A stretch of 32,500 bases of DNA from Aneurinibacillus soli (lineage in GTDB: Bacteria; Bacillota; Bacilli; Aneurinibacillales; Aneurinibacillaceae): NCBI RefSeq assembly GCF_002355375.1, contig NZ_AP017312.1:27501-60000 (forward strand), read 5' to 3'. The translations under genes were made by a program, and so were the position numbers. Below, piece after piece: positions 1 to 32,500 of the stretch (position 1 is its first letter; each line of letters starts with the position of its first letter). Under the pieces are notes generated by a model, which was not told where the DNA came from, searched no databases, and saw only the letters and a program-made list of their open reading frames with translations.

Positions 1-16
1 AAAGTTGTCATTTTTA

Positions 17-47
17 AAGGGTGTACCCAAGTACACCCTTCTTTTTG
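17..47 (+). terminator. Rho-independent terminator of a gene left of the window
   Basis: A perfect 10-bp stem (AAGGGTGTAC / GTACACCCTT) with a 4-nt loop is followed on the plus strand by CTTTTT. It would end a plus-strand gene lying outside the window. On the minus strand the run after the stem is A-rich rather than T-rich, so it serves the histidine kinase gene at 63 less well, though some bidirectional use is possible. Confidence 0.7.
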
Positions 48-62
48 TTATTGACTTTAGTA

Positions 63-1490
63 TTAATTATCATCATGATCCAATCTCATATACCCGGAAG
101 ATTTATAGGGGAATTGTAACGTAACAGACGTACCCTTATTTATTTCGCTTGCGATTAAAATGGACGCATTGTATTTCTTTATTAATCGCTGAGCTATTGA
201 TAATCCTAGTCCATACCCTCCTTCTTTTCTGGTCCTTGCTTTATTAACACGATAAAAGCGATTCATAACAAATGGCAGTTCTTCTTTTGGTATTCCTATT
301 CCTTTGTCTAGTATCTCAATTAAAAATTGATTTTCCGTTACTCTTACTGAGCATTTGATCCACTTATTTTCCTTTGAGTATTTTACAGCGTTGTCTAATA
401 AAACAGTTAGAATTTGCTCTAGATGTTTCGTTTGCATTTGAATCAAATACTCTTTGTTCTCAGTAACTTCAACAACAAATTCAAATTCATTATGAACAAT
501 CCGGAAATTCTTGATCAAGTTTTCGATAATAGGAATAGGATTAATCCATTCCGTTTGATCATTACGCTCTTCCAATTCTGCTTTAGACAGCTCTAAAAGT
601 TCTGAAACGAGATGACTTAGTTTATCTAACTCCTTAAGAGAAGCATTCAGTGATTTATTTAATACCTGCGGTTCATATTTGCCCCATCTGTTTATTAACT
701 GTAGATGGCCTTGGATAATTGAAATGGGGGTACGCAACTCATGAGATGCATCTTCCACGAACTGCTTTTGCTGCAAAAATGACTCTTCAAGCTGATCCAT
801 AATTTCATTAAACATCCTGCCAATTTCAGAAATTTCATCTTTTTGTCCATATAGGGCAACTCTCTCATGCAATCCATGTTTCTTAATTTTCTTCATGGCA
901 TCCAGAATATTTTTGACAGGTTTTAATAGCTGTTTAGAAATGATCATTCCCCCCACCCAACTTAATATGATGGAAATGATTCCTGCAATAATCATGACAT
1001 TAAGAACTTGCTGAAATAATCCTTTAAAGAATTCTATATCCCTAATAACCTCTATTGTTCCCATGGCATTATCTATTTTTATAGGACTACGTATAATCTG
1101 AAAATGCCTTTCATTCGATTGAAAATTATATAGCTCGGCAACCTTTACTTTTTTGGGTTTTATTTGATCTACTGATATATTCGATACCAGTAACAATACC
1201 TTTCCATTTCCATCTATGATACGTATTGCTTGAAATGGCTTGTTATTCTCTTCTAATGTTTTCTTGCTTTCATATATCATCTGTTTTGTTAGCACAGACG
1301 AATTAGATTTTTGAAACAGATATGTTTTTACTTGATTCATTTCTCGTGTTGTTGTTCTTGTATCTTGAGCAAGCGTCCAATTACTAATAACAACATACTG
1401 TAGTAGGTTATAGCTTAAGAATAAAGCAAACAACAGCATAGAGGACCATATCGTTAGCTTATATTTAATAGGGAGACTTAAGTTTTTCAT
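63..1490 (-). CDS. Sensor histidine kinase, ArlS/YkoH-like
   Basis: Membrane sensor kinase of 475 aa that should autophosphorylate and pass phosphate to the response regulator encoded just upstream. Visible order: TM helix about 11-34, extracytoplasmic sensor about 35-160, TM helix about 162-186, HAMP about 187-240, HisKA with the phospho-acceptor H250 in the ASHELRTP motif, then an HATPase domain with the N box LLDNAVKYSK and a G-rich GGYGLGLSIAQ stretch. The H-box region closely resembles what I know of staphylococcal ArlS and B. subtilis YkoH. The ATG overlaps the regulator stop by one base (TAATG), so the two are translationally coupled. The signal is unknown; a nearby PepSY protein is a possible partner, as in ykoGHI. 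Family assignment is firm, orthology is inference. Confidence 0.93.
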   Translation of the reverse strand: MKNLSLPIKYKLTIWSSMLLFALFLSYNLLQYVVISNWTLAQDTRTTTREMNQVKTYLFQKSNSSVLTKQMIYESKKTLEENNKPFQAIRIIDGNGKVLLLVSNISVDQIKPKKVKVAELYNFQSNERHFQIIRSPIKIDNAMGTIEVIRDIEFFKGLFQQVLNVMIIAGIISIILSWVGGMIISKQLLKPVKNILDAMKKIKKHGLHERVALYGQKDEISEIGRMFNEIMDQLEESFLQQKQFVEDASHELRTPISIIQGHLQLINRWGKYEPQVLNKSLNASLKELDKLSHLVSELLELSKAELEERNDQTEWINPIPIIENLIKNFRIVHNEFEFVVEVTENKEYLIQMQTKHLEQILTVLLDNAVKYSKENKWIKCSVRVTENQFLIEILDKGIGIPKEELPFVMNRFYRVNKARTRKEGGYGLGLSIAQRLIKKYNASILIASEINKGTSVTLQFPYKSSGYMRLDHDDN

Positions 1491-2161
1491 TACCGCATCA
1501 CATATCCCATTCCTCTAATCGTTTGGATATACGTCTCACCATTTGATGAATCGATCTTGTTCCGTAAGTGTCCAACATAAACATCTACTATATTTGTTTC
1601 CACCGTTGTATCATAACCCCATACTTTCTCTAATAGCACTTCCCTCGTTAAAACTCGATTTATATTTTGAATAAATGTGATAAGTAAATCGTATTCCTTT
1701 TTAGTTAACTCTACTTCCTCATCTCCGCGTTTCACTACTCTGCCTAAAATGTCCACTTGTAAATCTTTAAATGTAAGATGTGATTGAAATTGTTTTTCTT
1801 TGTCTATTCGTCTAAAAATAACGCGCATTCTAGCGAGTAATTCTTCAATGGCAAAGGGTTTCAGAATATAGTCGTCTGCACCATTATCCAGACCCGAAAC
1901 TCGATCCAAAACACTGCCCCTTGCTGTTACCATAATAATTGGCGTTTCCTTGACCGCTCGTATTCTTCTACATACTTCAATCCCATTTAGATCAGGCAGC
2001 ATGATGTCTAATAAAATAAGGTCCCAATCTGAATCTAAGGCTAGCTTTAGCCCTTCTCTACCACTATGTGAAACCGTAACTGAAAATCCCTCATATTCCA
2101 ACTCTAATAAAATAAACTGAGCTAACTCTTCTTCATCCTCTATTATTAGAATCTCCCTCAT
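1490..2161 (-). CDS. OmpR/PhoB-family response regulator, ArlR/YkoG-like
   Basis: Two-domain response regulator of 223 aa, full length for the family. The receiver has the acidic pocket E8-D9-E10, the phospho-acceptor D52 (ILLDIMLPD) and K101 (ILKPFA). The C-terminal half is a winged-helix DNA-binding domain (about 128-223) ending in the typical IQTIRGMGYVMR strand-turn. It is the first gene of a two-gene operon with the histidine kinase, whose start codon overlaps its stop. An AGAGGAGT ribosome binding site lies 8-9 bases upstream of the ATG. Targets are unknown; the exported PepSY-repeat gene upstream is a candidate by analogy with B. subtilis ykoG-ykoH-ykoI. Confidence 0.94.
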   Translation of the reverse strand: MREILIIEDEEELAQFILLELEYEGFSVTVSHSGREGLKLALDSDWDLILLDIMLPDLNGIEVCRRIRAVKETPIIMVTARGSVLDRVSGLDNGADDYILKPFAIEELLARMRVIFRRIDKEKQFQSHLTFKDLQVDILGRVVKRGDEEVELTKKEYDLLITFIQNINRVLTREVLLEKVWGYDTTVETNIVDVYVGHLRNKIDSSNGETYIQTIRGMGYVMR

Positions 2162-2489
2162 ATCACTTACTCCTCTTTATCATACTGATATATAATCAAT
2201 GCTAAAGAAAGCCTACTTGTTTGATGGGAATATCCCATCCCATTCTCATTGAGACGAATACTCTTATGATGCCCAGTTCTTCAAGTAAACATCCCTATTT
2301 CCAAGTTAACAACATAGATATGAAAGCGCCATTCGTCATCGTTCATACTAGGGGTTGAACAGAAAAATGCAAGAGTCCAGTTATTAATTTGTTATAAGAT
2401 ATAAAACTCCCTTTCAAATCTTGCAAAGGGAGTTTTATATCTTACTGTATTGGTTTTAATAAATTTTTTTAATACGTCATGATTTTATA
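2162..2489. other. Intergenic region between the PepSY gene and the response regulator
   Basis: No gene is visible in these 328 bases. The stretch holds the ribosome binding site of the response regulator, a small inverted repeat GATGGGA-ATA-TCCCATC at 2223-2239 about 60-80 bases before that start codon (possible operator, function unknown), and the long hairpin at 2396-2443 described separately. The promoter of the two-component operon must lie here, but I see no -35/-10 pair that stands out; TATGAT close to the ribosome binding site is the nearest match to a -10. Confidence 0.4.
2396..2443 (-). terminator. Long perfect hairpin, terminator of the PepSY-repeat gene
   Basis: A perfect 19-bp inverted repeat (arms 2396-2414 and 2425-2443, 10-nt loop) lies 46 bases beyond the stop of the PepSY gene. 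The T-rich outer part of the arm (GTTTTATATCTT) lies within the stem itself, so it could work as an intrinsic terminator in either direction. It separates the PepSY gene from the two-component operon. Confidence 0.65.
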
Positions 2490-3194
2490 TTATTTGCAAA
2501 AACCACCTGTTTTTGCATCAATTTTGAAATCATGTCCTTTTCCATGCTTATCAAGGACATGAACAGCATACACATCAAGTCCACTTTCATGTCGTAATTC
2601 AGCTTTTTGTACCGTTCCTTCACAATGCTTCAATACAATATCACTAGCTTCTCGCTGCGTTAAAAATTTTACTTGCTGTTGTACTGCTACTTCCTCTAGC
2701 TTCCCATCTCTCGCATGAACTTTGAAGTCATGTCCTTTTCCATGCTTATCAAGGATATGGATGGCATACATACCAAGTCCGCTATCGTAGTTTACAGTTT
2801 GGATCGTTCCTTCACACTGCTTCAATGCGATATCAGTAGCTTCTCGCTGCGTTAAGAATTTTACTTGCTGTTGTACTGCTACTTCCTCTAGTTTCCCATC
2901 TCTTGCATGAACTTTGAAGTCATGTCCTTTTCCATACTTATCAAGGGTATGGATCGCATACACATCAAGTCCATTTTCATGTCGTAATTCAGCTTTTTGT
3001 ACTGTTCCTTCACAGTGCTTCAATGCGATATCACTAGCTTCTTTTTGGGTTAAGAATCCTTCTTGGTGTTGTACATGAGCTACAGATGCTTCATGTTCAT
3101 GTACATTTGGCATCGGCGCCGCATTTGCTATTCCTGCTAAACCTGTTCCTAAGATAGACAAAGCCAATGGTACTGTTGCTAATTTTTTCATCAT
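2490..3194 (-). CDS. Exported protein with three PepSY-type repeats
   Basis: Secreted or surface protein of 234 aa. It opens with a signal peptide (MMKKLATVPLALSILGTG, then AxA-type cleavage near ANA-AP), followed by three tandem PepSY-like units of about 64-66 aa. Each unit begins FLTQ(K/R)EA and carries a DxYAIHxLDKxGKGHDF core. PepSY domains are known as extracytoplasmic inhibitory or sensing modules. I chose the ATG at 3194 because AGGAGG lies 8 bases before it; an upstream in-frame ATG has no such site and would precede the signal peptide with charged residues. Each repeat has a single Cys (HCEGT or QCEGT) and the protein ends in a further Cys (GGFCK), unusual for exported Bacillus proteins. 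The gene lies upstream of the two-component operon, recalling ykoI beside ykoGH. Function is unknown. Confidence 0.8.
   Translation of the reverse strand: MMKKLATVPLALSILGTGLAGIANAAPMPNVHEHEASVAHVQHQEGFLTQKEASDIALKHCEGTVQKAELRHENGLDVYAIHTLDKYGKGHDFKVHARDGKLEEVAVQQQVKFLTQREATDIALKQCEGTIQTVNYDSGLGMYAIHILDKHGKGHDFKVHARDGKLEEVAVQQQVKFLTQREASDIVLKHCEGTVQKAELRHESGLDVYAVHVLDKHGKGHDFKIDAKTGGFCK
2541..3060 (-). repeat. Three near-identical coding repeats (PepSY units)
   Basis: The PepSY units repeat at the DNA level with a period near 192-198 bases. The stretch near 2661-2757 is almost identical to the stretch near 2853-2949, and unit 3 (about 2549-2640) matches unit 1 (about 2939-3030) better than the middle unit. 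This points to recent tandem duplication or gene conversion, and to possible copy-number change by slippage or recombination. Confidence 0.8.
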
Positions 3195-3464
3195 TTTGTG
3201 TGCCTCCTGATGTGTTTGTTTATTGATGTCTTTCACAGTTCAAATACTACTAGATGGTTCTGAAATTCAATTAATGAAATACTAAACAAGGATTAAAAAA
3301 TTAATTAAAAAATTTTTATACTACGGAAAAAAAGGGGATAATCGCTATCTTTTGCTGGTATCTTGCAAAATGTGCGTGTGTTCCTGTCCCGAAAAGACAA
3401 GGCGGGGAATCCATATACTCTTTATTTACGACCCCTGATAAAAAATACTGCTCAAAAACAATAA

Positions 3465-3493
3465 AAGGCCGCTTCCTCTATCGGAACGGCCTT
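3465..3493. terminator. Hairpin downstream of the zinc operon
   Basis: AAGGCCG...TTCC / GGAA-CGGCCTT forms an 11-bp stem with one bulged C and a 6-nt loop. On the minus strand it is followed by TTTTATTG, so it could be a second, back-up terminator behind zur. Confidence 0.5.
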
Positions 3494-3530
3494 AAAAGTC
3501 ACTTGAGTATACTAAAGCTGGTCAAAGCAA

Positions 3531-3560
3531 AAAACAAAAACCCCTTATATATCAAGGGGC
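3531..3560 (-). terminator. Terminator of the znuACB-zur operon
   Basis: CCCCTT-7 nt-AAGGGG is followed on the minus strand by TTTTTGTTTT. The hairpin starts immediately after the zur stop codon, the expected place for the operon terminator. Confidence 0.8.
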
Positions 3561-3561
3561 T

Positions 3562-3984
3562 TCACACATGACTCTCCTCACAATCCGAGCAGTAGCCATA
3601 AATCTCAAATTTATGATCCGTAATCCGAAACCCGTCCGGCTGGCCGAACATTCCATCCAACGGACATGATCGAATATGGCGCGTCTTCCCGCACGACAGG
3701 CAAATCAGATGATGATGATGTTCATCCATCGAGCAACGAAACCGGTATTTTCTCTCCCCACCTAGCTCCGTTACCTCGACAATGTTCAAATCCGTAAACA
3801 ACGTAAGATTCCGATACACCGTATCAAAGCTAAGCGCCGGATATTCTTCCTGCATACGCGACAACATCTCGCGTGCCGACATATACCGCTTCTCCTGCGC
3901 GAAAATCCGTACCATCTCTTCCCGTTTGCCGGTATACTTATATCCCTTCTCTTTCAAAAGCTGTAATGCCTGCTCGACAGTCAT
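3562..3984 (-). CDS. zur: Zinc uptake regulator Zur (Fur family)
   Basis: Fur-family metal-dependent repressor of 140 aa. The winged helix occupies about 1-80 (recognition helix region LSFDTVYRNLTLF) and the dimerisation/metal domain the rest. It has the structural Zn pair C95/C98 (CLSCGK), a second pair C132/C135 (CSDC), and a His run at 89-92 in the hinge that supplies regulatory metal ligands. Position as last gene of a zinc ABC transporter operon makes it Zur rather than Fur or PerR. It should repress this operon when zinc is sufficient; a Zur half-site lies at the operon promoter. Confidence 0.9.
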   Translation of the reverse strand: MTVEQALQLLKEKGYKYTGKREEMVRIFAQEKRYMSAREMLSRMQEEYPALSFDTVYRNLTLFTDLNIVEVTELGGERKYRFRCSMDEHHHHLICLSCGKTRHIRSCPLDGMFGQPDGFRITDHKFEIYGYCSDCEESHV

Positions 3985-4003
3985 TACCTCTCACCGCCTT
4001 TAT

Positions 4004-4837
4004 CTAAGAGTTACGCACTCTTTTCCCCAATAGTACGATAACAAGTAAGAGTACAGCAACCAGTACAATCGTTCCGCCTGATGCCAGGTTAAACGTATAC
4101 GCCAACATCAGACCTGCTAGTACAGACAATTCACCGAACAAAATCGCATACACAAACGTCTGACGGAAACTATTCGCCAGCTGCAACGCTGCAGCAACTG
4201 GTAGCGTAATAAGTGCGGACACGAGCAAAATCCCGACGACCTGCATCGAGATACTAATCACAATTGCCACTAGTATACTGAAGATCACATTGACTACGCC
4301 ACGCGGCACACCAGAGATACGTGCTGCTTCTTCATCAAACGACAAATACAACAGTTCTTTATAAAATAGCCAGACCACAACGATGACAATCGCACTGGCA
4401 ATCACAACACGAATCACATCTTGTTGTGTTACCGCCAGCAGACTTCCGAACAAATAACCGAATAAGTCAACATTAAATCCGTTCGCTAAGCTAATGAGCA
4501 CAACCCCTAGACCAATCCCGGTCGATAAAATAATTGGAATCGCCAACTCCTGATAGAACCGATATGCTGCACGCAGCTTATCAATCATGAACGCACCCAC
4601 AACAGAGAACGCCATCCCCATATAAATCGGGCTGATGCTCTGAAAGAACGGAATGCTTTGTCCAAGCAAAAGACCCGCCGCCACGCCGGAGAGTGTAATA
4701 TGCGAGAGTGCGTCCGCGATAAGCGACAACCGCCGCACGACCAGAAACACACCGATTAGCGGGGCAACCAATCCGATCACAAGCCCCGACAACAGTGCGT
4801 TCTGCATAAACGTATAATGTAAGATTGCTTCTATCAT
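4004..4837 (-). CDS. znuB: Zinc ABC transporter, permease
   Basis: Integral membrane permease of 277 aa, of the ABC-3 metal permease family, with about eight hydrophobic helices and the usual length. Conserved family stretches are visible, including VVRRLSLIADALSHITLSGVA near the N terminus and SMQVVGILLVSALITLPVAAA in the second half. It would carry Zn(II) across the membrane using energy from ZnuC. It starts 15 bases after the znuC stop, with AGAGGAGAG upstream, and is followed after 19 bases by zur. Manganese cannot be excluded from the permease alone; the His-rich partners and zur favour zinc. Confidence 0.92.
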   Translation of the reverse strand: MIEAILHYTFMQNALLSGLVIGLVAPLIGVFLVVRRLSLIADALSHITLSGVAAGLLLGQSIPFFQSISPIYMGMAFSVVGAFMIDKLRAAYRFYQELAIPIILSTGIGLGVVLISLANGFNVDLFGYLFGSLLAVTQQDVIRVVIASAIVIVVVWLFYKELLYLSFDEEAARISGVPRGVVNVIFSILVAIVISISMQVVGILLVSALITLPVAAALQLANSFRQTFVYAILFGELSVLAGLMLAYTFNLASGGTIVLVAVLLLVIVLLGKRVRNS

Positions 4838-4852
4838 GTTTCCTACTCTCCT

Positions 4853-5620
4853 CTAGTGGCCGTGGTGGTGGTCATGGTGCAGCACATGCACATCATGCCC
4901 ATACGACCGGAGCAAAATTTCCGTACGGTTTTCTTCGAACTCTTTTGCTCCTCCATGGTAAAACAGTTTGTGATTCAGACAAGCAATCGAATGCATTTTC
5001 GTGCTGACAGCACCCAGATCGTGCGATACAAGAATCATCGAGATCCCACGTTCACGGTTCAGACGCTGCAGAAGCTCATAGAACTTCTCTTCCGACTGCG
5101 CATCTACCCCAACTGTAGGCTCATCCAGAATGAGTACATCCGGTTCGCTCACAAGTGCACGCGCGATGAAAACACGCTGCTGCTGTCCGCCGGATAGACG
5201 TCCAATGTTGCGATCCGCAAACTCGCCCATGCCAACCGTTTCAATCGCCAGCTGTACCCGTTCTCGTTCGGCGCGTCCCGGACGACGGAACAAACCAAGC
5301 TTGCCGGTTAACCCCATCATGACCACTTCAGAAACAGTCGCCGGAAAGCCGGAGTTAAAACTGTTCGCTTTTTGCGATACATAGCCAATACGCGGCCACG
5401 CATCGAATTTCTGAAGCGGCTGCCCGAACCAGTGGATCATGCCATTTGTCAGCGGCAATACACCAAGGATTAATTTTAACAACGTGGACTTGCCAGAACC
5501 ATTCGGTCCGACAAGTCCCAACATTTCGCCGCGCTTAAGCCCGAAGGTAATATCTTCGAGTACCGGGCGTGATTCATATTGATGGGAGACATGCTGCACA
5601 TCAAGAATTAATTCACTCAC
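4853..5620 (-). CDS. znuC: Zinc ABC transporter, ATP-binding protein
   Basis: ATPase subunit of 255 aa: Walker A GPNGSGKST (38-46), signature LSGGQQQR (142-149), Walker B VLILDEP (162-168) and a switch His in SHD. The C terminus is His-rich (HVLHHDHHHGH), fitting a zinc-related role, possibly metal buffering or regulation. The start codon is GTG, and its GTGA overlaps the znuA stop by four bases, showing translational coupling. It powers import through ZnuB of zinc delivered by ZnuA. Confidence 0.93.
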   Translation of the reverse strand: MSELILDVQHVSHQYESRPVLEDITFGLKRGEMLGLVGPNGSGKSTLLKLILGVLPLTNGMIHWFGQPLQKFDAWPRIGYVSQKANSFNSGFPATVSEVVMMGLTGKLGLFRRPGRAERERVQLAIETVGMGEFADRNIGRLSGGQQQRVFIARALVSEPDVLILDEPTVGVDAQSEEKFYELLQRLNRERGISMILVSHDLGAVSTKMHSIACLNHKLFYHGGAKEFEENRTEILLRSYGHDVHVLHHDHHHGH

Positions 5621-6609
5621 TTTACTTCCAGCACCTTTTTCAAAGTTTGCAGATTGTCCCGCATGAGATCGCCATATGTTTTCCCTGCGTCAAGCTGTGC
5701 TTTTGTTACATTCTCAAGCGTATATAGCGTCACCGCTTCCGCGCCGGATTCGCGCTGCACAGTTTTCGCTACCTTATTCTCAACAAGCCCTTCAAACGCA
5801 ACATATTTAATATTATGCTGTTTTACCGTATCAATCAATTGTTTTAGCTGCTGCTGGGTTGGTTCTTCTGACGGAGAAAGTCCAGATACTGAGATTTGGT
5901 CCAATCCATAGCGATTTGCCAGATACGTGAATGCTTTGTGTGATACAACCAGTTCTTTCTTACCCGCTTTTGCAATCAGACCTTTGTACTCTTGATCGAC
6001 TGCATCAAGATCAGCAGCCAGCGTTTGATAGTTTTTCTCATAATCAGCTTTATGAGCCGGGTCGATCTCGATAAGTGCTTTTTCAATGTTTTGTGCCTGC
6101 TGCTTGGCACGCATCGGGTCTAACCATACATGCGGGTCATATTTGCCGTGTTCATGCCCATGTTCCTCTTCCGTATGACCGCTTGTAACTGCCGTTCCTT
6201 CATGGTCATGCTCACCTGCCGTTGATTCAATCAGTTGAACTCCCTGACTCGCATCAAGCACTTTTGTCTTGGACTTGTCGAGATTCTGCCCGACCTTCTC
6301 AATCCATGCTTCATAGCCTGCACCATTATAAACAAACAGCTTGGCCTCGTTCAGCTCGCCTAAGTCTTTAGGAGATGGCTCAAAATCATGTGGTTCTGCT
6401 CCGGGGGGCACGATGCTTTTTACTTCTACATGATCTCCCCCGATTGATTTAGTAAAACTGTACACCGGGAATAAACTTGTATACACAAGCACCTTATCTG
6501 CTCCCCCCTGCGGCACTGATTCATTCTTCTGACCGCAGCCGACCAGAAAGAGCATCATCCCCAGCAGCAAAGTCGTGGTTGCCCACAAAACCTTTCTATA
6601 TCCTTTCAT
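5617..6609 (-). CDS. znuA: Zinc-binding lipoprotein ZnuA
   Basis: Solute-binding lipoprotein of 330 aa (cluster A-I metal-binding family). The signal peptide MKGYRKVLWATTTLLLGMM runs into the lipobox LVGC, with lipid-anchored C25. A long His/Glu/Asp-rich loop (HDHEGTAV...HTEEEHGHEHGK) precedes DPHVWLDP, as in zinc-specific members of the family; manganese members usually lack such a loop. I chose the ATG at 6609 because GAGGAGG lies 8 bases upstream and the signal peptide follows directly; the longer reading frame has no signal there. First gene of znuA-znuC-znuB-zur, with its own promoter and Zur half-site upstream. Confidence 0.92.
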   Translation of the reverse strand: MKGYRKVLWATTTLLLGMMLFLVGCGQKNESVPQGGADKVLVYTSLFPVYSFTKSIGGDHVEVKSIVPPGAEPHDFEPSPKDLGELNEAKLFVYNGAGYEAWIEKVGQNLDKSKTKVLDASQGVQLIESTAGEHDHEGTAVTSGHTEEEHGHEHGKYDPHVWLDPMRAKQQAQNIEKALIEIDPAHKADYEKNYQTLAADLDAVDQEYKGLIAKAGKKELVVSHKAFTYLANRYGLDQISVSGLSPSEEPTQQQLKQLIDTVKQHNIKYVAFEGLVENKVAKTVQRESGAEAVTLYTLENVTKAQLDAGKTYGDLMRDNLQTLKKVLEVK

Positions 6610-6654
6610 TCTCGATTCCTCCTCTTTTCTACTACACATAACAAAATAAGATAC

Positions 6655-6664
6655 ATTACGATTT
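6655..6664 (-). promoter_or_regulatory. Zur half-site in the znuA promoter
   Basis: ATTACGATTT on the plus strand (AAATCGTAAT read along the operon) equals one half of the B. subtilis-type Zur box (TCGTAATnATTACGA core). It lies just downstream of the predicted transcription start, a typical repressor position. The other half (about 6644-6653) matches poorly, so this is a half-site, not a full palindrome. Confidence 0.6.
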
Positions 6665-6674
6665 ATCCACGAAA

Positions 6675-6703
6675 AGTATAGCGGAATGAATCTGATTTGT
6701 AAA
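6675..6703 (-). promoter_or_regulatory. Sigma-A promoter of znuA operon
   Basis: TTTACA (-35, 6698-6703), a 17-bp spacer and TATACT (-10, 6675-6680) on the minus strand. The predicted start near 6668 leaves a leader of about 58 nt before the znuA ATG and overlaps the Zur half-site region. Confidence 0.75.
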
Positions 6704-6771
6704 CAAGCAAAAATTATCCCTTTCTCAAGCATCGCCGCAATTCTCTTTGTTTATTCTCTATCTATACATAA

Positions 6772-6807
6772 GAAAAACAGGGCCGCTGTAGAACTCCAAG
6801 CCCTGTT
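6772..6807 (-). terminator. Terminator downstream of the P-type ATPase remnant / feo operon
   Basis: AACAGGGC-16 nt-GCCCTGTT stem followed on the minus strand by TTTTTCTT. It closes the feo transcription unit and its trailing ATPase remnant. Confidence 0.75.
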
Positions 6808-6816
6808 CATTCTGAT

Positions 6817-7098
6817 TTATTTACGTGAAAGAAGACGGATTCCATTTAGTGTAACAAGTACCGTTGCCCCCATATCGGACAGAATCGCAGTCCATAATGT
6901 GAGCCAGCCCGGGATGACTAGGAAAATAGCGAGCAGCTTCAGACCGACTACCAACACAATGTTCTGCCGGATGACCGCAAGCAGACCAAGTACACGTGCA
7001 CTGTCACTAAGTAACATCACCGTTTTCCCAGAACCTTCAAGCGCTCGGATTCGCTCCTGCGGCAGTTCCTCGGATACGATTTCTTCTATATAAATAGG
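6817..7098 (-). pseudogene. Remnant of a CadA/ZntA-type metal P-type ATPase
   Basis: The translation matches only the C-terminal part of P1B-type ATPases. About 20 residues resemble the P-domain region before the hinge ([20 protein letters not shown]), and then the reading jumps to the last membrane helices ([27 protein letters not shown]) and the [16 protein letters not shown] tail. The conserved GDGxNDAPAL hinge and about 60 residues around it are missing. There is no start codon with a ribosome binding site; the open frame extends only into the end of feoB in another frame. The tail is surprisingly well kept for a dead gene. Read as a deletion remnant beside an iron transporter; a functional short peptide is unlikely. 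Confidence 0.75.
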
Positions 7099-7120
7099 CT
7101 TCCGGATATACCCGGAAGCC
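7097..7120 (-). terminator. Hairpin just after feoB
   Basis: Perfect 9-bp GC-rich stem GGCTTCCGG / CCGGAAGCC with a 6-nt loop, ten bases after the feoB-C stop. The following minus-strand TATTTATATAG is only moderately T-rich, so termination may be partial. Confidence 0.5.
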
Positions 7121-7129
7121 TTCTTCACT

Positions 7130-8533
7130 CTATACCCATCCCATATATCGCACAACTTGTGCTGTAATAAAACAAATGCCGATCGCAATGAAAAGCGGTA
7201 GCAGAGCTGCGACTACTGTCCACTTCGTACTCTTGGTCTCCTTGGCGATCGTATACAACGTCGTGCCGCACGGATAATGCAGAAGCGAGAACAGCATCAC
7301 ATTAAGGGCGGTTAACCATGTCCAGCCCTGTTGAAGAAATAACTGCTTCAAAGCAGCCATATCATCTAATTCAATCATCATGCCGCTCGCCATATACCCC
7401 ATGATCAGAATGGGCACTACAATCTCATTCGCCGGAAGCCCGAGCAGGAACGCCATCAAGATATAGCCGTCAAGTCCAATCGCATGCCCAAACGGTGTGA
7501 GCCAGCCTGCGATATGCCCAAGCACACTCTGATCCCCGATATGCAAGTTGGCGAGAATCCACGTAATCAGTCCAGCAGGTGCCGCCGTGACAAGCGCACG
7601 CTTTAATACAAACCATGTTTTGTCATACACCGAGCGTATAATCGTCCGCCCAAACTGTGGCTTGCGGTACGGTGGCAACTCCAACGTGAAGTGAGACGGT
7701 ATGCCGCGCAGCAGCGTTTTGGACAGCACCCAGGAAACAAACAGAGTCGTCATAATGCCGAACAACACAATCCCGACGACGACCACTGTAGCCGCTGTAA
7801 TGCCCGCACCCATACCGACCGCGCCCGCCATAAACAGGGTCGCCATTAGAATAAGCGTCGGCCAGCGCCCATTGCACGGCACAAAGTTATTCGTCAAAAT
7901 CGCAATCATACGCTCGCGTGGTGACTCAATAATGCGGCAGGCAATGACACCGGCAGCATTACAGCCAAATCCCATCGCCATCGTTAGAGACTGCTTGCCG
8001 TGTCCGCCCGCCTTATGGAACAGACGGTCCATATTAAACGCAACGCGCGGCAAGTACCCGAAGTCTTCGAGCAAGGCGAACAGCGGGAAGAAAATCGCCA
8101 TCGGCGGTAGCATAACCGATACTACCCATGCGCATCCCCGATACAATCCATGTACAACTGCCCCTTCTAACCAGAGCGGCGCCCCGAACCAGTGGAACAG
8201 CTCCGTCAAGCGGTCTTCGACCCAGAACAGGCCAGTTGCAAGCAACTCAGACGGTACATTCGCGCCCGCAATAGTCAGCCAGAACACCACCCCAAGCATC
8301 AGCAACATAATCGGGAATCCGAAAACACGGGACGTAAGCACAGCATCCAGCTTATCGTCCCAGTTAATCCGAGATTTACCTGCCTGCTGTGTTACCGCAT
8401 GGGCAATCGTTTCCGACTGTTCATAAATCGTGCCGACAATTTCATCGCGCACAGCTTTCGGTTGTTTTTTTTGCACCTGCCCCGCCAGCATGCGCAACTG
8501 ATTCACATCTTTTTGTCCTATGCTTGCGGCCAT
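7130..8533 (-). CDS. feoB: Ferrous iron transporter FeoB, membrane half (split FeoB)
   Basis: Membrane domain of FeoB as a separate protein of 467 aa. The first 65 residues are soluble and correspond to the linker before the first helix. Both Gate regions of the family are present: [16 protein letters not shown]...[13 protein letters not shown]...[12 protein letters not shown] in the first, and [18 protein letters not shown] in the second. It has its own strong ribosome binding site (GGGGAGGT, about 9 bases before the ATG) and overlaps the GTPase gene by 16 bases in another frame. The two halves would have to assemble into one Fe(II) transporter. The independent translation signal argues for a true gene split rather than a sequencing error. 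Confidence 0.88.
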
Positions 8534-9321
8534 GTCGCTGATACCTCCCCACCAAGCACTTTGCCTGATTCGATTGAGTCCGTCATATATTTCTCCATGT
8601 CCGCAATCAAAGTCTCATCACCGTCAAGCATGCGAAGCGCAACCCATCGCGGCTTCATCCAGCCTGCAAGAAGCGGCTCAAGACGAGGAGTCAGCTCTTC
8701 AATCACCCTCTCGATTTCTTCACGATACCGGGGTACGATCGGTGCCGGCTGTATACGACTGTCGGCGACTGCCGCAAGCTTATCACACAACTCGCCAAGA
8801 CCCTGCTTGCGTCTAGCAGCCGTCGCCACAACCGGAATACCAAGTCGTTCCGCCAATCCTTCCAGATCGACCACAATCCCTTTGCGCTCCGCTTCATCTA
8901 TTAAGTTTACACATAGCACCACATGATCCGTAATCTCCATAACTTGCAGGGCCAGATTCAAGTTACGCTCCAGTGCCGTAGCATCCACCACTACGATTGT
9001 CACATCCGGGCGACCAAAACAAATAAAATCGCGGGCTACCTGTTCATCTACCGAATTGGGCAACAAGGAATATGTTCCCGGCAGATCAACCAGCAAATAT
9101 GACTCACCTTTATGCACAAACGTTCCTTGTGCATTTCCCACCGTCTTGCCCGGCCAGTTCCCGGTATGTTGGTTCAGACCAGTAAGGGCATTGAAAACGG
9201 TACTTTTCCCTGTATTCGGATTACCAGCCAGCGCGATAATTTTCTGATCCGGGGTATCCGTATGAATATCAAACTTGCGACCGATCCATTGATTGCGCAT
9301 CTCTCGTGATTTCGGATTCAT
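8518..9321 (-). CDS. feoB: Ferrous iron transporter FeoB, GTPase half (split FeoB)
   Basis: Cytoplasmic GTPase half of FeoB, 267 aa. G1 is GNPNTGKST (33-41), G3 DLPG (79-82) and G4 NLID (139-142), followed by the GDI-like helical region to about 255. The frame stops at TAG after VSATWPQA without any membrane helix, and the membrane domain continues as the next gene. I chose the ATG at 9321, which overlaps the feoA stop by one base (TGATG) and has GGAGG upstream; the open frame runs further upstream only as the antisense-free shadow of feoA. Middle gene of feoA-feoB(N)-feoB(C). Confidence 0.88.
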   Translation of the reverse strand: MNPKSREMRNQWIGRKFDIHTDTPDQKIIALAGNPNTGKSTVFNALTGLNQHTGNWPGKTVGNAQGTFVHKGESYLLVDLPGTYSLLPNSVDEQVARDFICFGRPDVTIVVVDATALERNLNLALQVMEITDHVVLCVNLIDEAERKGIVVDLEGLAERLGIPVVATAARRKQGLGELCDKLAAVADSRIQPAPIVPRYREEIERVIEELTPRLEPLLAGWMKPRWVALRMLDGDETLIADMEKYMTDSIESGKVLGGEVSATWPQA

Positions 9322-9581
9322 CAGGCATCCTCCTTCAATGGTTCCACCAGAATACCCTTTGCGTCTTCTTTGCGCAGTCCGATTGTTGTTCCCCGTACTC
9401 GGTAAGCGGTTGGGTCTCCGATCGGACTGTGTCGGATGGTCTCTATCATTGTATTCGGTACAACGCCAAGATCCAGCAGGCGCCGACGCACAGTCCCCTC
9501 TACTGTCAGCTCTCTCACTTTGCCACGACAACCTGGGGCCAGTTCTGACAGTGAGATTAGTCGATCTGTTTGCTCTGTCAT
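9321..9581 (-). CDS. feoA: FeoA, SH3-like iron transport accessory protein
   Basis: Small cytoplasmic FeoA-domain protein of 86 aa, normal family length. It shows the typical pattern SLSELAPGCRGKVRELTVEGTVRRRLLDLGVVPNT followed by a G-rich strand (YRVRGTTIGLRKEDA). It is thought to bind and regulate FeoB. It has AGGAGGG eight to nine bases before its ATG and is translationally coupled to the FeoB GTPase gene. First gene of the feo operon. Confidence 0.92.
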   Translation of the reverse strand: MTEQTDRLISLSELAPGCRGKVRELTVEGTVRRRLLDLGVVPNTMIETIRHSPIGDPTAYRVRGTTIGLRKEDAKGILVEPLKEDA

Positions 9582-9682
9582 GATGACGTCCCTCCTGTAT
9601 ACGATCCATCTTTCTATAACGCAACTTTTTTGACCAAAGACAACTTATAGGATAAAAAAATACTTTCACGCTTTCTGTTTCT

Positions 9683-9695
9683 ATAATGAAATTAT
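9683..9695 (-). promoter_or_regulatory. Possible Fur-like operator upstream of feoA
   Basis: ATAAT-GAA-ATTAT is a perfect AT-rich inverted repeat about 100 bases before feoA. It resembles the ATAATnATTAT core of Fur-family boxes but with a 3-base instead of 1-base centre, so the match is imperfect. Next to it, TTTGCAT-11 nt-ATGCAAA (9696-9720) is another inverted repeat. The feoA promoter itself is unclear. Confidence 0.35.
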
Positions 9696-9774
9696 TTTGC
9701 ATAAGGGCAAAAAATGCAAATTATTTTTTCGTGATATAGTACACAGTATATGGGTTCTATTGCATTTTGGTGTC

Positions 9775-9815
9775 ACGCAAAAATACATAAGCTGTGCTCT
9801 GCACACATTTTGCGT
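9775..9815. promoter_or_regulatory. Nested inverted repeats between feoA and the small plus-strand gene
   Basis: Outer arms ACGCAAAA (9775-9782) and TTTTGCGT (9808-9815) enclose an inner TGTGC-TCT-GCACA (9793-9805). The structure lies 60-100 bases before the start at 9878 and has no U-tract, so it is more likely an operator or leader structure than a terminator. Function unknown. Confidence 0.4.
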
Positions 9816-9877
9816 AATTCACAGGCGGAATGTACAATAGAATGGTCCGACACTACAAAAAACAAGGGGAGCACCAT

Positions 9878-10123
9878 ATGAACACAGAACAAATTCAATT
9901 TTTTAAGCAAATGTTCGAGAATGCACTCCAGCTACCGGAGAAAGAACAACTGGTACTGCTAGAAGGTATGGCAAATCAGGCAAAACAGTTTATGCAGAAC
10001 AACAGTGATTTTCAAATGACCCCGGAGCTGATGATGGAGATGATGACGATGTTCGCCAAACTGTCTCCTGCCATGCAGGAAAAAGTAAAAGAAATTATCA
10101 CTCCTTTTATGAAGGGAATGTAA
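9878..10123 (+). CDS. Small helical protein, unknown function
   Basis: I do not recognise this 81-aa protein. It looks wholly alpha-helical and soluble, is rich in Met, Glu, Gln and Phe (MTPELMMEMMTMFAKL), and has no Cys, signal peptide or membrane segment. The ATG at 9878 follows AGGGGAG by about six bases; the longer open frame begins at 9830 without such a site. It is a single-gene unit, divergent from the feo operon and closed by a terminator. It shares its upstream region with feoA, so joint regulation is possible but unproven. Confidence 0.7.
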   Translation: MNTEQIQFFKQMFENALQLPEKEQLVLLEGMANQAKQFMQNNSDFQMTPELMMEMMTMFAKLSPAMQEKVKEIITPFMKGM

Positions 10124-10130
10124 ACACCAA

Positions 10131-10172
10131 AAAGCCGCACAACTGCCAAAAACAGTGTGCGGCCTTTATTTT
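10131..10172. terminator. Bidirectional terminator between two convergent small genes
   Basis: GCCGCAC-(A)-ACTG / CAGT-GTGCGGC stem with one bulge. CTTTATTTT follows on the plus strand and CTTTTTGG on the minus strand, so it can serve both the 9878 gene and the convergent 10196 gene. Confidence 0.75.
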
Positions 10173-10195
10173 CACTCCAACAGAATATCATCCGA

Positions 10196-10525
10196 CTACC
10201 GGACGCGCTTATCTGTTTTCGCAAATACCCGCTCCAACAAGTAGACTGCATACGGATGCCTGTAATTCACCTCATGTTCTAGCCGGTACAACTGGCTCCA
10301 TAGCGAATTGTATATAGACCGATATCGATCCGGAATCTCTTTCTGAAAACAGGCCTGCATATGAACAAGACGCCATTTAATGTAGGCCCGTTCTTCCTGC
10401 GTATTTTGTATCTCGCCTATGTCCATTCGTACAATTCGCTCATTCGCCTCATGGAATAATGTTTCTGCCATCTCATCGAAGCTCGCAAAGTTCCTGCCCT
10501 CAAAAATAAAACCGAAATCGTTCAT
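10196..10525 (-). CDS. Conserved-looking small protein, unknown function
   Basis: A 109-aa soluble, charged, mostly helical protein that I do not recognise. It begins MNDFGFIFEGRNFASFDEM and ends with a basic tail (FAKTDKRVR). It has one Cys and no signal or membrane segment. AAGGAGAG lies 7-8 bases before the ATG. A possible sigma-A promoter TTGTTG-17-TACAAT lies at 10558-10586. It is a single-gene unit convergent with the 9878 gene and downstream of the sigma-54 activator on the same strand. Confidence 0.7.
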   Translation of the reverse strand: MNDFGFIFEGRNFASFDEMAETLFHEANERIVRMDIGEIQNTQEERAYIKWRLVHMQACFQKEIPDRYRSIYNSLWSQLYRLEHEVNYRHPYAVYLLERVFAKTDKRVR

Positions 10526-10557
10526 CTCTTTCTCTCCTTGCAGATTGCTCTTCTATC

Positions 10558-10586
10558 ATTGTATTAGCAATATGCTTATGCAACAA
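10558..10586 (-). promoter_or_regulatory. Possible promoter of the 10196 gene
   Basis: TTGTTG (10581-10586), 17-bp spacer, TACAAT (10558-10563), about 33 bases before the start codon. The -10 is good and the -35 weak. Confidence 0.4.
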
Positions 10587-10626
10587 ACCAAAATATATCG
10601 CATCTACCCGGCAAGTTAAAGAAACA

Positions 10627-10643
10627 AACGATCTCATATCGTT
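10627..10643 (-). terminator. Weak hairpin after the sigma-54 activator
   Basis: AACGAT-5 nt-ATCGTT followed on the minus strand by TGTTTCTTT, about 50 bases after the stop. The stem is only 6 bp, so this is a weak terminator candidate. Confidence 0.35.
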
Positions 10644-10691
10644 ACATAAATCGACACTTTCATAAAATTAAGTCTTGAGTCACATGTTTAT

Positions 10692-12827
10692 TCACGCTCG
10701 AAGCCCAGCTTGCTTCTGGATAATTTTTTGGTACTTGCGACTTACGGACGATTGGCTAATTCCAAGTGCCCGAGCCGCCATGGTAGTTGTTTTGTACCGT
10801 TCCATCGCCAGAATGATAAGCTGCTCCTCCACATCATCAAGCGCCTCCTGAAGCGGGATGAGACTCGTAATAATCGGACGCACTTTGACTGCAGCCCGCT
10901 TCCACTGTAGGAACTGATTCACATGCTCCCCTGCAATGATCTCATCTTCTGTTGTCACCACTGCACGTTCAATAATATTTTGCAACTCTCGCACATTACC
11001 CGGCCATGAATACACTTCCAGCAAATTAAGTGCATCTGGACTAAGCTGAATGTCACGCCCATGCGCTTCATTCAGCCGCTGAAGAAACGAATACGCCAGC
11101 ACCGGGATATCTTCCGGTCGCTCCCGTAGCGGTGGGATATGGATGGGAATGACGTTCAAGCGATAAAACAGATCTTCCCGGAATTTACGCTCCTCTACAA
11201 GCTTTTCCAGATTTTTATTCGTGGCTGCCACGATTTGTACATCGATCGGAATTGGCTGCGTACTGCCAACCGGAATGACTTCTCGCTCCTGTAGAACGCG
11301 CAGAATCTTCACTTGCAGCGACAGCGGCATTTCTCCAATCTCATCAAGGAACAGTACCCCTTTATCTGCCTTCTGGAAATAGCCCACCTTGCCTTTCGGG
11401 TCAGCGCCCGTGAATGCTCCCTTCTCATACCCAAACAATTCGCTTTCCAGCAAGTGTTCAGGGATCGCACCACAGTTTATTTTCAAGAACGGCTCATTCG
11501 CACGAGAGCCAAGCTGATGAATCGCTTTGGCAAAAACTTCTTTCCCTACCCCCGATTCTCCTGTCAGCAATACCGTGGAGGAGAAGCGAGCAATCTTTTC
11601 AATCTCTCGTATAATCCGGTCAATCTTCGGACTACAGTACACAACGCTTCGATTCAACGTATCGCGGCTCTTTAAGCTCTCTAGTTCTTCCTTATACTGC
11701 CGCGACAGCTTCTTCATCTCCCGCAGCTCCGACTTAAGACGGGTCGTCTCGGTAATATCCCGGGATGCGATTACGATACGCTCGATGTTCCCGTCTTCAT
11801 CAAAAATCGGATTGCCCACTGCGAGCATTTTGCGCCCGTTCTCCATATCTTGAATGATCGAGACCTTCCGCTTGCGTTCTAGGACCAAACGGGTAACAGA
11901 CGGATTGAACGTCCCTTGATCTTCCATCTCCAGCACATTTTTGCCAATGAGACTCCCGGTGCCAAGGTCGTTTCCCGCTCGTGCATGCAACGTATTGTTA
12001 TCACTAAAGCGAATCAACTCCCCCTTATGACTAACAACGAGAATCTCATCATAAATGGTCGATAAAATCGCTTTCAAATCTTTATTCAAGTTTTTCACAT
12101 AGTCGAGTTCCATGACCATGTCTTCTACCATCGGCAAATCCTGAACGACGATCACAACACCCTTCACCTCATGATCAACGCTCAGAATCGGACTATAGTC
12201 AGCGAGAATCCCCATCTCCTGTGTTATATGAAGCTGATTGAGAATCGCTTTCCCATTTGACAGCACGTACGAGATCTGTTCTGCCCCGAAAATATCCGTC
12301 GCCCGTCGGCTCGGCAATTTCTGCCCTTCGCACCGGATCATGCGCAGACCGGCATCATTATGGTTAATAATGTCTCCCTGCTTATCTACGACGAAAATCC
12401 CCATCGGAATCGAAGCTAAGATGGTACGGAACAAATCAATGTTATGGTTATCCTGTCGCAGAAGCTCAATCAGAATATCTTCCCGTTGCAAGTAGCCACA
12501 TACTTCATCGTGATGATTTTTCACAATGACAATTTCTTCTCCAAGCAGCTTGAACACATCAGATACGGCCACATCACAGTACACATGGCAGGCGAAATGA
12601 ATCGGAATGATGTTCGCATGCAGAAGGGTAAGTGGTTCAGCGTCCATATCCGGTTCAGTCTCAATCGCCACATCATGCGCCCGTACATAGCCCAGCAGTT
12701 TTTCTTTGTTCTTAACAAACAATACAGGTTCATGTAACTCGTCGAGTGTTTTCTGTGCCTGCACGAGTGTTGTATCGATGGAAACCGTATGAATGTTGCG
12801 TATATTCTCCTCAGTAAATACCAGCAT
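10692..12827 (-). CDS. Sigma-54-dependent activator with CBS, two PAS, AAA+ and Fis-type HTH
   Basis: Enhancer-binding protein of 711 aa. Order: CBS-like pair about 1-125 (LGYVRAHDVAI, CGYLQREDILI), PAS about 130-235 (IFVVDKQGDIINHNDAG), PAS about 250-362 (ending IVIASRDIT), coiled coil about 363-390, AAA+ about 395-640, and a Fis/TyrR-like HTH at the end (AARALGISQSSVSRKYQK). Walker A is GESGVGKE (423-430), Walker B VLFLDE (491-496), and the sigma-54 contact loop GAFTGA (470-475) is intact. The ATG at 12827 follows AAGGGGG. It sits downstream of the putrescine genes, separated by a terminator. Since sigma-54 promoters precede four nearby units, it is the likely activator of all of them; the effector, perhaps a polyamine or intermediate, is inference. 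Confidence 0.92.
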   Translation of the reverse strand: MLVFTEENIRNIHTVSIDTTLVQAQKTLDELHEPVLFVKNKEKLLGYVRAHDVAIETEPDMDAEPLTLLHANIIPIHFACHVYCDVAVSDVFKLLGEEIVIVKNHHDEVCGYLQREDILIELLRQDNHNIDLFRTILASIPMGIFVVDKQGDIINHNDAGLRMIRCEGQKLPSRRATDIFGAEQISYVLSNGKAILNQLHITQEMGILADYSPILSVDHEVKGVVIVVQDLPMVEDMVMELDYVKNLNKDLKAILSTIYDEILVVSHKGELIRFSDNNTLHARAGNDLGTGSLIGKNVLEMEDQGTFNPSVTRLVLERKRKVSIIQDMENGRKMLAVGNPIFDEDGNIERIVIASRDITETTRLKSELREMKKLSRQYKEELESLKSRDTLNRSVVYCSPKIDRIIREIEKIARFSSTVLLTGESGVGKEVFAKAIHQLGSRANEPFLKINCGAIPEHLLESELFGYEKGAFTGADPKGKVGYFQKADKGVLFLDEIGEMPLSLQVKILRVLQEREVIPVGSTQPIPIDVQIVAATNKNLEKLVEERKFREDLFYRLNVIPIHIPPLRERPEDIPVLAYSFLQRLNEAHGRDIQLSPDALNLLEVYSWPGNVRELQNIIERAVVTTEDEIIAGEHVNQFLQWKRAAVKVRPIITSLIPLQEALDDVEEQLIILAMERYKTTTMAARALGISQSSVSRKYQKIIQKQAGLRA

Positions 12828-12870
12828 GTCCCGGCCCCCTTTCCAAGCAAACAGTTTCTTTTTATTATAC

Positions 12871-12919
12871 ACAAAATAAAAAGGCAGGAGAGCCGTCAAC
12901 CCTCCTCTCCTGCCTTTTT
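12871..12919 (-). terminator. Terminator between aminotransferase and sigma-54 activator
   Basis: AAAAGGCAGGAGAG-12 nt-CTCTCCTGCCTTTT stem followed on the minus strand by TTTTTATTTTG. It ends the dehydrogenase-aminotransferase operon. A TATAAT-like -10 (12864-12869) lies directly behind it, so the activator may have its own promoter there, although no good -35 is visible. Confidence 0.8.
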
Positions 12920-12930
12920 TCTATTAGAAA

Positions 12931-15812
<2,882 letters not shown>

Positions 15813-15835
15813 GTTTTCATCCCCTTGCACAAGTT

Positions 15836-15880
15836 CATCACACTTATTCAGCTTTGCACATTTATTATGCAAGTGTGATG
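15836..15880. promoter_or_regulatory. 10-bp inverted repeat bracketing the sigma-54 promoter
   Basis: CATCACACTT (15836-15845) and AAGTGTGATG (15871-15880) form a perfect inverted repeat with a 25-base spacer. One arm lies between the -24 and -12 elements, the other in the early transcribed leader. An inner TTGCA / TGCAA pair (15854-15858, 15868-15872) is nested. The layout would suit a repressor or looping protein that blocks sigma-54 polymerase; it cannot be an RNA hairpin because one arm is upstream of the start. Confidence 0.5.
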
Positions 15881-15884
15881 CCAA
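15868..15884 (-). promoter_or_regulatory. Sigma-54 promoter of the aldehyde dehydrogenase-patA operon
   Basis: TTGGCATCACACTTGCA on the minus strand: GG (-24) and GC (-12) are 12 bases apart, as the sigma-54 consensus TGGCAC-N5-TTGCW requires. It lies 56 bases before the start codon. Confidence 0.85.
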
Positions 15885-15969
15885 ACACATGGCATTTGCG
15901 ACAATCCACGCTTTCTCGCGCTTTTTGCACCTTTTAACTTTTCATCACTTTAAAATATTCCATTTTTTC

Positions 15970-15985
15970 TATGCAAAATTGAATA
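15970..15985. promoter_or_regulatory. Candidate enhancer (UAS) of the aldehyde dehydrogenase operon
   Basis: TATGCAAAATTGAATA lies about 86-101 bases upstream of the -24 element. Close relatives of this string occur upstream of both importer genes (21764-21779 and, on the minus strand, 23397-23412), which makes it a candidate binding site for the sigma-54 activator. A pair of AATATTyCCATT-like words nearby (15954-15964, 15982-15992) is another option. Confidence 0.4.
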
Positions 15986-16014
15986 TTTCCATTCATTTCG
16001 TCATAATAAGTGAA

Positions 16015-17286
16015 TTAGTCAATCCAGCCGCGCAGTCTCGATGCCTCAGCCAGTCTGCGAACCGCAACCATGTATGCAGCCGTGCGCATATCCACCTGAT
16101 ACATCTGTGCCATTTTATATACTTTTTCAAAGCTGGCTGCCATCTTGTCTTTCAGACGAGTATCAACAAGCTCTTCATCCCAATAGAAGCCCTGATTATT
16201 CTGCACCCATTCAAAATAGGACACAACAACACCGCCTGCGTTTGCCAATACATCCGGGACAACCGTAATGCCGCGTGCTTGCAAGATTTTATCAGCTTCT
16301 GCTGTTGTCGGACCATTGGCCGCCTCTACAATGAAACGACACGAAAGCTCATGCACATTCTCTTCTGTGATCTGACCACCGAGTGCTGCCGGAATTAATA
16401 CATCGCACTCCTGTTCGAGCAATTCCTTATTGGACAGCGTATTCGTGAACAGATGGGTAACCGCTCCGAATGAATCCCGCCGTTCCATCAGGTCTGGAAT
16501 ATCGAGACCATCCGGATCATACACTCCGCCGAGAACGTCCGCGATCCCGACCACTTTTGCTCCACTTTCGTACAAGTATTGCGCAAGGTAGCTTCCCACA
16601 TTGCCAAATCCCTGAATAATTACACGCAGACCCGCAAGTTCCATCTTATTCTGCTCAGCGAGGAATTGCAGGATATAGAACAGCCCGCGTGATGTCGCCG
16701 TTTCTCGACCGCGAGACCCCCCCAGCACAAGCGGCTTGCCCGTAATGAATCCTGGTGAATCAAATTCACGAATGTGGTCGTATTCATCCAGCATCCAGGC
16801 CATGATCTGAGCGTTCGTATACATATCCGGTGCCGGAATATCTTTTGACGGTCCAACAATCTGGCTGACCGCACGCACATACCCACGACTTAGCTGTTCC
16901 AATTCACGCATGCTCATCTGGCGCGGATCACAGATCACTCCGCCTTTACCGCCCCCATATGGAAGATCAGTAATGCCGCTCTTCAAGCTCATCCAGCCTG
17001 ACAGCGCACTAACTTCCTCACGATTTACATCTGGATGAAAGCGAATGCCACCTTTAGTCGGCCCGAGTGCGTCATTATGCTGGGCGCGGTACCCTTTAAA
17101 AATTTTGGTCGTGCCATCATCCATTTTGACCGGAATGTTTACTTCGAGCACTCGCATTGGCTCTTTGAGAAATTCGTACACAATCTCCGGATAGTGCAGT
17201 AATTCCACAGCCTTTTTTAATACAGATTGAAACGCTTCCAATTCTCCTGAGCTGACTGACATATTTGAAGCAGCTGCTTTTTCCAT
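16015..17286 (-). CDS. gudB: Glutamate dehydrogenase (GudB/RocG type)
   Basis: Catabolic glutamate dehydrogenase of 423 aa, the usual length for Bacillus hexameric enzymes. It converts glutamate to 2-oxoglutarate and ammonium with NAD. Seen: GPTKGGIRFHPDV substrate loop, catalytic lysine in PYGGGKGGV, DIPAPDMYTN, Rossmann motif QGFGNVGS, and VPDVLANAGGVVVSYFEW. ATG at 17286 with AAAGGTGGG upstream. It is not grouped with a proline or arginine pathway here but with putrescine genes, where it would regenerate the 2-oxoglutarate used by the aminotransferase. A sigma-54 promoter lies directly upstream. The symbol is by family; RocG would be equally fair. Confidence 0.88.
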   Translation of the reverse strand: MEKAAASNMSVSSGELEAFQSVLKKAVELLHYPEIVYEFLKEPMRVLEVNIPVKMDDGTTKIFKGYRAQHNDALGPTKGGIRFHPDVNREEVSALSGWMSLKSGITDLPYGGGKGGVICDPRQMSMRELEQLSRGYVRAVSQIVGPSKDIPAPDMYTNAQIMAWMLDEYDHIREFDSPGFITGKPLVLGGSRGRETATSRGLFYILQFLAEQNKMELAGLRVIIQGFGNVGSYLAQYLYESGAKVVGIADVLGGVYDPDGLDIPDLMERRDSFGAVTHLFTNTLSNKELLEQECDVLIPAALGGQITEENVHELSCRFIVEAANGPTTAEADKILQARGITVVPDVLANAGGVVVSYFEWVQNNQGFYWDEELVDTRLKDKMAASFEKVYKMAQMYQVDMRTAAYMVAVRRLAEASRLRGWID

Positions 17287-17328
17287 TATGCATTCCCACC
17301 TTTACGTCGTTTGTACTTTGTAAAGATA

Positions 17329-17344
17329 AGCAATAATTATGCCA
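17329..17344 (-). promoter_or_regulatory. Sigma-54 promoter of glutamate dehydrogenase
   Basis: TGGCATAATTATTGCT on the minus strand, with GG and GC 12 bases apart, 43 bases before the gudB start. It matches the -24/-12 consensus well. Confidence 0.8.
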
Positions 17345-17436
17345 GCTTTATGAAGATAAAAAACTTGTATCACCCCCTGCTCACAGGGGCAAACTAAAAA
17401 ATGCTGATAAAAACTACCAAATAAAGGAGATTTCAT

Positions 17437-18738
17437 ATGAAACAGACAGGGAGGCTGAACGGACAGGCCAAACTTCTGCTGCTGCTGAACACGCTTTATT
17501 TGAGCGCGGTCGGGCTCTCCAATACGTTTGTAAACGTGTATCTTTGGAAAGTAAAAAACGACTTTACGATGATTGGTCTATTCAACTTGTGTACATTTCT
17601 CGCGATCCCGACTGCGTTCTGGGTAGGCGGGCATCTCGCTAAACGATGGGATCGGGTACTAAGCATTCGGCTCGGAATGGCCGTGATGGCTTGTTTTTAT
17701 GTAACGGTTCTTTTCATGAAAGCAGCGGCACCTGCTTATATTATTCCCCTTGGCCTTCTACTCGGAACAGGCGCAGGCCTGTACTGGTTTGGTTATTTTC
17801 TGATGTATTTTGAAATTACAGATCCGAATAATCGCGATGTGTTTAATGGCGTGAATGGGTTGCTGATGTCTGCCACCGCCGGAGGCGCCCCTTTTCTCGC
17901 AGGCTGGCTTATTACTCGACACACATCGGGCTATATGATTATTTTTTCGCTGTCACTCACCATCTTCCTCATAGCAGTGGCCGCAAGCTTTTTTGTAGCA
18001 GCTCGTCCATGTGAAGGAACGTTCCGAATGCGAAGCGTCTGGCAGGAGACACGTTCTCCGTCCCACTGGCAGCGGGTTGTATGGGCTTATGCATATTGGG
18101 GTATGCGAGAAGGGGTAACGATATTCGCTGCTGCATTACTCGTATTTATTACCGCCTCTAACGAAATGGCGGTCGGTACATATGCACTCCTCACATCCGT
18201 TCTGTCTTTTCTTGCATATTATGCAGTGGGAAAATGGATTCGTCCAGGGAGACGCGCGTCCTTCATGCTTATAGGTGCTCTTATGCTAGCCGCTGCATTC
18301 ATTCCACCGCTCATTCATCTGCAGTACAGTTCGATGCTGTGGCTTGGTGTGATTACGTCGCTTTTCTACCCATTCTTCGCCATCCCGCTTATTTCTACAG
18401 CGTTCGATGTCATTGGTGAGAACATGGAAAAGGTCACCCAGCGCGCCGAATATATCGTAATGCGTGAGTTCGCCTTTAGTACAGGGCGCCTTACCGGAAC
18501 CGTATTGTTTCTACTTGTCGTCACGATATTTCCTAGATCACAAGCCATTGTGATTCTACTCTTTATATTAAATAGTATGCTGCTTGGTTCCTGGGTTTCG
18601 ATGCGGGCAGTCTACAAGAGAGGATGGTCTGAACTTGAAGGAACGGTACATTCTGGCATATTTCGATACGATGGCACAGGCACTCCGCGTTCAAGACGCA
18701 CTCGCGGCAATGCCGGGAGTGACCGAAATCCGGGTTGA
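17437..18738 (+). CDS. MFS transporter
   Basis: Membrane protein of 433 aa with about 11-12 hydrophobic helices and an MFS-like loop between helices 2 and 3 (GGHLAKRWDRVLSIRLG). Substrate unknown. AAAGGAG lies 7-8 bases before the ATG. The last about 45 residues (from ELEGTVHSG onward) are Arg/Gly/Thr-rich and unlike membrane-protein sequence. They overlap a well-formed small gene in another frame, so this tail may be the result of a lost stop codon or simply an accepted overlap. Transcribed divergently from glutamate dehydrogenase, with 150 bases between. A 6-bp hairpin CCCCTG-CTCA-CAGGGG (17374-17389) lies in that gap. Confidence 0.82.
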   Translation: MKQTGRLNGQAKLLLLLNTLYLSAVGLSNTFVNVYLWKVKNDFTMIGLFNLCTFLAIPTAFWVGGHLAKRWDRVLSIRLGMAVMACFYVTVLFMKAAAPAYIIPLGLLLGTGAGLYWFGYFLMYFEITDPNNRDVFNGVNGLLMSATAGGAPFLAGWLITRHTSGYMIIFSLSLTIFLIAVAASFFVAARPCEGTFRMRSVWQETRSPSHWQRVVWAYAYWGMREGVTIFAAALLVFITASNEMAVGTYALLTSVLSFLAYYAVGKWIRPGRRASFMLIGALMLAAAFIPPLIHLQYSSMLWLGVITSLFYPFFAIPLISTAFDVIGENMEKVTQRAEYIVMREFAFSTGRLTGTVLFLLVVTIFPRSQAIVILLFILNSMLLGSWVSMRAVYKRGWSELEGTVHSGIFRYDGTGTPRSRRTRGNAGSDRNPG

Positions 18739-18889
18739 ATATATTAAAGCTCCAGAAACAGCTCTAACAGCTTATGCAGGGGAGAATACGGAAACAACAG
18801 GGCGTGATATTCTGCTTATTGTAGCAGTAGACAGTGATCACCACTATCAAGTCCACCAATTCATTCGGCAGAGCGGTGGACTCATCTAA
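18635..18889 (+). CDS. Small unknown protein overlapping the MFS gene
   Basis: An 84-aa soluble protein I do not recognise. It has an alternating strand-helix pattern (RYILAYFDT, then a helix MAQALRVQDALAAM, then strand TEIRVEYIK, and a second half GRDILLIVAVD...), suggesting a small ferredoxin-like alpha/beta fold. I propose the TTG at 18635, preceded by AGAGAGGA about ten bases upstream; a frame-equivalent ATG at 18584 has no site and lies deep in the MFS gene. It overlaps the MFS gene by 104 bases in another frame and ends just before a strong terminator, so the two form one unit. Confidence 0.6.
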   Translation: MKERYILAYFDTMAQALRVQDALAAMPGVTEIRVEYIKAPETALTAYAGENTETTGRDILLIVAVDSDHHYQVHQFIRQSGGLI

Positions 18890-18895
18890 ATACAG

Positions 18896-18932
18896 AAAAC
18901 AGCTGGCATCATAACTTATGCCAGCTGTTTTT
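18896..18932. terminator. Bidirectional terminator between convergent units
   Basis: AAAACAGCTGGCAT-8 nt-ATGCCAGCTGTTTT, a perfect 14-bp stem with T-tracts on both strands. The stop codon of the DUF3501 gene (18916-18918) falls in its loop, so the terminator overlaps the last codons of that gene. Confidence 0.85.
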
Positions 18933-19497
18933 GTAAGGATTCCGTCAACTCGTTAGACAGTACCGCTTCAGATTGATAGTTCTCATGATGAACGGCAACG
19001 ATAACCTCGCCATCATATGCAAGAAATGCCTGTCGCTGCTCCGGTGTGAATGGAAAACGAATGTAATGCACGGATTGCGTATAGGCCTCGTCTTCTTCTC
19101 CCTCATCATCTGGTTCATAAGACGTTACTGTTTCCCCAGCAAAACGCAGTTCTATGCGATCCTCAATTCCCACCACCGTTTTATTAAACGCACGCAGCTC
19201 TTGCTGGTTTGGAATCTCAATGAACAGCGTCATGCTCAATTCATGATCATCCGGAATCAAATCGTTGTACACATCGAGCATTTCTTGAATGTACTCATCC
19301 CGTTCGATCTGTTCAGCACGAATCATTTCCTGAATTTGATACCAGACAGTCAGGCGTGTCTCAAACAAACCGGACATCCGGTCATTCAGCTTCATACGAC
19401 GTACTTTTTTCTCCTGAATCACACGCTGCAGGAACTTCTCCTGCACTTGTACGTACTCTTTGTACGGAAGTAGCTCGTTCTTTGCAATCTTTTTCAT
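18916..19497 (-). CDS. DUF3501 family protein
   Basis: Cytoplasmic protein of 193 aa, recognised as DUF3501 by its pattern: a basic N-terminal helix (FLQRVIQEKKVRRMKLN), RLTVWYQIQEMIRAEQI, YNDLIPDDHELSMTLFIEIP, then a strand-rich acidic second half ending in YIRFPFTPEQRQAF. Function unknown. Members of this family are often found beside rubrerythrin-like genes, and here one lies immediately upstream, which suggests a shared role in peroxide or iron handling, though a terminator separates them. The ATG at 19497 follows GGGAGGGAATGGG-type sequence. Confidence 0.8.
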   Translation of the reverse strand: MKKIAKNELLPYKEYVQVQEKFLQRVIQEKKVRRMKLNDRMSGLFETRLTVWYQIQEMIRAEQIERDEYIQEMLDVYNDLIPDDHELSMTLFIEIPNQQELRAFNKTVVGIEDRIELRFAGETVTSYEPDDEGEEDEAYTQSVHYIRFPFTPEQRQAFLAYDGEVIVAVHHENYQSEAVLSNELTESLQKQLA

Positions 19498-19520
19498 CCC
19501 ATTCCCTCCCTGGTCAGAAT

Positions 19521-19564
19521 AAAGAAAGCCGGGACGCGTAAGATCAGACAGCTCGTCCCGGCTT
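19521..19564 (-). terminator. Terminator of the rubrerythrin gene
   Basis: AAGCCGGGACG-17 nt-CGTCCCGGCTT stem followed on the minus strand by TCTTTATT. It lies between rubrerythrin and the DUF3501 gene; read-through would supply the latter, which shows no clear promoter of its own. Confidence 0.75.
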
Positions 19565-19585
19565 CTACTACATACTATACCCGTA

Positions 19586-20020
19586 TTACTCTTCGTTCAG
19601 GCTGGAAAGAATTTTCTTGAATGTGTTCGCATGTGCCTTCTCAGACTTCGCCATTACTTCAAACCATTCTGCAATCTCATCGTATCCTTCTTCACGCGCT
19701 TCTTTCGCAAAGCCTGGGTACATCTCGGAGAATTCATATTCTTCCCCAGCAATCGCAGATTTCAGGTTGTTAGCTGTTGTGCCAACTGGCAGGTCTGTTA
19801 CCGGGTCCCCTGCACCAAAACGAATCAGCATATCGAAGTGACCATGCGCATGTGCTGTTTCGCCATCACCAATGCGACGGAATGCATTCGCTACATCTGA
19901 ATGACCTTCTGTATCTGCTTGTTTTGCAAAATACAGGTAGCGGCGGTTTGCCTGGGATTCTCCAGCAAATGCTGCTTTCAGGTTAGCTAATGTTTGGCTG
20001 TTTTCAAGTGTTTTACTCAT
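19586..20020 (-). CDS. Rubrerythrin-family diiron protein
   Basis: Ferritin-like diiron protein of 144 aa without the C-terminal rubredoxin domain of classical rubrerythrin. Metal ligands are visible in both helix pairs: E21 (GESQANRRY), E54/H57 (DGETAHAH), E93-E97 region (GEEYEFSEMY) and E127/H130 (SEKAHANTF). The family reduces hydrogen peroxide in the cytoplasm; the electron donor must be separate here. AAGGGG lies about eight bases before the ATG. It is preceded by a consensus-like sigma-A promoter overlapped by a PerR box, which independently supports a role in peroxide defence. Confidence 0.92.
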   Translation of the reverse strand: MSKTLENSQTLANLKAAFAGESQANRRYLYFAKQADTEGHSDVANAFRRIGDGETAHAHGHFDMLIRFGAGDPVTDLPVGTTANNLKSAIAGEEYEFSEMYPGFAKEAREEGYDEIAEWFEVMAKSEKAHANTFKKILSSLNEE

Positions 20021-20055
20021 TAGTGTTTCCCCTTTCTTTTATATCATTTATTTAT

Positions 20056-20070
20056 TTGTAATAATTATAA
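20056..20070. promoter_or_regulatory. PerR box at the rubrerythrin promoter
   Basis: TTGTAATAATTATAA matches the Bacillus PerR box TTATAATnATTATAA with a single mismatch. It covers the -10 element of the rubrerythrin promoter, so bound PerR would block transcription until oxidised by peroxide. Confidence 0.8.
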
Positions 20071-20092
20071 ATATAAAACCATAAAATTGCAA
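20064..20092 (-). promoter_or_regulatory. Sigma-A promoter of rubrerythrin
   Basis: TTGCAA (20087-20092), exactly 17 bp, then perfect TATAAT (20064-20069) on the minus strand, about 44 bases before the ATG. Confidence 0.8.
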
Positions 20093-20101
20093 CCCGTATC
20101 A

Positions 20102-20132
20102 CAAAAAAAATCGCTTTCTTATTAGAAAGCGA
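20102..20132 (-). terminator. Terminator of the first putrescine importer gene
   Basis: TCGCTTTC-6 nt-GAAAGCGA stem followed on the minus strand by eight T, 37 bases after the importer stop. Confidence 0.85.
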
Positions 20133-20168
20133 CAAAATATCTACACAATGGTATACGTTATAACAAAC

Positions 20169-21557
20169 TCATGCAACAATCTCATTTTCAGAAAGTTCAG
20201 TCGTCATATGATGGTCATCCGCTTCTTCGAAATGAATCTCACCAGGATTCCGCGTAAAGAACTTCGTGCTATAGACAAGATACGTAAACCCAACAACCGC
20301 CCAACCCAAACCTAGCATGAATGAATTTCTCTCCAGGTTCCACCACAGAACCGCAATCGTCGCCGCACCAAGAAGCGGAGCTAGCATATATGAGAGAAAT
20401 CCTTTTGTTGTGCGATATAGTTTCTGTTTTACACTGTAGTGAGCAATAACAGAAAGATTCACAAACGTAAACGCAATTAGCGCACCAAAGCTGATAAAAG
20501 AAGTCGCCGTCATTAGATCAAAAAACATTGCAGTCATCGTGACAAGACCGACAAGCAACACATTGAAGATCGGTGTGCGCAGAACTGGATGAACATAGCC
20601 GAAAATTTTCTTCGGCAGCACACCATCCCGCCCCATCACATATAGCAACCGCGATACGCTCGCATGAGACGCCAGACCAGACGCAATCGTTCCAGCAAGA
20701 GCACCCGCAAGGAAAAACAACTGAAACAACTTACCGCCCACATAAAGTGCAATCTCAGGTGATGTCGCATCAGGGTGTTTGAAGTTCGACACATCCGGAA
20801 ATACAGCCTGGGCAAAATACGAACTGGCTGTAAAGATCACTCCACCGACCAACGCTGTCAAAAATATCGCACGCGGAATCGTTTTGACCGGATCCGCCGT
20901 TTCTTCCGCATAGGTGGTTACGGCATCGAATCCAAGAAAGGAGAAACAAAGCACCGTTGCCCCTGCAATAAGCGCAGACATCTGCATGTCCGGTTTATAG
21001 ATCGGCCCAACACTCAAGGCACTCCCATATCCCATCCCTTCCGACAGCTTCCAAATCGCCAGTCCAATAAAAATCACAATGGTAAGGATCTGATACACAA
21101 CAAGAAAATTATTAAACCGCGCTGTCGAATTCATCCCAAGCATATTGACCAATGTAACAAGTCCCGCAAACGCCGCAACCCAAACCCAGGTCGGTACCCC
21201 AGGAAACAGCGCCGTCAGATAAATCTGGGACAGTAGCGCATTCACCATTGGAAGTAACATGTAATCAAGGAGAGCTGCCCACCCAACCATAAATCCCAGA
21301 TGTTTATTCATCGTTTTCTGTGTATACGTATAAGCCGAGCCCGCACTCGGAAAAGCTCGAACCATTTTTCCATAACTAAAAGCTGTAAACATCATCGCGG
21401 CTAAAGCCATTACGTACGCAACCGGAACATGTCCATTCGTTTCATTGGAAACGATTCCAAATGTATCAAACACAACCATCGGAGTCATATATCCCACTCC
21501 AAGCATGACGATCGACCATAATCCCAGGGAGCGCTTTAAGCCTGCCGATTTTTCCAT
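20169..21557 (-). CDS. puuP: APC-superfamily permease, probable putrescine importer (copy 1)
   Basis: Twelve-helix amino acid-polyamine permease of 462 aa. It closely resembles E. coli PuuP as I know it: GYMTPMVVFDTFGI near the N terminus, SYGKMVRAFPSAGSAYTYTQK, FSFLGFDAVTTYAEET, ASGLASHASVSRLLYVMGRD. It would import putrescine with a cation gradient. The C-terminal cytoplasmic tail is acidic and His-containing (HFEEADDHHM). AAGGAGG lies about seven bases before the ATG. A sigma-54 promoter precedes it, and it is closed by its own terminator. Another monoamine or amino acid substrate is possible, but the putrescine aminotransferase nearby supports the call. Confidence 0.85.
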   Translation of the reverse strand: MEKSAGLKRSLGLWSIVMLGVGYMTPMVVFDTFGIVSNETNGHVPVAYVMALAAMMFTAFSYGKMVRAFPSAGSAYTYTQKTMNKHLGFMVGWAALLDYMLLPMVNALLSQIYLTALFPGVPTWVWVAAFAGLVTLVNMLGMNSTARFNNFLVVYQILTIVIFIGLAIWKLSEGMGYGSALSVGPIYKPDMQMSALIAGATVLCFSFLGFDAVTTYAEETADPVKTIPRAIFLTALVGGVIFTASSYFAQAVFPDVSNFKHPDATSPEIALYVGGKLFQLFFLAGALAGTIASGLASHASVSRLLYVMGRDGVLPKKIFGYVHPVLRTPIFNVLLVGLVTMTAMFFDLMTATSFISFGALIAFTFVNLSVIAHYSVKQKLYRTTKGFLSYMLAPLLGAATIAVLWWNLERNSFMLGLGWAVVGFTYLVYSTKFFTRNPGEIHFEEADDHHMTTELSENEIVA

Positions 21558-21631
21558 TGATCATTCCTCCTTCTCGCTGTAGGGGCAAACTTTTTCTGCT
21601 TTCGATTCAAAACAAATATGTTTTTTTACTA

Positions 21632-21648
21632 TGCAAATACAATGCCAG
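21632..21648 (-). promoter_or_regulatory. Sigma-54 promoter of importer copy 1
   Basis: CTGGCATTGTATTTGCA on the minus strand: GG and GC are 12 bases apart. It lies about 75 bases before the start codon. The intergenic region 21558-21857 holds only this promoter, the candidate enhancer at 21764-21779, and the terminator of copy 2. Confidence 0.8.
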
Positions 21649-21763
21649 GAACTAAAAATTTAAAATATTTAAATAAAAAACAAATAATACTGCTATTTTG
21701 TACTATTTCTAATCAAATTTCTACCTTTCATATGACAGAATTATAGAAATATATCGATATTTT

Positions 21764-21779
21764 TATGCACAAAAGAATA
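21764..21779. promoter_or_regulatory. Candidate enhancer (UAS) of importer copy 1
   Basis: TATGCACAAAAGAATA, 116 bases upstream of the -24 element, resembles the strings at 15970-15985 and 23397-23412. It is part of a larger dyad, TTTTTATGC (21760-21768) with GCATAAAAA (21794-21802). Confidence 0.4.
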
Positions 21780-21798
21780 ATAGATGCATATACGCATA

Positions 21799-21829
21799 AA
21801 AAATACAGCCTGCTATCGGCTGCATTTTT
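21799..21829 (-). terminator. Terminator of importer copy 2
   Basis: AAAAAT-A-CAGCC / GGCTG-C-ATTTTT stem with one mismatch, followed on the minus strand by TATTTTTTATG. About 30 bases after the stop of copy 2. Confidence 0.7.
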
Positions 21830-21857
21830 CCACCTTATTCATTTGCACGCTATCCTT

Positions 21858-23258
21858 CTACTTTGCAAGCACTCCATTTTCCACTATCGGCTCACCTTCA
21901 ATAACAGCCGATTCTTCGTCCGCCTCTTCGAAATGAATATCCATCGGGCGAACACGGAACAGTTTTGTTACATACATCAGATAGACGAGCCCGATTCCAA
22001 ACCAGATTACCCCCATAGTAAATGAGCTGGCCTCGAGATTGTACCAGAGAACCGCCACAAACGCTGCACCAATAATCGGCAGTAAAATATGCGATAAGAA
22101 ACCGCCCAGCGTTTTGTACTCCTTCTTCTTCAAAGCATAATGCGCGATAACAGACAGGTTTACGAAGGTGAAGGCAATCAAGGCACCGAAACTAATAAAT
22201 GCAGATGCAATTTCCAGGGTAAAGAATACAGCCGTCATGGAAATGAACCCAACAAGAATGACATTGAACAGCGGCGTATGTGTACGTGGATGAACATAGC
22301 CAAATAGTTTTTGTGGCAAAATGTTATCCCGTCCCATTACATACAACAGACGCGATACACTCGCATGAGACGCCAGCCCGGACGCAATCGTTCCGGCAAG
22401 TGCACCCGCCAGGAAGAACATCTGAAATACTTTGCCGCCTGCATACAGCGCAATCTCAGGTGAAGTCGCGTCTGGATTCTTAAATCGAGTGATATCCGGG
22501 AACAATGCCTGTGTAAAATAAGAACCGACTATAAAAACTAATCCACCAATCAACGCGGTAAAAAAGATCGCACGTGGAATGGTTTTCGTCGGATTCGGAG
22601 TCTCTTCTGAGTATGTCGTAACCGCATCGAATCCCAGAAAGGAGAAACAGAGCACTGTAGCACCTGCAATTAAGGTCGACATATGCATATCAGGCGTGTA
22701 CAGCGGCCCTACCGGAAATACTTCTCCGTATCCAAATCCGCCGATTAGTTGTCGAACGGCAAGAATTACAAAAATAACTACGACAAGCATTTGATACAAA
22801 ACGAAGAGCGTATTAAAATTGGCTGTTGAATTAACCCCAACTGCATTAATAATCGTAACGAGCGCTACAAAACCAACAACCCATATCCACGCGGGCACTT
22901 CCGGGAACAGCGCAGAAAGGTAAATTTGTGTAAGTAAAGCATTTACCATCGGAAGCAGTAGATAATCCAATAGTGAGGACCATCCTACAAGAAAGCCGAG
23001 ATGCGGGCTGATCGTTTTCTGCGTATACGTATAAGCAGACCCTGCACTCGGAAACGCCCGAACCATTTTTCCATAACTAAAAGCCGTAAACAACATGGCT
23101 ACTAGCGCAATAATATACGCCATGGGAACGTGGCCATCCGCTTCTTTGGAAGCGATTCCAAATGTGTCAAACACAACCATCGGGGTCATATATCCAACCC
23201 CCAGCATGACAATCGGCCATAATCCTAATGATCGTTTCAGCGTTGCTGATTTTTGCAT
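21858..23258 (-). CDS. puuP: APC-superfamily permease, probable putrescine importer (copy 2)
   Basis: Paralogue of the neighbouring importer, 466 aa, with nearly identical key segments (TPMVVFDTFGIASKEADGHVPMAY, SFLGFDAVTTYSEET, SGLASHASVSRLLYVMGRD) and the same acidic tail (IHFEEADEES). Some loops and the helix-5/6 area differ, so affinity or substrate may differ. It has GAGGAGG before the ATG, its own sigma-54 promoter and its own terminator; the two copies are thus separate units under the same kind of control. Tandem duplication is clear from protein similarity; its age is uncertain. Confidence 0.84.
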   Translation of the reverse strand: MQKSATLKRSLGLWPIVMLGVGYMTPMVVFDTFGIASKEADGHVPMAYIIALVAMLFTAFSYGKMVRAFPSAGSAYTYTQKTISPHLGFLVGWSSLLDYLLLPMVNALLTQIYLSALFPEVPAWIWVVGFVALVTIINAVGVNSTANFNTLFVLYQMLVVVIFVILAVRQLIGGFGYGEVFPVGPLYTPDMHMSTLIAGATVLCFSFLGFDAVTTYSEETPNPTKTIPRAIFFTALIGGLVFIVGSYFTQALFPDITRFKNPDATSPEIALYAGGKVFQMFFLAGALAGTIASGLASHASVSRLLYVMGRDNILPQKLFGYVHPRTHTPLFNVILVGFISMTAVFFTLEIASAFISFGALIAFTFVNLSVIAHYALKKKEYKTLGGFLSHILLPIIGAAFVAVLWYNLEASSFTMGVIWFGIGLVYLMYVTKLFRVRPMDIHFEEADEESAVIEGEPIVENGVLAK

Positions 23259-23309
23259 CGATCACTCCTCCTCACAGGAAAAAATAAATATCGTTATAGT
23301 CCTGTATAG

Positions 23310-23325
23310 AGCAAGAAGTGTGCCA
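23310..23325 (-). promoter_or_regulatory. Sigma-54 promoter of importer copy 2
   Basis: TGGCACACTTCTTGCT on the minus strand, a near-perfect match to TGGCAC-N5-TTGCW with correct 12-base GG-GC spacing, 52 bases before the start codon. Confidence 0.88.
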
Positions 23326-23396
23326 TCATTAAAAATAGTAAAACCACTACATTTCTAAATATTTCTTATTTATTTTTTATGAATTTTCGAATAACT

Positions 23397-23412
23397 TATT
23401 CATTTTTGCATA
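23397..23412 (-). promoter_or_regulatory. Candidate enhancer (UAS) of importer copy 2
   Basis: TATGCAAAAATGAATA on the minus strand, 72 bases upstream of the -24 element, differs from the string at 15970-15985 at one position. A dyad ATGAAT/ATTCAT surrounds it (23379-23403). Confidence 0.4.
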
Positions 23413-23431
23413 ATATATTAAAGAAGTTAAC

Positions 23432-23474
23432 AAAAAAAGCCGTTTCGGTACTAGACCAATCGAAACGGCTTTTT
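23432..23474 (-). terminator. Terminator of the formate dehydrogenase operon
   Basis: AAAAAGCCGTTTCG-13 nt-CGAAACGGCTTTTT, a perfect 14-bp stem with seven T after it on the minus strand, ten bases beyond the FNT gene. Confidence 0.88.
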
Positions 23475-23483
23475 CTATATTTA

Positions 23484-24290
23484 TTACGCAGCTTTGCTTT
23501 TTTGTTTTGAATCTGTCAACGATTCTTCACGCAGAAAGGCAAACCAATAGGCGGCTGCGATAAACAACGCACCTCCAACTGCGTTACCCAGAAAAACAGA
23601 AACGAAGTTTGGAAAGTATTGCATCCACGTAACTTTACCGGCAAAAATAGCGGCTGGAATCACGAACATATTCGCTACAACGTGCTGAAACCCGATTGTA
23701 ACGAATGCCATAACAGGAAACCAGATGCCGAGAATTTTGCCTGCAATATCATCAGATGCAAATGCGAACCACACGCCTAAACAGACAAGCCAATTACACC
23801 CGATGCCAGAGATAAATGCTTGCAGGAACGAATCATTCAACTTAGCGTGTGCAATCGCCGTAGTCTTCGCCAGGAATGCACCTGTTTCTGTCAAACCAAC
23901 TACGTGTCCGAAGAAAAACGCCACAAAGATCGCGCCCAGAAAGTTCGCCACCGTAATCCAGAACCAATTGCGTACTACTTGTGACAGCGTTATACGGCGG
24001 GCCATATACGCAATCGGTAGCGTTGCCATATTGCCTGTAAGCAAGTCCCCCCCTGCAATAATGACAAACATAAGACCGATTGGAAATACTGCACCGCCAA
24101 GGAACGAGCTAAAGCTTCCCCATTCTTTTGGCAGATTGCCGATTGTTCGAATATCAAGTAGGAATCCAAGCGCGATAAACGCGCCTGCCAGGAATCCTAA
24201 CACAAGCATAGTAGGTACAGACGTTGTTGCTTTTTTTACGCCGACCTCAACTGCATTTTTTGCAATTTGTTGTGGTGAATGAAATGCCAC
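23484..24290 (-). CDS. Formate/nitrite transporter (FNT) family channel
   Basis: FNT-family membrane protein of 268 aa with six helices, probably a formate channel. Seen: LGFLAGAFIALGF in the first helix region, GGDLLTGNM (conserved FNT loop), NWLVCLGVWFAFASDDIAGK and GFQHVVANMF. The C terminus is basic. The start is GTG at 24290 with AAGGGGGAG upstream. It is the last gene of the operon with the formate dehydrogenase and DUF1641 genes, as yrhG is next to yrhE in B. subtilis, so formate is the likely substrate; nitrite is less likely because no nitrite reductase is present. Confidence 0.88.
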   Translation of the reverse strand: MAFHSPQQIAKNAVEVGVKKATTSVPTMLVLGFLAGAFIALGFLLDIRTIGNLPKEWGSFSSFLGGAVFPIGLMFVIIAGGDLLTGNMATLPIAYMARRITLSQVVRNWFWITVANFLGAIFVAFFFGHVVGLTETGAFLAKTTAIAHAKLNDSFLQAFISGIGCNWLVCLGVWFAFASDDIAGKILGIWFPVMAFVTIGFQHVVANMFVIPAAIFAGKVTWMQYFPNFVSVFLGNAVGGALFIAAAYWFAFLREESLTDSKQKSKAA

Positions 24291-24332
24291 CCTAACTCCC
24301 CCTTACCTATTCCTTCTATATAATAGTGAGTA

Positions 24333-24806
24333 TTACAGCTTCTCACCGAGCCCTTTTAGAAAACCGACTGCCATCGTAAGCGCACGATTTGCGTTCGGGT
24401 CGCGGAGAACTTTGATCAGATCAAACATCCCCATCTTCTGATTGGATGCAAGCGCCTCGTTAGAGCGATCAATGCCGTTTACCACACCGGATACAACCTT
24501 GCGAATCATTTCTGGCTCTAACTCTCCCATCATGCCGATTGCACTCATCACGTTGTTGATACCACGCGTCATGGTTGGCTTAGACAATTGAGAAACCCCG
24601 ATTTCCATCACCTTTTCACGTGATTGGATCAGCCCGCCGATGATTTCCATCGCGCCCATCTCATGCAGCAGTTCCACGACCTTCAGCAAGTCTTTAATTG
24701 CCTCGCCGTGCTTGGCGACAACACTGAGCAATTCACCCAGCGCCTGTGCCTGTAGTTCTGCTTCCGTCGGTTCGTGACGGGTTACGTCTTGAATTGGCTT
24801 TGCCAT
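24333..24806 (-). CDS. DUF1641 protein, formate dehydrogenase-associated
   Basis: Soluble helical protein of 157 aa, DUF1641 family by its pattern (ALGELLSVVAKHGEAIKDLLKVVELLHEMGAMEIIGGLI). B. subtilis places such a gene (yrhD) beside the formate dehydrogenase gene. Its role is not established; a small accessory or electron-transfer partner of the dehydrogenase is plausible, but no Cys or redox motif is present. Its ATG directly follows the dehydrogenase stop (TAAATG), using the GGAGGG inside the end of that gene, so the two are coupled in translation. Confidence 0.85.
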   Translation of the reverse strand: MAKPIQDVTRHEPTEAELQAQALGELLSVVAKHGEAIKDLLKVVELLHEMGAMEIIGGLIQSREKVMEIGVSQLSKPTMTRGINNVMSAIGMMGELEPEMIRKVVSGVVNGIDRSNEALASNQKMGMFDLIKVLRDPNANRALTMAVGFLKGLGEKL

Positions 24807-27761
24807 TTACTTTCCCTCCCGGCCAACTGTTTCCAGCGGCTTGTAATCGGCACGGCTCCATTTACGTTCAACTTCAACGCCCGTCTGCGGATTTCGATTA
24901 CCATAGCGAGAGTTAATACGTGGCAGCGGAGTGTCACCTTCTACGTTTAACACCTGCATTTTAACCTTTGCTTCTTTATAGGCAGGCGTATGTGTCGTCA
25001 GGTCATGATGATTCCCTGTCAGTAGATTAACAGCCGAATCCTCTTTTGTTGAATTCATTGGCACGTACAACTCTTTTCCACGTACACGATCTGTTACAAG
25101 AACGCGCAGCTTCACAGCACCGTACGGCGATTCGAGACGGACAAGAGAACCATCTTTCACACCGCGTTCTTTCGCCAATTCTGGTGAAATTTCAACGAAT
25201 GTGTCAGGAACTTTGTGATTGATCCCATCAGACTTACCCGTCATATTTCCTTCGTGGAAGTGCTCAAGCAGACGTCCATTATTCACAAGCAGATCGAATT
25301 CACTCGGCAATTCAACCGGCGGAATCCAGTCGGTCGGGAAGAGGCGTGCCTTGCCATCTGGGAACGGGAACTTCTCCAAATATAAAATAGGTGTATCAGT
25401 TCCATCAGCCTGAACCGGCCAGAGCAAACTTTTGAATCCTTCCAGACGCTCGTAGTTCACACCTGCGAACAGCGGGGCAAGACTTGCCGCTTCAGCCATG
25501 ATTTCACCCGGATTGTTGTACTGCCAGTCTGCCCCCATCGCATTTGCCGCCTCAGTGAGAATCACCCAGTCCGGACGAGTGCCCTTGAGCGGTTCAAGCA
25601 CCTGATACAAACGTTGAATACGACGTTCTGTATTGGTGAAAGTTCCTTCCTTTTCAAGGCTTGGACTTGCTGGCAGGATCACATCCGCGAATTGAGCGGT
25701 CTTGGTTAGGAAAATATCCTGAACAACCAGGAATTCCAGCTTCTCAAGTGCTGCATGAATATAGTTCGCATTGGCATCCACCCATGCCATTTCCTCGCCC
25801 ATGATATACATCGCTTTTAAACGACCCTCATGAATCGCTTCAATCATGGCCGGGTTATCCATCCCCTTCTCAGCTGGAAGAGTTACACCCCATGCCTGCT
25901 CGTAACGAGCGCGAACAGTATCGTCTGTCACAAGCTCATAGCCTGGGAAGAAATTCGGCAGCGTACCGAAGTCACATGCTCCTTGTACGTTGTTATGTCC
26001 ACGAAGTGGGAACGCCCCTGCATTCGGTCGGGCGAAGTTGCCCGTTACCAGCAACAGGTTGCTGATTGCGGTACTCGTCTCACTGGCGCCACAGTGCTGG
26101 GTAACGCCCATGGCCCAGAAAATTGCGGTGCCATCTGCTTCATGAATCATGGTTGCCGTCTGAATCAACTGCTCTTTCGAGAGACCCGTTACTTTTTCCG
26201 CATACTCCAGCGTGTATTTTTCAAGTGATTTCGCATAATCGGCAAAACCATTTACTTTCTCATGCAGGAACGCCACATCATGCCAACCTTTGTCGATGAT
26301 GTATTTGGTTACAGAAGACAGCCATACATGGTCAGTCCCCGAATTTGTGCGAAGAAACAGATCCGAGCGCTCTGCCATTTCATTTTTACGAAGATCCGCA
26401 ACAATCAACTTCTGTGTGCCTTTCTTCTGTGCACGCTTGAGACGTGTTGCGATAACCGGGTGCGCTTCTGCCGGATTTGCCCCAACGATAATGCCGAGAC
26501 CTGCACCTGCCATGTCGTAGATGGAACCTGCGTCACCACCATAGCCAACTGTGCGGAACAACCCTGTTGTCGCCGGGGACTGGCAGTAGCGTGAGCAGTT
26601 ATCTACGTTATTCGTCCCCCCAACGGAACGCGCCAGTTTTTGCATCAAATAGTTCTCTTCATTCGTACATTTAGAAGAGGAGATAAATCCAAGCGCATCG
26701 GCACCATCACGGTTTTTAATTCCCAGCATTTTGCTTGCTATCAAGGCATATGCTTCTTCCCATGTGGCCTCAACAAACGTATCGCCTTTACGAATGAGCG
26801 GCTTGGTCAAGCGGTCTTCACTGTTCACGAAGTCCCAGCCGAATTTACCTTTTACGCACGTAGAGATGCCGTTAACCGGGGAATCCGGAGTCGGTTGAAC
26901 CTTGAGAATCTTGCGCCCTTTGGTCCAGACTTCAAACGTACAGCCTACGCCGCAGAACGTACAGACCGTCTTCGTCTTCTTCGTACGTGTGCTACGGATA
27001 GTCGCTTCGAGATCGGATACCGCAAGAATCCCGCTGTAGCCCGGCTCTACTTCTTTTACAAGCTCAATCATCGGAGCCATCAGTTCCGGCTTTAAGTTCG
27101 TCATGATACCGGCTTCGCCAAGCATCGATTTTTCCATCAGAGCATTACATGGGCATACGTTCACACAGTGCCCACAGGAAACACACGAAGATTCATTAAT
27201 ATTCACATCGTTATCCCAGATTACACGCGGACGATCGAGTTCCCAGTTAATCGAGAGCGTCTCGTTAACCTGCACGTTCTGACACGCCTCCACACACTGG
27301 CCGCACAAAATACATTGTGTCGGATCATACCGATAGAATGGGTGCGACATATCAACTTCATACGGTTTTGGGCTGAACGGATACGATTGATGTTCAATGC
27401 CCATCATTTCCACCGTGTTGTGGATACGGCAGTCGCCGTTGTTATTATCACAAACTGTACAGTAAAGTAGGTGATTTTCCAGGATGCGATCCATTGCCTC
27501 TGTTTGCGCTGCTTTTGCCGAAAGAGACTTTGTTTCGACTACCATGCCTGACTGCGCTTTTGTCGCACATGAACGTACCAACTGCCCATTTACTTCAACC
27601 ATACAGGTATCGCATGTTTGAATTGTACCGAGATTCTGATGATAGCAGATGTGCGGAATCTCAATGCCGTTCTCTTTGATCACATCCACCAAGTTCTGGT
27701 CGGTACTCGCTTCGTAACTTTTGCCGTTAATCGAAAGCGACACAGGTGTCTTCGTCTCCAT
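24807..27761 (-). CDS. Formate dehydrogenase, alpha subunit with N-terminal Fe-S domains (YrhE-like)
   Basis: Cytoplasmic molybdopterin enzyme of 984 aa that oxidises formate to CO2. N-terminal 2Fe-2S domain with C39, C50, C53, C65; His-Cys3 motif H97, C101, C104, C111; two 4Fe-4S sets C150/153/156/160 and C193/196/199/203; then the Mo domain with its 4Fe-4S cluster (C267, C270, C274, C302) and molybdopterin-binding domains to the end. The catalytic residue is C393, coded by TGC and not a selenocysteine UGA. It is followed by Q394 where E. coli FDH-H has His. ATG at 27761 follows GGGGGAGG; the 13 upstream residues lack support. First gene of the fdh-DUF1641-FNT operon, with a long structured leader. 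Confidence 0.92.
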   Translation of the reverse strand: METKTPVSLSINGKSYEASTDQNLVDVIKENGIEIPHICYHQNLGTIQTCDTCMVEVNGQLVRSCATKAQSGMVVETKSLSAKAAQTEAMDRILENHLLYCTVCDNNNGDCRIHNTVEMMGIEHQSYPFSPKPYEVDMSHPFYRYDPTQCILCGQCVEACQNVQVNETLSINWELDRPRVIWDNDVNINESSCVSCGHCVNVCPCNALMEKSMLGEAGIMTNLKPELMAPMIELVKEVEPGYSGILAVSDLEATIRSTRTKKTKTVCTFCGVGCTFEVWTKGRKILKVQPTPDSPVNGISTCVKGKFGWDFVNSEDRLTKPLIRKGDTFVEATWEEAYALIASKMLGIKNRDGADALGFISSSKCTNEENYLMQKLARSVGGTNNVDNCSRYCQSPATTGLFRTVGYGGDAGSIYDMAGAGLGIIVGANPAEAHPVIATRLKRAQKKGTQKLIVADLRKNEMAERSDLFLRTNSGTDHVWLSSVTKYIIDKGWHDVAFLHEKVNGFADYAKSLEKYTLEYAEKVTGLSKEQLIQTATMIHEADGTAIFWAMGVTQHCGASETSTAISNLLLVTGNFARPNAGAFPLRGHNNVQGACDFGTLPNFFPGYELVTDDTVRARYEQAWGVTLPAEKGMDNPAMIEAIHEGRLKAMYIMGEEMAWVDANANYIHAALEKLEFLVVQDIFLTKTAQFADVILPASPSLEKEGTFTNTERRIQRLYQVLEPLKGTRPDWVILTEAANAMGADWQYNNPGEIMAEAASLAPLFAGVNYERLEGFKSLLWPVQADGTDTPILYLEKFPFPDGKARLFPTDWIPPVELPSEFDLLVNNGRLLEHFHEGNMTGKSDGINHKVPDTFVEISPELAKERGVKDGSLVRLESPYGAVKLRVLVTDRVRGKELYVPMNSTKEDSAVNLLTGNHHDLTTHTPAYKEAKVKMQVLNVEGDTPLPRINSRYGNRNPQTGVEVERKWSRADYKPLETVGREGK

Positions 27762-27805
27762 ACTTCCTCCCCCAATTTCTTCATTTTCATGTACCGGCAC
27801 ACAAT

Positions 27806-27876
27806 AAAAAATCCACCATGAAACAACCGCCTGAGACTTTACCCGTTCTCAGGTCAATACGTTGTTTCATGGTGGA
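27806..27876 (-). terminator. Terminator-like hairpin in the fdh leader (attenuator candidate)
   Basis: A perfect 16-bp stem (27812-27827 with 27861-27876) encloses a second stem CCTGAGA/TCTCAGG (27830-27836, 27847-27853). On the minus strand it is followed by TTTTTTATTG, the shape of an intrinsic terminator. It stands only about 45-50 bases before the fdh start codon, with no room for a promoter in between, so fdh transcripts must read through it. It could instead serve mainly as terminator of the upstream DUF2294 gene. Confidence 0.7.
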
Positions 27877-27884
27877 ATCGTCGT

Positions 27885-27904
27885 CAGCACTTACGTAAGT
27901 ACTG
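27885..27904. promoter_or_regulatory. 20-bp near-perfect palindrome
   Basis: A palindrome with a 12-bp perfect core ACTTACGTAAGT, broken at one pair only, lies just upstream of the hairpin in the fdh leader. It could be an operator for a dimeric regulator or an extra RNA hairpin. Confidence 0.45.
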
Positions 27905-28048
27905 TCATATACCAGTCCGCCATATATCAGTTAACGGTTACAATAACAAGAAACCAATAGAATACGATTACCGTAATCAATTCGCAACTTATCATTATAC
28001 CCCTATCAAATTACGATGAACAAAACGTCATACTCAAATCCATTTAAC

Positions 28049-28077
28049 ATTATAGTAACAAATTCTTCACATGTCTA
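28049..28077 (-). promoter_or_regulatory. Sigma-A promoter of the fdh operon
   Basis: TAGACA (28072-28077), 17-bp spacer, TATAAT (28049-28054) on the minus strand. The -35 lies inside the last codons of the DUF2294 gene. Confidence 0.65.
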
Positions 28078-28429
28078 GCTCTAATGGTCTATCAAAGACA
28101 AAAACTGTCATGGCTGTATCCATTTCATAACGGAAATCTACAAAAAGCGTGACCATTTTAGCATTCACAAGTTCTTCTAGCGGTCGCCCCACTGATAAAT
28201 CTTCATAAATCTTTTTAATGAATTCAGTTCGAGTTTCATGAATCATCCGTTTGCCTTCTTCTGTCCGGCTCATAAATTTCTCAACGCTTGTAAGGTTTCC
28301 CTTCATTTCACAAATCGCCCACGGTCCGGCAAATCGGGTAACAATGTGAGTAGGGCCCTTTCCAACATGTGTTTTACGAATTTCACGGACAAGATTACTG
28401 AATTCATGAGCAATACGGGCAGTACTCAT
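28067..28429 (-). CDS. DUF2294 (MpsC-like) small protein
   Basis: Soluble protein of 120 aa, recognised as DUF2294 by FSNLVREIRKTHVGKGPTHI, a CEMKGNLTSVEKFM middle and a VTLFVDFRYEMDTAMTVFVF end. The biochemical role is not settled. B. subtilis has a similar small gene (yrhF) beside its formate dehydrogenase genes, so the association is conserved. It is upstream of and on the same strand as fdh, and divergent from fdhD. The ATG at 28429 follows a GGGAAGGTGAAG stretch. Confidence 0.75.
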   Translation of the reverse strand: MSTARIAHEFSNLVREIRKTHVGKGPTHIVTRFAGPWAICEMKGNLTSVEKFMSRTEEGKRMIHETRTEFIKKIYEDLSVGRPLEELVNAKMVTLFVDFRYEMDTAMTVFVFDRPLELDM

Positions 28430-28517
28430 TGTTCTTCACCTTCCCTGCTGCATATCCTGCTCATCTAGAATTGCATGTTTCTGCTTACAATGCAAGAGAA
28501 GGGTACAAAAAATTCTT

Positions 28518-28545
28518 TTGACTTTCTTCCATCACGAACTACAAT
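28518..28545 (+). promoter_or_regulatory. Sigma-A promoter of fdhD
   Basis: TTGACT (28518-28523), 16-bp spacer, TACAAT (28540-28545), about 30 bases before the fdhD start. Confidence 0.7.
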
Positions 28546-28576
28546 AAAACAAGAAAGAAAGGTGGTCTTGTTCAGC

Positions 28577-29377
28577 ATGGTTCATCCTGTAGCTCACTCT
28601 CGCACCGTCTGGCACTATGAAAACAACGAATGGACGGAACGCACAGATGAAGTAGTAAATGAATTCCCTGTTACAATTTTTCTCGATGAAGAAGAGTTTG
28701 CAACTGTCGTATGCACACCTGAATACATCGAAGATCTCGTAGTCGGATTTCTGGCATCAGAAGGAGTTATCCGTTCCTTTGATGACATCAAAACCATCAC
28801 AATCCAGGAAGAAGAAGGATTCGCCCATGTAGAAACCCATGCACGACATAAGCTGAATCAACGTCTGTATTCCAAGCGCTATATTACTTCATGCTGTGGA
28901 AAAAGTCGCCAGCATTTTTATTTTTACAATGATGCCCGTACGGCCAAAGTCATGACTGAAAAAAACGTCCTTCTTACCCCTGAAGATTGCTCTCACCTGA
29001 TTGCGGCTATGCAGGAAAACTCTGTTGTATTCCGAAATACAGGTGGTGTTCATAATGCAGCGTTGTGCGATAAAAAGGGCATTTTGATTGACCGCATGGA
29101 TATCGGCCGTCATAATGCGCTCGACAAAATCTACGGCTACTGCCTGCAACATAATATCTCTCTACACGATAAAGTAATTGCATTCAGCGGACGCATCTCT
29201 TCGGAAGTGCTGCTCAAAGTGGCCAAAATCGGCTGTGAAGTAGTTCTATCCAAATCAGCACCCACCCGCTTAGCCCTTGAACTTGCCGAAGAACTCGGCA
29301 TTACGGCTGTCGGCTTTATTCGCGGCAGTTCGCTAAACGTGTACACCCACCCGGAACGTATTGTTATACAAAAATAA
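28577..29377 (+). CDS. fdhD: FdhD, sulfurtransferase for formate dehydrogenase
   Basis: FdhD-family protein of 266 aa. It passes sulfur to the Mo-bis-MGD cofactor of formate dehydrogenase and is needed for its activity. Seen: CTPEYIEDLVVGFLASEGVI, the cysteine site YITSCCGKS (C106/C107), FRNTGGVHNAAL, MDIGRHNALDKIYGY and FSGRISSEVLLKVAKIGCEVVLSKSAPT. The Cys pair is adjacent rather than the C-x-x-C known from E. coli. I chose the ATG at 28577, after AAAGGTGG; starts further upstream lie before or in the promoter. It is transcribed divergently from DUF2294-fdh. Its 3' end overlaps the convergent AraC gene by 14 bases. Confidence 0.9.
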   Translation: MVHPVAHSRTVWHYENNEWTERTDEVVNEFPVTIFLDEEEFATVVCTPEYIEDLVVGFLASEGVIRSFDDIKTITIQEEEGFAHVETHARHKLNQRLYSKRYITSCCGKSRQHFYFYNDARTAKVMTEKNVLLTPEDCSHLIAAMQENSVVFRNTGGVHNAALCDKKGILIDRMDIGRHNALDKIYGYCLQHNISLHDKVIAFSGRISSEVLLKVAKIGCEVVLSKSAPTRLALELAEELGITAVGFIRGSSLNVYTHPERIVIQK

Positions 29378-30611
29378 TTTCAATTGTGCCTCGATATTCA
29401 CTCGGAGCTAACCCCGCATATTTTTTAAAAATGGCGCTAAAGTAGTTAGGCGTGTTAAAACCAAGCTCTTCAGCAATTTGTTCAATGGTCTTATTTGTGT
29501 GTCGCAAAAGCCAGATGGCACGCTGCAGGCGGACAAATGTAACATACTCTACAAAACTCCGGCCCGTTTCTTTCTTGAACAATCGACTGAAATAGGCCGG
29601 GCTTAAATTCACCTGTCCTGCCACACAGGTCACGGTTAGATCCTCTGTATAATGTTCATTGATATATCGGCTACACTGCTGGATCAACTTATCATCTGCG
29701 ATCTGGTCATGATACCGTAAGGAGAGACGCTCATATGGAGGAGTTCTCCTTGCTTTTCGCGCTTCCCTATAGGAGCGAAATAAAGCCAGCGGCTCACGGT
29801 AAATCTCTCCGACTCCAATGTATATATGTATATTCTGCTCTTCCTCCAGCTCTGTGATCACGGAAAGCAATGCAGACTGTCCTGCCTCCCAACAACGAAG
29901 AGACGGATATGCTTCAGGAATACGAAGCAAGAGAAGCATGTGTTTGCGGTAGGATAGAAAAAACAGATGCGGAACAAGTGGACCGAGATGCTTCTGTACA
30001 CACTGGCGAATTTGCTCGGCTGCATCCCATTCTTCTGGACGTTCACGTTCTGGAAACCGAACAAATCCCTGAATAAAACAGACTATATTCGGGATTGCTT
30101 CTCCTGGAAAAAAAGAACGTGTTTGAATCAATTCAGCCTCAGTCCGCACTTCATCACGTAGCAACCGTCTTAAGAAAGCTTCCTGAAATGGTTTAACATC
30201 CCGCTCATTCTGATCAGGAACCTGTTCATAAATATCCTGGTAGTTCAAAGGGCTATCCAGCTCTTTTGATAACGCTTCCAAATTTCTTTTAAGCGTGCGG
30301 AGAAACAGACTCTTTTTTAATGGCTTTATAAACAAAGAAGGTAGCTTCATCTCGATTGCTATTGGAGATGTGGACAGGATCGAGGGCGCTAAAATAGGAA
30401 TAATCCGACATTCCCGATTTATTTTGCGAACCCGATTTATTTTCACCCAGTCAAATACAGTATGGATTTCGATTAATAAAATATGGATGCTTTCTGCCCG
30501 AAGCTCTGTACTTTCTTCTACTTGACAACATGTGCCGAATTCCTCTCGCATCCATGTGCTTATCTTCTCTTTCTCTTCTGCATCTTGCATAATCAGCTGA
30601 ATGATATACAA
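29364..30611 (-). CDS. AraC-family regulator with degenerate receiver-like N terminus
   Basis: Regulator of 415 aa. The C-terminal 100 residues are a two-HTH AraC domain (LTVTCVAGQVNLSPAYFSRLFKKETGRSF, then IEQIAEELGFNTPNYFSAIFKKYAGLAPSEYR). The first about 115 residues look like a response-regulator fold (strand YIIQLIM, HILLIEI at the phospho-acceptor position, FIKPLKK at the conserved Lys) but lack the normal Asp residues, so it is probably a pseudo-receiver. The middle is unassigned. I chose the TTG at 30611: AGGAG lies six bases upstream and the promoter at 30658-30686 excludes the earlier ATGs. It is divergent from the DUF485/symporter operon, its likely target. Confidence 0.8.
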   Translation of the reverse strand: MYIIQLIMQDAEEKEKISTWMREEFGTCCQVEESTELRAESIHILLIEIHTVFDWVKINRVRKINRECRIIPILAPSILSTSPIAIEMKLPSLFIKPLKKSLFLRTLKRNLEALSKELDSPLNYQDIYEQVPDQNERDVKPFQEAFLRRLLRDEVRTEAELIQTRSFFPGEAIPNIVCFIQGFVRFPERERPEEWDAAEQIRQCVQKHLGPLVPHLFFLSYRKHMLLLLRIPEAYPSLRCWEAGQSALLSVITELEEEQNIHIYIGVGEIYREPLALFRSYREARKARRTPPYERLSLRYHDQIADDKLIQQCSRYINEHYTEDLTVTCVAGQVNLSPAYFSRLFKKETGRSFVEYVTFVRLQRAIWLLRHTNKTIEQIAEELGFNTPNYFSAIFKKYAGLAPSEYRGTIEIIFV

Positions 30612-30657
30612 GTCTCTCTCCTCTTTCTTTATGAAATTCGACAGTTTCTTATGTAAA

Positions 30658-30686
30658 ATCATACTATATTTTTCTGAATAGGACAA
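30658..30686 (-). promoter_or_regulatory. Sigma-A promoter of the AraC-type gene
   Basis: TTGTCC (30681-30686), 17-bp spacer, TATGAT (30658-30663) on the minus strand. The predicted start near 30651 lies 40 bases before the TTG start codon. No clear promoter for the opposite, symporter side was found in 30687-30840. Confidence 0.65.
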
Positions 30687-30840
30687 ATTTTTGTATATTT
30701 TAGACATTTTATTGTAAGGTATCTGCGTGGTGAATCCATTACAATCAATACTAACTATTTTATCTGCCGCACAACTAAGGAGGGAATCAATCGCGCGGCA
30801 CATTTAGATACTAGAAATTAAAAAAGGAGGGGAAAACCTT

Positions 30841-31209
30841 ATGGCAGCTGAGTTTACTGAGTATGAATATGTTGCTGCAGGCACTGTTGATGTAAGTCAA
30901 CTAGAGCCACTTGACAGAGAAACTGCACGTATCATGAAAGATGAGATGTCAACCGGTTCCAAATTAACAATCTTTTATTATGCTTTTATTTTTATGATCC
31001 CTATTTTGAACTGGCATGCAAGCGGATTCATGTTCTCTCGTATGTGGGGTGGCATGACATATACCTGGTTTATTACCGGCATTGTCGCCATGGGCATGGC
31101 ATTTACTATTGCTTATGTTCATACTTCTCTTTATGAAAAGCGCTTACACAAATATCAAGGAGGCACGGGTGCTTCATCTGCTCATTCTGAAGGGAGGAAT
31201 ATCGGCTAA
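30841..31209 (+). CDS. DUF485 membrane protein, YwcB-like symporter partner
   Basis: Small membrane protein of 122 aa, DUF485 family, with two helices (about 45-62 and 75-97) and soluble ends. Such proteins are regularly encoded directly before ActP/YwcA-type sodium:solute symporters and are presumed to be a partner subunit. AAAGGAGG lies about nine to ten bases before the ATG. Its stop overlaps the symporter start (TAATG), showing translational coupling. The N terminus is acidic (EFTEYEYVAAGTVD). Confidence 0.87.
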   Translation: MAAEFTEYEYVAAGTVDVSQLEPLDRETARIMKDEMSTGSKLTIFYYAFIFMIPILNWHASGFMFSRMWGGMTYTWFITGIVAMGMAFTIAYVHTSLYEKRLHKYQGGTGASSAHSEGRNIG

Positions 31210-32500
31210 TGCTCCAGACACTACTCGAACCTAAAATGCTCTTAACCATCATTTTGATGAGTACGATTGTTTATATCACGTATTTAACAAAGAAAAGCTC
31301 CACTGCCTCCGATTACTTTGTAGGTGGGCGAAGCTTCGGATGGTTCACCAATGGTTCAGCCATCGGTGGCGATTATCTGAGCGCTGCAACGTTTCTCGGT
31401 ATCGCAGGTCTGACGTTCCAGCTTGGATATGATGGCGCTTATTATGCTTTTTGTTTCTCCATCGGCCTAACGTTGCTCGCTATTTTTGTTGCTGGACCGC
31501 TTCGCCGTTTTGGAGCATATACAGTCGCTGACTTCCTGGCGTACCGCTTTCACAGCAAACGTGCTCGTCTGGCCGCAGTAGCCGTTGTTCTTGCGATTTC
31601 TGGATTTTATGCAGCTCCACAGCTTCTCGGTGCGGCTCAAATTTTGAGTATGTTTTTCGGCACAACCTATGAATTCGGTATTATTTTTACATGTACAGTT
31701 ATGGTTTTCTACGTAGGTGTTGGCGGTATGAAAGGTACAACAATTAACCAGGCTCTTGAGCTTTGGATTCGTCTTGGTGCCTTCGTGTTAATGGCAGCCG
31801 CTGCCGTCTATGGCGGTCTTCATTATGATAGAATTCTTGCATCTATTAATGAGTTCCAAGGGTCTATTACAGGTACTGCCCAATTTGCAAAGGATGGGAA
31901 AGATGTCGCTTTTGACGGTGCTTCTTGGACGGGAACAGGTCACTACTTCCCTACATTCTGGCAAACGATTTCCATGACAATCGGTCTGTCACTTGGTACG
32001 ATCGGTCTGCCTCACATCCTGCTTCGCTTCTATACAAACCCAAGCGCAAAAGCAGCTCGTAAATCTGCTTTGATGGCGATTGGTATTGCAAGCGTATTCT
32101 TTTTCTTTGCGGTTTACCTCGGTGCTGTCGGACGTGCCGTTTTCCTTAGTGGCTCTGCAAGCCCCGAAGTTATGAAAGATCTCGTAGCAGGTGGTAATAA
32201 CATGGTTATTCCATCTACGGCACAAGCCCTCGGTGGTGAATGGTTACTTGGTCTCGTAATCGCCGGTGCTTTTGCTGCGATCTTCTCTAATCTCTCCGGT
32301 CTATTTATTGCAAGTTCTGGAGCTCTCGCACACGATCTGTACGCGACGTTTATGCGTAAAAACATTACAGAGCGTGAGCGTGTTATTGCAGGTAAAGTAG
32401 CAATCGTAATCCTTGCTTTCCTATATGGCGCACTTGGCCTTATGGTAAAAACAGCATCCATCGGTCACCTTGTTGCCCTTGCATTTACGGTAGCTGCTAG
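31209..32500 (+). CDS. Sodium:solute symporter, ActP/YwcA-like (3' end outside window)
   Basis: Partial gene, 430 codons without a stop before the window ends. It belongs to the SSS family, acetate/short-chain monocarboxylate branch: SDYFVGGRSFGWFTNGSAIGGDYLSAATFLG near the N terminus, GAYTVADFLAYRF, YVGVGGMKGTTINQALELW and SLGTIGLPHILLRFYTNPSAKAARKSA. At least nine membrane helices are visible. GGGAGG precedes the ATG, which overlaps the DUF485 stop. Acetate is the likely substrate by family; the divergent AraC-type gene is the likely regulator. Neither is proven by the sequence. Confidence 0.88.
   Translation, partial: MLQTLLEPKMLLTIILMSTIVYITYLTKKSSTASDYFVGGRSFGWFTNGSAIGGDYLSAATFLGIAGLTFQLGYDGAYYAFCFSIGLTLLAIFVAGPLRRFGAYTVADFLAYRFHSKRARLAAVAVVLAISGFYAAPQLLGAAQILSMFFGTTYEFGIIFTCTVMVFYVGVGGMKGTTINQALELWIRLGAFVLMAAAAVYGGLHYDRILASINEFQGSITGTAQFAKDGKDVAFDGASWTGTGHYFPTFWQTISMTIGLSLGTIGLPHILLRFYTNPSAKAARKSALMAIGIASVFFFFAVYLGAVGRAVFLSGSASPEVMKDLVAGGNNMVIPSTAQALGGEWLLGLVIAGAFAAIFSNLSGLFIASSGALAHDLYATFMRKNITERERVIAGKVAIVILAFLYGALGLMVKTASIGHLVALAFTVAA

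Follow-up and report, generated by a model that had tools for sequence, protein, structure and literature searches.

A putative transcription attenuator with a conserved, covarying antiterminator element upstream of fdhF in Aneurinibacillus soli, and a DUF2294 protein as its candidate factor

In the BglG, SacY, and LicT systems, the RAT hairpin is stabilized by a trans-acting factor, and ANTAR-regulated leaders carry tandem hairpins, the second of which overlaps the terminator. The Moco RNA motif and other metabolite riboswitches of Rfam exert leader control over genes for molybdoenzymes or the Mo cofactor. The fdhF leader of Aneurinibacillus soli, located in the analyzed 32,500-nucleotide stretch of its genome (the window), shares a feature with each of these systems. 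As with RAT, a short conserved hairpin has its 3′ strand overlapping the 5′ arm of the terminator; however, the RNA consensus is different (relative to the RAT consensus as generally known, without a computed comparison), and CAT_RBD is missing from the window genome. Tandem hairpins also occur at some sites of the element, as in the ANTAR leaders, yet the element has no fixed hexaloop, its loop lengths vary, and ANTAR is likewise missing from the window genome. Regulators of both types were considered and rejected: among 30 hand-picked genomes carrying the motif, ANTAR is absent from 21 and CAT_RBD from 15, in each case including the window genome (G000). Leader control is the likeness to the Moco RNA motif and the Rfam riboswitches; the differences are the lack of an Rfam match and the presence of Mo-free formate dehydrogenases among the targets. 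No covariance model of Rfam 15 matched anywhere in the window at its gathering score, and a search at relaxed E-values returned MIR7723, snoZ182, and TeloSII_ncR30 alone, all far below gathering and none credible. This agrees with the preliminary description of the locus, in which no known riboswitch class was found to fit. The element family is absent from Rfam and apparently undescribed.

The gene fdhF (24807–27761, minus strand, ATG at 27761) encodes the catalytic subunit of a ForC-type formate dehydrogenase (NCBIfam TIGR01591, above cut-off), whose closest named relatives are from Aneurinibacillus. It is followed by a gene for a DUF1641 protein, the ForE-type partner subunit (24333–24806, minus strand), and, next in the row, by a focA-like formate/nitrite transporter gene (23484–24290, minus strand, PF01226). 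On the other side lie a DUF2294 gene (28067–28429, minus strand; PF10057, MpsC in Pfam, 2.5e-27), whose product is our candidate trans-acting antiterminator, and the divergent fdhD (28475–29377, plus strand, PF02634), which serves formate dehydrogenase maturation. A second fdhF elsewhere in the genome likewise carries the element (G000:C1:2590610-2590661; L198/L101) and has a separate DUF2294 gene nearby (G000:C1:2586318). Counterparts in B. subtilis are treated in PMC8808070; the formate dehydrogenases there are the menaquinone-linked ForCE1 and ForCE2, and according to that article the fdh operons seem to remain silent in anaerobic, fermentative, or formate-inducing conditions.

A sigma-A promoter had been placed in the preliminary description at 28049–28077 (minus strand), where it overlaps the 3′ end of the DUF2294 gene. 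The predicted site, TAGACA-17-TATAAT, scores 11 of 12 in our scan. The scanned stretch contains 16 promoter-like sites, against 13.7 expected by chance, and the scan by itself is therefore weak evidence. The promoter recurs at the same position in all seven distinct Aneurinibacillus-type leaders among the nine compared, with TGGACA as the first hexamer in two. Transcription from the inferred start would yield a leader of about 280 nt (27762–28043, minus strand; aligned with six relatives), whose folding energy is −89.6 kcal/mol, compared with −65.7 ± 4.6 kcal/mol in 200 shuffles (z = −5.16). The intrinsic terminator (27806–27876, minus strand, −35.7 kcal/mol) was confirmed, as previously described. 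Its 16-bp stem is an inverted repeat of 100% complementarity (27812–27827/27861–27876), enclosing a 7-bp inner stem, CCTGAGA/TCTCAGG (27853–27847/27836–27830), and followed by a T6 tract at 27811–27806; the inner stem and the T6 tract can be read directly in the sequence. A simple terminator scan did not return this hairpin because its pattern admits only loops of 3–8.

Closer to the element, another TATAAT (27999–27994, minus strand) is shared by the window with its closest sister and is missing from five other aligned leaders. The Aneurinibacillus leaders also share a conserved GATTGnnGAAAACGCATTCT-like block upstream of the element (about 27950–27995, minus strand), which forms a hairpin in the consensus fold. 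The upstream hairpin in the consensus fold of seven such leaders could not be equated with a tandem copy of the element.

Directly 5′ of the terminator lies an antiterminator hairpin that had previously been overlooked. The element spans 27867–27923 (minus strand). Its outer helix, P1, pairs a GGAUUGG-type sequence with CUAUUCC, with one internal mismatch; in the window it is extended to AUGGCGGA (27916–27923, minus strand) paired with UCCACCAU (27869–27876, minus strand), with one C–A mismatch. The 5′ strand mimics the terminator 3′ arm, AUGGUGGA, and the 3′ strand also forms the first part of the terminator 5′ arm. Because P1 uses this arm, the terminator and the antiterminator are mutually exclusive. 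The upper hairpin, CAGUAC...GUGCUG (27885–27904, minus strand), carries a conserved GUA/UGC with a U–G wobble. At the second fdhF of this genome, the corresponding P1 pair is AUGGCGGG with CCCACCAU. The computed energy of the antiterminator in the window is −18.5 kcal/mol, against −35.7 kcal/mol for the terminator, so that termination should be the default unless the antiterminator is stabilized.

Orthologous fdhF loci were collected through the FdhF protein (80 loci) and from the family genomes, 10 of 11 of which matched. They provided 101 fdhF upstream regions, 93 of them distinct, and 39 with a recognizable element were hand-picked for alignment A1. The first covariance model, R1 (18 sequences), placed its matches exactly on leaders outside its training set (L005, E = 2e-8; L033, 1e-6; L051, 1e-6; L088, 6e-5). 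In L035 it also matched a further, second site (E = 0.04), which precedes a formate/nitrite transporter and at which the terminator arm, AGCAGCAUUAA, is wholly different. On the window element R1 gave merely E = 0.57. Its 86 matches at E up to 10 included many on the reverse strand, either over these same hairpins (best E = 4e-4) or at other places, which were rejected. In R2 (22 rows), 92.1% of the cells are paired, and 11 cells show a double change against 3.4 in shuffles. R2 likewise produced reverse-strand matches, and also weak matches that were judged spurious; one of the latter, in family f27, precedes a gene whose product presumably resembles ribosomal protein S10.

The third model, R3, comprises 35 diverse rows, from which the window sequence was excluded and in which a sister leader of 92% identity was included. 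It matches the window element at 27922–27867 with 29.3 bits (E = 1.2e-3 in the whole genome, 4.4e-5 in a separate search). In its alignment, 93.5% of the cells are paired, against 35–47% for slid structures, and both sides have changed in 36 cells, against 10.5 in shuffles, none of 500 shuffles reaching 36. The P1 wobble G–U is kept in 34 of 35 rows; in the upper stem, U–G is found in 29 of the 33 rows with letters, the remaining four being C–G. Two weaker measures are near chance: pairs with a double change (6 against 3.9 in shuffles, reached in 26 of 500) and further pair types (16 against 13.3, reached in 20 of 500). The covariation counts are somewhat favorable because model-made alignments lean toward the structure of the model. 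The conserved, covarying structure that the preliminary description proposed to look for is thus present. A descriptor written after the motif had been seen gave 33 matches, 22 of them at fdhF leaders; it missed the window and matched four of ten regions tried. One descriptor match away from fdhF is conserved in the B. subtilis group (L063:7738, L026:7768, L046:7767, L048:7724, and L068:7737, on the minus strand, counted from the start of the reverse complement).

The consensus of the element is roughly 5′-UGR-N6/7-GYA-loop-UGY-N6/7-YUA-3′, with two conserved G–U wobbles. The conserved letters at the two stem ends are 5′-UGR-N6/7-GYA on one strand and 5′-UGY-N6/7-YUA on the other, and therefore both strands read alike, with one wobble each. 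The duplex is nearly two-fold symmetric, and its wobbles are about one helical turn apart. The window copy is degenerate, having CGA in place of CUA as well as a 3-nt bulge. Of 85 sites, 53 have a main hairpin that fits the strict symmetric pattern, 43 with spacing 7 and 10 with spacing 6; some genera deviate from it by unequal strands or, like the window, by a bulge. In 26 of the 85 sites there is a tandem arrangement, with a second, upstream hairpin of the same pattern at spacing 7, whereas 5.9% of mononucleotide-shuffled sequences contain such a pattern at any spacing of 5–8. The 85 sites are phylogenetically non-independent.

From 74 R2 sites, the 56 scoring 27 bits or more were retained, six weaker fdhF leaders were added by hand, 12 sites were dropped (among them the decayed fdhF leader of G177), and one duplicate was removed, which left 61 distinct sites. 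A terminator-like hairpin lies within 140 nt behind the element in 60 of these, and in 59 the 5′ arm of that hairpin overlaps with the P1 3′ strand; the models stop short of the 3′ arm. The terminator arms vary in sequence (UCCACCAU, AGCAGCAUUAA, AACCAUCG), and the competition with P1 is retained. Two of the features expected of an attenuator are in place. A leader with an intrinsic terminator ahead of the gene is found in the window and at 60 of 61 sites; mutually exclusive helices, conserved and covarying, are present at 59 of 61. The reading of the fdhF leader as an attenuator, already put forward in the preliminary description, is supported by this conserved antiterminator in competition with the terminator. 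We have little doubt that the leader is a transcription attenuator of this kind, although control of read-through is inferred from sequence comparison and not from experiment.

At E up to 0.003, R3 finds the element in 73 of 398 Bacilli genomes, at 86 sites, including both sites of the window genome. A search of the phylum matched 3 of 209 genomes, all in the same class; the share of the 209 that lies outside this class is not fully shown. Of the 61 distinct R2-derived sites, 52 are within 500 nt of fdhF, six of them being the fdhF leaders added by hand. Among the nine others, four precede genes for PF03458 membrane proteins, two precede moaA (TIGR02666, above cut-off; moeA follows in L207), and one stands before PsiE and a NUBPL-type ATPase. 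Another (L204) is directly followed by a gene for a 162-aa protein (9107–9595) without a Pfam or NCBIfam match, a candidate new formate-related gene, and one has no assigned target. A focA-type formate transporter is also among the targets. The PF03458 "glycine transporter" proteins are found behind the element in G071, G158, G111, and G170 (L201, L202, L206, and L205, respectively); since the element repeatedly precedes these genes, the arrangement suggests that they may transport formate or a related C1 compound. The site at G158:C2:1143829 (L164, L202) has a well-formed tandem element with its terminator, and no formate gene could be identified behind it. Two f48 genomes have an R3 site flanked by a divergent DUF2294 gene on one side and the gene of an unassigned protein on the other. 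By eye, elements are visible in L273 before an FdhF/YdeP-family oxidoreductase (no R3 match) and before an MFS transporter of the NCBIfam L-lactate type (R3 E = 0.13); in L272 the resemblance is only partial. The target in L275/L276 was considered SatP-like, which Pfam and NCBIfam searches did not support, and it remains unassigned. Overall, the element very probably serves a formate regulon.

The nature of the signal is informed by one genus (f11 g16, probably Staphylococcus, as inferred), in which BLASTN with the leader gave matches in 24 of 61 genomes; DUF2294 is present at all 24 loci. The element pattern occurs in 23 of these loci and an NAD-dependent formate dehydrogenase in 17, with both in 16; the identity of the enzyme was established on L269 (NF005750, above cut-off). 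R3 is weak on such sites (L270, E = 0.06; L271, E = 0.44; L269, no match). The NAD-dependent formate dehydrogenase contains no molybdenum and is unrelated to the fdhF enzyme, and for this reason formate, rather than the Mo cofactor, is favored as the common theme. The Mo cofactor or molybdate, which had been suggested among the possible ligands, is unlikely as the only signal, given that the element also precedes this Mo-free enzyme. That formate is the signal is an inference, which we consider rather more probable than the contrary. At the seven other loci (L282–L287 and L290), no NAD-dependent formate dehydrogenase is found in the locus DNA covered and DUF2294 is present; the three that were inspected (L282, L285, L287) have no long ORF behind the element. 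In this genus, the stretch from the element to the terminator 3′ arm contains a sequence resembling a ribosome-binding site, AAGGAGGUG in L270, L271, L282, L285, and L287 and AAGGGGGUG in L269; it is followed by AUG-stop in L282, L285, and L287 and by a 3-codon ORF in L270.

Among the 398 genomes, DUF2294 was found in 163 (E up to 1e-4) and fdhF in 175 (E up to 1e-200). The 175 fdhF genomes divide into 73 with both DUF2294 and the R3 motif, 48 with DUF2294 and no motif, none with the motif and no DUF2294, and 54 with neither (Fisher 6e-17, uncorrected for phylogeny). DUF2294 is thus encoded in all 73 genomes with an R3 match, and R3 found no motif in the 42 DUF2294 genomes lacking fdhF. At least 65 of the 86 motif sites are within 6 kb of a DUF2294 gene, at a median distance of 486 nt among the listed genes. 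In 18 of the 48 motif-negative genomes with DUF2294 and fdhF, an element is visible somewhere by eye: seven at fdhF, one in G167 (an R2 match), one in G299 (before other genes), and nine in genomes of the f11 genus. In 14 of the 48, including G299, no element was seen upstream of the one fdhF copy examined. R2 passes two fdhF genomes lacking DUF2294 (G258, E = 1.8e-4; G177, E = 0.008), where decayed copies precede fdhF. In these two genomes, of one contig each, and in the draft genome of A. thermoaerophilus (L008 = G001), fdhF is present, no DUF2294 was found, the elements are decayed, and the terminator is retained. Expression of fdhF in these three is not explained by our model, since the terminator is kept without DUF2294 or an intact element.

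DUF2294 is a small basic protein with invariant R15, R18, and R67 and near-invariant K19 and K24, and its AlphaFold model has a pLDDT of 94. By sequence, no relative was found among solved structures. A fold search gave nothing above the usual noise (best Z of 7.7 for FtsK and about 5 for AlaX-type editing domains), and families not listed in its output are not excluded. YrhF of B. subtilis is taken to be the DUF2294 protein from its gene position.

The main rival to a protein factor is a small-molecule riboswitch, in which formate or a related metabolite would bind the RNA directly and DUF2294 would be merely a co-regulated gene of formate metabolism. A covarying, conserved RNA ahead of many formate genes would suit such a mechanism, as would the tandem copies of the element (tandem riboswitches are known) and the absence of a visible RNA-binding fold in DUF2294. 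However, conservation falls mostly on paired or wobble positions, and the loops and mid-stem vary in size and sequence, unlike in most aptamers; moreover, the R3 motif occurs in none of the 54 fdhF genomes without DUF2294. We therefore regard direct ligand binding as unlikely. The evidence leans toward a protein as the direct effector, which we consider likely without being decisive. Read-through could also be controlled by a different, unidentified RNA-binding protein that is neither DUF2294 nor of the ANTAR or BglG type. The nearly symmetric duplex with two wobbles resembles a protein site, and no data exist on binding by DUF2294; but of the three families tried, DUF2294 alone occurs throughout the motif genomes (73 of 73), and another protein appears distinctly improbable. 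Finally, although the hairpin sits between DUF2294 and fdhF, the idea that it only terminates the DUF2294 transcript and that fdhF starts further downstream, which the preliminary description had named as the outcome that would refute it, is hardly tenable, because other Bacillales keep the leader and terminator at many loci with DUF2294 divergent from or downstream of fdhF, the terminator arm is subject to competition from the conserved element at 59 of 61 sites, and relatives share the promoter that lies upstream of the hairpin.

We propose attenuation in which the DUF2294 protein stabilizes the antiterminator when formate is present, and we assign this model as a whole a probability of roughly 55%. 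By default, the 5′ arm UCCACCAUGAAAC would pair with the 3′ arm to form the strong terminator, so that most transcripts would end before fdhF. When formate is usable, a trans-acting factor, most likely the DUF2294 protein, would bind the conserved hairpin and stabilize the outer helix. This helix would then sequester the terminator 5′ arm and allow read-through into fdhF-DUF1641-focA. The co-occurrence of DUF2294 with the element, the target genes, and the exclusive, covarying helices are observed; the direction of the effect (activation) and the role of DUF2294 as the binding factor are inferred. DUF2294 as an antitermination protein, for which there are no RNA-binding data, is favored only slightly over its negation. 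Its role as a regulator of formate genes is newly proposed here.

In the literature searched, which left out most subscription papers, we found no formate riboswitch, formate antiterminator, or DUF2294 regulator. The accessible parts of PMC11109978, PMC1590033, and PMC8632094 contain nothing on the fdhF leader. A 200-nt segment near yrhE appears among the RNA-switch candidates of a prediction table from 2015 (PMC4448311, available in part); its overlap with the leader is undetermined. A 189-nt RNA feature near yrhD in B. licheniformis was considered as the leader and rejected, being actually a 3′UTR. YrhF is described in PMC8216469 as a RoxS target of unknown function. In B. subtilis, 15 min of RoxS induction lowered yrhF mRNA to 0.42 and forC2/forE2 to 0.69 (PMC10433868). 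The change in forC2/forE2 is in the expected direction, but it is confounded, as RoxS may act on forC2E2 directly. The Pfam name MpsC derives from the S. aureus mps operon, and deletion of mpsC is reported to have caused no growth phenotype (PMC6689103).

Taken at its widest, the proposal is that DUF2294 represents a new family of formate-responsive RNA-binding antiterminators, which recognize a nearly two-fold-symmetric duplex with two wobbles and control genes for formate oxidation, formate transport, and the Mo cofactor across Bacilli, including two unrelated formate dehydrogenases; we judge the odds for and against this to be even. If true, it would define a new class of regulatory RNA without a match in Rfam 15, possibly usable as a formate-responsive genetic part. 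It would also give a function to the widespread orphan family DUF2294/MpsC/YrhF and explain the switching of formate genes in many Bacilli, including relatives of B. subtilis.
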